From Clavibacter sp. VKM Ac-2872 (lineage in GTDB: Bacteria > Actinomycetota > Actinomycetes > Actinomycetales > Microbacteriaceae), in assembly GCF_015351105.1 (NCBI RefSeq), contig NZ_JADKRR010000001.1, forward strand, positions 1,035,069 to 1,099,068: 64,000 nucleotides of DNA. Reading direction: 5' to 3'. The position numbers and the translations under genes are program-made. Below the pieces are notes generated by a model. That model did no database searches, was not told where the DNA came from, and saw only the letters and a list, made by a program, of their open reading frames with translations. Shown piece after piece: positions 1-64,000 of the stretch (its first letter is position 1; the number at the start of each line of letters is the position of its first letter).

Positions 1-383
1 GCCACGAACGTGCTCGACACCGGGAACAGCTCCCGCGGCAGGTAGATCTTCTTGATCAGCGCCCCGTTGTCCACGAGCGACTTCGTGGAGTTGGAGAAGG
101 CCTCCGTGTAGAAGTTGATGAGGATGATCCCGGAGAACAGGTACACGGGGTAGTTCACCTGGTTGCGGTTCAGCTGCAGGAACACGCCCATCGCCACGAA
201 GAACACGGCGAACTGGGCCGCCGGCTTCACGTACGACCAGAGCCAGCCGAGGACGGATCCGCGGTACCTGACCTGCACCTCCTTCTTCACGAGGAGGGAG
301 AGGAGGTAGCGGCGGCGGTACACGTCCAGGAGCCCCGCGCCCGTGCCGGGCCTCGAGAACTCCCGGGAGTGGGAGGTCGTCAT
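1..383 (-). CDS. ABC-2 type polysaccharide export permease, partial (N-terminal 127 residues)
   Basis: Reading the minus strand from an ATG at 383 gives an open frame that runs off the left edge, so only the N-terminal 127 residues are visible. The protein has a basic cytoplasmic start, then KKEVQVRYRGSVLGWLWSYVKP, which resembles the amphipathic entry segment of Wzm/TagG/RfbA-type ABC-2 permeases. Two hydrophobic segments follow around residues 52-66 and 79-94. Proteins of this family form the membrane channel that exports finished polysaccharide or teichoic acid chains, paired with a Wzt-type ATPase, which would lie outside the window to the left. The gene is followed by the dTDP-rhamnose genes, consistent with export of a rhamnose-containing glycan. 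The family call is firm; the substrate is inferred. Confidence 0.85.
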   Translation of the reverse strand, partial: MTTSHSREFSRPGTGAGLLDVYRRRYLLSLLVKKEVQVRYRGSVLGWLWSYVKPAAQFAVFFVAMGVFLQLNRNQVNYPVYLFSGIILINFYTEAFSNSTKSLVDNGALIKKIYLPRELFPVSSTFV

Positions 384-486
384 GCTCGACACGTGGTGGT
401 GCCCTTCGGACTGCGTGGGGCTCGCGCGAGGCGCGGAGCGGGTTCGGCTGCGGCGTCCGGGATCGGACCGGACACGAGTGTAACTG

Positions 487-1341
487 TCAGCGTGCCCGGA
501 GGACGCCGTGCGCGGCGGCGTCGGACAGCGCCGCGCGCCAGTCGCGGAGCGGCGCGAGGCCGACGCGGGGCCAGGCGTCGTGACCGAGCACGGAGTACGC
601 GGGACGGGGAGCGGGCCGCACGAAGGAGGCGCTGTCGGTGGGTCGCACGCGCTCCGGATCCAGTCCCGCCTCCGCGAAGACGGCCCGCGCGAGCGCGAAC
701 CAGGTCGTCTCGCCGGTGGCCGTGCCGTGGAACACGCCCGCGGGCGCACCGGCGTCGACGAGCTCCACGATGCGCGCCGCGAGGTCGACCGTCCAGGTCG
801 GCTGGCCGCGCTGGTCGTCGACCACGGAGACCGTGTCGTGCGACGCGGCGAGCCGCAGCATCGTCGAGGGGAAGGACGGCCCGCCCGCGCCGTACAGCCA
901 TGCGGTGCGGACGACGCTCGCGCCGTCCGGGTGGCCGGTGAGCACCAGGCGCTCGCCCTCGGCCTTGGTGCGGCCGTAGGCGGAGACGGGCGCGTGGGGC
1001 GCGTCCTCCGGGTAGGGCGAGGTCGCGGATCCGTCGAAGACGTAGTCGGTGGAGACGTGCACTATGCGCGCGCCCGCCTCCGCCGCGGCGCGCGCGAGCA
1101 CGCCGGCTCCCGTCGCGTTGATCGCGCGCGCCTCGTCCTCGTGCTCCTCGGCCGCGTCCACCGCGGTGTACGCGGCGAGGTTCACGACCACGTCGTGCCC
1201 GGCCACGGCGGCGCGGACGGCGGACTCGTCGGTGATGTCGAGCGCGGCGCGCGCGGGCGCCGTCACGTCGTGGGCGGCGAGGGCGGGCAGGAGGTCCTGC
1301 CCGAGCATGCCGCGCCCGCCGGTGACGAGGATCCGGCTCAC
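487..1341 (-). CDS. rmlD: dTDP-4-dehydrorhamnose reductase RmlD
   Basis: This 284-residue short-chain reductase catalyses the last step of dTDP-L-rhamnose synthesis, NAD(P)H-dependent reduction of dTDP-4-keto-L-rhamnose. The N-terminus carries the Rossmann motif VTGGRGMLGQ, then NLAAYTAVDAAE, STDYVFDG and the YxxxK catalytic pair in AYGRTKAEGE, all typical of RmlD. The start is a GTG at 1341 that overlaps the rmlB stop codon by four bases (GTGA), which implies translational coupling. Length is close to the family norm of about 290. It is the second gene of an rmlB-rmlD unit; rmlC and rmlA lie nearby on the other strand, so the full pathway is encoded within 4 kb. Confidence 0.95.
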   Translation of the reverse strand: MSRILVTGGRGMLGQDLLPALAAHDVTAPARAALDITDESAVRAAVAGHDVVVNLAAYTAVDAAEEHEDEARAINATGAGVLARAAAEAGARIVHVSTDYVFDGSATSPYPEDAPHAPVSAYGRTKAEGERLVLTGHPDGASVVRTAWLYGAGGPSFPSTMLRLAASHDTVSVVDDQRGQPTWTVDLAARIVELVDAGAPAGVFHGTATGETTWFALARAVFAEAGLDPERVRPTDSASFVRPAPRPAYSVLGHDAWPRVGLAPLRDWRAALSDAAAHGVLRAR

Positions 1342-2327
1342 GCGGGCAGCTCGGCGCGCGCCTTCAGCGGCTCCCACCAGGCGCGGTTGTCGCGGTACCA
1401 CTGCACGACGTCGGCGAGGCCCTGCTCGAACGGCACCTGCGGCGCGTAGCCGAGCTCGCGCTGGATCTTGGAGATGTCGACGGAGTAGCGGAGGTCGTGG
1501 CCCTTGCGGTCCTCGACGCGGTCCACGTACGACCAGTCGCGGCCGGTGGCGTCGAGCAGCAGCTGCGTGAGCTCGCGGTTGGTGAGCTCGGTGCCGCCGC
1601 CGATGTTGTAGATCTCGCCGGGCGCGCCCTGCACGAGCACGAGCGCGATGCCGCGGCAGTGGTCGTCGACGTGCAGCCAGTCGCGGATGTTGAGGCCCTC
1701 GCCGTAGAGCGGCACGTGCTCGTCGTCGATGAGGTTCGTGACGAACAGCGGGATGACCTTCTCGGGGAAGTGGTACGGCCCGTAGTTGTTCGAGCAGCGC
1801 GTGATCGAGACGTTCAGCCCGTGCGTGCGGTGGTACGAGCGGGCGAGCAGGTCGCTGCCGGCCTTCGACGCGGAGTAGGGGGAGTTGGGCTCGAGCGGCC
1901 GCTCCTCGTCCCACGAGCCCTCGGCGATGGATCCGTACACCTCGTCGGTCGACACGTGCACGAAGCGCTTGAGGTCGTGGCGGAGGGCGGCGTCGAGGAG
2001 CTTCTGCGTGCCGAGCACGTTGGTCTCCACGAAGATGCTCGCGTCGCGGACGGAGCGGTCGACGTGGCTCTCGGCCGCGAAGTGCACGACCGCGTCGACC
2101 TGCGGGATCCACTCGTCGAGGACGGCGTCGTCGCGGATGTCGCCGTGGACGAACGTGTACCGCGGGGAGTCGCTGACGGGCGCGAGGTTCTCGAGGTTGC
2201 CCGAGTAGGTGAGCGCGTCGAGCACGACGACGTCGGCGCCCTCGAGCCCGGCGTAGTGGTCCTGGAGCGCGTGGCGCACGAAGTTGGAGCCGATGAAGCC
2301 GGCGCCGCCGGTCACGAGGATCCTCAT
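1338..2327 (-). CDS. rmlB: dTDP-glucose 4,6-dehydratase RmlB
   Basis: This 329-residue extended SDR enzyme converts dTDP-glucose to dTDP-4-keto-6-deoxyglucose, step two of dTDP-rhamnose synthesis. It shows the NAD-binding motif TGGAGFIGSNF near residues 6-16, the dehydratase signature STDEVYGS with the catalytic Asp-Glu pair, and the YSASK active-site motif (Tyr151, Lys155). The ATG at 2327 begins exactly at the conserved MRILVTGGAGFIGSN start; longer upstream reading frames lack similarity to the family. It overlaps rmlD by four bases. The divergent gene at 2508 leaves a 180-base shared upstream region. Confidence 0.97.
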   Translation of the reverse strand: MRILVTGGAGFIGSNFVRHALQDHYAGLEGADVVVLDALTYSGNLENLAPVSDSPRYTFVHGDIRDDAVLDEWIPQVDAVVHFAAESHVDRSVRDASIFVETNVLGTQKLLDAALRHDLKRFVHVSTDEVYGSIAEGSWDEERPLEPNSPYSASKAGSDLLARSYHRTHGLNVSITRCSNNYGPYHFPEKVIPLFVTNLIDDEHVPLYGEGLNIRDWLHVDDHCRGIALVLVQGAPGEIYNIGGGTELTNRELTQLLLDATGRDWSYVDRVEDRKGHDLRYSVDISKIQRELGYAPQVPFEQGLADVVQWYRDNRAWWEPLKARAELPA

Positions 2328-2507
2328 GGGGATACGTCCTGTCGTCGAGACGCCGGGCGGGTGGGCCGACGTCGGGGGAGAGTCCGCTGCTGTCGGGGGC
2401 GGACCGCCTGCGAGTGTACCGGCGACGGGCCGCGTGGCCATGTCCCCGTGCGGGGGAGGCGCGGGTCGCGCGGCGGATCCGGATCCGGCGACGGGCAGGA
2501 TGCGGGG

Positions 2508-2960
2508 ATGGCCGTCTCCCGCATCCGCGCGCTCCTCCGCGACGAGCGCGTGGCCTTCCTCCTCGTGGGCGGGTTCAACACGGCCTTCGCGTTCCTCCTC
2601 TTCGCGGGGCTGGCCGCCACCGCGGGACGGGCGCTCGACGCGGCGGGGCTCCCGGTGCTCGGATCGCTCGTGCCCCTCGCCGGCAGCTACGCGGTCGCGA
2701 TCCTCGTGGCGTTCCTCCTCTACCGGCGGCTGGTGTTCCGCGTCCGCGGCCACGTGCTGCGCGACCTCGCGCGCTTCGTGTCGGTGTACGCCGTGTCCAT
2801 CACGCTCAACGCCGTCTCGCTACCGCTGCTCGTCGCATCCGGCGTCCCGCGTCTCCTGGCCCAGGCGCTCATCGTGGTCGTGATCACCCTCATCAGCTAC
2901 GTCGGGCACCGCTGGTTCTCGTTCCGGCGTCCGCGGGCCGACGGCGACCCCGGCCGCTGA
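2508..2960 (+). CDS. GtrA-family membrane protein
   Basis: This 150-residue protein has four hydrophobic segments and the GtrA hallmarks: VAFLLVGGFNTAFAFLLF in the first membrane span, a basic YRRLVFR loop after the second, and a C-terminal YVGHRWFSFRR. GtrA proteins are small four-span membrane proteins, several of which are proposed to flip polyprenyl-phosphate-linked sugars in cell-wall or O-antigen glycosylation. The ATG at 2508 was chosen because the family N-terminus starts just before DERVAFLLVGG. It stands divergent from rmlB and 25 bases before rmlC. A paralogue lies at 17200, so two such proteins serve this locus. The specific substrate cannot be told from sequence. Confidence 0.85.
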   Translation: MAVSRIRALLRDERVAFLLVGGFNTAFAFLLFAGLAATAGRALDAAGLPVLGSLVPLAGSYAVAILVAFLLYRRLVFRVRGHVLRDLARFVSVYAVSITLNAVSLPLLVASGVPRLLAQALIVVVITLISYVGHRWFSFRRPRADGDPGR

Positions 2961-2972
2961 TGGGTGCGTTGC

Positions 2973-2978
2973 TAGACT
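2973..2978 (+). promoter_or_regulatory. candidate -10 element of leaderless rmlC promoter
   Basis: TAGACT matches the actinobacterial TANNNT -10 pattern and ends seven bases before the rmlC GTG at 2986. No Shine-Dalgarno sequence precedes that GTG. The spacing places a transcription start at or next to the start codon, predicting a leaderless mRNA. No convincing -35 was found. Confidence 0.4.
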
Positions 2979-2985
2979 CCGACCC

Positions 2986-3591
2986 GTGCAGATCCGAGAG
3001 CTCGCCGTGCCCGACGGCTACGAGATCACCCCCGTCCAGCGCGCCGACGACCGGGGCGTGTTCCTCGAGTGGTACCGGTTCGACGAGCTCGAGCGGGTCG
3101 TCGGCCACCGCCTCGACCTGCGCCAGGCGAACATGAGCGTCTCGAAGCGCGGCGTCGTCCGCGGCGTGCACTTCGCCGACGTGCCGCGCGGCCAGGCCAA
3201 GTACGTGAAGGCCGTGTCCGGCGCCGTGCTCGACTTCGTCATCGACATCCGCGTGGGATCCCCGACCTTCGGGCAGTGGGACAGCGTGCGGCTCGACACC
3301 GAGACGCACAAGGCCGTCTACATCTCCGAGGGCCTCGGCCACTGCTTCGTCGCGCTGACCGACGACGCGGCCGTCACCTACCTCGTGAGCGACGTCTACA
3401 ACCCGGGCGCCGAGCACGGGATCGACCCGCTCGACCCCGAGATCGGCCTCGTCTTCCCCGAGGAGGCGGGCGAGCCGCTCCTCTCCCCGAAGGACACCGA
3501 CGCCCCGACGCTGGCCGAGGCCGCGGCCGCCGGACTCCTCCCCACCTGGTCGGACATGCGCGCCTTCCACGACTCGCAGAAGGTGAGCTGA
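2986..3591 (+). CDS. rmlC: dTDP-4-dehydrorhamnose 3,5-epimerase RmlC
   Basis: This 201-residue cupin-type epimerase performs step three of dTDP-L-rhamnose synthesis. The family core is visible as SVSKRGVVRGVHFADVPRG with the catalytic histidine in RGVH, followed by QAKYVKAVSGAVLDFVIDIR and the conserved SPTFGQW. The later GLGHCFVAL and TYLVSDVYNPGAEHGIDP segments also fit the family. The GTG start at 2986 leaves no room for a ribosome-binding site but sits seven bases after a -10-like hexamer, so leaderless translation is plausible. rmlA follows after three bases, which indicates one transcript. Confidence 0.95.
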   Translation: MQIRELAVPDGYEITPVQRADDRGVFLEWYRFDELERVVGHRLDLRQANMSVSKRGVVRGVHFADVPRGQAKYVKAVSGAVLDFVIDIRVGSPTFGQWDSVRLDTETHKAVYISEGLGHCFVALTDDAAVTYLVSDVYNPGAEHGIDPLDPEIGLVFPEEAGEPLLSPKDTDAPTLAEAAAAGLLPTWSDMRAFHDSQKVS

Positions 3592-3594
3592 CCC

Positions 3595-4458
3595 ATGAAG
3601 GGCATCATCCTGGCCGGCGGCTCCGGCACCCGGCTCTGGCCGATCACGAAGGGCATCAGCAAGCAGCTGATGCCGATCTACGACAAGCCGATGATCTACT
3701 ACCCCCTGTCGACGCTGATGATGGCGGACATCCGCGAGGTGCTCATCATCACGACGCCCGAGTACAACGACCAGTTCCGGGCCCTGCTCGGCGACGGCTC
3801 GCACCTCGGGATGCGCATCGAGTACGCGGTGCAGCCCTCGCCCGACGGCCTCGCGCAGGCGTTCGTCATCGGCGAGGAGTTCATCGGCGACGACTCCGTC
3901 GCGCTCGTCCTCGGCGACAACATCTTCCACGGCGCGGGCCTCGGCACGAGCCTGCGGAAGAACACCGAGATCGACGGGGCGCTGATCTTCGCGTACCACG
4001 TGGCCGACCCCACGGCCTACGGCGTGGTCGAGTTCGACGAGGACTTCACGGCCGTCTCCATCGAGGAGAAGCCCGCGCAGCCGAAGAGCGCCTACGCGGT
4101 GCCCGGCCTCTACTTCTTCGACAACGACGTGGTCGAGATCGCCAAGGGCATCCAGCCGAGCGAGCGCGGCGAGCTCGAGATCACGGCCGTCAACGACCAC
4201 TACCTCCAGGCCGGGCGCCTCCACGTCCAGGTGCTCGACCGCGGCACCGCGTGGCTCGACACCGGCACGTTCGAGAGCATGATGCAGGCCTCCGAGTACG
4301 TGAAGGTCATCGAGGACCGCCAGGGCTTCAAGATCGGCTGCATCGAGGAGATCGCGTACCGCGCCGGCTGGATCGACCGCGACGCTCTCGAGGAGCTCGC
4401 GCGCCCGCTCATCAAGAGCGGGTACGGGCGCTACCTCGTCACGCTGCTCGACGCGTAG
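3595..4458 (+). CDS. rmlA: glucose-1-phosphate thymidylyltransferase RmlA
   Basis: This 287-residue nucleotidyltransferase joins dTTP and glucose-1-phosphate to make dTDP-glucose, the committing step of the rhamnose pathway. The N-terminal signature [20 protein letters not shown] is intact, as are the substrate-binding [14 protein letters not shown], the LGDNIFHG metal/nucleotide site, and the EEKPAQPKS segment. Length matches the short RmlA class (about 290). It begins three bases after the rmlC stop and ends the plus-strand pair; the next gene is convergent with only 33 bases between. Confidence 0.97.
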
Positions 4459-4491
4459 CGGCCGGGTCGTCTCGCGTCAGCGCGTCTCGAG

Positions 4492-5469
4492 TCAGCGGGC
4501 GGTGAGCTCGCCGGACTGCAGGCCCGAGATGAGGGCCTGCGCCGTGATGTGGATCCCGGCGGGCAGCGGCATCGTGTCGCGCTCGTCGAGGTCCGGCCAC
4601 ACGACGCTCTCGAGGCGGAGGTCCACCGCCTGGTAGCCGGCGAGGGGCGACAGGCCGAGCATCACGTGCGGACGCGCCTTGCCGAGCGCCGTGAAGTGCC
4701 CGAGGAGCGCGCTGATGGTGACCGGTTGCCCGGACGCCAGGATCTTCACCACGTGGGTGTCCGCCGGCAGGCCGAGCAGGCGCGCGGTCGCGTCGCGCAC
4801 GAGGCCGGCGCAGTCGTCGGCGTAGAGGTAGTCGCGCACCGTCTCGAGCGGGACGTAGATCGAGGCCGGCGTGGGCGACAGGTTCGCCCGGGCCAGCTGC
4901 GTGATGAGGCCCTGCGGCTTGCCGACCGCCTGGCGCGGTCCGTACAGGTTCGCGATGCGCCCGATGAGCGTGCGCACGCCGGCGCGCTCGCCGAACGCGC
5001 GCACGAGGCCCTCCGCGCGGAGCTTCGCCTCCCCGTAGGGCGCGAGCGGCCGGGGCTCCGTCGCCTCCGTGAAGGGCGGCCGGGCCGCCCCCGCGTACAC
5101 GCCGCCCGCGGACGACGAGTAGAACAGGGCGCCGCCCGGCGTCGGTGCGACCGCGGCGGCCAGGGCGATCTCGTCCAGCACGGCCTCGAGCTGCCCGAGC
5201 TCGTGGTCCAGCTGCGCGCGCGTGCTGCCGGTGACCGCGGCGCCCGCGCACCACATGACGGCCCAGCGACCGGCCGCGCGGCCCGCGTCGAGGAGCCGCT
5301 CCGCCTCGGCGCGCGCGGCCGTCCGCACCGCGGACTCGTCCGCGCTCGCCCAGGGCAGCGGCCGGGCCGCGACGGGCGCCCACCGGGGATCCGCCGTCAG
5401 GGCGTCGAGCAGGGACGCGCCGAGGAGGCCGCGCGCGCCGATGACCCAGACGGGGACGGCGGCCGTCAT
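4492..5469 (-). CDS. NAD-dependent epimerase/dehydratase family protein
   Basis: This 325-residue extended short-chain dehydrogenase has the dinucleotide-binding GARGLLGASLL at residues 10-20, an SSSAGGVYAG segment in the active-site serine region, and a YGEAK catalytic YxxxK motif. NLYGPRQAVGKPQGLI corresponds to the substrate lid of sugar-nucleotide epimerases and reductases. It probably modifies a nucleotide-linked sugar for the neighbouring glycosyltransferases, but the reaction cannot be assigned. The ATG at 5469 overlaps the stop of the upstream glycosyltransferase by four bases (ATGA), making this the last gene of a three-gene operon that starts at 7348. Confidence 0.8.
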   Translation of the reverse strand: MTAAVPVWVIGARGLLGASLLDALTADPRWAPVAARPLPWASADESAVRTAARAEAERLLDAGRAAGRWAVMWCAGAAVTGSTRAQLDHELGQLEAVLDEIALAAAVAPTPGGALFYSSSAGGVYAGAARPPFTEATEPRPLAPYGEAKLRAEGLVRAFGERAGVRTLIGRIANLYGPRQAVGKPQGLITQLARANLSPTPASIYVPLETVRDYLYADDCAGLVRDATARLLGLPADTHVVKILASGQPVTISALLGHFTALGKARPHVMLGLSPLAGYQAVDLRLESVVWPDLDERDTMPLPAGIHITAQALISGLQSGELTAR

Positions 5470-6497
5470 ACGTGTCCGCGCGGCGGACGCCCGTGCGGGC
5501 CGTCCAGGGGGTCGCGCACGATCAGGTAGGCGGGCCGGCCCTGCGCCATGCCGACCGAGACGCCGACGTACTCCGCGATGATCCCGAGGGAGAACAGGAT
5601 GATGCCGCTCGACGCGAGGATCGTGACGATGGTCGACGCCCAGCCCGCGGGCACCGAGTTGTCGGTGAGGCGGCTGACGACGATGACGATCACGAAGATC
5701 AGCGCGACCACGAGGAAGAGCGCCCCGAGCACGCTCACGGCGCGCAGGCCCCGGGTGCCGCTGGAGAGCACCATCCGCCAGAAGTGCGAGAAGAGGCGGC
5801 GGGGCGAGTAGCCGGACTGCCGCTCGCCCTCGTCGCGGAGGGTGATGTCGCACGTCGAGATGCGGTTCGCGACCCAGCCGAGCGCGATGTCGAGGTACAC
5901 GCCGGACCCCGCGTAGGCGGCGACGCTGCGGCCGACGGAGCCGAGCACGAGCCGGTAGCTCTGGAACTGCTCGGCGTCCTGGTCGGAGGACATGGCGTTG
6001 AGGACGACCTTCGCGCCGCGCGACGCGACGTTCCGCAGGAGGCCGTGCGACGGCGTGTTCGTCGGCTTCGCGTAGACGACCGACGCGAGGTCGCGCATGG
6101 CCACGTCGAGCATGTCGGGGATGAAGCCCGGGTCGTGCTGGCCGTCCTCGTCGAGCGTGACGATCCAGTCGCCGCCCGACGATGCCATGCCCGCGAGGGT
6201 GGCGGCGTGCTGCCCGAAGTTGCGGCTCAGCCAGATGGGCCGGACGAAGGGATGCAGGCGCTTGAGCTCGCGGAGGACGCGGGGCGATCCGTCGCGCCCG
6301 TTGTCGAAGACGAGGAGCACCTCGGTGACGGCGTAGCTGTGGCCGTCGCGGGTGATCTGCGGGACCGTGAACGGCTGGATCTCCGCGATCAGCGCCTCGA
6401 GCGTCAGCTCGCCCTGGTACACGGGGATGACGACGGAGACGGAGTGGTCGGGGGGCATCACGTCGGCCCCCGCGTCCCGCGGCTCGACGGCGCTCAC
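5466..6497 (-). CDS. family 2 glycosyltransferase with two C-terminal membrane spans (polyprenyl-phosphate sugar synthase type)
   Basis: This 343-residue protein has an N-terminal GT-A domain starting SVSVVIPVYQGELTLEALI, with VFDNGRDGS, SRNFGQHAATLAGM and the DXD-region WIVTLDEDGQHDP. Two strong membrane segments follow in the last 100 residues. This layout is that of GtrB/DPM1-type enzymes that load a sugar onto a polyprenyl phosphate in the inner leaflet. Such enzymes usually work with GtrA-type proteins, and two GtrA genes are present in the window. The GTG at 6497 overlaps the upstream stop by four bases; an ATG at 6458 is the alternative and would remove 13 residues without touching the domain. 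Confidence 0.85.
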   Translation of the reverse strand: MSAVEPRDAGADVMPPDHSVSVVIPVYQGELTLEALIAEIQPFTVPQITRDGHSYAVTEVLLVFDNGRDGSPRVLRELKRLHPFVRPIWLSRNFGQHAATLAGMASSGGDWIVTLDEDGQHDPGFIPDMLDVAMRDLASVVYAKPTNTPSHGLLRNVASRGAKVVLNAMSSDQDAEQFQSYRLVLGSVGRSVAAYAGSGVYLDIALGWVANRISTCDITLRDEGERQSGYSPRRLFSHFWRMVLSSGTRGLRAVSVLGALFLVVALIFVIVIVVSRLTDNSVPAGWASTIVTILASSGIILFSLGIIAEYVGVSVGMAQGRPAYLIVRDPLDGPHGRPPRGHV

Positions 6498-7348
6498 GCG
6501 GCGCTCCCGGCCGAGCGCGACATGCGCCGTCCGAGGTAGAGGTAGACGAGCCGTCGCGAGAGCGCCTTGGCCCGGGCCATCGTGTCGCCGATCCGGACGT
6601 CGGCCCGCGAGACGACGCCGGGGTGGGCCTCGAGCACCCAGCGGTGGAACCCGGCGGCGGCGCTGGCCTGCTCGCCCGCGAGGCGCACGCTCCACTGCGA
6701 GTCGGAGATGCGGAACCCGGCGAGGGCCTTCGGCCCGACGGACGCGAAGTCCCCGCGGAGCAGCACCTTGGCGTAGGTCGTCTCGTCGATCAGGTAGGGC
6801 CAGCGGGAGTCCCACCAGCCCACGGCCTCGAGGTCGGCCCGGCGCATGAGCACGCAGCCCGGCTCGCCGAAGATGTTGGTGCCCGAGCGGATGGTGCGGC
6901 GGACGGCCGCGGCGCCGGAGACGGCGATGCGGGATCCGGAGACGCCGTGGTCGCGGACCACCGGACGGCTGTCGGCGTCGACGATGTCGCGCGGCGAGGC
7001 CACGAGCACGACCGACGGCGACGCGTCGAGCTCGGCCACCTGCCGCTCGAGGATGGTCGGGTAGAGGAGGTCGTCGCCGCAGACCAGCTTGATCAGCTCG
7101 CCCCGGGCCTCCTGGCTCACGCGGTTCCAGTTGCGGAGGGCCCCGCCGCCCGCGTCGGTGCGGAGCAGGCGGACCCGCGGCTCGTCGGCGTAGCGCTGCA
7201 TCACGTCCCACGTCCCGTCGGTGGAGGAGTGGTCCGCGATCACGACCTCGAAGTCGGTGAAGGTCTGCGCCAGCACGGAGTCCACCGTCTCCTGGAGGTA
7301 GTCGGCGTTGTTGTATGCGGGGATGACGATCGAGACGCGTGGGGCCAC
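6494..7348 (-). CDS. family 2 glycosyltransferase
   Basis: This 284-residue soluble GT-A enzyme starts APRVSIVIPAYNNADYLQE and shows DSVLAQTFTDFEVVIADHSSTDGTWD, the nucleotide-sugar binding half of family 2. Its metal-site region reads LIKLVCGDDLLYP, with GDD in the DXD position, and a GxWDSRWPYLIDETTYAKVLL acceptor half follows. The GTG at 7348 was chosen because a GGAG lies eight bases upstream and the family start is immediate; longer upstream frames are low-complexity. It is the first gene of a three-gene operon with four-base overlaps. Donor and acceptor sugars are unknown. Confidence 0.87.
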   Translation of the reverse strand: MAPRVSIVIPAYNNADYLQETVDSVLAQTFTDFEVVIADHSSTDGTWDVMQRYADEPRVRLLRTDAGGGALRNWNRVSQEARGELIKLVCGDDLLYPTILERQVAELDASPSVVLVASPRDIVDADSRPVVRDHGVSGSRIAVSGAAAVRRTIRSGTNIFGEPGCVLMRRADLEAVGWWDSRWPYLIDETTYAKVLLRGDFASVGPKALAGFRISDSQWSVRLAGEQASAAAGFHRWVLEAHPGVVSRADVRIGDTMARAKALSRRLVYLYLGRRMSRSAGSAA

Positions 7349-7552
7349 GTGGCTCTCCTTCGGCGGGGCAGGAGGGGACGCGCCCGGGTCGAGCCCCACC
7401 CGGTGCACGTCATCGTGCGACGTGCGACGGAGACCGTGGGCGACCGCGGTGCGCGTGCGGACGGGGGCCATCCTCTCACGGCGCCCGCCCGCGACCCGGG
7501 AGGCCGCCGCGCGCACCGGGTGGTGGTCACGGGGCCGGGAGGAGCCAGGCGT

Positions 7553-7558
7553 TAGGGT
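7553..7558 (+). promoter_or_regulatory. candidate -10 element upstream of the YfhO-like gene
   Basis: TAGGGT lies in the 272-base divergent region 7349-7620 and fits the same -10 pattern seen before galE and tetR. It predicts a start of transcription near 7565 and a leader of about 55 bases before the ATG at 7621. Nothing else of note was seen in this gap. Confidence 0.35.
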
Positions 7559-7620
7559 GAGTCCCGCCCGAGCCGACCCAGCCGGTCCGGGCGGCACACG
7601 ACGAACGGACTCCTCTCCCC

Positions 7621-9840
7621 ATGCGCAGCAAGCTCCTGTGGCCGACCGCCGCCGTCGCCGCCACGGTGGTCGGCGCGATCATCCCGATCCTCTTCTTCAC
7701 GGGCTACTACTTCGTGAACGACACCGAGGCCGGGGCCTACGGCCAGTGGTTCGAGATCGGCCGGCGGATCCTCGACGGCAACTGGTCCCTGCTGAACCCC
7801 ACCGTGTGGCAGTCCGGCAACTACCAGGCCGAGGGCGCGTGGGGCATCTACAGCCCCTTCCTGTGGGCCGTCGGCCTCGGATCGCAGCTGATGTCGAACG
7901 CGGCCCTCTACTCGACCATCGTGAAGCTCGTCTGCCTCGCCATCGCCTCCGCCGGCCTCTACGTGCTGGCCCGCGCATACAGCGTGACCCGTCCCTGGGC
8001 CGCGGTCGTGGCCACCGCCGTGCCCCTGGCCGGCTTCACCCTCTACTTCGACGCCCCCTCCTGGGTCAACGGCCTCATGGCCTGGGCGTTCTGGCCGCTC
8101 GCCGTCGGGCTCTCGCGGCGCGTCGTGCGCCTCGGCGCCAATCCGGTCGGCGCGGTCCTCGCGGCCGTGACCGTGGTGGGCATCGGGTACGCGGCCGCCA
8201 CGCTCATGCTCGCCGCGGCGCTCGGCGCGCTGCTCGTCGAGGCGCTCATCCGCCGCCGCCGCCCCGAGGTGCTGCGCGCCCTCGGGCTCTCCGTGATCGC
8301 CGGGCTCTTCGCGATCCTGGTCCACCTGCCCGGCGTCCTCACCTCGTCCGTGTCGGGGCGGTCCAACTCGATCGGCAACGACGGCTTCCTCACGGTCGAC
8401 CTCAGCGACCTGGCCATCTCGGGGATGCCCATGGGCAGCCCGTTCATGGACTACTACAACGGCACCATCCCGGGCGCGCCCATCACCTACGTGTCGTGGC
8501 TCGTCCCGCTGCTGGTGCTCATCGACTGGCGCCGCCTCTGGGCGCTCCTCGTCCGCCGCCCGTCGCTGCTGATCATCGGGGTCGCGGCGATCGCGGGCGT
8601 GCTGGCCCCGTCGGAGATCGGGCCGCTCCGCTACCCCGTGCGCATCGTCCCGTACCTCACGACCGTGATCCTCATCGTCCTCGCGCTCGGCTTCTCGCGC
8701 AGCATGCGCCGCGTCCTCACGCGTCGCCACCTCTACGCCGCGTGGGCCATCGTCGCCGTGAACGGGGCCCTGCTCCTCACGCAGGATCCGCGCGCGGTCA
8801 AGCCCGCGTTCGTCGCCGTCGTGCTCGTCGGCGCCCTCGTCCTCCTCGTGTACGCGCTCGCGGTCGGCTGGCGCCCGCGTCGCGGGCCCGCCGTCGTCGG
8901 CCGCGTCGCGGACCGTGCACGCGCCACGGGCCGATCGCGGTCCGCGGCCATGGCCGTCGTCGCGATCGTCGGCACCGTGGCCCTGCTGGTCCCGCAGCAC
9001 TACCGCTCGCCGAGGTCCCCGCTGGAGACGTACGACCTCCCCGCGGACGTCAGCGCCTACAGCACGCAGCTCCCGCGCGCGGAGGGCGACATCCTGGTCG
9101 TCGGCTTCCCGCAGACCACCGACTACGCGGAGACCCTACTCGGCAACTCCTGGTACGTCACGGGCAAGCCGGTCCAGAACGCGTACTCCTCCGTCTACTA
9201 CCCGGGCTACGGCAACAAGGTCTGCATGCAGTTCAACGGGCTCACCTGCGGCGCCCTGTACGAGCGCCTGTTCCAGCCGGTGAAGGGATCCGACACCGGG
9301 GTCGACCTCATCGACCTCATCGGCGCGAGCACCGTGCAGGTGATCAAGGCCCAGCGGGGGAGCGACCCCGCGAAGGCCGTCGCGCGCAGCGACTGGGAGG
9401 ACGTCCCGTCCGGCTGGAGCGTGGTGGAGGACACCCCGACCACGCGCACGATCGTCCGCGACACGCCGCTCACGGGCGCCGGCGGCATCGCGTGGTCGTC
9501 GGACGGCACGCGGGTGACGCTGCTGCACGACGACCCGATGGGATCCACCTTCCGCGTGGACGCCGCCCCGGCCGACGGCGGGACGGTCGCCCTCGCCCTC
9601 ATCCCGTGGCCGGGCTACCAGGTGTCCGGCGCCGAGCTGCGCGCGAAGCCGGTCGACGGCTTCCTGCTGGGCGTGGACGTCTCCGCGGCGGATGTCGGCA
9701 AGACGGTCACGGTGTCGTTCTGGAGCCCGGGATGGCAGGTGCAGGTCGTGTCCGCGGCGCTCGTGATCCTCCTCACGGCGGCGTGGGCGATCGGCCGCCT
9801 CGTGGTGCGCCGTCGCCGCCGCCGGGTGACCGCGCGATGA
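7621..9840 (+). CDS. large polytopic membrane protein, YfhO-like / GT-C type
   Basis: This 739-residue protein has about 12 hydrophobic spans, beginning with one at residues 7-28 followed by an extracytoplasmic loop FVNDTEAGAYGQWFEIGRRI. An acidic residue in the first large loop, many membrane helices and a C-terminal soluble extracytoplasmic domain (about 455-710) closed by a last helix before a basic tail resemble YfhO and GT-C lipid-linked sugar transferases. Its place between glycosyltransferase genes supports a role in handling lipid-linked sugars outside the membrane. The next gene overlaps it by four bases (ATGA), so the two are coupled. The exact family is inferred from topology, not from a firm motif. 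Confidence 0.65.
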   Translation: MRSKLLWPTAAVAATVVGAIIPILFFTGYYFVNDTEAGAYGQWFEIGRRILDGNWSLLNPTVWQSGNYQAEGAWGIYSPFLWAVGLGSQLMSNAALYSTIVKLVCLAIASAGLYVLARAYSVTRPWAAVVATAVPLAGFTLYFDAPSWVNGLMAWAFWPLAVGLSRRVVRLGANPVGAVLAAVTVVGIGYAAATLMLAAALGALLVEALIRRRRPEVLRALGLSVIAGLFAILVHLPGVLTSSVSGRSNSIGNDGFLTVDLSDLAISGMPMGSPFMDYYNGTIPGAPITYVSWLVPLLVLIDWRRLWALLVRRPSLLIIGVAAIAGVLAPSEIGPLRYPVRIVPYLTTVILIVLALGFSRSMRRVLTRRHLYAAWAIVAVNGALLLTQDPRAVKPAFVAVVLVGALVLLVYALAVGWRPRRGPAVVGRVADRARATGRSRSAAMAVVAIVGTVALLVPQHYRSPRSPLETYDLPADVSAYSTQLPRAEGDILVVGFPQTTDYAETLLGNSWYVTGKPVQNAYSSVYYPGYGNKVCMQFNGLTCGALYERLFQPVKGSDTGVDLIDLIGASTVQVIKAQRGSDPAKAVARSDWEDVPSGWSVVEDTPTTRTIVRDTPLTGAGGIAWSSDGTRVTLLHDDPMGSTFRVDAAPADGGTVALALIPWPGYQVSGAELRAKPVDGFLLGVDVSAADVGKTVTVSFWSPGWQVQVVSAALVILLTAAWAIGRLVVRRRRRRVTAR

Positions 9841-10799
9841 GCGCGCTGCCGCCGCGCGTCGTCGCGGTCGTCGTCGCCTGGAACCGGCGGGAGCTCGTCG
9901 TCGAGACGCTGGCGGCCCTGGCCGCGCAGACCGTGCCGCTGCACGAGGTGGTCGTCATCGACAACGCCTCGACCGACGGGTCCGCCGACGTCATCCGCGA
10001 GCGCTTCCCCGAGGTCGCGCTCACGACGCTGCCGACGAACACCGGGGGCGCAGGCGGGTTCACCGCGGGCATCGAGCGGGCGCTCTCGGTCCACGACGCG
10101 GAGCTCGTGTGGCTCATGGACGACGACACGGTCCCGGATCCGTCCGCGCTCGAGGGGCTGCTGCGCGCACGCTCCGCCGCCCCGCGCGGCACGGTCGTGC
10201 TCGCGTCCGCCGTGCGCTGGACGGACGGCCGGCCGCACCCCATGAACACGCCGCGCACCAGGCCGTCGGCGAGCCGCGCCAGCATCGCGCGCGCCGCCCG
10301 GCGCGGCTGCACCCCCGTCCGCACGGCGTCGTTCGTGTCGATGATGATCGAGGCCGACGCCATCCGCGCCCACGGGCTCCCGATGGCCGACTACTTCCTC
10401 TGGAACGACGACTTCGAGTACTCGGCGCGCCTGCTGCGCCGTGGTCGCGGGTACCTCGTGCACGGGAGCACGGTGGAGCACCGCACGCGCACGTTCGGGT
10501 CGACGGACGTGGATCCCGGGGCCCGCTTCGTCTTCGAGGTGCGCAACAAGATCTGGATGCTCCGGCTCTCCCGCGCGCTCTCGCCCGGCGAGCGCGTGCT
10601 CTACGGAGGCGCGGCGCTCGTCAGCTGGGCGCGCACGATCGCCCGGTCCGCGGATCGGCCGCTGCTGGTGCGCGGCCTGGTCGACGGGGTGCGCCAGGGC
10701 CTCCGGCGGCGTCCCCGCCCTGCCGCGGAGGTCCTCGCCGGCCTCGGCGGCATCACCGAGGGCGTGCGCCGCATCGAGGCGGGCGCCGATCGCGCCTGA
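9837..10799 (+). CDS. family 2 glycosyltransferase (GlfT1/rhamnosyltransferase-like)
   Basis: This 320-residue enzyme starts with VVAVVVAWNRRELVVETL and carries VVIDNASTDGSADVI, the segment NTGGAGGFTAGIERAL and the metal site VWLMDDDTVPDPSALEG. The GGAGGF motif and the DDD triplet are shared with rhamnosyltransferases and with mycobacterial GlfT1, which starts the galactan on a rhamnose linker. The acceptor half contains YFLWNDDFEYSARLLRRG. Its ATG overlaps the upstream stop by four bases. With glf and a GlfT2-like gene 1-3 kb downstream, a galactan-initiating role is a fair inference, though a plain rhamnosyltransferase is equally possible. Confidence 0.8.
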   Translation: MSALPPRVVAVVVAWNRRELVVETLAALAAQTVPLHEVVVIDNASTDGSADVIRERFPEVALTTLPTNTGGAGGFTAGIERALSVHDAELVWLMDDDTVPDPSALEGLLRARSAAPRGTVVLASAVRWTDGRPHPMNTPRTRPSASRASIARAARRGCTPVRTASFVSMMIEADAIRAHGLPMADYFLWNDDFEYSARLLRRGRGYLVHGSTVEHRTRTFGSTDVDPGARFVFEVRNKIWMLRLSRALSPGERVLYGGAALVSWARTIARSADRPLLVRGLVDGVRQGLRRRPRPAAEVLAGLGGITEGVRRIEAGADRA

Positions 10800-10805
10800 G
10801 CGCCC

Positions 10806-10852
10806 CGCGCCGGATCGCCCGGCGCGGCGGCTGCGGGGCCGCACAGCCGCCG
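10806..10852 (+). terminator. tandem hairpins, candidate terminator
   Basis: Two adjacent hairpins follow the glycosyltransferase stop at 10799. The first pairs 10806-10813 with 10819-10826 (8 bp, 5-base loop). The second pairs 10825-10833 with 10844-10852 (9 bp, 10-base loop). The two share two bases, so they would be alternatives or stack with fraying. No U-tract follows. Confidence 0.45.
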
Positions 10853-10969
10853 GGACACCCGCCGTGCTCCCGGTAGACTCTGGTGCTCGACGCGCCCCGG
10901 CCCGCCCGGCCGTCCGTCCGGCACCGACGGCCCCGCTGCGCACGCAGCACGGAACATGATGGAGGACCC

Positions 10970-13048
<2,079 letters not shown>

Positions 13049-13049
<1 letters not shown>

Positions 13050-15067
13050 TGGCCGCCGACCACGCGGGCGCGCCCGCCGGGCTCGACCTCATCCAGCGCG
13101 TCATCCTGCCGTCCGAGCACGATCCGGACATCGTCCCGCTGTACGTCGACGCGGACTACTGGACGAGCATCCCGGTCGCGCCCGAGAAGCGCCGGCGCTC
13201 GCCGCTGCGCGTGGTCGACTCGGACTCGCACAACGCCGTCGTCCGCCTGAGCGACATGGGCATCATCAGCGCCATCCGCGGCGACCGCGGCTTCCAGGTG
13301 CCCCACCGTCGCAAGGTCTCGTTCGGCACCTACTTCAACGCGTTCCCCGCCTCGTACTGGCGCGCGAGCACCACGCTCGACGGCGTCGTGCTCGAGGTGG
13401 AGACCAGCGGCGAGGGCCAGGTCATCGTCTACCGCTCGAACGCGCGCGGCGTGATCCAGAAGGTCGACGGCGCGTCGGTCACCGGATCCACCACCTCCCG
13501 CTTCGAGCTCCCGTTCACGTACTTCGCGGACGGCGGCTGGTACTGGTTCGACCTGATGGGCGAGGAGGCCGACTTCGCGCTCGTCGAGGCGGGCTGGTAC
13601 GCCCCCGCGGGCACCGTCCCCACCACGGGCGCCGCGGGATCCGTCAGCATCGCCATCACCACGCTCAACCGCGCCGAGTACTGCGTGAAGCTCCTCACCG
13701 ACATCGGCGAGAAGCCGGACGTCGCGGCGCTCCTCGACCACGTGTACGTCACCGACCAGGGCACGCAGAAGGTCGCCGACCAGCCCGCCTTCCCGCGGGC
13801 GCAGGAGCTGCTGGGCGAGAAGCTCCGCGTCATCGACCAGGCCAACCTCGGCGGATCCGGGGGCTTCTCCCGCGGCATGTACGAGACGCTCAAGGAGGGC
13901 GCGAGCGACTACGTCCTCGTCATGGACGACGACATCACCCTCGAGCCCGAGAGCATCCGCCGCGCGGTGAAGTTCGCGGACTACGCGCGGACGCCCACCA
14001 TCGTCGGCGGCCACATGTTCGATATGTACGACAAGAGCAAGCTCCACGCGTACGCCGAGGGCTTCGACATGTGGAACTTCATGTGGGGTCCCGTCACGCC
14101 CACGCGCCACGACTTCAGCGCGTCGAACCTCCGCCAGACCAGGTGGATGCACCGTCGCGTCGACGCCGAGTACAACGGCTGGTGGATGTGCCTCATCCCC
14201 GTCTCCACCATCAAGCAGGTCGGCCTGTCGCTGCCCGTGTTCATCAAGTGGGACGACGCCGAGTACGCGCTGCGGGCGAAGGAGGTCGGCGTGCCGACCG
14301 TGACGCTCCCGGGAGCCGCGGTGTGGCACGTGTCCTGGGTCGACAAGGACGACTCGCAGGATTGGCAGGCGTTCTTCCACGCGCGCAACCGCCTCATCGC
14401 GGCGCTGCTGCACTCGCCCTACGAGCGCGGGGGACGGTTCCTCACGGCGAACCTCGCCACGGACGTCCGGCACCTGGTGTCGATGCAGTACTTCGCGCTG
14501 GCCGCCCGCCACGAGGCCTACCGCAACATCCTCCGCGGGCCGCGCGGCCTCCACGAGGACATGGTCACGCGCCTCGCCCGCACGCGCGAGCTGGCGCAGG
14601 GCTTCACGGACGGCGTCCCCATCAAGGACCGCGCCGCCCTGCCCGAGATCGTCGCGCCGGACAAGCCGCAGCGTCGGCGCGGGGGAGGCGCCCCCGCGGG
14701 CATCGCCCGCATCGTGTGGCTCGCCCGGACGGTGGCGCGCCACGCGTTCTCCCCGCTCAGCCAGGCCGCGACGCGCGGACCGGAGGCGCACCTCTCCTTC
14801 GAGGACGCCCGCTGGTGGGTCGTCCCGTCGTTCGACAGCGTCCTCGTCTCCAACGCGGAGGGCTCGGCCGCGCTCCTGCACCGGCGCGATCCCGTGCTCT
14901 TCCGCCGCATGCTGTGGACGAGCATCGTGCTCCGCTGGCGCATCCTCGCCCGCTGGCCGCAGCTCAAGGCCGCGTACCGCGCGGCCCTGCCGACGGTCAC
15001 GAGCCCGGAGACCTGGGCCCGCACGTTCGGCGTCGACCAGCCGCAGGCGGGGCGCCGGAAGAAGTAG
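13049..15067 (+). CDS. glfT2: galactofuranosyltransferase GlfT2-like (polymerising)
   Basis: This 672-residue protein matches the layout of mycobacterial GlfT2, a bifunctional enzyme that polymerises galactofuranose using UDP-galactofuranose. It has an N-terminal beta-sandwich region (about 60-190), then a GT-A domain starting SVSIAITTLNRAEYCVKLL. The metal site is MDDDITLEPESI (Asp293-295), the catalytic acid region is KWDDAEYALRAKEVG (Asp402-403), and a metal-binding histidine sits in VWHVSW (His427). A helical C-terminal domain completes it. The gene overlaps glf by one base. Homologues outside mycolic-acid bacteria imply a galactan-type polymer here without arabinan genes in view. Confidence 0.92.
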
Positions 15068-15099
15068 CCCGTCGCGGATCCATCATCCGCTGAGCGCCG

Positions 15100-15139
15100 A
15101 GGGGCGTCCGATCCGCACCACGGTGCGGCGGACGCCCCT
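15100..15139 (+). terminator. strong hairpin terminator after glfT2-like gene
   Basis: Positions 15100-15110 pair with 15129-15139 (11 bp), and inside them 15113-15119 pair with 15122-15128 (7 bp), giving an 18-bp stem with a two-base bulge and a two-base loop. The next bases are TCGTGTGTG, with no long U-tract. Confidence 0.65.
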
Positions 15140-15188
15140 TCGTGTGTGAGAATCGCATCTCACGGCACGGGGACGCAGGGGGACGCAT

Positions 15189-17042
15189 TTGTTCGACAAC
15201 GGGGTGGACCGGGTCCGGCGCGCGCGCCGACGCTCGCGGCTGATCGCCTGCCTGGCCGTCTGGGCCGTCGCGCTCGGCGTCGGGCTCGTCGGCACGGGCA
15301 CGATCGGAGGTCCGGCCGAGCCCGCGCAGGCCGCGTCGGGCGCGGACTTCGACCCCGGCATGATCATCAGCGACGCCAAGTTCTACGACGGCGACGCGAT
15401 GTCGCAGGGCGACATCCAGTCCTTCCTGCAGGCGCGCGTCCCGAGCTGCGCCTCCGGCTACGTGTGCCTCAAGACCTACGTGGAGAACACGCCCGCGCGC
15501 GCCGCGGACAGCCGCTGCTCGAGCCTCCAGGCGTCGCGCCTCAGCGGCGCCGACATCGTCTACTGGGTCGGCCGCGCGTGCGGGGTCAGCCAGGCCGCGC
15601 TCCTCGTGCTCCTGGAGAAGGAGCAGGGCCTCGTCACCGACAGCACGCCGAACGACCGCCAGTTCCGCAGCGCCACGGGCTACGGCTGCCCGGACACCGC
15701 CGCGTGCGACTCCCTGTACTACGGCTTCTTCAACCAGGTCTACAACGCGGCGCACCAGTTCAAGGTGTACCAGTCCACGCCGGCGCGCTGGAACTACCAG
15801 GCCGGGCGCAGCAACCGCATCCTCTGGCACCCGAACGCGGACTGCGGATCCTCGCAGGTCACCATCCGCAACCAGGCCACCGCGGGCCTCTACATCTACA
15901 CGCCCTACCAGCCCAATGCCGCCGCGCTGAACAACCTCTACGGCACGGGCGACTCGTGCTCCTCGTACGGCAACCGCAACTTCTGGCGCCTCTACACCGA
16001 CTGGTTCGGCAGCACGAGCGACGGCCCGGTGTCCTCCTTCGTCAAGGTCGCGACCGACGACAGCGTCTACCTGGTGAGCGGGGGGCAGAAGCACCCGGTC
16101 ACCGACTTCGCCGTCTACCAGACGCTCTCCGCGCTCGGCGGCATCAGCACGGTCGGCCGCTCGTACCTCGACGCGCTCGTCACGGGCATCCCGGCGTCCG
16201 AGCTCGTGCGCGACCCGGCGGACGGCACGATCAGCCTGGTGCAGGGCGACCGTCAGCACGCGTTCTCCTCCTGCGACCTGGTCGCGTCGTACGGGTACAG
16301 CTGCTCGGCGGCCGTCCCCCTGGATCCGGGCCAGCTCCGCGCGGTCCCGCAGGCCGGCGCCATGAGCGCGTTCTTCACGCTGCCCGGCGACGGCACGGCG
16401 TACCTCCTCGACAGCGGCGTCAAGTACCCGGTGTCCAGCTGGTCGGCGCTCGTCGCGCTGAACGGCGGCGCGTCCGCCTTCGTCGGGCAGATGCGCGCGC
16501 AGGTCGGCGCGCGGTACTCGACGGGCCACGTGGCGCTCGAGCCCGGCACGCTCGTGAAGTCGGCGAGCAGCGCCGACGTCTACGTGGTCGACGGGCTGAA
16601 CCGCCGGGTCGGCGTGCCGGACTTCGCCGTCACGCGCGAGCTGGGCCTCGGCCAGGCCTACAGCACGGTGACGCAGGGCACCCTCGACGGCTACGCGCGG
16701 TCCGCGGCGAACCTGTCGCTGCTGGTGCGCTGCGGCGGCACGTCGTACCTCGCCACGCAGGGCGGCATCGTCGCCCTGGCGAACCCCGGCTCGACCGGTC
16801 TCCCCGTGACGGACCTCGTGCCCACCACGTGCAACGCGCTCGACGCCACCGGCGGGACCGTGACCGGGTCGGTGCTCGTGAAGAGCGCGTCGGATCCCAG
16901 CGTGTACGTCCTCCAGGGCGGGCAGGCGCGGCCGGTGTCGAGCTGGGCGCGGCTCGTCGCCCTCGCGGGCACCTCGTCGCCGACCATCACCACGATGGGC
17001 GCCGCGGCCCTCGCCCGGATCCCGGTCGGCGCCGCCTACTGA
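15189..17042 (+). CDS. secreted repeat-containing protein, possible lysozyme-like N-terminal domain
   Basis: This 617-residue protein starts at a TTG with a purine-rich GCAGGGGG just upstream. It has a classical signal peptide: basic residues 8-17, a hydrophobic core 18-39 and a likely cleavage after PAQA at 48. The first mature domain (about 50-270) is cysteine-rich and contains VLLEKEQGLVTDSTPNDRQF and GFFNQVYNAAHQFKVY, which suggests a lysozyme-like fold with Glu as catalytic candidate; this is inference. Residues 280-617 hold about five diverged repeats with a VYLVxxGxxxPVxxxAxxxxL pattern. Its location in a glycan locus suggests a wall-binding or glycan-acting exported protein. No specific function is claimed. 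Confidence 0.7.
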   Translation: MFDNGVDRVRRARRRSRLIACLAVWAVALGVGLVGTGTIGGPAEPAQAASGADFDPGMIISDAKFYDGDAMSQGDIQSFLQARVPSCASGYVCLKTYVENTPARAADSRCSSLQASRLSGADIVYWVGRACGVSQAALLVLLEKEQGLVTDSTPNDRQFRSATGYGCPDTAACDSLYYGFFNQVYNAAHQFKVYQSTPARWNYQAGRSNRILWHPNADCGSSQVTIRNQATAGLYIYTPYQPNAAALNNLYGTGDSCSSYGNRNFWRLYTDWFGSTSDGPVSSFVKVATDDSVYLVSGGQKHPVTDFAVYQTLSALGGISTVGRSYLDALVTGIPASELVRDPADGTISLVQGDRQHAFSSCDLVASYGYSCSAAVPLDPGQLRAVPQAGAMSAFFTLPGDGTAYLLDSGVKYPVSSWSALVALNGGASAFVGQMRAQVGARYSTGHVALEPGTLVKSASSADVYVVDGLNRRVGVPDFAVTRELGLGQAYSTVTQGTLDGYARSAANLSLLVRCGGTSYLATQGGIVALANPGSTGLPVTDLVPTTCNALDATGGTVTGSVLVKSASDPSVYVLQGGQARPVSSWARLVALAGTSSPTITTMGAAALARIPVGAAY

Positions 17043-17049
17043 TCCGCGT

Positions 17050-17101
17050 CCGGCCGCTCCTCCCGCCCGGCTGCATCGCCGCGGCAGGCGGGAGCGGCCG
17101 G
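17050..17101 (+). terminator. hairpin after secreted repeat protein
   Basis: A GC-rich stem pairs 17050-17067 with 17087-17101, with a three-base bulge on the left arm and a 19-base loop. It lies 8 bases past the stop codon at 17042. No U-tract follows. Confidence 0.5.
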
Positions 17102-17199
17102 GAGCGGTCGACCCACCGGATACAGTGGGGCCGCACCGGTCGACCACGGGGCGGCCCGTCGGCCGGCTCCTCGAGCGCCCGGCGCGGCGAGGAGAGCAC

Positions 17200-17670
17200 A
17201 TGGACCAGCACGCGCACGACGTCGACGCCCCCCGCGAGCCGACCCCGCCCCCCGGGATCCTCCTCCGGCTGATCAAGGACGAGCGTGTCGCGTTCCTGCT
17301 CGTCGGCGGCTTCAACACCGTGCTCGGCACGGCATGGTTCGCGCTCTTCTACCTGCTGTGGGGCCACGAGATCCCGTACCCGGTCGTCCTCGTCATCGCG
17401 TGGGCGGTGCAGCTGCCGATCGCGTTCACCCTGCACCGCAAGCTGGTCTTCCGGGTGAGCGGCAACCTCCTGCCGGACTTCTCGCGCTACACGCTCGTGA
17501 ACCTCATGCCCCTGTTCGCGAACATGATCCTGCTGCCGCTGGTCGTGGAGACGACGCCGCTCCAGCCGATCGTCGCGCAGGTGCTCGTGACCGTCGTCAT
17601 CACCGTGGCGAGCTACACCGGCCACAAGTTCTTCTCGTTCCGCCGGCCGCGCGACGAGGCGGCGCGCTGA
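17200..17670 (+). CDS. GtrA-family membrane protein (second copy)
   Basis: This 156-residue protein has a short charged proline-rich N-terminus, then LIKDERVAFLLVGGFNTVLG, the first of four membrane spans. The LHRKLVFRVSG loop and the C-terminal SYTGHKFFSFRRP repeat the pattern of the GtrA protein at 2508. The ATG at 17200 has GGAGAG nine bases before it. GtrA proteins are thought to help move lipid-linked sugars across the membrane. The two copies differ enough that recent duplication is unlikely; each may serve a different lipid-linked sugar. It is convergent with the ligase-like gene at 17698. Confidence 0.85.
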   Translation: MDQHAHDVDAPREPTPPPGILLRLIKDERVAFLLVGGFNTVLGTAWFALFYLLWGHEIPYPVVLVIAWAVQLPIAFTLHRKLVFRVSGNLLPDFSRYTLVNLMPLFANMILLPLVVETTPLQPIVAQVLVTVVITVASYTGHKFFSFRRPRDEAAR

Positions 17671-17697
17671 TCCCGACGCCCGGCCGACGCCCGCGCG

Positions 17698-18990
17698 TCA
17701 TCCGGGCCGGTGCTGCTCCGGGAGCCCGTGCCGCCAGCTGCGGCCCTGCGCGGCCTTGACGGCGCAGATCACGAGCAGCACCCACCCCCACTCCACGAGC
17801 GTGACGCTCTCCGCGAGCGACGCGACCACGAGGACGACGAGCACGAGCGCGGTCCAGACGTAGCCGACGCCGCGCTTGGTGGTCGCCAGCACCCAGGAGC
17901 GCCCGAGCGCGAGGGCGCAGAACGCGGCGAACAGCACGAGCCCGACGAGGCCCGCCTGCAGGTAGAGGTCGAGGTAGGCGTTGCGACCGGTCTCCTGGGC
18001 GCCCCGGCTGACGAGGTCGAGCGCCGTGTAGGGGTACGCGTCGAGCCGCCAGAAGCCGACGAAGCCCCAGCCCTCGATGGTGTTGAGGTCGATGAGGCGC
18101 AGCATCTCGCGCCAGAGCGCGACGCGCTGGAGGTAGTCGGGCCGCGCCTGCAGCACCTGCAGCACGGGGGAGCGGAACGCCACGACCAGCACCGCGGCGA
18201 TGGCGGCCAGCACCAGGACCGCGCTGGTGGCGAGCGGCCGTGCCTGCCGCGCGAGGTGGCGGAGGCCGAGCATCGCGAGGGCGGCGACGGCGAGCACGAG
18301 GAACGTGCCGAGGATCACCGACGACCGGGTGAGCGACGCCACGAGCAGCGCGACGACCAGGGAGAAGGCACCGCGGCCGCGCGAGACGGACCGGGTCATG
18401 AGCTCGACCGCGAACGTCACCGCGGCGACGAGGGCGAGGATCCCGAGGGCGTTGCGCTCGCCGAGCAGCCCCTGGATCGGGCCGAGGCGCTCGAGCGCGC
18501 CGCGGATCCCGAGGAACGGGATGGGGCCGTCGATGAGGAGCCCGGCGAGCACCTCGAGGGCGAGGGACGACACCAGCACCAGGCGCAGCACGTCCCCGAC
18601 CGCGCGCACGATCTGGATGAGGTCGCGGACGACGCCGACGTACACCGCGAGGAACGCGGACGCCGCGAGGTAGAGCACGCCCCCGGCCGCGTCCGGCTGG
18701 TAGGCCGTCCAGAGGAGCGTCGCGGCGCACCAGCCGACCAGGACGAGCAGGGAGATGGGCAGGAGGCCCCGCCACTCCCAGTCGCCCCGCTTCGCCGCGA
18801 GGGACGCCGCGGCCATCGCCACGAGCGCGGTGACGATCGCGAGGAGACCGGCCCAGCCCACGGTGGACCGGAGCGCGTGCGACAGGACGGCCGTGCCGAG
18901 GATGCACTGGGTGAGCGCGGCGGAGAAGCGCGCGGAGCCCAGGAGGTCGGGCACGCGCTCGGGGAGGGGCAGGAGGGCGGGGCGGGTCAT
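17698..18990 (-). CDS. O-antigen ligase family membrane protein
   Basis: This 430-residue protein is almost entirely hydrophobic, with about ten to twelve spans. A large extracytoplasmic loop in the second half contains RVALWREMLRLIDLNTIEGWGFVGFW and the later RNAYLDLYLQAGLVGLVLF, which is the Wzy_C signature region of O-antigen ligases and polymerases (compare RxxxW and HNxxLxxxxxxG). These enzymes polymerise or transfer glycans from polyprenyl pyrophosphate at the outer face. In this Gram-positive a wall or glycoprotein acceptor is more likely than lipid A. A paralogue starts 49 bases upstream on the same strand. Confidence 0.85.
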   Translation of the reverse strand: MTRPALLPLPERVPDLLGSARFSAALTQCILGTAVLSHALRSTVGWAGLLAIVTALVAMAAASLAAKRGDWEWRGLLPISLLVLVGWCAATLLWTAYQPDAAGGVLYLAASAFLAVYVGVVRDLIQIVRAVGDVLRLVLVSSLALEVLAGLLIDGPIPFLGIRGALERLGPIQGLLGERNALGILALVAAVTFAVELMTRSVSRGRGAFSLVVALLVASLTRSSVILGTFLVLAVAALAMLGLRHLARQARPLATSAVLVLAAIAAVLVVAFRSPVLQVLQARPDYLQRVALWREMLRLIDLNTIEGWGFVGFWRLDAYPYTALDLVSRGAQETGRNAYLDLYLQAGLVGLVLFAAFCALALGRSWVLATTKRGVGYVWTALVLVVLVVASLAESVTLVEWGWVLLVICAVKAAQGRSWRHGLPEQHRPG

Positions 18991-19038
18991 GCGTCGGCCA
19001 TCACGGGCGGTCGGCGGGGCACCGGGCGGCCGCGCGGA

Positions 19039-20490
19039 TCAGGCGACGCGGGGGTCGGCGACGGGGGAGGGCGCCGCGGCGGACGGCGCGGCCGCGGGGG
19101 TCGCGGCGTCGATCCGGGGAGGGGACGCGACCGCGACGGTCGGCCCGGCCTCGGGGCGCACCGGGCGGCGGCGCGCGTCGTCGGGCCCGGGGACGTCCTC
19201 GCGCGCGACCATGCCGGACTTCGTCGCGATCGCGATGACGACGAGCAGCAGCCAGTTGCCCTCGTACAGCAGCCGGCTCTCGGCGAGGCTCTGCACGACC
19301 AGCGCGGTCATCAGCAGCAGCGGCGCGAGCGCCAGGGTGGAGTACGGCTCGACCCGGTCCCTGCGGTGCTGCGGACGGTCGATGGCGGCCCACCAGGACC
19401 GCACGTAGGTGGTGACGACGAACGAGGCGAAGGCCAGGAGACCGATCGCCCCCACCTGCAGGAGGACGTCGAGGTACGCGTCGTGGGCCTGCAGGTACGT
19501 GACCCCGCTGCGGACGGCGAGTCCCTGGAAGGGGTGCACCCATGGCGCCCAGTAGCCGATCCAGCCCCAGCCGACGACGGGGTGCTGCTGCGCGAGGCCG
19601 AGCACCGACTCCCAGATCTGGAACCGGCCCGTGAGGTCGGGGGAGCGCCCGAGGAGCTCGAAGACCTCGGCCGTGCGCGTGGCGACCACGCCCGCGCCGA
19701 CCACGGCGGCCACGACGACGCCCCCCGCCAGCACGAGCCGCCCGCGGATGCCGACGCGTCGGGCGATGAGCGCGAGCGCGGCGACGACGCCGGTCATGAT
19801 CAGCGCGACCAGGACCGTCGAGCTGCCCGTGAGCGTCAGGGTGAGGAGGGCGACGAGGATCCAGATCCCGGCGTCACGGCGGCGGACCGTGCGCGCCGCG
19901 TACTGCAGCGCGAACACGATGAGGCCGAGCAGCGCCACCATCGCGAGCAGGTTCGCGTTGCCGACGACGCCCTGGATCCGGCCGCCGCTGAGCAGCTCCC
20001 CGCGGGTCCACGCGAAGGCGGCCGGCGCGCGGGGACCGTAGTCGGTGAAGAAGGGCATCACCGGCTGGCGCACCACGACCGCGATGAAGAGCTCGAAGGC
20101 GAGCGACAGACCCAGGATGATGCGGAGCGCCCGCCCGAGCGCCTGCACGATCTCCGCCCACGACAGCGCCACCACGAGCGTCAGCGCCGCGATGGACGTC
20201 GACAGCTGGATGATCACGCCGAGCGCCGACTCCGGCCGGTACTGCGACCACGCGATGGACAGCACCGCGATGCCCGTGAACGCGAGGAGCGGGATGGGCA
20301 GCACGCGCACGCGCGGAAGGGGCCGTGAGCGCACGAGCAGCGTGATGCAGGTGACCAGCACGGCCAGCGCGATGGCGCCGAACCCCCACCAGCTGAGGCT
20401 GTCGCGCCACATGTCACCGGCGAACGTGGTGACGAGGACGAAGGTCGCGAAGCTCCGGAGGGCTCGGCGGCTGGCGGTGGGCATGCCCAT
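19039..20490 (-). CDS. O-antigen ligase family membrane protein (second copy)
   Basis: This 483-residue polytopic protein shares the ligase layout with the gene at 17698: GRFQIWESVLGLAQQHPVVGWGWIGYW in the large loop and AHDAYLDVLLQVGAIGLLAF after it. It differs by a C-terminal cytoplasmic tail of about 60 residues rich in Pro, Ala and Asp. Two ATG codons at 20490 and 20484 are both possible starts. Being in tandem on the same strand, the pair may be co-transcribed and may split polymerase and ligase roles between them, which sequence alone cannot settle. Confidence 0.85.
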   Translation of the reverse strand: MGMPTASRRALRSFATFVLVTTFAGDMWRDSLSWWGFGAIALAVLVTCITLLVRSRPLPRVRVLPIPLLAFTGIAVLSIAWSQYRPESALGVIIQLSTSIAALTLVVALSWAEIVQALGRALRIILGLSLAFELFIAVVVRQPVMPFFTDYGPRAPAAFAWTRGELLSGGRIQGVVGNANLLAMVALLGLIVFALQYAARTVRRRDAGIWILVALLTLTLTGSSTVLVALIMTGVVAALALIARRVGIRGRLVLAGGVVVAAVVGAGVVATRTAEVFELLGRSPDLTGRFQIWESVLGLAQQHPVVGWGWIGYWAPWVHPFQGLAVRSGVTYLQAHDAYLDVLLQVGAIGLLAFASFVVTTYVRSWWAAIDRPQHRRDRVEPYSTLALAPLLLMTALVVQSLAESRLLYEGNWLLLVVIAIATKSGMVAREDVPGPDDARRRPVRPEAGPTVAVASPPRIDAATPAAAPSAAAPSPVADPRVA

Positions 20491-20545
20491 CAGGGTATCC
20501 GGCCCGAGGCCCGCGTCCCGCCGCCCGGGCGGAGCGGGCTCGGCG

Positions 20546-20617
20546 GCCCCGTGATCGCCCGCGCGACGCGCGCCCCGCTGTCCATCAGACGAAGGCCGCG
20601 TGCCCCGTGATCGCCCG
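20546..20617. repeat. 16-bp direct repeat at the 3' end of the acyl-CoA dehydrogenase gene
   Basis: The same 16 bases, GCCCCGTGATCGCCCG, occur at 20546-20561 and 20602-20617. The second copy codes for the RAITG segment near the C-terminus of the acyl-CoA dehydrogenase; the first lies beyond its stop codon and could encode the same five residues. Confidence 0.6.
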
Positions 20618-21763
20618 TCCCACGATGAGGGTGTTCATCTCGCGGGTGCCCTCGTAGGAGTAGATGGCCTCGGCGTCGGCGAAGAAGCGGGCCACGTCGT
20701 AGTCGAGCACGATGCCGTTGCCGCCGAACGCCTCGCGGCACCACGCGACGGTCTCGCGCATCCGGCTCGTGGCGTACGCCTTGGCCAGGGCCGAGTGCTC
20801 GTCGGACTGCGTGCCCTCGTCGACCATCTCGGACGCGCGCGTCACCAGGCCGATGGACGCCGTGATGTTGCCGAGGCTGCGGACGAGGAGGTCCTGGATG
20901 AGCTGGTGGGCGCCGAGCGGCTTGCCGAACTGCTCGCGCTCGCCCGTGTAGGCGACCGCGGCCTCGTAGGCGCCGATCGAGATGCCGATGGCTGCCCACG
21001 CCACCTCGGCGCGCGTGAGGCGCAGCACCGCGGCCGTGTCGGCGAACGACGTGCCGTTCTGCAGCCGGTTCGCGTCCGGCACGATGACGCCGTCGAGCTC
21101 GATGTCCGCGTTCTGCACTATGCGCAGCGCCTGCTTGTCCTCGATCCGCGTCGCGCGGAAGCCGGGGGAGTCGTTCGGGACGAGGAATCCCTTGACCTGG
21201 CCGTCGTCGGCGTCCTTGGCCCAGATGACGGTGACGTCGCTGATGGTGCCGTTGCCGATCCAGCGCTTGGCGCCCGTGATGCTCCACTCGTCGCCGCGAC
21301 GGGTGGCCACCGTGCGGAGCCCGCGCGCGGAGTCGGATCCGGACAGGGGCTCGGTGAGCCCGAACGACCCGAGGAGCTCGCCGGACGCGAAGCGCGGCAG
21401 CCACTCGGCGCGCTGCTCGGGGGATCCCGCGACGGCGACGCTGCCCATCACGAGCCCGCTCTGCATGCCGACGACGGTCGCGATGCTCGCGTCGACGCGG
21501 CCGAGCTCGAGCGCCGCCCAGCCGCGGTACACGGCCGAGTTCTCGAACGGGCGGGTCTCGGGGAACGGCATGCCGAACATGCCGCGCGCGGCGAGGCCCG
21601 CGATCACGTGGCGGGGGAACTCGGCGCGGGCCCAGAGCCCGTTGACGTGCGGCCGGACCTCGGCCTCGAGGTACGCGCGCAGGTCGGCGAGGGACTCCTT
21701 CTCCCGGTCGCCGAGCCGGGTCTCGTAGCCGTAGAAGTCGCCGATGAGGGGGGTGAGGGACAC
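20585..21763 (-). CDS. acyl-CoA dehydrogenase, glutaryl-CoA dehydrogenase-like
   Basis: This 392-residue flavoprotein has the acyl-CoA dehydrogenase order of domains. FGLTEPLSGSDS is the substrate/FAD signature, ITGAKRWIGNGTISDV follows, REQFGKPLGAHQLIQ lies in the C-terminal helical domain, and the end reads YSYEGTREMNTLIVGRAITG. Glu371 in YEGT is at the catalytic base position used by glutaryl-CoA dehydrogenase and its relatives. Such enzymes oxidise acyl-CoA thioesters with electrons passed to ETF. The gene is transcribed away from manA and has no obvious link to glycan synthesis. The exact acyl substrate is uncertain. Confidence 0.87.
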   Translation of the reverse strand: MSLTPLIGDFYGYETRLGDREKESLADLRAYLEAEVRPHVNGLWARAEFPRHVIAGLAARGMFGMPFPETRPFENSAVYRGWAALELGRVDASIATVVGMQSGLVMGSVAVAGSPEQRAEWLPRFASGELLGSFGLTEPLSGSDSARGLRTVATRRGDEWSITGAKRWIGNGTISDVTVIWAKDADDGQVKGFLVPNDSPGFRATRIEDKQALRIVQNADIELDGVIVPDANRLQNGTSFADTAAVLRLTRAEVAWAAIGISIGAYEAAVAYTGEREQFGKPLGAHQLIQDLLVRSLGNITASIGLVTRASEMVDEGTQSDEHSALAKAYATSRMRETVAWCREAFGGNGIVLDYDVARFFADAEAIYSYEGTREMNTLIVGRAITGHAAFV

Positions 21764-21927
21764 GATGCTCCGTTGCGGTTCGTCGGCGCCCTCGGGGACG
21801 GGCGCCTGCGGCCGAGCCTAGGTCGGCGTCCCGGCCGGGTCGTCATCGATTGGTACTTTGGTCGCGTCCGGACAGGACGCGCCCGCCCGGGCGTTGTAGG
21901 TAGCCGCCAAGCCCGACAGGATCGCCC

Positions 21928-23244
21928 GTGTTCACTGCCATCGCCAACACCCCCCGCGACTACGCCTGGGGGTCCCGCACCGCGATCGCCGAGCTCCTGG
22001 GCCGCGAGGCATCCGGCGGCCCCGAGGCCGAGCTGTGGCTCGGCGCGCACGACGGCTCGCCGACCCGCGTGGTCGACCCGGCATCCGCGGGCGGCGCGAG
22101 GACCCTCGCCGAGTGGATCCGCCGCGATCCCGCGACCACCCTCGGCCCGCTCGCCCGGGGCCTGCGTCACGGCGACGGTCCCGGCCTCCCGTTCCTCCTC
22201 AAGGTGCTCGCCGCCGACGGCCCGCTCTCGCTGCAGGCGCACCCGGACCTGCATCGCGCGCGCCTCGGCTTCCGCGACGAGGAGGGGCGCGGCATCCCGA
22301 TCGACGCGCCGCACCGCAACTACAAGGACCCGCTGCACAAGCCCGAGCTGATCTTCGCGCTCAGCGACGAGTTCCACGCGCTCTGCGGCTTCCGGCCGCT
22401 CGCGGAGGTGCGGGAGGTATTCACGCTGCTGCTCACGCTCGACGCGTCCGGGCCCGACTCCGACCCGGCCGTGATCCGCACCGTCCTGTCGCGCCTCACG
22501 GGCTCCGAGGCCGACGTGCTGCGCGACACGTTCGCCTTCCTCATGGGCGGCGGACCCGAGGTGCGTCGCCTGGTCGACCGCGTCACGCTGCTCGCGAGCC
22601 TCGCCTCCGACCGGCAGTGCCGCGAGTTCTCGACCGAGATGCGCACCGTGCGCGAGCTCGCCCAGGCGTACCCGGGGGATCCCGGCATCGTCACGTCCCT
22701 CCTCCTCAACCGCGTGACGCTCCGTCGCGGGGAGGCGCTCTACCTGCCCGCGGGCAACATCCACGCGTACCTGCACGGGCTCGGGATCGAGCTCATGGCC
22801 GCCTCCGACAACGTGCTGCGCGGCGGCCTCACTCCCAAGCACGTGGACGTGCCCGAGCTCCTCGACGTGCTCGAGTTCCAGGCGCTGCCGGTGCCGTACC
22901 TCGCGCCCGAGCACGCCGCGCCCGGCGTCGAGCTCTACCGGCCGGACGTCCCCGACTTCCTGCTGGCGCACATCACCCCGGCCACGCGCGACCATGCCGC
23001 GGGCGATGCGGGCGCGAGCGTCGTGGTGGTCGACGGGCCGGCCGTCCTCCTGTGCACCTCGGGACGGATGACCGTCCGCGGCCAGGCGTCGACGGTCGTC
23101 GTCGGCCGCGGCGACGCCGTGTTCATCACGCCGGACGAGGGCCGCCTCGTGGTGACGGGGGAGGGCGAGGCGTTCCTCGCGACGACCCCCGCACCCGCAC
23201 CCGGCGGCGACGCGGACGGCGCGGACGACGGCGTCGGCGCGTGA
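21928..23244 (+). CDS. manA: mannose-6-phosphate isomerase, class I
   Basis: This 438-residue zinc enzyme interconverts fructose-6-phosphate and mannose-6-phosphate, feeding GDP-mannose synthesis with the phosphomannomutase at 30151. It starts NTPRDYAWGSRTAIAELLGRE and has the zinc-site segments LSLQAHPD and HKPELIFAL, plus LPAGNIHAYLHGLGIELMAASDNVLRGGLTPK, a family hallmark. The GTG at 21928 places the first residues in register with the family. Its position near whiB2 and pmm matches the conserved actinobacterial order. galE begins 34 bases after its stop. Confidence 0.95.
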   Translation: MFTAIANTPRDYAWGSRTAIAELLGREASGGPEAELWLGAHDGSPTRVVDPASAGGARTLAEWIRRDPATTLGPLARGLRHGDGPGLPFLLKVLAADGPLSLQAHPDLHRARLGFRDEEGRGIPIDAPHRNYKDPLHKPELIFALSDEFHALCGFRPLAEVREVFTLLLTLDASGPDSDPAVIRTVLSRLTGSEADVLRDTFAFLMGGGPEVRRLVDRVTLLASLASDRQCREFSTEMRTVRELAQAYPGDPGIVTSLLLNRVTLRRGEALYLPAGNIHAYLHGLGIELMAASDNVLRGGLTPKHVDVPELLDVLEFQALPVPYLAPEHAAPGVELYRPDVPDFLLAHITPATRDHAAGDAGASVVVVDGPAVLLCTSGRMTVRGQASTVVVGRGDAVFITPDEGRLVVTGEGEAFLATTPAPAPGGDADGADDGVGA

Positions 23245-23266
23245 CCGGCGGCCGGATCGCCGTCGA

Positions 23267-23272
23267 TAGGGT
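23267..23272 (+). promoter_or_regulatory. candidate -10 element of leaderless galE promoter
   Basis: TAGGGT ends six bases before the galE ATG at 23279, with no Shine-Dalgarno sequence in between. This spacing predicts transcription starting at the A of the start codon. A weak GTGACC upstream (23241-23246) is spaced 20 bases away and is not a convincing -35. Confidence 0.45.
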
Positions 23273-23278
23273 GGCCGC

Positions 23279-24247
23279 ATGACATGGTTGGTCACCGGCG
23301 GCGCCGGCTACATCGGTTCGCACATCGTCTCCGCGTTCGCGCGTGCGGGGATCGACACGGTCGTCCTGGACGACCTCTCGAGCGGGCACGCGTCGTTCGT
23401 GCCGGACGGCGTGCCGTTCCACCGCGGATCCGTGCTCGACCGCGAGCTGCTCGCCCGCGTCCTCGGATCGGGCGACATCCGCGGCGTCGTGCACGTGGCC
23501 GGCTACAAGTACGCGGGCGTCTCCGTCCAGCGCCCGCTGCACACCTACGAGCAGAACGTGACCGCCACGGCCGTCCTGCTCGAGGAGATGCAGCGCGCGG
23601 ACGTCGACAGCATCGTCTTCTCGTCCTCGGCGGCCGTCTACGGGACGCCCGACGTCGACCTGGTCGACGAGCGCACGGCCAAGGCGCCCGAGTCGCCGTA
23701 CGGCGAGTCCAAGCTCATCGGCGAGTGGCTCCTGCGCGACCAGGGCATCGCGGCGGGCCTCCGGCACGCGTCGCTCCGCTACTTCAACGTCGTGGGATCC
23801 GGCGAGGAGGGCTACTTCGACACCAGCCCGCACAACCTCTTCCCGCTCGTCTTCGACGCGCTGCTCGACGGACGCACGCCGCGGATCAACGGCGGCGACT
23901 ACCCGACGCCCGACGGCACGTGCGTGCGCGACTACATCCACGTCGTCGATCTCGCGGCCTCCCACGTCGCGGCCGCGCGCCGCCTCGAGGCGGGGGAGCC
24001 CGTCGAGCCCGTGTACTGCCTCGGCAGCGGCGCGGGCGTGAGCGTCCGCGAGATCATGACGGCCATCGCCCGCGCCACGGGCATCGACTTCGAGCCGGAG
24101 GTGCGCGACCGCCGCCCCGGCGACCCGGCGCGGATCGTGGCCTCGGGCGAGCTCGCCGCGCGCGACATCGACTGGGCCATGCGCCACTCCCTGGACGACA
24201 TGGTCACGAGCGCCTGGCACGCCCGCCAGGCCGGCACCGCGGCCTAG
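23279..24247 (+). CDS. galE: UDP-glucose 4-epimerase
   Basis: This 322-residue extended SDR enzyme interconverts UDP-glucose and UDP-galactose. It begins WLVTGGAGYIGSHIVSAF with the NAD motif, has SSAAVYGTPDVDLVDE with the catalytic serine region, SPYGESKLIGEW with the YxxxK pair, and LRYFNVVGSG. Product UDP-galactose would feed the UDP-galactopyranose mutase at 11886. The segment PDGTCVRDYIHVVDLA is also typical. The start codon lies six bases after a -10-like TAGGGT. Confidence 0.93.
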   Translation: MTWLVTGGAGYIGSHIVSAFARAGIDTVVLDDLSSGHASFVPDGVPFHRGSVLDRELLARVLGSGDIRGVVHVAGYKYAGVSVQRPLHTYEQNVTATAVLLEEMQRADVDSIVFSSSAAVYGTPDVDLVDERTAKAPESPYGESKLIGEWLLRDQGIAAGLRHASLRYFNVVGSGEEGYFDTSPHNLFPLVFDALLDGRTPRINGGDYPTPDGTCVRDYIHVVDLAASHVAAARRLEAGEPVEPVYCLGSGAGVSVREIMTAIARATGIDFEPEVRDRRPGDPARIVASGELAARDIDWAMRHSLDDMVTSAWHARQAGTAA

Positions 24248-24274
24248 CGCCGGCGGCGAGCGGCGGCGCGTCGC

Positions 24275-24299
24275 AACCCTCGAGGAGCGGCTGAGGGTT
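24275..24299 (+). terminator. inverted repeat after galE
   Basis: AACCCTC at 24275-24281 pairs with GAGGGTT at 24293-24299 across an 11-base loop. It lies 28 bases past the galE stop and just upstream of the whiB2-type promoter. It may be a weak terminator or a protein-binding site. Confidence 0.35.
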
Positions 24300-24312
24300 T
24301 ACGCTCCGCGGC

Positions 24313-24341
24313 TTGACGCGAGCGAGTTACACCGGTGTAAT
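24313..24341 (+). promoter_or_regulatory. sigma-A type promoter of the whiB2-like gene
   Basis: TTGACG at 24313-24318 and TGTAAT at 24336-24341 are separated by 17 bases, a near-ideal housekeeping promoter. Transcription would start near 24348, leaving a leader of about 49 bases before the ATG at 24397, which has GGGGAG at 24383-24388. Confidence 0.65.
24327..24340. promoter_or_regulatory. perfect 14-bp palindrome overlapping the whiB2-like promoter
   Basis: TTACACCGGTGTAA is a perfect inverted repeat that fills the end of the spacer and covers most of the -10 element. A dimeric regulator bound here would block RNA polymerase, so it is a strong operator candidate. The cognate protein is unknown. 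Confidence 0.6.
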
Positions 24342-24396
24342 TATGACGATGAGCTGGGGCCGGCCGGGCGCCCCGGCCGCGTGGGGAGATCGTGAC

Positions 24397-24714
24397 ATGG
24401 CACTACCTGAGTACCACGCCGGAGTCCCCGACGACTGGTTCGTCGACCCCGTCCGACTCGGGGTCCCGGGCGTCCGCAGCGTCGACGACGGCAACCCGCT
24501 CGCATGGCAGGCCGACTCGCTCTGCGCGCAGACCGACCCCGAGGCGTTCTTCCCCGAGAAGGGCGGCTCCACGCGCGACGCCAAGAAGATCTGCGGCTCG
24601 TGCGAGGTGCGCAGCGAGTGCCTCGAGTACGCGCTGGAGAACGACGAGCGCTTCGGCATCTGGGGCGGCCTGTCCGAGCGCGAGCGCCGGAAGCTCCGCA
24701 AGCGCGCGGTCTGA
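24397..24714 (+). CDS. whiB2: WhiB-family transcriptional regulator, WhiB2/WhmD type
   Basis: This 105-residue protein carries four iron-sulphur cysteines at 43, 66, 69 and 75 (C-x22-CxxC-x5-C), the GIWGG turn at 87-91 and a basic tail ERRKLRKRA that binds DNA. WhiB proteins hold a [4Fe-4S] cluster and act with sigma A region 4. The placement next to manA, a phosphomannomutase and a DUF3499 gene matches WhiB2/WhmD, which controls septation and division in mycobacteria and streptomycetes. The ATG at 24397 was chosen for its ribosome-binding site; an earlier frame would overlap the promoter. Confidence 0.9.
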   Translation: MALPEYHAGVPDDWFVDPVRLGVPGVRSVDDGNPLAWQADSLCAQTDPEAFFPEKGGSTRDAKKICGSCEVRSECLEYALENDERFGIWGGLSERERRKLRKRAV

Positions 24715-24791
24715 CCCGGCCACCCACGGCCCCGCGGCGCCCGCGTTCCGGCGCGCCGTCCCGCTGCGGCGGATCCCCATCACGCACCACG

Positions 24792-24797
24792 TAGGGT
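24792..24797 (+). promoter_or_regulatory. candidate -10 element before the glycosyltransferase-membrane fusion gene
   Basis: TAGGGT ends ten bases before the ATG at 24808, predicting a leader of only about four bases. No Shine-Dalgarno site is possible at that length. Confidence 0.35.
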
Positions 24798-24807
24798 CTC
24801 CTCTGTC

Positions 24808-27800
24808 ATGCAGCCACGAGTAACCGCGATCCTCGTCGCCCACGAGGGCGCGCCGTTCCTCGACCGGACCCTCCAGGCCCTCGCAGCACAGACCCGGCGG
24901 CCCGACCAGGTGGTCGCGGTCGACCTCGGGTCCCGCGACGGATCCGCCGCCCTCCTCGCGGCGTCCGATCCCACCCGGATGGTGCAGGCGCCGGCCCGCA
25001 TGACCTTCGGGCAGGCGGTCGAGCAGGCCGTCCGCGTGATCCCGGCGCCGGAGGGCGACCACGAGCTGCTCTGGCTGCTCTCCGCCGACAACGCGCCGGC
25101 GCCCGACGCGCTCGAGCGCCTCCTCGCCGCCGTGGAGGCCTCGCCGAGCGTCGCGGTCGCCGGCCCGAAGCTCATGGAGTGGGACCACCCCGGCTACATC
25201 CACGAGATGGGGACGACGCTCACGACGCTCGGCGCGGCCGTGCCCGTCGTCGACGTCGAGCTCGACCAGGCGCAGTACGACGAGATGAGCGACGTCCTCG
25301 GCGTGGCCGCGGGCGGCATGCTCGTGCGCCACCGCCTCTGGGACGAGCTCGGCGGGTTCGACGACGCGCTGCCCGTCATCGACGACGCGCTCGACCTCTG
25401 CGTCCGCGCCCGCCTCGCCGGCCACCGCGTCGTGGTCGTGCCCGCCGCCCGCGTCGCCTCGGCGGGCGACGCCGCCCCCGGCACGGCCTTCCTCGGGAAG
25501 CGCACGCCGCGCCGTCGCCGCCGTCGCCTGCGCCGGCAGGCCCAGCTGCATCGCCGTCTCGCGTACGCGCCGCCGGCCGCCGTCTCGTTCCACTGGCTCT
25601 CGCTCGTGCCGCTCGCGATCCTGCGCGCCCTGCTGCAGATGCTGCGCAAGCGGCCGACCGCCGCGCCCGGCGAGATCGGCGCCGCGGTGCGCGTGGCGGT
25701 GGCGCCCGGACGGATCCTGGCCAGCCGTCGTCGTCTCGCCTCGACGCGCACGGCGCCGTGGTCGAGCATCGCGTCGCTCCGTCAGCCGCTCGCGGTCGGA
25801 CGTCGCCGCCGGTCGCTGGCCCGGGAGCAGTACCGCGTGGAGCACATGGGCGTCTCCGACGGCGTGGAGTTCCTCGCCACGGGAGGCGGCTGGACCGTGC
25901 TCGCGGCGCTCCTCCTCTCCGCCGTGATGTGGCTGCCGCGGCTCACCGGCACCGCCCTCGTCGGCGGGCAGCTCCTGCCGCTCGGCCCGAGCGCCGGCGC
26001 GCTGTGGGCGCAGGTCGGCATCGGGGTCCGCGGATCCGGCGCGGGGCCCGTCGCCCCCTCCGACCCCTTCGCCTACGTGCTCGCCGTGCTCGGCAGCGTC
26101 ACCGCGTGGGAGCCGTCGCTCGCCGTCCTCGGCCTGTTCGTGGCCGCCCTGCCCCTCGCCGCCCTCGCTGCGTGGCTCTGCGCCGCGCAGCTGACGCGGA
26201 ACGCCTGGTTGCGCGCGCTGGCCGCCCTCGTCTGGACCCTGGCGCCCACGCTGCTCGTCGCGCTCGGCGACGGCCGCCTGCCTGCCGTGCTCGCGCACCT
26301 GCTCCTCCCGTGGCTCGCGCTGGCGGTGCTGCGTGCGCCGCGCTCGTGGTCCGCGTCCGCCGTGGCGGGGATCCTGATGGCCGCCGTCGGCGCCTCCGCC
26401 CCCTCGCTCGTCCCGGCCGTCCTCGTGCTGTGGCTCGTCGCCACCGTGCGGGCCGGACGCCACGCCGGGCGGCTCGTGACGATCCCCGTGCCGCTGCTCG
26501 CCCTCGTCGCGCCCCTCGTGGTCTCCCGCGTGATGCAGGGGCAGCCCCTCGCGCTCGCCGCCGACCCGGCAGTCCCCGCGGGCTTCACGCCCGCCGACGT
26601 GCCCGGCCTCGCGCTGGGCTTCCCGACCGCCGGCCTCGGCGGCTGGTCCGCGTTCGTCGACGGGCTGGCCGCCGGGTCGCCGGCCGGCGTGGCCCTCGTG
26701 GTCGTCGCGGTGCTGGTCGCGCCGCTCGTGCTGGGCGCGATCGCCGCGCTCTTCCTCCGCGGGTCGCACCGCGCCGCGCTCGCGCTCGGCGTGACGGTGC
26801 TCGGGTTCGCGACCGCGGTGCTCGCCGCGCGGACGGTGATGCAGTCGACCGGGTCCGACGTCGTCGCGGTCTGGCCCGGATCCGGGCTCAGCCTCCTCTG
26901 GCTCGGGCTCGCCGGAGCGCTCGTCCTCGGCTTCGCGACGCTCGGCCGCCGATCGGTCGTACCCGGGCTCGTGGCCGCCGTGACCCTGGTCGTGCTCGCG
27001 CTGCCGCTCGTCTCCGCCGCGGCCGCCGGATCCACCGTCGTGCGCGCCACCGCGGACACCTCGCTGCCCGGGCTCGTGGTCGCCGAGGCCGCCACGGATC
27101 CCGCGGTCGGCACGCTCGTGCTGCGCGCCGGGGACGACGGCTCCCTGTCCGCCGACGTCGAGCGCGGCGCCGGCCGGACCCTCGAGCAGGTCTCCACGGT
27201 CGACTCGACCATCGGACCGCTGTCCGACACGCAGACCCGCGTCGCCGAGCTCGCGGGCAACGTCGCCTCCCGATCGGGCCTCGACGCCACCGACGACCTC
27301 CGGGCGCTCGGGATCAGCTACGTGCTCCTCCAGACGCCCGGGGGCGACGCCGAGGCCGCGGTGCACGACCGCGCCCGCGCCGCGCTCGACGACGACCCCG
27401 TGTTCACCGCCGTCGGGCAGACCGAGGCGGGGCTGCTGTGGCGCTTCGTGGGCAGCGACGACCTCGTCGCCCAGGTCGCGGGTCCCGGCAACCTCGACGA
27501 CCCGGGTCGCGCGAGCGTGCTCGCGGCGCAGGCGCTCGTCTTCGCGCTGACCCTGCTCCTCGCGATCCCCACCGGCGGGCTCGCCGCGCGCAGCCGACCG
27601 CTGCCGGCCTATCGCGAGCCCGTGGCCGCCACGGACGCACGCCCGGCGGACGCCGCGGAGCCGCGGCCCGTGCACGATGACCGCGGGACCCCCGCCTACC
27701 CCGACGAGCCGACGGGCCAGGCCGCGGAGTCCGTGCCGTTCGGCGACATCCCGCAGGCGGGGGAGCGCCGCTCCGGCGACGACGGGGAGGGCGGCGACGA

Positions 27801-27867
27801 CGGATCCGCGCCCGACCGCGACCTCGCCACCGACGACGACCGCAGGAGGACAGATGGCCAGGCGTGA
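24808..27867 (+). CDS. family 2 glycosyltransferase fused to a large polytopic membrane domain
   Basis: This 1019-residue protein starts with a GT-A domain (about 1-230): VTAILVAHEGAPFLDRTLQALAA, AVDLGSRDGSAALL and LGVAAGGMLVRHRLWDELGGFD. The usual DXD site reads WLLSADNAPAPDALE, so the first acidic position is replaced by Ala. A very basic segment with runs of Arg near 230-245 follows, then about ten to twelve membrane spans (350-750), an extracytoplasmic section with alternating helices (about 750-905), a last span and an acidic, disordered tail. Equivalents sit beside whiB2 in many actinobacteria. It likely builds or moves a cell-envelope glycan; the donor is unknown. The next gene overlaps its last 14 bases. 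Confidence 0.8.
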   Translation: MQPRVTAILVAHEGAPFLDRTLQALAAQTRRPDQVVAVDLGSRDGSAALLAASDPTRMVQAPARMTFGQAVEQAVRVIPAPEGDHELLWLLSADNAPAPDALERLLAAVEASPSVAVAGPKLMEWDHPGYIHEMGTTLTTLGAAVPVVDVELDQAQYDEMSDVLGVAAGGMLVRHRLWDELGGFDDALPVIDDALDLCVRARLAGHRVVVVPAARVASAGDAAPGTAFLGKRTPRRRRRRLRRQAQLHRRLAYAPPAAVSFHWLSLVPLAILRALLQMLRKRPTAAPGEIGAAVRVAVAPGRILASRRRLASTRTAPWSSIASLRQPLAVGRRRRSLAREQYRVEHMGVSDGVEFLATGGGWTVLAALLLSAVMWLPRLTGTALVGGQLLPLGPSAGALWAQVGIGVRGSGAGPVAPSDPFAYVLAVLGSVTAWEPSLAVLGLFVAALPLAALAAWLCAAQLTRNAWLRALAALVWTLAPTLLVALGDGRLPAVLAHLLLPWLALAVLRAPRSWSASAVAGILMAAVGASAPSLVPAVLVLWLVATVRAGRHAGRLVTIPVPLLALVAPLVVSRVMQGQPLALAADPAVPAGFTPADVPGLALGFPTAGLGGWSAFVDGLAAGSPAGVALVVVAVLVAPLVLGAIAALFLRGSHRAALALGVTVLGFATAVLAARTVMQSTGSDVVAVWPGSGLSLLWLGLAGALVLGFATLGRRSVVPGLVAAVTLVVLALPLVSAAAAGSTVVRATADTSLPGLVVAEAATDPAVGTLVLRAGDDGSLSADVERGAGRTLEQVSTVDSTIGPLSDTQTRVAELAGNVASRSGLDATDDLRALGISYVLLQTPGGDAEAAVHDRARAALDDDPVFTAVGQTEAGLLWRFVGSDDLVAQVAGPGNLDDPGRASVLAAQALVFALTLLLAIPTGGLAARSRPLPAYREPVAATDARPADAAEPRPVHDDRGTPAYPDEPTGQAAESVPFGDIPQAGERRSGDDGEGGDDGSAPDRDLATDDDRRRTDGQA

Positions 27868-29371
27868 CGCCGTGCGCATCGCGACGCGCGTGACCACCGG
27901 GATCGTCGGCGTCGCCGTGCTGGGGGTCGTCGTCACCGGCGCGCTCCTGCTGCCACCCGCCGCGGTCGACGCGAGCGCCCCCTCGGTGCTCGTGACCCCC
28001 GTGGCGACCGACCAGCAGCGCGTCTGCCCCGGCGCGCTCCTCCGCCCGCCCGCGGCCGATGCGGCGTCGACGACGACCGCGGTCGCCGTGGGGAGCGCCG
28101 CCGTGACGACCGGATCCGCGACGACCGGATCGACCGGCACCGCCCCCGCCGTCCGCACCTCGCGCATCCAGGCCCCCGATGTGCAGGGGGCGGCGTCCAG
28201 CGCGCCGTCCGTGCTCGCCGCCGCGGGCGCCGTCGACGACGCGCCGACCGACCTCGCGGGCGCGGCCTCCGAGATCGCGACGCAGGCCGACCTGGCCGGG
28301 CTCGCCGCCGCGTCGTGCTCCGAGGCCACCGCCGACGCGTGGCTCGTGGGCGGCGCCACGACCACCGGCCGCACCACGTTCGTCGTGCTCGACAACCCGT
28401 CCGGCGTCTCCTCCACCGTCGACCTCGCCATCACGGGCGAGGACGGGGCCGTCAGCGCACCCGGCGCCAGCGGGATCTCGGTCCCGGCCGGCGGTCGCCG
28501 CGTGCTCAGCCTCGCGGGCCTCGCCCCGGACCTCTCCTCCCCGGCCGTGCACGTCCAGAGCCGCGGCGGCCAGGTCGTCGCCCGGCTCGAGCAGAGCACG
28601 GTCCGCGGGCTGCTCGCAGGCGGCGTCGACTGGATCGGTCCTGCCGCCTCCCCGGCCACCGCCCTCACCATGACCGGCCTCCGCATCGACTCGCAGGCCG
28701 CGCCCGTCGCGCCCGTCGACGGCCAGGATGCGGCCGCCGACGACGAGGGCGGATCGGCGCCCGGAACGGGCTCGGATGCCGGCCCCGAGCCCGACCGCAC
28801 GACGGCGGTGCGGATCCTGGCCCCCGGGACCGAGGACGCGGACGTCAGCGTGAGCGTCACCCCCGAGGAGGGCACCGACGGCACGGGCACCACCTTCACG
28901 GTGCAGGTCGACGCAGGACGCACGGTCGACGTGCCGGTCGCCGACCTCACGGACGGGCGCTACGCGGTGACCGTGCAGAGCTCGGTCCCGGTCACGGCGG
29001 CCGTCCGCAGCGTGTCCGGCGCGGCCGAGAGCGGCGCGACCGACTTCGCGTGGCTGCCGTCAGCCGAGGCGCTCACGCGGGACGCGCTCGTCTCGGTGCC
29101 CGCGGGCCCGGCACCGCTCCTGCACCTGCGGAACGCTGGGGACCAGCCGGCCGCCGTCACCGCGCGGCCGACCGACGGCTCCGCGGCGGTGTCGCTCGAC
29201 GTGCCCGCGGGATCCGAGGTCTCGGCCGCCGTCGAGGGCGGGCGCACCTACCTGCTCGAGGGGGCCACGGGCCTCACGGCGACCGTCACGCTCGCCGAGC
29301 CCGGGCGATCCGCTGCCCTTCCCGTCGTGCCGGTCCTGCCCGCCGCCGACCCGCTGCGCGTCCACCCCTGA
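27854..29371 (+). CDS. DUF5719-like membrane-anchored exported protein
   Basis: This 505-residue protein has one N-terminal hydrophobic segment (about 16-38) after a basic start, consistent with a signal anchor or uncleaved signal peptide. The rest is Ala-, Thr-, Val- and Gly-rich beta-type sequence with Gly-Ser-Thr linkers around 65-90. TFVVLDNPSGVSSTVDLAITGEDG and VPAGGRRVLSLAGLAPDL look like immunoglobulin-like strands, as in the DUF5719 family. Its ATG has AGGAGGA four bases upstream and lies inside the glycosyltransferase gene (14-base overlap), so the two are translationally coupled and probably act together outside the membrane. The molecular role is unknown. Confidence 0.7.
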   Translation: MARRDAVRIATRVTTGIVGVAVLGVVVTGALLLPPAAVDASAPSVLVTPVATDQQRVCPGALLRPPAADAASTTTAVAVGSAAVTTGSATTGSTGTAPAVRTSRIQAPDVQGAASSAPSVLAAAGAVDDAPTDLAGAASEIATQADLAGLAAASCSEATADAWLVGGATTTGRTTFVVLDNPSGVSSTVDLAITGEDGAVSAPGASGISVPAGGRRVLSLAGLAPDLSSPAVHVQSRGGQVVARLEQSTVRGLLAGGVDWIGPAASPATALTMTGLRIDSQAAPVAPVDGQDAAADDEGGSAPGTGSDAGPEPDRTTAVRILAPGTEDADVSVSVTPEEGTDGTGTTFTVQVDAGRTVDVPVADLTDGRYAVTVQSSVPVTAAVRSVSGAAESGATDFAWLPSAEALTRDALVSVPAGPAPLLHLRNAGDQPAAVTARPTDGSAAVSLDVPAGSEVSAAVEGGRTYLLEGATGLTATVTLAEPGRSAALPVVPVLPAADPLRVHP

Positions 29372-29383
29372 CGCCGAGCGCGA

Positions 29384-29419
29384 CGTCCGCCGGACCGCGG
29401 CGCGCGCGTCCGGCGGACG
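29384..29419. terminator. bidirectional hairpin between convergent genes
   Basis: Positions 29384-29395 pair perfectly with 29408-29419 (12 bp, 12-base loop). It sits between the stops of the DUF5719-like gene and the convergent zincin-like gene and could serve both strands. Confidence 0.6.
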
Positions 29420-29444
29420 CCTGGCACCCGTTCGGGATCCGCGC

Positions 29445-29888
29445 CTAGTGCGGGTCGTACCTGTCGGGGGCGAGGTCCCACGGGTCCTTGCCGAGCAGCT
29501 CGGCGACCGCGCGGTACACGCAGCCCTCGACGAGCGCCCGCTGGTGGTACGCGTCGTCCTCGTGGAGGTGGGCGAGGCGCTCGATCGGGAGCCGGTAGAA
29601 GATGACGCGGCGCTCGTCGGCGAGGACGCTCCAGCGGTCGATGCCGTCCCGCTCGCTGTTGTCGGCGGGCAGCGCGGCCACCTCGAACGAGACGCGGTCG
29701 AGCTCATCGGGCCAGAGGCCGCGGAGGTACTCGGCAGCGGACGCGATGGTCTCGTCGAAGACGTCGGCGCGCGTGCGCAGCACCGGCAGCTCCGGCCCGG
29801 TGACGGGGGAGCGGAGGCCGCGGCCGTGCCGATCCCGCCAGGATCCCCGGATGGAGACGTGGCCTCCCCGGCGGCGCGATCGTGGCAT
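29445..29888 (-). CDS. metallopeptidase-family (zincin-like) protein lacking HExxH
   Basis: This 147-residue protein matches the small zincin-like group found next to whiB2 and DUF3499 genes (Rv3259 in M. tuberculosis by position). The conserved parts are FDETIASAAEYLRGLWPDELDRVSFEVAALP, VIFYRLPIERLAHLHEDDAY and VEGCVYRAVAELLGKDPWDLAP. In active relatives the last segment contains the zinc-binding HExxH; here the aligned stretch reads EGCVYRA, so the metal site is missing. It is therefore probably a non-enzymatic protein or uses another site. It is divergent from the DUF3499 gene with a 44-base gap. The start at 29888 is the longest reasonable one; a shorter start is possible. Confidence 0.7.
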   Translation of the reverse strand: MPRSRRRGGHVSIRGSWRDRHGRGLRSPVTGPELPVLRTRADVFDETIASAAEYLRGLWPDELDRVSFEVAALPADNSERDGIDRWSVLADERRVIFYRLPIERLAHLHEDDAYHQRALVEGCVYRAVAELLGKDPWDLAPDRYDPH

Positions 29889-29917
29889 GGCCCCATCGTA
29901 CCGGCCGGGGTCGGCGG

Positions 29918-29923
29918 TAGTGT
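29918..29923 (+). promoter_or_regulatory. candidate -10 element of the DUF3499 gene
   Basis: TAGTGT ends nine bases before the ATG at 29933 within the 44-base divergent gap, which predicts a leader of only two or three bases. No -35 element was identified. Confidence 0.35.
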
Positions 29924-29932
29924 GGGCCCGAC

Positions 29933-30148
29933 ATGACGAACAGGCCCTGCTCCCGCGTCGGCTGCACCGGCGGCGCCACGACCACGCTCACCTACGTCTA
30001 CGCGGACTCGATGGCCGTCCTCGGTCCCCTCAGCCACGACTCCGAGCCGCACAGCTACGACCTCTGCGACCGCCACGCGGCCCGCCTCTCGGCCCCGCAG
30101 GGCTGGCAGATCGTCCGGCACGGCGTCCTCGGTGAGGTAGGTTCCTGA
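29933..30148 (+). CDS. DUF3499 small zinc-site protein
   Basis: This 71-residue protein has cysteines in CSRVGC near the start and a LCDRHAARL motif (Cys-x2-His) in the middle, a likely zinc-binding cluster. It matches the DUF3499 family, whose M. tuberculosis member (Rv3258c) lies beside manB. Two bases separate its stop from the phosphomannomutase ATG, so the two are probably translated from one mRNA. Function is unknown. Confidence 0.85.
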   Translation: MTNRPCSRVGCTGGATTTLTYVYADSMAVLGPLSHDSEPHSYDLCDRHAARLSAPQGWQIVRHGVLGEVGS

Positions 30149-30150
30149 GC

Positions 30151-31578
30151 ATGACGACGACTGCCGCCGAGACGCTGACCGCCATCGTGAAGACCTACGA
30201 CGTGCGAGGTCTCGTCGGGAGCCAGCTCACCGAGGAGCTGGTCACGGCCCTCGGCGCCGGCTTCGTCGACGAGCTCGGCGCCGCTGGCGGCGAGATCGTC
30301 GTGGGCCACGACATGCGCGACTCCTCGCCGTCGTTCGCCCGGGCCTTCGCCCGGGGCGCCACGGCGCGCGGCGGGAACGTCCTCCTCATCGGGCTCTGCT
30401 CGACGGACGAGACCTACTTCGCGTCGGGATCCCTCGACGCCCCCGCGGTCATGTTCACCGCGAGCCACAACCCGGCCACGTACAACGGCCTCAAGTTCTC
30501 CCGCGCCGGCGCCCAGGGCATCAGCCTCGACACGGGCCTCGCCGCCATCCGCGACCGCGCCATCGGCTTCCTGTCGGACGGCATCGCCCCCGTCGAGCCG
30601 GCGGGGGAGGTGCGCGAGCGCGACGTGCTCGCCGACTACGCGGGCTACCTCCGCCAGCTCGTCGACCTCGCCGGGATCCGTCCGCTGCGCGTCGTGGTCG
30701 ACGCCGGCAACGGCATGGGCGGCATGACCGTCCCCGCCGTGCTCGGCACCGCGGCCGGCCTGCCGGAGCTGCCCATCGAGATCATCCCGCTGTACTTCGA
30801 GCTCGACGGCACCTTCCCGAACCACGAGGCGAACCCCCTCGAGCCCGCCAACCTGGTCGACCTGCAGAAGGCGGTCGTCGAGCACGGCGCCGACCTCGGC
30901 CTCGCCTTCGACGGCGACGCGGACCGCTGCTTCGTCGTGGACGAGAAGGGGCAGGCGGTCACGCCCAGCGCCGTCGCCGCCATCGTCGCGCTCCGCGAGA
31001 TCTCACGCGTGAAGGCGCAGTCGCCTGGCGAGGAGGTCACGGTGCTGCACAACCTCATCACCTCGCGCATCGTGCCGGAGACCATCGAGGCGGCGGGCGC
31101 CACGGCCGTCCGCACGCGCGTCGGCCACTCGCTCATCAAGGACCAGATGGCCGCCACGGGCGCCGTCTTCGGCGGCGAGCACTCCGCGCACTACTACTTC
31201 CGCGACTTCTGGGGCGCCGACAACGGCATGCTCGCCGCCATGCACCTGCTCGCCGAGTTCGGCCAGACCGACGGCCTCATGTCCGACCTCTCGGCGCGCT
31301 ACACGCCGTACGCGCTGTCGGGCGAGATCAACAGCACGGTCGACGACGTGCCGGCCGCCTACGAGCGCATCGTCGAGGCCTTCCGCGGACGCGGCGAGTT
31401 CGACGAGCTCGACGGCCTCACGGTCGACGGCCCGGTCGGCGACGACGGGTCGTTCTGGTGGTTCAGCGTCCGGCCCTCGAACACCGAGCCGCTGCTGCGC
31501 CTGAACGTCGAGGCGTCGACCGAGGAGAAGATGGCCGCCCTCCGCGACGAGCTCCTGGGGCTGATCCGCGGGGCCTGA
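30151..31578 (+). CDS. manB: phosphomannomutase/phosphoglucomutase
   Basis: This 475-residue alpha-D-phosphohexomutase converts mannose-6-phosphate to mannose-1-phosphate for GDP-mannose synthesis. It shows the phosphoserine loop FTASHNPATYNGLK (Ser105), the metal loop FDGDADRCFVVDEKG (Asp254, 256, 258), the sugar-binding GGEHSAHYYF and the phosphate-binding RPSNTEPLLRLNVE. It follows the DUF3499 gene by two bases. Together with manA at 21928 it supplies activated mannose. A -10-like TAGGTT at 30138-30143 may give an additional internal promoter. Confidence 0.93.
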   Translation: MTTTAAETLTAIVKTYDVRGLVGSQLTEELVTALGAGFVDELGAAGGEIVVGHDMRDSSPSFARAFARGATARGGNVLLIGLCSTDETYFASGSLDAPAVMFTASHNPATYNGLKFSRAGAQGISLDTGLAAIRDRAIGFLSDGIAPVEPAGEVRERDVLADYAGYLRQLVDLAGIRPLRVVVDAGNGMGGMTVPAVLGTAAGLPELPIEIIPLYFELDGTFPNHEANPLEPANLVDLQKAVVEHGADLGLAFDGDADRCFVVDEKGQAVTPSAVAAIVALREISRVKAQSPGEEVTVLHNLITSRIVPETIEAAGATAVRTRVGHSLIKDQMAATGAVFGGEHSAHYYFRDFWGADNGMLAAMHLLAEFGQTDGLMSDLSARYTPYALSGEINSTVDDVPAAYERIVEAFRGRGEFDELDGLTVDGPVGDDGSFWWFSVRPSNTEPLLRLNVEASTEEKMAALRDELLGLIRGA

Positions 31579-31600
31579 TCCCGCGACCCGCACCGCTTCC

Positions 31601-31632
31601 GACGCCGCGTCCCCCTCGAGGGGCGCGGCGTC
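31601..31632 (+). terminator. hairpin terminator after phosphomannomutase
   Basis: GACGCCGCG at 31601-31609 pairs with 31624-31632, and CCCC at 31611-31614 with 31620-31623, around a five-base loop. It separates manB from the copper cassette. Its right side and following bases resemble the hairpin at 36223. Confidence 0.6.
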
Positions 31633-31659
31633 GTCGCGTCCCAGGCTGTGCACGCGGCC

Positions 31660-31700
31660 ATACCCCAGGGGGGTTCCTTCCGGTACCCCCAGGGGGTACC
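31660..31700. promoter_or_regulatory. two CsoR-type copper operators
   Basis: Positions 31682-31700 form a perfect 19-base palindrome, GGTACCCCC-A-GGGGGTACC, like the known CsoR-family operators with G-tracts flanked by TA. A second, less perfect copy, ATACCCCAGGGGGGT, lies at 31660-31674. A TACCAT at 31697-31702 could be the -10, so a bound repressor would occlude the promoter. They precede csoR by about 27 bases. Confidence 0.8.
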
Positions 31701-31726
31701 ATGGACGGGAACGGGAGGTGGCCGCG

Positions 31727-32008
31727 ATGGTCGGGTACAGCGAGGGCAAGGACGACATCCTCAAGCGGCTGCGACGCGCGGAGGGGCAGGTGCGCGGGAT
31801 CGAGCGCATGGTCGAGTCCGACACCTACTGCATCGACGTGCTCACGCAGGTCTCCGCCGTCACGCGCGCCATGGAGACCGTCGCGCTGAAGCTGCTCGAC
31901 GACCACCTCGCCCACTGCCTCGCGGAGGCCGCGAGCGAGGGCGGCCAGGTCGCGGACGACAAGGTGCGCGAGGCCTCCGCGGCCATCGCGCGGCTCGTCC
32001 GGTCCTGA
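31727..32008 (+). CDS. csoR: copper-sensing repressor CsoR
   Basis: This 93-residue all-helical regulator has the Cu(I) ligands Cys35, His60 and Cys64 (Cys...His-x3-Cys) in TYCIDVLTQ and DDHLAHCL, and the DNA-binding surface KRLRRAEGQVRGIERM. CsoR represses copper-efflux genes until Cu(I) binds. The ATG at 31727 was preferred over a GTG at 31718 because GGGAGG lies eight bases before it and the GTG overlaps that site. It heads a csoR-copZ-copA operon directly under two CsoR-type operators, so autoregulation is expected. Confidence 0.93.
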   Translation: MVGYSEGKDDILKRLRRAEGQVRGIERMVESDTYCIDVLTQVSAVTRAMETVALKLLDDHLAHCLAEAASEGGQVADDKVREASAAIARLVRS

Positions 32009-32050
32009 TCCGCCGTGCCCATCGACATCGCACGACCCGAAGGAGTCCCC

Positions 32051-32266
32051 ATGACCACCACGACCTTCCCCGTCACCGGCATGACCTGCGCGCACTGCGT
32101 CGCGAGCGTCACCGAGGAGGTCGGCGAACTGCCGGGCGTCGCGTCCGTGGCCGTCGACCTCGTCGTCGGCGGCGCGTCCACCGTCACCGTCGAGAGCGAG
32201 CGGCCGCTCGACCCCGCGGCCGTGCGCGCCGCGGTCGACGAGGCCGGGTACGTCGCGGGGCTCTGA
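32051..32266 (+). CDS. copZ: copper chaperone, CopZ-like heavy-metal-associated domain
   Basis: This 71-residue single HMA domain has the metal-binding GMTCAHC near residue 10 and the ferredoxin-like betaalphabeta repeat pattern expected of CopZ. It would carry Cu(I) to the CopA ATPase encoded one base downstream. The ATG at 32051 follows AGGAG at 32041-32045; an earlier in-frame GTG at 32015 would add 12 residues without support. Confidence 0.92.
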   Translation: MTTTTFPVTGMTCAHCVASVTEEVGELPGVASVAVDLVVGGASTVTVESERPLDPAAVRAAVDEAGYVAGL

Positions 32267-32267
32267 C

Positions 32268-34658
32268 ATGACCGACCCCGCATCCGGATCCGGACCCGCC
32301 GCGGGTCCCGTCGCCGCGCCGGCCGAGGACGGCGTGGTGCTGACGCGCGTCGACCTCGACGTGCAGGGCATGACGTGCGCATCGTGCGCGATGCGGATCG
32401 AGCGGAAGCTCGGCCGGATGCCCGGGGTCGAGGCCGCCGTGAACTACGCCACCCGTCGGGCGCGCGTGCAGCTGCCCGCGGGCACGAGCGTCGAGGACGC
32501 GATCCGCACGATCGAGCGCACGGGGTACCGGGCGTCCGAGCGCGCCGGATGGGGGAGCGCGCCGACGGACGGCGTCGCGTCCGTCCCCGCCGTCCCTGCT
32601 GCGCCCGAGGTCCCGGTGGTGCCCGAGCCCCCGGCGGTGCGCGCGGTCGCCGCTCCGCCCGTCCGGGACGCCGTCGCCGCCCGCCGCCCCGACGCCGACG
32701 AGCTCGCGCTCCGGCAGCGCCTCGTGGTGTCCGCGGCGCTCACGGTCCCCGTGTTCCTCATGGCGATGGTCCCCGCGCTCCAGTTCCGCGACTGGCAGTG
32801 GCTGTCGCTCGCCCTCGCCGCGCCCGTCGCGGTGTGGGGCGCCTGGCCGTTCCACCGGTCGGCTGCCATCAACGCGCGCCACGGCGGCGTGGGCATGGAC
32901 ACGCTCGTGAGCATCGGCGTCGCGGCCGCGTTCCTGTGGTCGCTGTACGCGCTCTTCCTCGGCGACGCGGGCGAGCCCGGCATGCGCATGACCATGAGCC
33001 TCGTCTCGGAGCCCGGCGGGGGATCCGGGGACGTCTACCTCGAGGTCGCCGCGGCCGTCACCGTCTTCCTCCTGGGCGGCCGCTACCTGGAGGCGCGGGC
33101 CGCCCGCGCGTCCGGCGCCGCCCTCGCCGCGCTCCTCGACCTCGCGGCCAAGGACGTGGCCGTGGTGCGCGACGGCGTCGAGGCGCGGATCCCCATCCGC
33201 GACCTCCGCGTCGGCGCGGAGTTCGTCGTGCGGCCGGGCGAGCGGATCGCGACCGACGGCGTGGTCGTCGACGGATCCGGCGCCGTCGACCGCTCGCTCC
33301 TCACGGGCGAGTCCCTGCCGGCGGAGGTCGGCCCCGGCGACGAGGTCACGGGCGCCACCCTCAACGCCGGCGGCCGCCTGCTCGTGCGCGCGACGCGCGT
33401 GGGGGAGGAGACCCGCCTCGCCCGCATGGCCGCGCTCGTGGAGGAGGCGCAGACCGGCAAGGCCCGGATCCAGCGCCTCGCCGACCGCGTGTCGGCCGTC
33501 TTCGTGCCCGTCGTGCTCGTGCTCGCCGTCGGCACGCTCGTCGGCTGGCTGCTGCTCGGCTTCGCGCCCGAGGCCGCGTTCACGGCGGCGGTCGCGACGC
33601 TCATCATCGCCTGCCCGTGCGCCCTCGGCCTCGCGACGCCGACCGCGCTCCTCGTGGGCACGGGCCGCGGCGCGCAGCTCGGGATCCTCATCACCGGTCC
33701 CGAGGTGCTCGAGTCGACCCGCCGCATCGACACGGTGCTGCTCGACAAGACCGGCACGGTCACGACGGGCGTCATGTCACTCGTGCGCGCGGTCCCCGCG
33801 GCCGGCGTCGACGCCGACGAGCTCGTCCGCGTCGCCGCCGCCCTCGAGCAGCGCTCCGAGCACCCGATCGCGCGCGCCGTCGTCGAGGCCGCGGGCGCTG
33901 GGTCCCTGCCCGAGGTGTCCGGGTTCGTCGCGACCGCGGGCCTCGGCGTGCACGGCGTGGTGGACGGCCGCGCGGTCGCCGTCGGCCGACCGGCGTGGCT
34001 CGCCGACGCCTGGTCCGCCGAGCCGGACGCCGCGCTCACCGCGGCGCTGCGGGACGCCGAGGCGGGAGGATCCACCGTCGTCGCGGTCGCGTGGGACGGC
34101 GCCGTGCGCGGCGTCCTCGCCGTCGCCGACACCGTCAAGCCCACGAGCGCCGAGGCCGTCCGCCGGATCCGCGCGCTCGGCCTCCGCCCCGTCCTCCTCA
34201 CGGGCGACACCGCGGGCGCCGCGCACCGCGTCGCCGCGGAGGTCGGCATCGACGAGGTGATCGCGGGTGTCCTCCCCGAGGGCAAGCTCGATGCCGTGCG
34301 CCACCTGCAGGCCGAGGGCCGCGTGGTCGCGATGGTCGGCGACGGCGTGAACGACGCCGCCGCCCTCGCGCAGGCCGACCTCGGGATCGCGATGGGCACG
34401 GGCACCGACGCGGCCATCGAGGCGGGCGACATCACGATCGTCCGCGGCGACCTCGTGCTCGTGGCCGACGCCGTGCGGCTCGCCCGGCGCACGCTCGGCA
34501 CGATCCGCGGCAACCTGTTCTGGGCCTTCGCCTACAACGCGGCCGCGATCCCGGTCGCCATGCTGGGCCTCCTCGACCCGCTCCTGGCCGGGCTCGCGAT
34601 GGCGCTCTCGTCGGTCTTCGTCGTCACCAACAGCCTGCGTCTGCGGTCCTTCCGCTAG
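32268..34658 (+). CDS. copA: Cu(I)-exporting P-type ATPase CopA
   Basis: This 796-residue P1B ATPase exports Cu(I) using ATP. It has one N-terminal HMA domain with GMTCASC (Cys37, Cys40), a Pro-Ala linker to about residue 145, the phosphatase motif TGES, the transmembrane CPC (around Cys449), the phosphorylated DKTGTVTTG (Asp493), an [13 protein letters not shown] nucleotide-site segment with the HP dipeptide, and the hinge [10 protein letters not shown]. Membrane spans are arranged two pairs before the actuator domain, one pair around CPC and one pair at the end. It is co-transcribed with csoR and copZ under the CsoR operators. Confidence 0.95.
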
Positions 34659-34666
34659 CGGGCGCG

Positions 34667-34689
34667 CGCCCGTCCGTCATCCACGGGCG
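34667..34689 (+). terminator. small hairpin after copA
   Basis: CGCCCGT at 34667-34673 can pair with ACGGGCG at 34683-34689 across a nine-base loop; an overlapping 12-base palindrome GGGCGCGCGCCC lies at 34660-34671. The 62-base gap to the next gene is too short for a large regulatory RNA. Confidence 0.35.
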
Positions 34690-34720
34690 GCCGTCACGCG
34701 TCGGATGCGAGACTGGACGC

Positions 34721-36205
<1,485 letters not shown>

Positions 36206-36222
36206 TCCGCGCGGGTCATGCC

Positions 36223-36258
36223 GACGCCGTCCGTCCCCGCCACGGGACGGGCGGCGTC
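36223..36258. terminator. bidirectional hairpin between ahcY and the RDD gene
   Basis: GACGCCG at 36223-36229 pairs with 36252-36258 and CCGTCCC at 36231-36237 pairs with 36244-36250, with one T-G pair between. It resembles the terminator at 31601, sharing GACGCCG and a CGGCGTCGTCGCGTCC right side. Confidence 0.6.
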
Positions 36259-36273
36259 GTCGCGTCCGGCGGC

Positions 36274-37143
36274 TCAGCCGGGCGTGGATCCGCCGCGCGC
36301 CGGGAACCCGTGCGGGAGCCCCGCGAGGATCGGCTCGAGCGACGCCATGCGGTCGCGCTCCAGCATCAGCGCGCGGTGCTCGCGCTCCCGGCGGACGGCG
36401 CCGACGGCCGTGACGAACGACTCGGGATCCGTGGCGGGCAGGGGCGACACGTGCACCGCGGCCTCGTTCGCCAGCTCCGCCGCGAGGCGCGCGCGGGACG
36501 CCGGCGTCATGGAGGTGCGCTGGGCGAGGAAGCGGGCGAGTCGGCGGCCGAGCGCGTCCGGCAGGCGCCCGACGTCGGCCTCCGACGCCCACGCGACGAG
36601 GTGCGGCGGGACGGGCGGCAGGGGCACCGGATACGCGGGCACCCGCTCGTGCTGCGAGCGGGTGCCGGCCACGAGGTCCCCGAGGCGCTGGGCGCGTGGG
36701 CTGAGGAGGCCCACGAGCGCGGCGAGCCCGCCGAGCGTGAGGTAGATCTCGAGGATCCCGACGAGCGCCCGGGCCACCGCGTGCCGGAGTCCGATGCCGC
36801 CGCCGTCCGCCCGCACGATGCGCGCGCCGACGGCCCACCGCCCGAGCGACCGGCCGCGTGACGCGACCTCCACGACCACCGGCAGCACGACGATCGCGAG
36901 CACGATGGCGGCGATGGCCGCGGCGGCGCCGGACGCGCCGTCGAGGAGGCCCGCCTCGGCGAGCCGCCCGATCAGCAGCAGGAGCAGGAGGCCCACGACC
37001 AGGGAGGCGATCACGTCGATGGCGGCGCCCGCGGCCCGCAGCACGAAGCCCGCGGGACGGACGTCGAGGGCGACGGCCTCGCCGACCACGAGCGCGTCGG
37101 GACCGTCCGAGAGCATCGGGTCGTGCGCGTCGGCTGCCGCCAT
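36274..37143 (-). CDS. RDD-family membrane protein
   Basis: This 289-residue protein has an RDD domain: AGFVLRAAGAAIDVIASL with the Arg and Asp that name the family, two more hydrophobic spans, SLGRWAVGARIV and RLGDLVAGT. The C-terminal 110 residues are soluble, charged and Ala-rich. The ATG at 37143 is preferred to a TTG at 37155. It is divergent from the SpoIIM-like gene with a 16-base gap. RDD and SpoIIM genes are often clustered with DUF58-MoxR operons in Actinobacteria, which supports their belonging to the 42.8-48.3 kb cluster. Function is unknown. Confidence 0.82.
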   Translation of the reverse strand: MAAADAHDPMLSDGPDALVVGEAVALDVRPAGFVLRAAGAAIDVIASLVVGLLLLLLIGRLAEAGLLDGASGAAAAIAAIVLAIVVLPVVVEVASRGRSLGRWAVGARIVRADGGGIGLRHAVARALVGILEIYLTLGGLAALVGLLSPRAQRLGDLVAGTRSQHERVPAYPVPLPPVPPHLVAWASEADVGRLPDALGRRLARFLAQRTSMTPASRARLAAELANEAAVHVSPLPATDPESFVTAVGAVRREREHRALMLERDRMASLEPILAGLPHGFPARGGSTPG

Positions 37144-37146
37144 GCA

Positions 37147-37152
37147 TATAGT
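37147..37152 (+). promoter_or_regulatory. candidate -10 element of the SpoIIM-like gene (leaderless)
   Basis: TATAGT, close to the ideal TATAAT, ends seven bases before the ATG at 37160. With a 16-base intergenic gap, the mRNA would start at or next to the start codon. No ribosome-binding site is present. Confidence 0.5.
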
Positions 37153-37159
37153 CAAGCAG

Positions 37160-38155
37160 ATGGACCTCGACGCCTACACCGCCGCCCACCGGGACGACTG
37201 GGACCGGCTCGCCCGCCTCGCGGGCCGGAGCCGTCTCACCGGACCCGACGCCGACGAGCTCGTCGACCGGTACCAGGCGGGCGCGGCGGAGCTGTCCGCG
37301 ATCCAGGCGGCGGCCGGATCGACCGCGCAGGGCGACCGGCTCTCGGTGGCGCTCTCGCGGGCCCGCATGCGCTTCACCGGGCAGACGACCAACGTCGCGT
37401 CGCGCATCCCCGCGTTCTTCGCCGTCGACCTGCCCGCTGCGCTGTACCGGATCCGCTGGCTGACGCTCGCGGTCGCCCTCGTCACGGTCGCGATCGTCGC
37501 GCTCTACGCCACCTGGATCCTCCGCGACCCGTCGATGATCGCCAGCCTCGGCAGCGACGCCGACCTGCGGAAGTACGTCGAGGACGACTTCATCGACTAC
37601 TACAGCGCGAACCCGGCGGCCTCGTTCACGGGCCAGGTCTGGACGAACAACGCGTGGATCGCCGCGCAGTGCGTCGCCTTCGGCATCACGGGCCTGTGGG
37701 TGCCGTACGTCATCCTGCAGAACGCGCAGGGCCTCGGCACGACGACCGCGGTGATGTTCTCCTACGGCGAGGGCGACACGTTCTTCTCCTACATCCTCCC
37801 GCACGGCCTGCTGGAGCTGACGGCGATCTTCGTGGCCGCCGCCGCGGGCCTGCGCATCTCGTGGGCGTGGATCGCCCCCGGCGCCCGCACGCGCGGGCAG
37901 GCGCTCGCGGAGGACGGGCGCGCGCTCATCACGGTGGCGATGGGGCTCGTGCTCGTGCTGCTGGTCTCCGGGATCATCGAGGGCTTCGTGACGCCGCAGC
38001 CGTGGCCCGTGCCGCTCAAGATCGCGATCGGCGCGGTCGCCCTCGGGGCGTTCCTCTTCTACATGGTGGTCGTGGGCGGCCGGGCGGCGCGCGCGGGCGC
38101 GACGGGCGACCTCGACGAGTTCGAGGCGGGCGGCCGGCGGATCGTCGCGGGCTGA
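37160..38155 (+). CDS. stage II sporulation protein M-like membrane protein
   Basis: This 331-residue protein has a charged N-terminal helical domain (about 1-90) with DWDRLARLAGRSRLTGPDADELVDRYQAGAAELS, then about six spans with FTGQVWTNNAWIAAQCVAFGITG and YILPHGLLELTAIFVAAAAGLRI, the SpoIIM/DUF95 signature. In sporulating Bacillus SpoIIM acts in engulfment; in non-sporulating actinobacteria the family sits in MoxR-DUF58 clusters with unknown function. The ATG at 37160 sits on a likely leaderless promoter. It is convergent with the GH3 gene at 38208. Confidence 0.87.
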   Translation: MDLDAYTAAHRDDWDRLARLAGRSRLTGPDADELVDRYQAGAAELSAIQAAAGSTAQGDRLSVALSRARMRFTGQTTNVASRIPAFFAVDLPAALYRIRWLTLAVALVTVAIVALYATWILRDPSMIASLGSDADLRKYVEDDFIDYYSANPAASFTGQVWTNNAWIAAQCVAFGITGLWVPYVILQNAQGLGTTTAVMFSYGEGDTFFSYILPHGLLELTAIFVAAAAGLRISWAWIAPGARTRGQALAEDGRALITVAMGLVLVLLVSGIIEGFVTPQPWPVPLKIAIGAVALGAFLFYMVVVGGRAARAGATGDLDEFEAGGRRIVAG

Positions 38156-38207
38156 GCCGCGGGATCCGCCGCGCCGCCCGCCTCGCGGGTCGTGCGGGTT
38201 GCGCCGG

Positions 38208-40679
38208 TCAGGCCGCCGGATCCACCTCGGCCTCCAGCGGCGTCGCCGTCACCGAGGTGCCCACGTGCAGCCGGAACGCGCCGGGCTCGCGCTGCCAGCC
38301 GCCGTCCCAGTGCGCGAAGGTCCGCGCGCCGATCGCGACGTCCACCTCGGCGGACGCGCCCGCGGCGAGCTCGACGGACGCGAAGCCCGCGAGCCAGCGC
38401 ACCGGACGGTCGACCGCGGATCCGTCGCGCGACAGGTAGGCCTGCACGACCTGCTTGCCGGCGCGGTCGCCCGTGTTGGTCACGCGGACGGTCGCGGTGA
38501 TCCCGCCGCTGCCGTCCTCGGCGACGCGCAGGTCGTCGATCTCGTGTGTCGTGTAGCCGAGGCCGTGGCCGAACGGGTACGCGGGGGTCGCGCCGGAGCG
38601 GAGCCACGCGCGGTAGCCGACGTGGATCCCCTCGTCGTAGACCACCTTGCCGTCCACCGGCGTGACGGAGCGGACGGGCACGTCCTCCTCGGTCGCGGGC
38701 CAGGTGGTGGGGAGGCGGCCGCCCGGCTCGACGGCGCCGAACAGCACGTCGGCGAGGGCGCCGCCGAACTCCTGGCCGCCGAACCAGGCGAGCAGCAGCG
38801 CCTGCACGTCGTCGCGCCAGGGGAGGAGCACGGGGGATCCGGAGTTGACGACCACGATCGTGCGCGGGTTCGCGGCGGCGACGCGGCGCACGAGCTCGTC
38901 CTGGCGGCCGGGGAGCGCGAGGGTCTCGCGATCGAAGCCCTCGGACTCGACCTGCGCGTTGGTGCCGACCACGACGATCGCGACGTCCGCGCCGGTCGCG
39001 GCCGCGACGGCCTCGTCCAGGATGCGCTCGGGCTCCGACTCGTCGGCCTCGAGGCCCACCGTGATGCCGAGGATGCCCGCGAGGCCGCCGGGCGCGCTGG
39101 TCAGCTCGAACTCGACCTTCAGATCCACCGGCTGGCCCGCCGTCGTCTGCAGGGGCGCGGAGATGGAGGGCGGGGACAGGAGGCTCGCGCCGAGGTCCAT
39201 GCCGATGGGCGCGGCGCCGTCCTCGCGGAGCAGCTCGCCGTCGGCGAAGAGGCGGCCGCGACCGGTGGCGCTGAAGCCGAACAGCACCTCGTCCGTCGTC
39301 GGCGGGGTCCAGCGCGCGGTGATCTCGATGACCGCCGCCGTGCCCGTGGGCGCGTCGCCGCCGAAGTACATGAGGGTCGTCGCCCGGCGGTCCTCCGTGA
39401 ACATCTCCTGGCCGTCGGCGTCGAGGAAGCGCACGAGGGCGCCGGGCTCGCCCGTGCGGGGGTTCCGGATCTCCGCGAGCGGCAGCTCCTGGATCCCGTT
39501 CTGCACGACCGCGCCGCGCGCGTACCGCACCTCCACGCCGTCACCGAGGGCGTCGCGGATCCCGTCGAGCGGCGTGATCACGTGCTCCGGGATGACGGTC
39601 GCGCTGCCGCCGCCCTGCGTGCGCGCCTCGACGGCGTTGTGGCCGATGACGGCGACGGTGCGGAGCGCGGACGCGTCCAGCGGCAGGGCGGCGTCCTCGT
39701 TGCGGACGAGCACCGTGCCGGCCGCCTCCGCCGTGCGCGCGAACGCGACGCCGTCCTCGACCTCGACGGGCGCGGGGGCGACGGCGTCGAATCCCTCGAG
39801 CGCTCCGACGCGGGCGGCGAGGCGCAGCAGGCGGATCACCTTGCGATCGAGGTCGGCCTCGGGCACGCGGCCGTCGCGCACGGCGTCGAGGAGCGCGTCG
39901 CCCCACGCGCCGACGGGGCCGGGCATCTCGAGGTCCTGCGAGGCGCGCGCGGCGTCCACGCTGCGGACGCCCGTCCAGTCGCTGACGACCACGCCGTCGA
40001 AGCCCCACTCGGAGTTGAGCGGGGTCTCGAGCAGGTCGTTCTCGGTGGAGGTCGTGCCGTTGATGGAGTTGTACGAGCTCATCACGAGCCAGGCGCGCGA
40101 CTCGATGACGGCCTTCTCGAACGCGGCGAGGTACAGCTCGCGCAGCGCCCGCTCGGACACGACGCTGTCCGCCGTGAAGCGGTCGGTCTCGTACTCGTTG
40201 GCGACGTAGTGCTTGGGCGTCGCGCCGACGCCGTTCTCCTGGACCCCGCGCACGTACGCGGCGGCGAGGTCGGCGGTGAGCAGCGGATCCTCGCTGAACG
40301 CCTCGAAGTGCCGGCCGCCGTAGGGGGAGCGGTGCAGGTTGATGGTCGGGCCGAGCACGACGTCGACGCCCTTGCGGCGCGCCTCGACCGCGGAGGCGCG
40401 GCCGTAGCGCGCGGCGATCCCGGTGTCCCAGCTGGAGGACAGCGCGGACGCCGACGGCAGGTTGAGCGACGGGGAGCGCTCGTCCCAGACCTCGCCGCGC
40501 ACGCCGCTCGGGCCGTCGGAGACGAGCATGCGACGGAGGCCGATGCCCTCCACGGGCCAGGTCGTCCAGAAGTCGCGGCCGGTGATCAGCTGCACCTTCT
40601 GCTCGAGGGTGAGGCGCGCGGCCAGCTCCTCGAGGCGGGCGGTGGCGGGGTCGAGCGGGGTGGTGTCGTGCGGGTCCAT
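38208..40679 (-). CDS. beta-glucosidase, glycoside hydrolase family 3
   Basis: This 823-residue enzyme hydrolyses beta-glucosides or related sugars. The first domain contains LVSDGPSGVRG, PTINLHRSPYGGRHFEAFSEDP, KHYVANEYETDR and the nucleophile region VVVSDWTGVRS with Asp234. A PA14-type insert (about 390-540) breaks the second domain, as in many bacterial GH3 enzymes; a fibronectin-III-like C-terminal domain ends it. There is no signal peptide, so it acts in the cytoplasm on imported sugars. The ATG at 40679 has GAGGAG six bases upstream. The MFS transporter gene lies 53 bases upstream on the same strand, and a TetR gene is divergent: a local sugar-use cassette. Confidence 0.92.
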   Translation of the reverse strand: MDPHDTTPLDPATARLEELAARLTLEQKVQLITGRDFWTTWPVEGIGLRRMLVSDGPSGVRGEVWDERSPSLNLPSASALSSSWDTGIAARYGRASAVEARRKGVDVVLGPTINLHRSPYGGRHFEAFSEDPLLTADLAAAYVRGVQENGVGATPKHYVANEYETDRFTADSVVSERALRELYLAAFEKAVIESRAWLVMSSYNSINGTTSTENDLLETPLNSEWGFDGVVVSDWTGVRSVDAARASQDLEMPGPVGAWGDALLDAVRDGRVPEADLDRKVIRLLRLAARVGALEGFDAVAPAPVEVEDGVAFARTAEAAGTVLVRNEDAALPLDASALRTVAVIGHNAVEARTQGGGSATVIPEHVITPLDGIRDALGDGVEVRYARGAVVQNGIQELPLAEIRNPRTGEPGALVRFLDADGQEMFTEDRRATTLMYFGGDAPTGTAAVIEITARWTPPTTDEVLFGFSATGRGRLFADGELLREDGAAPIGMDLGASLLSPPSISAPLQTTAGQPVDLKVEFELTSAPGGLAGILGITVGLEADESEPERILDEAVAAATGADVAIVVVGTNAQVESEGFDRETLALPGRQDELVRRVAAANPRTIVVVNSGSPVLLPWRDDVQALLLAWFGGQEFGGALADVLFGAVEPGGRLPTTWPATEEDVPVRSVTPVDGKVVYDEGIHVGYRAWLRSGATPAYPFGHGLGYTTHEIDDLRVAEDGSGGITATVRVTNTGDRAGKQVVQAYLSRDGSAVDRPVRWLAGFASVELAAGASAEVDVAIGARTFAHWDGGWQREPGAFRLHVGTSVTATPLEAEVDPAA

Positions 40680-40732
40680 GGGTGCTCCTCGGGTGACGTC
40701 GGCGTCCGGTCGATCCTGCTCGCGTCCGGCGG

Positions 40733-41908
40733 TCACCGGACGCCCTTCACGCGGAAGGCGGCCGCCGCGCCGAGCACGCCGGCCGCGGCGCCGGCGAGGA
40801 AGAGGCCGGGGTAGCCGGCGATCCCCACCACGCCGCTCGCGGCGGTGGGCACGAGCGACTGCGGCAGCGCCTGCGCGATGTTGACGACGCCCAGGTCCTT
40901 GCCGTTGTCCTGGTCGCTCGGCAGCACGTCGGTGATGAGGGCGAGGTCGACCGCGTAGAACGAGCCGATGCCCGCGCCGATGACGAGCTGCGCGACGTAG
41001 ACGACGGCGAGGCTGGGCGCGAGGGCGAGGATCACGAGGCCCACGACCGCGACGAGGGCCGCGGCGGCCACGAAGACCTTGCGGCGGCCCAGCCGGTCGC
41101 TCAGCCAGCCGGCCACGAAGGTGGTGGCGACGACGCCGATCACGTTGAAGAGCGTCGAGACGAACACGGCGTTCGCGACGTCGGCCTGCGCGACCCCGAG
41201 GTCGTCGATGAGGTAGAAGGCGAGGTAGTTCGTGGCGGTCACGGCGCTGGCCGTGAGGAGGAAGCGCATGAGCCAGGCCCAACCGAAGTCGGGGTTGCGA
41301 CGCGGGTCGAACACGAAGGACCCGAGCACCTCCTTGACGCCGAGGCGCGTGGTCGGCCGCTCGGTGAGCACGCGGTCGCGGAAGACGAGCGCGAAGACGA
41401 CGACCACGGCGACGCCGATCGCGCCCGGCACGAGCACCTGCTGCGTCGTGGTGGTGAACAGCTGGACGATGAAGGTGCCGACCACGAGCGATCCGTTCTG
41501 CGCGACGCCGATCGCGGCGGCCACCCGGCCGCGGTTGCGCGGGCGGGCGGAGTCGGCCATGACGGCGATGAGCGCGGCGATGGCGGCGTTGAAGCAGCCC
41601 TGCACCAGCATCCAGGCGCCCACGAGCGCGAGCACGGTGGTCGCCTGCGTGAGCAGGAGCAGCGCGCCGTAGCCGAGGACGACCCCGCCGATGATCCACG
41701 GGCGGCGCATGCCGAAGCGGCCGGGCGTGCGGTCGGAGAGGCGGCCGGCGAGCGGGTTCACGACGAGGGCGACGAGCGCGCCGAGGCCCAGGACGAGACT
41801 GAGCGTGCCCGCCGTGCTGCCGGGCGCCACCTCGGCGACCTTGAGCGCGAGCGACACGATGATCGGCGGCAGCAGGGCGACGAACAGCCCGAGCAGCGCG
41901 ATGGGCAT
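40733..41908 (-). CDS. MFS sugar transporter, GPH/SLC45-like, with frameshifted 5' end
   Basis: The body encodes 12 hydrophobic spans beginning MPIALLGLFVALLPPIIVSLAL, with PLAGRLSDRTPGRFGMRRPW as the MFS loop 2-3 signature and GWLSDRLGRRKVFV as its second-half copy. It resembles sugar/cation symporters that supply intracellular beta-glucosidases such as the GH3 neighbour. The natural start is probably the GTG at 42027, which has GGAGG upstream, but a 14-bp tandem duplication just inside that frame (41988-42015) shifts it out of register; removing one copy restores the frame. As it stands, the first in-frame ATG after the duplication is at 41908, giving 391 residues with almost nothing before the first span. 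Expression may be reduced or lost. Confidence 0.8.
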   Translation of the reverse strand: MPIALLGLFVALLPPIIVSLALKVAEVAPGSTAGTLSLVLGLGALVALVVNPLAGRLSDRTPGRFGMRRPWIIGGVVLGYGALLLLTQATTVLALVGAWMLVQGCFNAAIAALIAVMADSARPRNRGRVAAAIGVAQNGSLVVGTFIVQLFTTTTQQVLVPGAIGVAVVVVFALVFRDRVLTERPTTRLGVKEVLGSFVFDPRRNPDFGWAWLMRFLLTASAVTATNYLAFYLIDDLGVAQADVANAVFVSTLFNVIGVVATTFVAGWLSDRLGRRKVFVAAAALVAVVGLVILALAPSLAVVYVAQLVIGAGIGSFYAVDLALITDVLPSDQDNGKDLGVVNIAQALPQSLVPTAASGVVGIAGYPGLFLAGAAAGVLGAAAAFRVKGVR

Positions 41909-41987
41909 CCCGATCTCGGCGCGACGGGATCCGGGGGGACGGGTGCCGTCGGGGTCTCCTGCGCGGGCGCGCGACGCGCCCTCGGTC

Positions 41988-42018
41988 TGCTGATCTCGGA
42001 CTGCTGATCTCGGACTGC
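41988..42018. repeat. 14-bp tandem duplication in the 5' end of the MFS gene
   Basis: TGCTGATCTCGGAC occurs twice without a gap (41988-42001 and 42002-42015), followed by three more bases of the pattern. Fourteen is not a multiple of three, so the copy number decides the reading frame of the MFS gene read on the minus strand. Confidence 0.9.
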
Positions 42019-42090
42019 GTCGGCCACGGTGCCTCCAGGTTCCCGTCCGCCCTCGTCGGCGGAACGGCACGACGGTAGCACGCGAAACCG

Positions 42091-42117
42091 ACCTACGGTA
42101 GGTATTGAGGGCCCTCA
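42091..42117. promoter_or_regulatory. two palindromes in the tetR/MFS divergent region, likely TetR operators
   Basis: ACCTACGGTAGGT (42091-42103, central G) and TGAGGGCCCTCA (42106-42117) are both perfect inverted repeats. The second lies directly upstream of the tetR -10 at 42126, and the first is near where a -35 would be for the minus-strand MFS promoter (TACCGT on the minus strand at 42077-42072). Their placement suits control of both directions by the TetR protein. Confidence 0.65.
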
Positions 42118-42125
42118 TCGATCGC

Positions 42126-42131
42126 TAGGGT
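42126..42131 (+). promoter_or_regulatory. candidate -10 element of leaderless tetR promoter
   Basis: TAGGGT ends six bases before the ATG at 42138, exactly as in front of galE. TTGAGG at 42105-42110 could be a -35, though the 15-base spacer is short. The mRNA would begin at the start codon. Confidence 0.5.
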
Positions 42132-42137
42132 CGAGCC

Positions 42138-42773
42138 ATGGCAGTCGACGAGGGCCCCCGCCGCTACGCCAAGGGCGCGGCCAGGCGCCGCGAGATCCTC
42201 GAGGCGGCGCTCGCCCTCATCGCCGAGCGGGGCTACTCCGCGTCGTCGCTGCAGGAGATCGCCGACGCCGTGGGCATCAGCAAGGCCGGTGTCCTGCACT
42301 ACTTCGACTCGCGCGAGGCGCTCATCGCCGCGGTGCTCGAGGAGCGCGACGCCCACTCCGCCGCCGACTACCGCGAGGCGGTGCCCGACGGGGATCCCGC
42401 GGACATGGTGGGCATGCTCCTGCGCGCGAGCTCGCACAACGCCGACACGCCCGGCCTCGTCGCGCTGTACTCGCGCCTGGTCGTCGACGCGGCCGGCGCC
42501 GAGCATCCGGCGCACTCCTACATCGCCGACCGGTACGACCGCGTGGTCGGATCCGTCGCCGCGCAGGTGCGTGCCCTCGGGGTGCAGCTGCCCGCTGGCC
42601 TCGACCCCGACTCCTTCGCGCGCGTCGCGGTCGCGGTGAGCGACGGTCTGCAGCTGCAGTGGAGCTACCGCCCCGAGATCGACATGCGCGACGCGCTCGA
42701 GCGGGCGATCCGCGCGCTCAGCGGCGGGGCGCTCCCCGTGCCGTCGGCGGATCCGGCCGCGGCGACCGCCTGA
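42138..42773 (+). CDS. TetR-family transcriptional regulator
   Basis: This 211-residue protein has an N-terminal TetR DNA-binding domain: RRREILEAALALIAERGYSASSLQEIADAVGISKAGVLHYFDSREALIAAV, with the helix-turn-helix near residues 35-57. The C-terminal ligand domain is helical and unassigned. It is divergent from the MFS-GH3 pair, with two palindromes in the shared region, so it probably represses that pair until a sugar or glycoside arrives. It has no Shine-Dalgarno site and a -10 six bases before the ATG. Confidence 0.9.
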   Translation: MAVDEGPRRYAKGAARRREILEAALALIAERGYSASSLQEIADAVGISKAGVLHYFDSREALIAAVLEERDAHSAADYREAVPDGDPADMVGMLLRASSHNADTPGLVALYSRLVVDAAGAEHPAHSYIADRYDRVVGSVAAQVRALGVQLPAGLDPDSFARVAVAVSDGLQLQWSYRPEIDMRDALERAIRALSGGALPVPSADPAAATA

Positions 42774-42794
42774 CCGCCGGCCTCGGCCTCCGCC

Positions 42795-44102
42795 TCAGAG
42801 CCGCCCGGTCGCCTTCAGCCGGATGTAGCGGTCGGCCAGCGCGGGCGGCAGGTCGGCCGGGGCCCCCGTGACGACGTCCGCGCCGAGCCGGCGCACCGCC
42901 GCCTCGACGCGCGCCACGTCGAGCAGCGCGCGCTCCGCGGCGGCGGCGCGGTACACGGCGGCGCGGCCGGAGCGGTCGGCCGCGCGCTCGGCGAGACCGG
43001 GATCCACGACCGCGGCCACCAGCACGTGGTGCGTGCGCGTCAGCTGCGGCAGCACCTGCAGGAGGGCACGCGCGCTGCCGGGGGAGTCGATGGCGGTGAG
43101 CAGCACCACGAGCGAGCGCTGCGACACGATGCGGCGCACGAGCGCGGGCACCGCCGTCCAGTCGGTCTCGAGGAGCTCCGGCTCCACGGGCGCGAGCGCG
43201 TCGACCATGCGGGAGACGACGTCGCCGCCGGATCCCGCCCGCACGCGCGCGCGGACGCGGCGGTCGTGGGCCACGAGGTCGACGCGGTCGCCCGCGCGCG
43301 TGGCGAGCGCCGCGAGCAGCAGCGACGCCTCGAACGCGGTGTCGAGCCGGGTCTCGTCCCGGATCCGGCCCGCGGCCGTGCGTCCCGTGTCGAGCACGAG
43401 CACCACGCGCCGGTCGCGCTCGGGCCGCCAGGTGCGGACGACCACGTCCTGTCGGCGTGCGGTCGCGCGCCAGTCGATGGAGCGGACGTCGTCGCCGCGC
43501 ACGTAGTCGCGCAGGCTGTCGAACTCGGTGCCCTGCCCGCGCACCATGAGCGCGGTCCGGCCGTCGAGCTCGCGCAGGCGGGCGAGCCGGGATGGCAGGT
43601 GGCGGCGCGACCGGAACGGCGGCAGGACCCGGACGGCGCCCGGGGAGAGCAGGGTCGCCTGGCGCGCGGCGAGGCCGAGCGGGCCGTGCGCGCGGATCGT
43701 GACGCGCTCGGTGCGACGCTCGCCGCGGCGCGTCGGCGTGAGGGAGAGACGGATCGCGCGGCGCTCGCCGGCGGGGATCCGCACCCGGTCGCGCGTGGAG
43801 GACGCGCCCGCGGACGGCTGCCAGGCGTCGCGCACCACGCCGCGCAGGGTGCGGGATCCGCGGTTCGTCACGAGCAGCACGCTCTCGCCGGTCTCGTCGA
43901 GGCGGATCCGCGCGGGCAGCACGCGCTCGAGCGCCACCCGGCGCGGGCTCGCGGCCAGCGCCAGGTCGGTCGCCACGAGCAGGGCGACCAGGAGGATCCA
44001 GCCCGCGAGGAGCGCGTAGGCCGCGTCCGAGCCGTCGCCGAGCGCGACGAGCGGCGCGATCCCCAGGAGGAGGAGCGCGACCGTGCGTCCGGTGAGGGCC
44101 AT
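42795..44102 (-). CDS. DUF58 domain protein
   Basis: This 435-residue protein has two N-terminal membrane spans (about 8-25 and 28-48), a beta-rich segment, then the DUF58 signature GTEFDSLRDYVRGDDVRSIDWRATAR and a von Willebrand A-like domain with VVLVLDTGR as its metal-site strand. DUF58 proteins accompany MoxR ATPases and are thought to help assemble or activate protein complexes. It starts 14 bases after the moxR stop and is the last gene of a five-gene operon running from 48268. Confidence 0.9.
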   Translation of the reverse strand: MALTGRTVALLLLGIAPLVALGDGSDAAYALLAGWILLVALLVATDLALAASPRRVALERVLPARIRLDETGESVLLVTNRGSRTLRGVVRDAWQPSAGASSTRDRVRIPAGERRAIRLSLTPTRRGERRTERVTIRAHGPLGLAARQATLLSPGAVRVLPPFRSRRHLPSRLARLRELDGRTALMVRGQGTEFDSLRDYVRGDDVRSIDWRATARRQDVVVRTWRPERDRRVVLVLDTGRTAAGRIRDETRLDTAFEASLLLAALATRAGDRVDLVAHDRRVRARVRAGSGGDVVSRMVDALAPVEPELLETDWTAVPALVRRIVSQRSLVVLLTAIDSPGSARALLQVLPQLTRTHHVLVAAVVDPGLAERAADRSGRAAVYRAAAAERALLDVARVEAAVRRLGADVVTGAPADLPPALADRYIRLKATGRL

Positions 44103-44116
44103 CTAGCGGCGCGCCA

Positions 44117-45066
<950 letters not shown>

Positions 45067-45070
<4 letters not shown>

Positions 45071-46329
45071 GGATCCATTCTCCTGGTCGGGTCGGTGGGG
45101 TCTGTCGGGTCGGCGGCGCGGGCCACGCGGCGCTCGAGGGCGGCGAGGCGCCCGGCGAGGTCGACGAGGTCGCGGTCGGTGCGAGGGGCGTCGTCGAGGA
45201 GCAGGGCGCGGATCCCGGCGGGGTCCTCGCGGAGGGTCGCGGCCGATGCGGCCACCACGTCGTCGACGGATGCGAGGCGGCCGAGCGCGAGCGTCGTGGC
45301 GATCCGGTCGACCGTGCCCACGCGCAGCGCGTCGAGCGCGTGGCCGCGCGCATCCGCCCGCTGGTACAGCCGCGCGCGGCCCTCCGCGGTCTCGTCGGCG
45401 CGCACCACGACGGGCAGCCGCTCCACCACGAGCGGGCCGAAGCGGCGTCCGCGCCACACGGCGGCGGCGAGGGCGGCGGCGCCCAGCAGCAGGATCGCCG
45501 GGGTCACCCACCCGGGCGTGAGCTCGCCGAGCGTGGGGGGCGCGTCGCCCGCCGCGTCGTCGGGCGACGGCGTGTACCAGACGAGCCGGGGCCGCTCGCC
45601 GAGCACGCCCAGGGCGAGGGCGGCGGAGCCCTGCTCGGCGATGCGGTCGTTGGTGAGGATCGGATCCGCGCCGAGCACGGTCACGGTGCCGCCTGCCGCG
45701 AGCGTCGCGGGCACCTGGAGGAGCGCGAACGCGTCGCCGGTGTCGTCCGGGAAGCACGCGACGGCGTCCGCCGCGTCGTCGCCGAGGTACCGGAAGACGG
45801 GCGCGTCGTCGGGCACGGATCCCGCGGCCCGCGCGGCCGGCAGAGCGCAGCCGGCGTCGAGCGCCCGGTCGGCGGACTCGGCCGCGCCGCCCGCCGCGAC
45901 GTCGGGCGCGATGGCCTGCAGCGTGCGGAAGTCGGGTGCCAGCAGCACCGTCCGGGTGGAGAGGCGGCCGACCTCCGCGAGCCGGTCGTCGTCGAGGCGG
46001 TCGGAGGTCGCCCCCAGCACGAGCGTCGCGTCGTCGCCGTCCCCGACGGCGGCCCGGGCCGCGGGGAGCGTGGTGGCGAGCGTGACCTCGACGCCCTGCG
46101 CCTGGAGGACCCGGGCGAGCGCCTGGGTGCCTCCCGGTGCCGGGTTGTCGGGCGCGAGGGCGTCGCCCTGCCGGGCGGCGCCGGAGACCGCGAGCGATGC
46201 CAGCGCGACGATCACGGCGAGGGCGGCCAGCGCGATCCACGTGCCGGCCCGGCGGAGCGCCTGCCGCGGCGTCCGGGTCTCGGGCGTCGCGAGGCCGGGG
46301 GGAGCGGCCGCGGGCGCGGGGACGCTCAC
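45067..46329 (-). CDS. DUF4350 domain membrane protein
   Basis: This 420-residue protein has a span at about 30-50, a large extracytoplasmic domain beginning NPAPGGTQALARVLQAQGVEV, which matches DUF4350, and a second span near 275-292, then a cytoplasmic helical part. The C-terminus ends in three DPT repeats. It starts with a GTG overlapping the upstream stop by four bases. Members of this family are found only in such MoxR-DUF58-DUF4129 operons; the activity is unknown. Confidence 0.85.
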
Positions 46330-47012
46330 CGCTGGCCCGCGCCCACGGGCTCGTGCAGCACGGGCACGGCCGTGCGGAGGTCGCGGTCGAGATCGGACAG
46401 CCGGTCGAGCATCTCCTCGGTGCCCGGTCGGCCGAGGTACCGGACGGCGTCGAAGTCGTCGGCGGCCACGAGGAGGCGGGCGGCGTGGGCCGGATGCGCG
46501 GATCCCGCGCGCCGGGCGAACCCGCGCGCGGTGGTGCCCGGATCCACGGCCACGATCGTGCGCTCGGCCTGCTCCCTGGCGATGGCGCGGAAGAGGTCGG
46601 ATGCGGCCGCCGCGAGGTCGCCCGCCCGCCGCGACGCCTCGGCCGCGCGGCGCAGCTCCTCGGCCGAGCGCCGGTCGTCGGAGCCGAACAGCCCGTCGCC
46701 GCGCGCGGCCGCCCGCCCGCGGTCCCGGCGCGGCGCCCCGAAGACGAGGAAGGCCACCACGACGACGGCGAGCGCGAGCACCGCGATCACCACGGGCGCC
46801 AGGTCGGCGAGTCCGCCGCCCGCCCCGCCGATCAGCCCGGCGATCCAGTCGCCCACGGCCTGCGCCGCGAGGTCCAGCGCGTTCGGCCTGGCCGCCTCGT
46901 ACTCCGGCTTGGCGAGCTCGTCGAGGAGGAGGCGCCGCCCGTCGTCGGCGTCCGGGTCGAGCGGCACCGCGGCGGCGTGCGCGACCGCGGTGAGGAGCGG
47001 GGAGGCGATCAC
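46326..47012 (-). CDS. DUF4129 domain membrane protein
   Basis: This 228-residue protein has a short N-terminal extracytoplasmic part with RLLLDELAKPEYEAARPN, one membrane span (about 72-92), and a cytoplasmic helical region with DLAAAASDLFRAIAREQAERTIVAVDPGTTARGF, the DUF4129 core. Its GTG at 47012 overlaps the preceding stop by four bases (GTGA). The family is tied to MoxR operons. Confidence 0.85.
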   Translation of the reverse strand: MIASPLLTAVAHAAAVPLDPDADDGRRLLLDELAKPEYEAARPNALDLAAQAVGDWIAGLIGGAGGGLADLAPVVIAVLALAVVVVAFLVFGAPRRDRGRAAARGDGLFGSDDRRSAEELRRAAEASRRAGDLAAAASDLFRAIAREQAERTIVAVDPGTTARGFARRAGSAHPAHAARLLVAADDFDAVRYLGRPGTEEMLDRLSDLDRDLRTAVPVLHEPVGAGQR

Positions 47013-48268
47013 GCGCGTCCCGTGCCGGGGGCGCCCGCGGGCGCGGTGTAGGGGTCGCGCGCGTCCGGACCGGTGGCGGACCCGGCGCCGGCCGCGCGCT
47101 CCTCGGCGAAGCGCGCGAGCTCGAGGTCGAGCCCCTCGCGCCGCATCCGCAGGTCGATGTAGAGGATCGCCGCGTTCGCGGACGTGACGACCGCGCCGAT
47201 GCTCCCCACGACCACGCTCACCACGAGCGAGAGCAGCTGCGCGCCGATGTAGAAGACGACGGAGGCGTCGAACGTCTGGAAGTCGAGCTCCCCGTTCGGG
47301 AAGAGCACCGTCTGCAGGATGGAGGTGAGCAGCGTCAGCGGCACCGTCACCACGTTGGCGGCCGCGGACACGATCACCGCGGTGAGCAGCAGGATCCCGA
47401 GCACGCGCCAGAACGAGCCGAGGGTGAGCGACCACGACCGCCGGGCCGCCGCCAGCGGCCGGAGCCGTTCGATCACGATGGCGCTCGGCACGAGGGCGAG
47501 GCGCGTCGAGATCCAGGCGGAGACGACCACGAGGCCCATCACCCCGAGCACACCCACGAGGATCCCCGCGACGATGCCCGCACCCCCGGCGAGCACCAGC
47601 AGCACCACGATGCCGGCGAGCGCCGCGAGGACGAGCGTCCACGCCGCCGTGAGGGAGAGGCTCCACAGCACGAGCGGCACGATCCGCGGCCGGGCCAGGC
47701 GCCACAGCGCCCGCATGCGCAGCCGCTCGCCGAGCGTGCCGCGCGCCACCTCGCTCGCGACGACGCCCTGCAGGAACGCCGAGGCGACGATCGACAGCAC
47801 GAGCGTGACGACGGCGGCGATCACGACCGCCGCGACGCCGCCGGCGATGAGCGGCCCCTGGTCCGCCTCACGGGCGGAGAAGATGCGCGTGACGACGAAC
47901 CCGGTCACCCCGCCGACGATCACCAGGGTGATCACGCCGACCAGCCCCTGGATCAGCAGGGCGCTGCCGACCGTGGCGCCGGGGTTCCGTCGCAGCGTCT
48001 GGAACGAGCCCGCGAGGATGGCGCCGAGGCCCATGGGCCGCAGCGGCAGCAGGCCGGGCTTCGGCGGCGGGGTCCAGCCGGGCGCGGCTCCCCAGCCGGG
48101 CGGCGGGAAGCCTCCACCGGGCGGGGGAGCGTACGCCGGAGCGCCGGGCGATCCGGGCGCCGGCGGGGCCGCGTGTCCCGCGTCCCCCGGCGTGCGATCC
48201 GGATCCGGGGACCCTCCCTGACCGGACGGAGCGCCGCCCGGGGCCTGCCAGCTCTGGTCATCGGTCAC
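47009..48268 (-). CDS. polytopic membrane protein, glycerophosphodiester phosphodiesterase membrane-domain-like
   Basis: This 419-residue protein begins with about 95 residues rich in Pro and Gly, followed by LRPMGLGAILAGSFQTLRRNPGATVG and roughly six long hydrophobic spans, an arrangement shared with the membrane domain of certain glycerophosphodiester phosphodiesterases and their stand-alone relatives. No catalytic domain is present. The GTG at 48268 has GGGAGG nine bases upstream. It heads the five-gene operon ending with DUF58 and is divergent from mtrA. Confidence 0.75.
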   Translation of the reverse strand: MTDDQSWQAPGGAPSGQGGSPDPDRTPGDAGHAAPPAPGSPGAPAYAPPPGGGFPPPGWGAAPGWTPPPKPGLLPLRPMGLGAILAGSFQTLRRNPGATVGSALLIQGLVGVITLVIVGGVTGFVVTRIFSAREADQGPLIAGGVAAVVIAAVVTLVLSIVASAFLQGVVASEVARGTLGERLRMRALWRLARPRIVPLVLWSLSLTAAWTLVLAALAGIVVLLVLAGGAGIVAGILVGVLGVMGLVVVSAWISTRLALVPSAIVIERLRPLAAARRSWSLTLGSFWRVLGILLLTAVIVSAAANVVTVPLTLLTSILQTVLFPNGELDFQTFDASVVFYIGAQLLSLVVSVVVGSIGAVVTSANAAILYIDLRMRREGLDLELARFAEERAAGAGSATGPDARDPYTAPAGAPGTGRA

Positions 48269-48378
48269 GCTCGCCAGCCTCCCACAGGCGGCGCGCGATG
48301 TCCCGCGCCGGGTCTCCCGCCGATCCGGGCGGATCCACCGGCTACCCTGGGGGTTCCGAGGACAGGGAACACGTTCAG

Positions 48379-49059
48379 ATGACAGCACGGATCCTGGTGG
48401 TCGACGACGACACCGCGCTCGCCGAGATGATCGGCATCGTCCTGCGCACCGAGGGCTTCGAGCCCTCCTTCTGCGCGGACGGCGGCCAGGCGCTCGCCGC
48501 GTTCCACGACGCGAAGCCCGACCTGGTGCTCCTCGACCTCATGCTCCCGGGCCTCGACGGCATCCAGGTGTGCGACCTCATCCGGGCCGAGTCGGGCATC
48601 CCCATCATCATGCTCACGGCGAAGTCCGACACGGCCGACGTCGTGAAGGGACTCGAGTCCGGCGCCGACGACTACATCGTCAAGCCCTTCAACCCCAAGG
48701 AGCTCGTGGCCCGCATCCGCACGCGGCTGCGCCCCGCGGCCGCCGCGTCGCCCGGGCTCCTGCAGGTCGGCGACCTCGTGGTCGACGTCGAGGGGCACGA
48801 GGTGCGCCGCGGCGAGGAGCGGATCAACCTCACGCCCCTCGAGTTCGACCTCCTGCACGCGCTCGCCAGCCGCCCGCAGCAGGTGTTCACGCGCGAGATG
48901 CTCCTCGAGCAGGTGTGGGGCTACCAGTACAAGGCCGACACGCGCCTCGTCAACGTCCACGTGCAGCGCCTGCGCGCGAAGGTCGAGGACGACCCCGACA
49001 ACCCGCGCATCGTCATGACCGTCCGCGGCGTCGGCTACCGCGCGGGGGCAGCGGCCTAG
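48379..49059 (+). CDS. mtrA: response regulator MtrA
   Basis: This 226-residue OmpR-type regulator has a receiver domain (VVDDDTALAEMIGIVL; phosphoacceptor Asp53 in LVLLDLMLPG; Thr79-region MLTAKSD; Lys in VKPFNPKEL) and a winged-helix domain with TPLEFDLLHALASRPQQVFTREMLLEQVWGY. MtrA is an essential actinobacterial regulator of cell wall and division genes, and activates peptidoglycan hydrolase genes in relatives. mtrB follows after four bases and lpqB after that, the standard order. Confidence 0.96.
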   Translation: MTARILVVDDDTALAEMIGIVLRTEGFEPSFCADGGQALAAFHDAKPDLVLLDLMLPGLDGIQVCDLIRAESGIPIIMLTAKSDTADVVKGLESGADDYIVKPFNPKELVARIRTRLRPAAAASPGLLQVGDLVVDVEGHEVRRGEERINLTPLEFDLLHALASRPQQVFTREMLLEQVWGYQYKADTRLVNVHVQRLRAKVEDDPDNPRIVMTVRGVGYRAGAAA

Positions 49060-49063
49060 CCCC

Positions 49064-50681
<1,618 letters not shown>

Positions 50682-50698
<17 letters not shown>

Positions 50699-52415
50699 TC
50701 CCCGCCCGCGTCCGCGCCGCGCCCCCCGCCGCCCCCGGCGCGCGGCCGCCGTCGCGCTCGTCGCGGCGTGCGCCGTGCTCCTCGCCGGCTGCGTCTCGAT
50801 CCCGTCCGGCGGCCCCGTCTCCGAGGGCGATCCCGCCACCGTCACGGACGAGTCCGGCGTCAGCTACCAGCCGGACGGCCCGCAGGCGGGCGACGGCCCG
50901 GACGACGTCATCGCCGGGTTCGTCGACGCCGCCACGAGCTCCGCCGACCAGTACGGCGTCGCGCGCCAGTTCCTCTCGTCCGACTTCGCGTCGCGCTGGG
51001 ATCCGTTCGCGAGCGTCGTCGTGTGGGAGGGCCAGGCCAGCACCTCGGAGGAGGTCGACGGCACCTACAGCTACTCCGTCACGACCATCGCCACGGTCGA
51101 CGGGCAGGGCCACTACCGCGAGGTCGGCAGCGACCAGGAGACGCGCCTGTCCTTCCAGCTCGTCCAGGAGCGCGGCGAGTGGCGCATCGCGAAGGCACCG
51201 GACGGCATCGCCCTGCGCTCCACCTACTTCCGCGAGATCTTCAGCGCGCACGCCCTCTACTTCTTCGACCCCACGTTCTCGTTCCTCGTGCCCGACCTCC
51301 GGTTCTTCGTCACGCGCGCGTCCCAGAGCGTCAGCACGCGGATCGTCAAGTCGCTCCTCCAGGGCCCGTCGCCGTGGCTGTCCCAGCCCGCGGTCGTCAC
51401 GGCCTTCCCCGAGGGCACGCGGCTGGCGTCCTCGGCCGTCACGACGGCGGGCGGCACGCCGCAGGTGGACCTGTCGACGGAGGCGCGCGCGGCGGACTCC
51501 GTCACCCAGCAGCGCATGAAGCTTCAGCTGCGCCAGAGCCTCTCCAACATCCCGTCCGTGCTCGACGTGCAGATGCTCGTCGACGGCACGCCCCTCACCG
51601 TGCCGGACCTCGGCGGCCGCGGCCCCGTCAAGGACCCGCAGGCCGAGTCGCGCCCGCTGGTCCTCGCGCAGGGCGCGTTCGGCTACCTCGGCGGGGGAGA
51701 GGTCGCGCCGCTCGGGACGCTGGGCACGCGCGTGACGGCCCTCGGAGCCGATGCCGCCACGCTCAGCGCGGACGGGCAGCAGGCCGCGGTGCGGAACGCG
51801 TCCGGGGTGTGGTCCGTCGGCGACGGCGACCGCGACGCCGTCCTCCTGGACACGCGGCCCGGCCTCGTCGCGCCGTCCCTCGACGCGCAGGGCTTCGTCT
51901 GGTCGACGCCCGCCTCGGATCCCCGCGGGCTCGTCGCGTGGGGCCCCGACGGCGTGGGCCACCCCGTCGCCGTGAGCTGGACCGCCACCGGCCGCGTCGT
52001 CTCCCTCGAGGTCGCGCGCGACGGCGCCCGCGTGCTCGTCCAGCTCGAGACGGGCGCGGGGCCGCAGCTGTTCGTCGCGTCGATCGTGCGCGACGGCGGG
52101 GTCCCGACCTCCCTCACGACGGCCCCGCTCGAGCTCCTGGCGTCGCCCGGCACCCCGCTGGACGCGACGTGGGTCGACGAGCTCGACGTCGCCACCCTGA
52201 CCCTCGCGCCCGACGGCGAGCGCCAGGTGGAGATGCACCAGGTGGGCGGTCCGTCGAAGGACATGGGGTCGGCGGCCGACGGCGTCTCCATCACCGGCGC
52301 CAACGACGAGAGCGGCCTGCGCGTCCTCACGAGCGCGGGCGCCCTGCTCACGCCGCGGGGCAGCACCTGGCAGCAGACGGCGACCGGCGTCTCGTTCGTG
52401 GCGACCAAGCGCTGA
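50682..52415 (+). CDS. lpqB: lipoprotein LpqB
   Basis: This 577-residue exported lipoprotein has an Arg-rich start, a hydrophobic segment and the lipobox LLAGC with the lipidated Cys37. A GerMN domain (about 190-310) precedes a beta-propeller-like C-terminal part starting VRNASGVWSVGDGDRDA. LpqB interacts with the MtrB sensor domain in relatives and modulates MtrAB signalling. The GTG at 50682 overlaps the mtrB 3' end by 17 bases. Confidence 0.93.
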
Positions 52416-52476
52416 ACCCCTCCACGGATCCGCCCCGGCCGCCGACGACGGGCCCGGCGCGTGCGACCCTGCGCGC

Positions 52477-53283
52477 GTGATCCCCGTGCCCGGCCGGCCC
52501 GCCGCCTCCCCGTCCGTCCGCGTCCCGTCCGCGCTCCGCTCCGCCCTGCTCGACGCCCTCGCGGTCGTCGCCCCGGTGACCTGCGCGGGCTGCGGCGCCC
52601 CCGACCGCGCCGTGTGCCCGGCCTGCCGGGCCGCGATCCCGTCCGCGCCCGTCGTGCGGGCTCTCGCGCTGCCCGCCGTCCCCGCGCCCCGCGGACGTGT
52701 GCCCGCCCGCGTCGTGCCGGTCGGGTCCGGGAGCGCGTACGCCCCGCCCTGGCCCGCGCTCCTGTCCGGCCTCAAGGAGGACGGCCGCACGGACGCCGCG
52801 CGGGCCATGGCGCCCACCCTGATCGGCGCCGTCCGCGCGGCCCTGGCCGTCGCCGAGCGCGGGGCCGACCCCGCCGCCCCCGCGCGGCCCCTCGACGCGA
52901 TCCCCGTCCCCTCGACCGCGGCCTCCCTCCGCCGACGCGGCTACGCGCCCGTCGAGGTCCTGCTCGCCCGCGCCGGCATCGTCCCGCTGCGCGCTCCTGG
53001 CGTGCCCGGGCTGCGGCGCCACCCGCTCCGCTTCACCCGCCGGCCCGCCGACCAGGCCGGTCTCGGCGTGGCGGCGCGCGCAGCGAACGTGGACGGCTGC
53101 CTCGTGGCGCGCATCGACCTCACCGGCCGCCGGATCCTCGTCATCGACGACGTCCTCACCACCGGGGCCACCCTCCGCGAGACCTGCCGCGCCGTCCGTG
53201 CCGCGGGAGGCGACGTCGTGGCGTGCGCGGTCCTCGCGGCCGTCCCCGACCGGTCGGCCGCCGAGGAGCCGCGCACCCGCTGA
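52477..53283 (+). CDS. comF: ComF-family phosphoribosyltransferase-like protein
   Basis: This 268-residue protein has a zinc-finger start (CAGCGAPDRAVCPACRAAI) and a C-terminal phosphoribosyltransferase fold with RILVIDDVLTTGATLRETCRAV, the PRPP-binding motif. ComF assists DNA uptake in competent bacteria; in actinobacteria the gene lies between lpqB and hpf and its role is unclear. The GTG start at 52477 leaves about 30 residues before the zinc site. Length is longer than the usual 220-240 owing to Pro-Ala-rich inserts. Confidence 0.9.
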   Translation: MIPVPGRPAASPSVRVPSALRSALLDALAVVAPVTCAGCGAPDRAVCPACRAAIPSAPVVRALALPAVPAPRGRVPARVVPVGSGSAYAPPWPALLSGLKEDGRTDAARAMAPTLIGAVRAALAVAERGADPAAPARPLDAIPVPSTAASLRRRGYAPVEVLLARAGIVPLRAPGVPGLRRHPLRFTRRPADQAGLGVAARAANVDGCLVARIDLTGRRILVIDDVLTTGATLRETCRAVRAAGGDVVACAVLAAVPDRSAAEEPRTR

Positions 53284-53364
53284 CCGACCCGTCGCTCCCT
53301 GTGCATGTCCGATGCGCTCGCGGTCCACCCGCCGGATGCCTCGCGCTGCGAGGAGCCCGAGGTC

Positions 53365-53370
53365 TAGGCT
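53365..53370 (+). promoter_or_regulatory. candidate -10 element of hpf
   Basis: TAGGCT in the 154-base gap between comF and hpf predicts a start near 53377 and a leader of about 60 bases, ending with GGAGG at 53427-53431 before the ATG at 53438. Confidence 0.35.
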
Positions 53371-53437
53371 CGCCCGAAAGGCGTGAAAGTGATCGCCCTC
53401 TTCCAGCGGGCGACGCGTCATGATCTGGAGGTACGTC

Positions 53438-54127
53438 ATGGACATCAACATCACCGGCCGCAACGCGGAGATCACCGACCGATTCCGCGTGTACGCCACC
53501 GAGAAGGCCGACAAGATCGTCCAGCTCGCCGAGAAGTCCATCTCTCTCGACATCAAGGTCTCGCGCCACAGCGAGAAGTCCGGCGGATCCGCCGGGGACG
53601 ATCGCGTGGAGATCACGCTCGTGGGCCCTGGCCCCGTGATCCGCGCCGAGAGCAGCGCCGCCGACAAGTTCGCGGCCTTCGACCTCGCCCTCGGGCGCAT
53701 GCTCGAACGGCTGCGCCGCGCCAAGGACAAGAAGAAGATCCACCGCGGCAACCACCGCCCCGTGTCCCTGCAGGAGGCCGCCACCGAGGGCTTCGCGCAG
53801 ATCGACCTCGACCCGGCCGACGCCGAGCTCATCGAGCGCGTCAACGGGAAGAGCGTCGCCCCGGTCGACCAGCCGGTCGACGAGGACGACTACTGCCCCG
53901 TGGTCATCCGCACCAAGGTCTTCCCGTCGCAGTCCATGACCGTCGACCAGGCCCTCGAGCACATGGAGCTCGTCGGACACGACTTCTTCCTCTTCATCGA
54001 CGCGGAGACCGACCGCCCGAGCGTCGTCTACCGCCGCAAGGGCTGGGACTACGGCGTCATCGGGCTGGCCGACGGCGAGCAGGAGCTCGCGGGAGCAGGC
54101 GCGGGATCCCGGTCGCTCCGCCGCTGA
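53438..54127 (+). CDS. hpf: ribosome hibernation promoting factor, long form
   Basis: This 229-residue protein has the S30AE domain at its N-terminus ([27 protein letters not shown]) and a C-terminal dimerisation domain with [34 protein letters not shown] and [15 protein letters not shown]. Long HPF binds 30S subunits and joins ribosomes into inactive 100S dimers in stationary phase or stress. The ATG at 53438 follows GGAGG by six bases. The gene sits directly before secA as in mycobacteria. Confidence 0.95.
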
Positions 54128-54139
54128 TCCGCATCCTCC

Positions 54140-54179
54140 GCACGAGGCCCCGCACGCTCCGGCGTGCGGGGCCTCGTGC
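54140..54179 (+). terminator. perfect 17-bp hairpin between hpf and secA
   Basis: Positions 54140-54156 pair with 54163-54179 without mismatch across a six-base loop, one of the strongest stems in the window. No U-tract follows, so termination would depend on the stem. Confidence 0.7.
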
Positions 54180-54234
54180 GTGACGCGGGGCCCGCGGGTC
54201 AGGTCGCTCCCGGCAACGGCGCCGGACGAGCCGG

Positions 54235-54240
54235 TACTAT
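54235..54240 (+). promoter_or_regulatory. candidate -10 element of secA
   Basis: TACTAT fits TANNNT and sits 87 bases before the secA ATG. It lies beyond the hpf terminator, so secA probably has its own promoter with a leader of about 80 bases. Confidence 0.35.
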
Positions 54241-54326
54241 GGCGAAGCTCGTCGGCGGCGACATCCGCGCGCCGTCACGGCGGTCGTCGTCATCCGGCGC
54301 CCGCCCATCTACGCAGGGAGACACCG

Positions 54327-57152
54327 ATGGCCTCAGTACTCGAGAAGGTCCTTCGCGTCGGCGAGGGGCGCACGCTCCGCAAGCTGCAGAACTACGCGAA
54401 GGCCGTGAACCAGCTCGAGGAGGACTTCACGCACCTCACGGATGAGGAGCTGAAGAACGAGACCGTCGAGCTGCGCGAGCGCCACGCCTACGGCGAGTCC
54501 CTCGACGACCTCCTCCCCGAGGCCTTCGCCGCCGTCCGCGAGGCCTCCCGGCGCACGCTCGGCCTCCGCCACTTCGACGTCCAGATCATGGGCGGCGCGG
54601 CCCTCCACCTCGGCAACATCGCCGAGATGAAGACGGGCGAGGGCAAGACCCTCGTCGCCACGCTGCCGGCGTACCTCAACGCCATCGCCTCGCGCGGCGT
54701 CCACGTCATCACGGTCAACGACTACCTCGCGAGCTACCAGAGCGAGCTCATGGGCCGCGTGTTCCGCGCCCTCGGCATGACCACCGGCGTCATCCTCGCG
54801 GGCCAGACCCCGCAGCAGCGCCGCGAGCAGTACGCCGCCGACATCACCTACGGCACGAACAACGAGTTCGGCTTCGACTACCTGCGGGACAACATGGCGT
54901 GGCAGGCGGCCGACATGGTCCAGCGCGGCCACTTCTTCGCGGTGGTCGACGAGGTCGACTCCATCCTCATCGACGAGGCCCGCACGCCGCTCATCATCTC
55001 GGGCCCGTCCGCGGGCGACGCGAACCGCTGGTTCACGGAGTTCGCCAACGTGGCCAAGCGACTCGTGCCCGAGGTCGACTACGAGGTCGACGAGAAGAAG
55101 CGCACGGTCGGCGTCCTCGAGGCCGGCATCGAGAAGGTCGAGGACCACCTCGGCATCGACAACCTGTACGAGTCGGCCAACACCCCGCTCATCTCCTTCC
55201 TCAACAACTCGATCAAGGCCAAGGCCCTGTTCAAGAAGGACAAGGACTACGTCGTCATGAACGGCGAGGTGCTCATCGTCGACGAGCACACCGGCCGCAT
55301 CCTCATGGGCCGTCGCTACAACGAGGGCATCCACCAGGCCATCGAGGCCAAGGAGGGCGTCGCGGTCAAGGCCGAGAACCAGACCCTCGCCACCGTGACG
55401 CTGCAGAACTACTTCCGCCTCTACAAGAAGCTGTCGGGCATGACGGGAACGGCCGAGACCGAGGCTGCCGAGTTCATGAGCACCTACAAGCTCGGCGTCG
55501 TCCCGATCCCCACGAACCGGCCCATGCAGCGCAAGGACCAGTCCGACCTCATCTACAAGAACGAGAAGGCGAAGTTCGAGCAGGTCGTGGAGGACATCGC
55601 GGAGCGCCACGCGGCGGGCCAGCCCGTCCTCGTCGGCACCACGAGCGTCGAGAAGAGCGAGTACCTCTCCAAGCTCCTCGCGAAGAAGGGCGTGCGCCAC
55701 GAGGTCCTCAACGCGAAGAACCACGCGCGCGAGGCCGCCATCGTCGCGCAGGCCGGACGCCTCGGATCCGTCACGGTCGCCACCAACATGGCTGGCCGCG
55801 GCACCGACATCATGCTCGGCGGCAACGCGGAGTTCCTCGCGGTGGCCGCGATGAACGCGCGCGGGCTGAGCCCCGTCGAGACGCCGGAGCAGTACGAGAC
55901 CGAGTGGGACGACGTGTTCGCCCAGGTCAAGGCCGAGGTCGATGAGGAGGCCGCGAAGGTCATCGAGGCCGGCGGCCTCTACGTCCTCGGCACCGAGCGC
56001 CACGAGTCCCGCCGCATCGACAACCAGCTCCGCGGCCGCTCCGGCCGTCAGGGTGACCCCGGCGAGAGCCGCTTCTACCTCTCGCTGACCGACGACCTCA
56101 TGCGCCTGTTCAACAACGGCGCCGCCGCGAGCCTCATGGGCCGCGACAGCGTGCCGGACGACGTGGCCATCGAGTCGAAGGTCGTGAGCCGCGCCATCCG
56201 CAGCGCGCAGGGGCAGGTCGAGGCGCGCAACGCCGAGATCCGCAAGAACGTCCTCAAGTACGACGACGTCCTCAACCGCCAGCGCGAGGCCATCTACGGC
56301 GACCGCCGTCACATCCTCGAGGGCGACGACCTCCAGGAGCGTTCGCAGCGCTTCCTCGAGGCCGTCATCGACGACGTGCTCGACTCCCACATCGGCGAGG
56401 GCAACGGCGACGACTGGGACTTCGACGCGCTGTGGACCGAGCTCAAGACGCTCTACCCCATATCCATCACCATCGACGAGGTCATCACGGAGGCCGGCAG
56501 CAAGGGCCGCGTCAACCGCGACTTCGTCCGCCGCGAGATCCTGTCCGACGCGAAGCTGGCCTACTCGAAGCGCGAGGAGCAGCTCGGCGAGGCCGCGATG
56601 CGCGAGCTCGAGCGCCGCGTGGTGCTCTCGGTGATCGACCGCCGCTGGCGCGAGCACCTCTACGAGATGGACTACCTGAAGGACGGCATCGGCCTCCGCG
56701 CCATGGCCCAGCGCGACCCGCTGGTCGAGTACCAGCGCGAGGGCTTCGCGCTCTTCCAGCAGATGATGGGGGCCATCCGCGAGGAGACCGTCGGCTTCCT
56801 GTTCAACCTCGAGGTCGAGGTGCAGGCTCCGGTGGATGCCGAGTCCGTCGGCCCGCGCATCCAGGCGAAGGGCCTCGCCGCGAACCAGGCCACCGCGGAC
56901 AAGCTCCGCTACACCGCGCCGACCGACGACGGTGGTGTCGAGGTCCGCAACCAGCGCGGGCAGATCGAGAAGGCGGCGACGGCGAAGGCGCAGAAGGACC
57001 AGCAGGCGGAGGATGCCGTGCTCGTCGGCGAGGACGAGCCGGAGACCCCGCAGGGTCCGCCCGCCCGCGGTGCCTTCGGCCAGCCGACCGGCGCCTCCAC
57101 GTCGGCTCCGCAGAACCGCGAGGAGCGCCGCAAGGCCGACCGGCGCAAGTAG
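54327..57152 (+). CDS. secA: preprotein translocase ATPase SecA
   Basis: This 941-residue motor drives Sec-dependent export through SecYEG. It has Walker [11 protein letters not shown] (Lys107), [19 protein letters not shown] as the Walker B/DEAD segment, the second helicase domain with [47 protein letters not shown] and the scaffold segment [35 protein letters not shown]. The C-terminus is a charged linker without the usual cysteine-rich zinc tail. The ATG at 54327 has GGGAG seven bases upstream; longer reading frames start inside the promoter. Confidence 0.97.
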
Positions 57153-57210
57153 CCCTCCTGCCCGGGCCGACGGCGATCTCGTCGGCCCGGGTCCGGCTCC
57201 AGGGCTGAGA

Positions 57211-57258
57211 GCACGGCGAAGGGCGCACCTCCCGCGGGAGGTGCGCCCTTCGTCGTGC
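57211..57258. terminator. bidirectional terminator between secA and the Rv3235-like gene
   Basis: An 18-bp perfect stem joins 57217-57234 to 57235-57252 with no unpaired bases at the tip, and five more pairs outside after one G-T pair. Placed between convergent genes, it can stop transcription from both sides. Confidence 0.75.
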
Positions 57259-57270
57259 GAGGAGTGACTG

Positions 57271-57852
57271 CTAGAGGACGTTGATGGCCGTCGCGCGCCA
57301 GCGTCGGTCGAGGCCCTCCAGCCGGATGGCGACCGCGCGCGCTCGGGCGCGACCGTGGACCACGATGACGGCCTCGATGACCCCGTCCCGGGGCGAGAAC
57401 GACGTGACCGTGCCGATGGTGAACACCGGACGGGTCACCGACTGCCCCTTCGTGCGCCGGGCCCGCGCGCTGAGGACCACGCGCTTGAGAAGGTGGCGGT
57501 AGACGTCGTCGCTGACCCAGCGGGCGATCTGGTCGAGCTCGCGCGCTCCGGCGAGGATCTCGATGACGCAGCGGGTGAGGTTCTCGAGCAGCGGACCCGA
57601 CGGGGGGAGATCCTGGCTGCTGCAGGGCTGGCGTCCGAAGAAGTCGTCGACGTCGAAGCGCTTGCGCACCGTGCCCCGGACCGTGGCGGTCGCCGCCGGC
57701 GCGGCGGCCGGACCGACCGATGCGCTCGTGGCCTGCGAGGTCGCTGCTGCGGCCTTCCGATCACCGGACCGACGGGTCGAGGCGCCTTCGGCATTCCCGG
57801 CGACGGTGCTCCGGCGGTCAGGGAGATCCTCCCGTGGCACTGCTTCACTCAT
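57271..57852 (-). CDS. Rv3235-family (DUF6459-like) protein
   Basis: This 193-residue protein has a disordered Ala-, Thr- and Arg-rich N-terminal third and a folded C-terminal part with LLENLTRCVIEILAGARELDQIARWVSDDVYRHLLKRVVLSAR and a beta-rich end containing DGVIEAVIVVHGRARARAVAIRLEG. This fits the small Rv3235 family that lies near secA in Actinobacteria. No catalytic motif was seen and the role is unknown. It is convergent with secA, with a strong shared terminator, and divergent from the gene at 58061. Confidence 0.75.
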   Translation of the reverse strand: MSEAVPREDLPDRRSTVAGNAEGASTRRSGDRKAAAATSQATSASVGPAAAPAATATVRGTVRKRFDVDDFFGRQPCSSQDLPPSGPLLENLTRCVIEILAGARELDQIARWVSDDVYRHLLKRVVLSARARRTKGQSVTRPVFTIGTVTSFSPRDGVIEAVIVVHGRARARAVAIRLEGLDRRWRATAINVL

Positions 57853-58060
57853 GCGTCACTCCCATCCCGGTGCTCCCCCCCGATCGGGGGGACCACGATG
57901 ACTGGTCAACTGTGACAGTGCGAGAGGCTCGGCGCACGTCCAGGGCACAAGATGTGGAGAACTGAGAGCGGATCTCAAGGAAGGGACCCAAGGTGAGCCG
58001 GATGTGCCAGCCGTCCCCGCCGCCGCGCCGCGCCCTCCGGATGCCGAGGGCCGGCGACCG

Positions 58061-58666
58061 ATGAGGTGGGAGAACCTCTTCGACGACCTCGAGGGCCAGT
58101 GGGAGACGGCCCGGCTCGCGGAGGAACGGGACCAGCGCGCCGAGGAGGAGCGCATGCGCGTGGCGCGCACCGTCATGCGCGACCGCCTGAGGGCGCTCAC
58201 CTCGTCCGATCAGGCGCGACCGCTGCGCCTGTCCCTGTCGGACGGCACGTGGATCGACCTCCGGGCCAAGGTGCTCGGACGCGATTGGCTCTCGGGGGAG
58301 CTGACCCTCCCGGGCGATGCGCCGTCGCGTGAGGAGCGGGCGTGCATCCTCCCGCTCTCCTCCATCAACGCGCTCGCCCTGGATCGGGAGCAGGTTCGGG
58401 CGAGCCTCGCACCCGTCGCGGAGCTCCCGCCCGAGCGCGGCATCGTCGATCGGATCGGGCTGCCGTTCGTCCTCCGCGACCTCTGCCGACGTCGTGCACG
58501 CGTCGAGCTGCGGCTCCGTGACACCGTCGTCGGGGGCACGCTGGATCGCGTCGCCCGCGACCACGTCGACGTGGCGGTCCACGAGGCAGGCGCGCCTCGC
58601 CGGGAGTCGGCCGTCTCGGGGTACCGGCTGGTCCCTCTCGCCGGGATCGTCCTCGTCCGCGTCTGA
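58061..58666 (+). CDS. hypothetical protein with coiled-coil N-terminus
   Basis: I do not recognise a family. The 201-residue product begins MRWENLFDDLEGQWETARLAEERDQRAEEERMRVARTVM, a strongly charged helix likely to form a coiled coil. Two beta-rich segments follow: LRLSLSDGTWIDLRAKVLGRDWLSGELTL and VELRLRDTVVGGTLDRVARDHVDVAV, which look like two copies of an Sm- or SH3-like barrel with a helical middle. No signal peptide or membrane span. The ATG at 58061 follows GAGGG by ten bases. It heads a set running into the SAF and CpaE-like genes (69 bases to the next). Confidence 0.65.
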   Translation: MRWENLFDDLEGQWETARLAEERDQRAEEERMRVARTVMRDRLRALTSSDQARPLRLSLSDGTWIDLRAKVLGRDWLSGELTLPGDAPSREERACILPLSSINALALDREQVRASLAPVAELPPERGIVDRIGLPFVLRDLCRRRARVELRLRDTVVGGTLDRVARDHVDVAVHEAGAPRRESAVSGYRLVPLAGIVLVRV

Positions 58667-58735
58667 TCTCGCGCGTCGCGACAGCATGTGGACAACGCGC
58701 GACGCCCGTGTGCGCCGTCCCCGACATTGACCGGC

Positions 58736-59374
58736 ATGCCTCCCACCCCTCGTCCTGCGCGTCCGGCGCGCCGTCCCGTCTGGTTGGATCCCCGCTTCAT
58801 CGTCGGGCTGGTCCTGGTCCTCGTGTCGACAGGGGGAGTGGTGGCGCTCCTGCGCTCCGCGGACTCCTCGGTGGTCGTCATGGCCGCGGGCTCCGCACTC
58901 GACGCGGGCACCACGGTCCACGCCTCCGACCTCGTGCCCGTGCGCGTCCGCATCGACGGCGCCGCCGACCTCTACGTCTCCCCGGACTCGGCCGACGGGT
59001 TCGTCGTCACGCGCTTCGTGGGCGCCGGCGAGCTCGTGCCGCGGTCATCGCTCTCCTCGGCGGATGCGCGCACCACCGCATCGGTCGTCATCCCCACGTC
59101 CGCGGGTGCCGACCACCTCGTCGCGCCGGGCACGGTGGTCGACATCTGGGCGGCCGCGGCGAAGGGCTCGGGCACGAACGCCTACGACGCGCCGCGCGTC
59201 ATCGTCTCAGGAGCCACCGTCACGCAGGTCATCCGCCCGGAGGGCTTCGTCGCGGACCAGGACCACACCCAGGTGCAGCTGACCGTGCCGCGTGAGGACG
59301 TGGCGGCTGTCCTCTCCTCCACCGACGCGCGTGACCAGATGACGCTCGTGCCCGTCGGCGATGCGGGGGCCTGA
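58736..59374 (+). CDS. SAF-domain membrane protein, CpaB/RcpC-like
   Basis: This 212-residue protein has one N-terminal span (about 20-42) after a Pro-Arg-rich start, and then a SAF domain: VVVMAAGSALDAGTTVHASDLVPVRV, GFVVTRFVGAGELVPRSSL. The remainder, VVIPTSAGADHLVAPGTVVDIWAA, resembles the RcpC/CpaB part of Flp/Tad pilus proteins, although no pilin, TadA ATPase or secretin genes are in the window. The CpaE-like ATPase follows after two bases, so the pair is likely co-translated. A role in an envelope or secretion structure is inferred. Confidence 0.75.
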   Translation: MPPTPRPARPARRPVWLDPRFIVGLVLVLVSTGGVVALLRSADSSVVVMAAGSALDAGTTVHASDLVPVRVRIDGAADLYVSPDSADGFVVTRFVGAGELVPRSSLSSADARTTASVVIPTSAGADHLVAPGTVVDIWAAAAKGSGTNAYDAPRVIVSGATVTQVIRPEGFVADQDHTQVQLTVPREDVAAVLSSTDARDQMTLVPVGDAGA

Positions 59375-59376
59375 TC

Positions 59377-60978
59377 GTGGCCTCGCTCATCCTCGCGCTC
59401 CCGCCTCGCGTGGAGGACGCGCTGCTCCGCGACATCGTCGAGGCCGGTCACACCGTCATCGCTCGCGTCACGGGCGGGGCGGAGGTGATCTCCGCGGTCC
59501 GGGCGACGACGATCGACCCCCTGCACCTGGTCATCGCGGCATCCCCCGCGACGCTCGACCGGGACGTGCTCGCCGCACTCGACGAACGAGGGGCGCGAGC
59601 GGTCGCGGTCGCGTCGAGCGAGGCCGATCGTCGCAACGCGCAGTCCCTGGGACACCACGAGGTCGTCGACGAGGGCGCCACGTGGCGCGAGATCGAGGCG
59701 CTGCTGCTCTCGGTACGTCCGCTCGGGGCGGCAGGCGGGATGGCGGCGGGCGTCCGTCGTGCGGACGCCGTGGCCGCGCACCTGGAGATCGATGCGCCCG
59801 AGCGCATCGGCTCGGGCGACGCACCCGATCGCGCCCGGATCGCGGATGCCGGTACCCGGCGGACCTCCCGCGGCTCCGACGGCCCCACGGACCCGCTCGA
59901 CGACCGGGACGGACCGGGCGGCTCCTCCCGATCCGAGGGCAGCCCGCGCGCGCGGTCGGCGGGGGACCGCCGAGCTCGGCCGCTGCGAGATCGTCTCGGG
60001 CTCGTCCGTCGCCCGCGTGTGCCGGCTCCGGTGCTCCGCGAGGAGGGGCGGGACCACGGCGACGTCGGCCGGGGAGAGAGGGTCGGCCGCGTGATCGCCG
60101 TGTGGGGCCCGCAGGGAGCGCCAGGGCGGACGACGACGGCCCTGGCCATCGCCGGCGAGCTCGCTGCGGCGGGCCGATCGGCTGTGCTCATCGATGCCGA
60201 CGTCCACGGCGGCACGGTGGCTGCCACCCTCGGCCTGCTGGACGAGGCGCCGGGCTTCGCCGCCGCCTGCCGCCTCGCCGCCGCCGACAGCCTCACGGTG
60301 GAGGAGCTGGAGCGGATCGCGCAGCACCACCCCTCGACGCGGGCCCCGGGGTTCTCGGTCCTGACGGGCATCTCGCGCCCGGACAGGTGGCCCGAGCTCG
60401 CCGAGGGGCGGGTCTCCGCAGTGCTTCAGGCATGCCGTGGCTGGCGCGACTGCACCGTGGTCGACGCGTCGTTCAACCTGGAGGACGACGAGGAGATCTC
60501 GAGCGACATGTTCGCGCCTCGCCGCAACGCGGCCACGCATGCTGTGCTCCGCGGCGCTGACCATGTCGTCGCCGTCGTCTCGGCGGACACGGTCGGTCTG
60601 TCGCGCTTCTTCCGTGCGTACGTGCAGCTCCTCGAGATCGTGGACCCGTCGAGGGTCTCCGTGCTCGTCAACCGGGTCCGCCCCAGTGCCGGGGGATGGG
60701 ATGCCGCCAGCCAGGTGCGACGCACCCTCTTCCGCTTCGGGAGCGTGGAGGCCGCGGCGTACGTCCCCGAGGATCGGGAGTCCCTCGACGCCGCGGTGCT
60801 GGCGGGGGCGACGCTCCGCGACATCGCCCCGCGATCGCCCGCGCTCGTCGAGTGGTCGCGGTTCACCCGCGCCACGCTCCTGCCTCCCGAGGACGCGTCC
60901 CGGCGCATGCGTCGGGCGACCGCCTCGCGGCGTCGAGGCGCCGACCCGGCGGGGGAGGAGCGTGCGCGGCCCGCATAG
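59377..60978 (+). CDS. CpaE/MinD-like P-loop ATPase
   Basis: This 533-residue protein starts with a receiver-like domain (about 1-115; LILALPPRVEDALLRDIVEAGH) without the phospho-acceptor set, a disordered linker, and a SIMIBI ATPase domain from 238. Its Walker A reads GPQGAPGRTT (244-253), so the usual lysine of GKT is Arg251. VLIDADVHGGTVAATLGLL is the Walker A-prime segment and CTVVDASFNLEDD the Walker B. The layout is that of CpaE and septum-site-like proteins. It follows the SAF protein by two bases, and the pdtaS promoter lies at its 3' end. Localisation of an envelope complex is a reasonable guess. Confidence 0.78.
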   Translation: MASLILALPPRVEDALLRDIVEAGHTVIARVTGGAEVISAVRATTIDPLHLVIAASPATLDRDVLAALDERGARAVAVASSEADRRNAQSLGHHEVVDEGATWREIEALLLSVRPLGAAGGMAAGVRRADAVAAHLEIDAPERIGSGDAPDRARIADAGTRRTSRGSDGPTDPLDDRDGPGGSSRSEGSPRARSAGDRRARPLRDRLGLVRRPRVPAPVLREEGRDHGDVGRGERVGRVIAVWGPQGAPGRTTTALAIAGELAAAGRSAVLIDADVHGGTVAATLGLLDEAPGFAAACRLAAADSLTVEELERIAQHHPSTRAPGFSVLTGISRPDRWPELAEGRVSAVLQACRGWRDCTVVDASFNLEDDEEISSDMFAPRRNAATHAVLRGADHVVAVVSADTVGLSRFFRAYVQLLEIVDPSRVSVLVNRVRPSAGGWDAASQVRRTLFRFGSVEAAAYVPEDRESLDAAVLAGATLRDIAPRSPALVEWSRFTRATLLPPEDASRRMRRATASRRRGADPAGEERARPA

Positions 60979-60981
60979 GCT
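60976..60981 (+). promoter_or_regulatory. candidate -10 element of leaderless pdtaS promoter
   Basis: TAGGCT ends six bases before the pdtaS GTG at 60988 and overlaps the stop codon of the previous gene. The same spacing occurs before galE and tetR, so a leaderless mRNA is predicted. Confidence 0.45.
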
Positions 60982-60987
60982 GTAGCC

Positions 60988-62490
60988 GTGTCCACGCTCA
61001 GCGATCTCGTGCATGCCCAGGGTCTGTCCTCCGACGCGGACGTCGAGTGGCTGCACCTCCTCGTCGGCGACTGGCAGCTCCTCGCCGATCTCGCGTTCGC
61101 GGACATCGTGCTGTGGGTCCCCACCGTGAGCGGCAGCTTCGTCGCGGTCGCGCACGCCCGGCCGTCGAGCTCGGCGACGCTGTTCTACCGCGACTTCGTC
61201 GGTCAGCCCATCAAGGCGGAGTGGCGCAAGCAGGTCACCGACGCGCACGAGACCGCCCGCATCATCGACTCGTCCGCGCCGGACTGGTACGAGGAGACGC
61301 CGACGCGGGTGCGGGCTGTGCCGGTGCTGCGTCGTCTGGCACAGGGCAGCCCCGAGGTCACGGACACACCCATCGCCGTGATCACGCGCCACACCAACCT
61401 CAGCGAGACCCGGACCCCGAGCCGCCAGGAGCTGACGTTCAACGAGTGCGCCAACGATCTCTTCGCGATGATCGCCGACGGCGACTTCCCTGACCTCGGA
61501 TCGCCTACCGGCCCCCGCCGGGGTGCGCCTCGCGCGTCCGACGGCCTCCTGCGTCTCGACGTGGACGGCATCACGACCTTCGCGAGCCCCAACGCCCTCA
61601 GCGCGTTCAACCGCATGGGCTTCTCCGAGGAGCTCGAGGGGGAGTCCCTCGCGGACGCCACATCGAGCCTCCTCACCGGCAAGAGGCTGACGGTCGACGA
61701 GTCGCTGCCGCTCATCGTCGCCGGTCGGGCGCCGTGGCGCACGGACATCGAGTCGCGCGGCGTCACCGTCTCGCTCCGCGCGATCCCGATCCGCAGCCAC
61801 GGCGAGCGGGTCGGTGCCGTCGTCCTCTGCCGCGACGTGACGGAGCTGCGCCACCAGGAGCGCGAGCTGATCACCAAGGACGCGACCATCCGTGAGATCC
61901 ACCACCGGGTCAAGAACAACCTGCAGACGGTCGCGAGCCTGCTGCGGATCCAGGCCCGCCGGTCGCACACGGAGGAGGCTCGGGAGGCGCTGGGCCACGC
62001 GCAGCGCCGGGTGGGCGCCATCGCCGTGGTGCACGACACGCTCAGCGAGGGGCTGAACCAGAACGTCGACTTCGACGCGGTGTTCGACCGCGTCCTGCTG
62101 CTCATCGCGGAGGTGGCCTCGGCGCACAACACGCGCGTGCATCCGAAGATCCTGGGCAGCTTCGGGATCCTCCCGAGCGCCTATGCGACGCCGCTCGCCC
62201 TCGCGCTCACCGAGCTCGTGACGAACGCGGTCGAGCACGGCCTTGCCGGGCGCTCGGGCGAGGTGGCCATCGAGGCCGCGCGCACGGAGGAGACCCTCAC
62301 CGTGAGCGTGCGCGACGACGGCGTGGGCCTGCCCGAGGGCAAGGTCGGGACGGGGCTCGGTACCCAGATCGTGCGGACGCTCATCCAGGGGGAGCTCGGC
62401 GGCACGATCGACTGGCACACGCTGATGGGCAGTGGCACCGAGGTGACCATCGAGGTGCCGCTGCGCTGGCTGGCCCCCGTCACGACCTGA
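60988..62490 (+). CDS. pdtaS: sensor histidine kinase PdtaS-like
   Basis: This 500-residue cytosolic kinase has an N-terminal GAF-like domain, a PAS-like domain (about 180-290), a HisKA_2 domain with EIHHRVKNNLQTVASLLRIQ (His306) and an ATPase domain with LTELVTNAVEHG, VRDDGVGLPEG and GLGTQIVRTLI. PdtaS signals to PdtaR, an RNA-binding antiterminator, in mycobacteria, where copper and nitric oxide are inputs; whether that holds here is inference. No PdtaR gene is in the window. whiB1 lies next to it in convergent orientation, as in M. tuberculosis. Confidence 0.92.
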   Translation: MSTLSDLVHAQGLSSDADVEWLHLLVGDWQLLADLAFADIVLWVPTVSGSFVAVAHARPSSSATLFYRDFVGQPIKAEWRKQVTDAHETARIIDSSAPDWYEETPTRVRAVPVLRRLAQGSPEVTDTPIAVITRHTNLSETRTPSRQELTFNECANDLFAMIADGDFPDLGSPTGPRRGAPRASDGLLRLDVDGITTFASPNALSAFNRMGFSEELEGESLADATSSLLTGKRLTVDESLPLIVAGRAPWRTDIESRGVTVSLRAIPIRSHGERVGAVVLCRDVTELRHQERELITKDATIREIHHRVKNNLQTVASLLRIQARRSHTEEAREALGHAQRRVGAIAVVHDTLSEGLNQNVDFDAVFDRVLLLIAEVASAHNTRVHPKILGSFGILPSAYATPLALALTELVTNAVEHGLAGRSGEVAIEAARTEETLTVSVRDDGVGLPEGKVGTGLGTQIVRTLIQGELGGTIDWHTLMGSGTEVTIEVPLRWLAPVTT

Positions 62491-62523
62491 GTCGGAGCAC
62501 CGATCGACGGGTGCGCCCGGACG

Positions 62524-62565
62524 ACGAGAGAGCCGGGCTGCCCGTGGGCGGCCCGGCTCTCTCGT
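62524..62565. terminator. bidirectional terminator between pdtaS and whiB1
   Basis: Positions 62524-62538 pair perfectly with 62551-62565 (15 bp), with a 12-base loop that can itself form a small stem. It lies between convergent stops. Confidence 0.75.
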
Positions 62566-62586
62566 CGGTGGTGCGTCGTGGGCGCG

Positions 62587-62835
62587 TCAGCTGGCGCGGC
62601 GGGCGCGTGCGGCGCGGCGCTTGAGGGCGCGGCGCTCGTCCTCGCTGAGCCCGCCCCAGACTCCCGAGTCCTGGCCGGTCTCCAGGGCGTACTGCAGGCA
62701 CATCTCGGTGACGGAGCAGCGGCCGCACACGGCCTTGGCCTTGTCGATCTGGTCGACGGCGGGTCCGGTGTTCCCCACGGGGAAGAACAGCTCGGGGTCC
62801 ACAGTCAGGCAGGCTGCCTTGTCACGCCAGTCCAT
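62587..62835 (-). CDS. whiB1: WhiB1-type transcriptional regulator
   Basis: This 82-residue protein holds four cysteines at 9, 37, 40 and 46, the same positions as M. tuberculosis WhiB1, then SGVWGGLSEDERRALKRRAARARR, the turn and basic DNA-binding tail. WhiB1 holds a nitric-oxide-sensitive [4Fe-4S] cluster and binds sigma A region 4. The ATG at 62835 has GAGGAG nine bases upstream. The 245-base upstream region has an AT-rich block (63025-63070), unusual for this window, which may hold regulatory sites of whiB1 or of the gene at 63081. Confidence 0.95.
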   Translation of the reverse strand: MDWRDKAACLTVDPELFFPVGNTGPAVDQIDKAKAVCGRCSVTEMCLQYALETGQDSGVWGGLSEDERRALKRRAARARRAS

Positions 62836-63080
62836 AGGGATGCTCCTCGGGTCGGTACTCGTTGCACGGCAGATCTGCCGCGGGATGGGGGTGGGGCGAG
62901 GCGTCCGGGAACCGCATCGGGACGGGGCATGTGGGCCCTCCTCGTGAGATGCTCAGCTTCGGGGATGCGTCCCTTGTAAGCTCGGTTCCGGATCTGCTCA
63001 CCACCCTGTGAACGAACTCGACCTCGAATATCGTCGCATAGAGCCAACGATCAATCAATAGCTTTGTATGGGAACGTGCT

Positions 63081-63512
63081 GTGACCGGAACCGGTGATGC
63101 CCTGGATCCGCGCGAGGACGCGGGTGCGCCCCGTCGATCTCGTGCCGTGGTCCTCCTCATGGCGATCGTCGCGCTCGAGGCGCTGGGCATGGCCGGCGTC
63201 ACGGTCCTCCTCGTCGTCGATCTGATCACCTCGACGCCGTCGTCCGTGGCCAGCGCCGTCGCGCTCATCGCCCTCGCCGCGCTCGCCGCCGTGTTCCTCG
63301 CGGCCGTCGTGCGCGGGATCCTCCGGGGTCGGAGCTGGGTGCGGCCGGCGGCCGTCACCTGGCAGGTGCTGCAGATCGCCGTCGGCGTGGGCAGCCTGCA
63401 GGGCGCCGATGCGCGTCAGGACCTCGGGTGGGGCCTCATCGTGCCGTCCGTGCTCGTGCTCGTGCTGCTGTTCACGAGGTCGGTGCTCCTCGCCACGCGC
63501 CGTCGCGACTGA
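63081..63512 (+). CDS. small membrane protein of unknown function
   Basis: This 143-residue protein has four predicted spans: VVLLMAIVALEALGMAGVTVLLV, a second near 52-76, a third around 90-105 and VPSVLVLVLLFTRSVLLA. The order fits small unannotated membrane proteins common in Microbacteriaceae. The GTG at 63081 lacks a clear ribosome-binding site. It is divergent from whiB1 and convergent with bcp. I cannot assign a function. Confidence 0.65.
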   Translation: MTGTGDALDPREDAGAPRRSRAVVLLMAIVALEALGMAGVTVLLVVDLITSTPSSVASAVALIALAALAAVFLAAVVRGILRGRSWVRPAAVTWQVLQIAVGVGSLQGADARQDLGWGLIVPSVLVLVLLFTRSVLLATRRRD

Positions 63513-63542
63513 GTCGACCCGCACCGCCTCGACACCCGCGCG

Positions 63543-64000
63543 TCAGGCGTCGACGCCGAGCTTCTTCCGCAGCGACGCGACGTGCCCGGTCGCCTTGACG
63601 TTGTAGAGCGGGAGGGCGACGCGTCCCTCGCCGTCCACGACGACCGTGGAGCGGATCACGCCCGTGACCTTCTTGCCGTAGAGCGACTTCTCCCCGTACG
63701 CGGCGTAGGCGCGGTGGACCTCGAGGTCGGGGTCCGACAGGAGCGTGAAGCCGAGCCCCTGCTCCTCGCGGAACCGGGCGAGGTCCTCCTGGGGGTCCTT
63801 CGAGATGCCGAGCACGCGGTAGCCGGCGCCCTGCAGGGAGTCCATGCTGTCGCGGAAGTCGCACGCCTGCGTGGTGCACCCGGGCGTCCCCGCCGCGGGA
63901 TAGAAGTACACGATGACGTCCTGGCCGCGGAGGTCCGAGAGGGTGACGGGCGTGCCGTCCTGATCGGGGAGGGTGAAGTCGGGGGCGGGCTGCCCCTTCT
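63543..64000 (-). CDS. bcp: thioredoxin-dependent thiol peroxidase Bcp, partial (N-terminus beyond window)
   Basis: The minus-strand frame is open from 64000 to a stop at 63543, giving about 151 residues and lacking only the first few. It reads QPAPDFTLPDQDGTPVTLSDLRGQ near the start, then FYPAAGTPGCTTQACDFRDS with the peroxidatic cysteine and a second cysteine five residues later, as in BCP/PrxQ peroxiredoxins. DLARFREEQGLGFTLLSDPDLEVHRAYAAYGEKSLYGKKVTGVIRSTVVVDGEG completes the thioredoxin fold. These enzymes reduce organic hydroperoxides using thioredoxin. Confidence 0.93.
   Translation of the reverse strand, partial: KGQPAPDFTLPDQDGTPVTLSDLRGQDVIVYFYPAAGTPGCTTQACDFRDSMDSLQGAGYRVLGISKDPQEDLARFREEQGLGFTLLSDPDLEVHRAYAAYGEKSLYGKKVTGVIRSTVVVDGEGRVALPLYNVKATGHVASLRKKLGVDA

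What the first reader, a model, noticed from the sequence alone, without database searches (positions are those of the whole stretch)
40733..42027. A 14-bp tandem duplication decides the reading frame of the sugar MFS gene
The best start of this gene is a GTG at 42027 with GGAGG upstream, but its frame does not join the transporter body. The cause is visible: TGCTGATCTCGGAC is present twice in tandem at 41988-42015. Deleting one copy (14 bases) joins the GTG exactly to the MFS frame. The gene is either newly inactivated, switched by repeat slippage, or translated from the weak ATG at 41908. Its GH3 partner and TetR regulator look intact.
Basis: seen in the sequence. Interest (0 to 1): 0.72.

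Follow-up and report, generated by a model that had tools for sequence, protein, structure and literature searches.

The report
Strain-private duplication disrupting a transporter start
A plant-associated bacterium carries a small DNA stutter just after the normal start of a sugar-transporter-like gene, which most likely switched the gene off recently; related species have the plain version, so this looks like an ordinary recent loss rather than a built-in switch.

Summary
Fourteen bases are repeated exactly in tandem at 41988-42015 (exact period-14 array 41987-42018; 0 of 300 shuffles reach it). The GTG at 42027 has a strong ribosome site, but its frame does not join the MFS body and ends after 89 codons. 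The window lies in Clavibacter. The array is private: of 17 other Clavibacter genomes, 16 have the site and all 16 have one copy; 1 lacks the gene. The GTG start is ancestral: in frame in 15 of these 16, in Agreia, and with a similar leader in 3 of 3 relatives of another genus; the leader evolves like coding DNA in that frame. Best reading: a recent slippage duplication that abolishes or strongly lowers transporter synthesis. The body shows no decay (1 private amino-acid codon, 10 private silent codons), so the event is young or the weak ATG at 41908 still gives some protein. No variation supporting a slippage switch was seen, but copies within the species could not be counted. Three other lineages have lost or damaged the locus by different lesions, so it looks expendable. 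Ordinary; low interest.

The parts
41988..42015 (.). 14-base unit in two exact tandem copies; the full exact period-14 match spans 41987-42018
   Evidence: private to this genome
42025..42027 (-). GTG, the ancestral start codon of the MFS gene
   Evidence: same place and in frame in 15 of 16 other Clavibacter genomes that have the site, and in Agreia; similar leader start in 3 of 3 genus-g32 relatives
42032..42036 (-). GGAGG ribosome-binding site of that start
   Evidence: duplex energy -9.3
41758..42027 (-). reading frame that GTG 42027 opens as the sequence stands: 89 codons, out of the MFS frame after the array
41906..41908 (-). ATG at the first residue of the MFS body; weak alternative start
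   Evidence: this methionine is invariant in the 15 aligned relatives and present in 3 of 3 g32 relatives; duplex -3.0
40733..41908 (-). MFS transporter body, 391 aa, open
   Evidence: Pfam MFS_1 113.5 bits, MFS_2 75.1 bits; 93-98% identical over its full length in 15 of 17 other Clavibacter genomes
38208..40679 (-). GH3 glycosidase gene downstream, intact, with its own ribosome site
   Evidence: Pfam; matched over nearly its full length in 15 of 17 other genomes; duplex -7.9
42138..42773 (+). divergent TetR-family regulator, intact
   Evidence: Pfam TetR_N; present in 18 of 18 genomes, own included
42087..42103 (.). imperfect palindrome, possible TetR operator
   Evidence: pattern ACCNACCNNNGGTNGGT in own, in 14 of the 16 other Clavibacter genomes examined and in Agreia; G015 and G016 do not fit it exactly; function inferred

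Best explanation
A recent 14-base tandem duplication, private to this strain or species, arose by slipped-strand copying between two GCAG tetramers 14 bases apart, early in the leader of an MFS transporter gene. Ribosomes that start at the normal GTG now run into a wrong frame and stop 89 codons on, so transporter synthesis is abolished or strongly reduced. The downstream GH3 gene keeps its own start. Shown: the private duplication, the frame break, the ancestral start. Inferred: the slippage route, the drop in protein, the age.
For: One copy in 16 of 16 other Clavibacter genomes with the site and in Agreia. GTG and ribosome site conserved; leader pN/pS 0.56 in the GTG frame against 1.75 and 1.26 in the other two frames, 12 leaders; leader lengths of relatives differ by multiples of three (102, 105, 108). 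GCAG at the same 14-base spacing is seen by eye in 8 of 16 single-copy relatives, including the two nearest, G010 and G013. The locus looks expendable: G012 lacks a start codon at the GTG position; G003 has a frame break in the body and an MFS-to-GH3 fusion; G014 lacks MFS and GH3 orthologues, with TetR close to the next gene. Of the other private indels found against three relatives, the two isolated ones not divisible by three lie between genes, so the sequence is not generally error-ridden.
Against: The body shows no decay: omega 0.08 to the two nearest relatives, against a mean of 0.137 among the 15 others, and 1 private amino-acid codon with 10 private silent ones (the other 15 genomes have 0-7 and 0-19). 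That fits a very young event but also continued use from another start. No reads, expression or peptide data were available.
Confidence: 0.72

Rival explanations
1. The gene stays in use: the conserved ATG at 41908 starts a transporter without the 35-residue leader at a useful level.
For: ATG conserved in all 15 aligned relatives and in 3 of 3 g32 relatives, the g32 relatives having a further in-frame ATG 15 bases upstream of it; the leader is poorly conserved and hydrophobic stretches begin at the first residue of the body; the body is under constraint; G012 also lacks the GTG start yet keeps an open body.
Against: Weak ribosome site (-3.0 against -9.3); the leader evolves as coding DNA, so it is normally translated.
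Confidence: 0.17
2. A reversible on/off switch by slippage of the 14-base repeat.
For: An exact tandem pair can lose a copy by slippage (general knowledge); reversible microhomology-mediated tandem duplications are described in fungi (PMC13207564, passages).
Against: Only two copies, in one genome; no variation at the site in 16 other Clavibacter genomes, one per species.
Confidence: 0.05
3. Assembly error or a variant that arose in culture.
For: Private to one draft genome of 12 contigs; no reads were available to check it.
Against: A 32-base array is shorter than usual sequencing reads (general knowledge; the platform is unknown); few other private frame-breaking indels were found nearby, the isolated ones between genes.
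Confidence: 0.05
4. Programmed ribosomal frameshifting joins the GTG frame to the MFS frame.
For: The two frames overlap from the array to 41758.
Against: Single-copy relatives need no shift. I noticed no slippery motif on reading the sequence but made no computed search for one.
Confidence: 0.01

Closest known systems
Frameshift pseudogenes formed by short tandem duplication (replication slippage or microhomology; general knowledge)
   Same: Exact tandem copy of a non-multiple-of-three unit with a short flanking homology (GCAG), private to one genome
   Different: Lies a few bases after the start codon, so the whole body frame stays open and undecayed
Phase-variable genes with simple sequence repeats (PMC11868660 and PMC5084427, seen only as search listing with the start of the abstract)
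   Same: Repeat inside the 5' coding part; unit length not divisible by three
   Different: Two copies only; no copy-number variation in 16 relatives; no evidence of switching
Microhomology-mediated tandem duplications in fungi (PMC13207564, passages read by find; the original fission-yeast study is recalled only)
   Same: Two-copy duplication bounded by a few bases of homology, in a coding region
   Different: Bacterial; reversibility not shown here

Membership tests
Phase-variable (contingency) locus | copy number varies between related genomes | tested here: not met
   two copies in own, one in 16 of 16 other Clavibacter genomes with the site: a single private change between species; variation within the species could not be tested
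Phase-variable (contingency) locus | repeat array of several units prone to slippage | tested here: not met
   two copies plus 4 bases
Phase-variable (contingency) locus | reversible switching in culture | not testable with these tools
   no reads or cultures
Recent frameshift pseudogene | ancestral intact state in relatives | tested here: met
   14 of 17 other Clavibacter genomes have the GTG start in frame with an open body
Recent frameshift pseudogene | normal start no longer joined to the body | tested here: met
Recent frameshift pseudogene | loss of function | not testable with these tools
   no expression or uptake data
Recent frameshift pseudogene | relaxed constraint in the body (not needed if very young) | tested here: not met
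   omega 0.08 to the two nearest relatives; 1 private amino-acid codon, 10 silent
MFS transporter (Pfam MFS_1 / MFS_2) | score above curated cut-off | tested here: met
   113.5 against 33.4 and 75.1 against 27 bits; none of 19 NCBIfam models listed reached its cut-off, so the substrate is unassigned
Glycoside hydrolase family 3 (neighbour) | N- and C-terminal GH3 domains | tested here: met
   no NCBIfam model reached its cut-off, so the substrate is unassigned

The most novel reading that the evidence does not exclude
The duplication is a slippage-reversible toggle that moves the transporter between full synthesis from the GTG and low synthesis from the internal ATG, one of several independent ways in which Clavibacter lineages turn this transporter down while the divergent regulator is kept.
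Probability: 0.06. Interest if true: 0.45.

Novelty: new member of a known kind. Interest (0 to 1): 0.2.

Why it matters
It is a clear example of a frame-breaking duplication, probably very young, whose ancestral state is visible in relatives, and part of a small pattern: 4 of 18 Clavibacter genomes have lost or damaged the same transporter gene by four different lesions. That suggests the MFS-GH3 pair is dispensable in some niches. It also means that the MFS start in this genome is easily mis-called.

Tried and rejected
Rejected: the downstream ATG as the normal start (upstream GTG conserved in three genera, leader under coding constraint). Rejected: chance repeat. Thought unlikely: general sequence noise. 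The filter for private indels has gaps: it missed the 14-base insertion itself because the alignment to G013 split it in two, so it can miss others; it found 3 places with an 8-base tolerance and 7 with a 20-base tolerance and other gap costs; G010 and G013 covered only about 54 of 64 kb. Led nowhere: promoter and terminator scan (nothing found); PDB by sequence (two weak MFS matches); paper searches on short or microhomology tandem duplications, slippage and phase variation, whose listings named no bacterial two-copy switch that I recognised, without my reading those papers; and on this locus in Clavibacter (one paper; the 9 passages that I saw do not mention this locus). Not done: copy count within the same species (one search gave 17 other genomes of the genus, one per species); fold prediction (switched off).

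Full report
What is there. On the minus strand an MFS transporter gene (body 40733-41908) lies between a GH3 glycosidase (38208-40679) and a divergent TetR regulator (42138-42773, + strand). The best start, GTG 42027, has GGAGG at 42032-42036; its duplex with the anti-SD tail is -9.3, against -3.0 for ATG 41908, -2.4 for GTG 42070, -1.5 for ATG 42118 and -7.9 for the GH3 start. Six bases after that GTG an exact array begins: a 14-base unit twice, with a 4-base overhang (41987-42018). The double unit occurs once in the 3.51-Mb genome. No other array of period 6-60 with a match run of at least 14 and at least its period is in the window; 300 shuffles in 200-base blocks gave 18 such arrays in all, but none with period >=14 and run >=18. 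Read as it stands, the GTG frame leaves the MFS frame at the array and stops at 41758.

Which organism. Of 6 loci found in named genomes, 5 are Clavibacter at 93-98% amino-acid identity and 1 is Agreia at 84%. The species of the window is not established. The 18 genomes are the own genome and 17 others of its genus. One of them, G012, has a chromosome-sized contig whose length I recall as that of C. sepedonicus ATCC 33113 (recalled, from no call).

The ancestral state. I aligned the 260 bases upstream of the body, plus 30 bases of it, from own, 16 other Clavibacter genomes and Agreia; the 17th other genome, G014, has no match to the gene. All 16 others and Agreia have one copy of the unit; 4 of the 16 have exactly the window's letters and 12 have substitutions. 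The GTG is in frame with the start of the body in 15 of 16; the exception is G012, where the aligned position is not a start codon. GGAGG is kept in 15 of 16; the exception is G003. The leader is 105 bases long in 14 of the 16 (G012 counted at the aligned position), 102 in 2 and 108 in Agreia, so length changes keep the frame. Three of 3 relatives of another genus (61-62% identical) also have an in-frame GTG, at 90 bases, with similar first residues; they have a second in-frame ATG 15 bases before the body, and in 2 of the 3 the sequence before the GTG is not GGAGG. In 12 single-copy leaders of equal length the pooled pN/pS is 0.56 in the GTG frame and 1.75 and 1.26 in the two other frames; own, G012, G002, G017 (shorter leaders), G003 and Agreia are not in this count. 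So the leader is normally translated and the double copy is derived.

How it arose (inference). In 8 of the 16 single-copy relatives, including the two nearest (G010, G013), two GCAG tetramers stand 14 bases apart at this place; in the other 8 the second tetramer differs (read by eye). Slipped pairing between them would give a second 14-base copy with a GCAG overhang, which is what the window shows.

What it does. Initiation at the GTG now yields a wrong-frame product. Of the two upstream starts in the MFS frame, ATG 42118 lies upstream of, and GTG 42070 two bases behind, a conserved TACCGT (42072-42077) that looks like a -10 element; both have weak ribosome sites and probably precede the transcription start. 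This is inference: the consensus scan found no promoter. Upstream of the body's own first codon no other in-frame start is left, so the candidate is the weak ATG 41908. Its methionine is invariant in the 15 aligned relatives, and hydrophobic stretches begin at the first residue of the body, so a protein from it could in principle be functional. Against long-standing loss: omega of the body is 0.08 to the two nearest relatives (0.06 to 0.18 over all 15), mean 0.137 (sd 0.036, 105 pairs) among the 15 others, and the window has 1 private amino-acid codon and 10 private silent ones. Either the event is young or some protein is still made; the data do not separate these, and I favour the first.

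A pattern of loss. Of 18 Clavibacter genomes (own plus 17), 14 have an in-frame GTG and an open body. The other four differ in four ways: the window's duplication; no start codon at the usual place in G012; a frame break in the body plus a junction of MFS at about residue 250 to GH3 at residue 312 in G003; and no MFS match and only a distant (37%) GH3 match elsewhere in G014, where TetR (316-951 of L043) lies 26 bases from a reading frame ending at 978. TetR is present in 18 of 18. The pair therefore looks dispensable in some lineages.

Is it noise? Against three relatives (G010 and G013 covering about 54 kb each, G011 all 64 kb), few private indels were found in all three comparisons: 3 with one setting, 7 with a looser one. 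Of the 7, four insertions at 31643-31659 add up to six bases, one is a 15-base deletion at 40674 in the GH3 leader, and the other two, at 20577 and 57153, lie between the likely genes. I did not look into the cluster at 31643-31659. The method has gaps: it missed the 14-base insertion itself because one alignment split it.

Known or new. This is a new instance of a known kind: a short tandem duplication that breaks a frame. It does not meet the two tested features of a phase-variable locus. Reversal by slippage is possible in principle; a fungal precedent of reversible microhomology-mediated duplications is described in PMC13207564 (passages). A comparison of five Clavibacter michiganensis subspecies reports 18 to 114 pseudogenes per genome, most in two of them (PMC5358740, passages), which fits ordinary gene loss in this genus.

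Noticed in passing
L018/L020 (G003), compare window 40733-41908 and 38208-40679: In G003 the MFS body has a frame break near residue 104, and a deletion joins MFS (about residue 250) to GH3 (residue 312).
   Followed up: partly
L043 316-978 (G014): G014 lacks the MFS gene and the GH3 orthologue at this place; TetR remains, 26 bases from the neighbouring reading frame.
   Followed up: partly
L008 (G012), upstream of the MFS body: The aligned GTG position is not a start codon in G012, although GGAGG and the open body are kept.
   Followed up: partly
window 40674: The GH3 N-terminus is 15 bases (five codons, in frame) shorter than in G010, G011 and G013.
   Followed up: no
window 42087-42103: Conserved imperfect palindrome ACCNACCNNNGGTNGGT between TetR and MFS, also in Agreia: possible TetR operator.
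   Followed up: partly
window 31643-31659: A cluster of private insertions adding up to six bases against three relatives.
   Followed up: no
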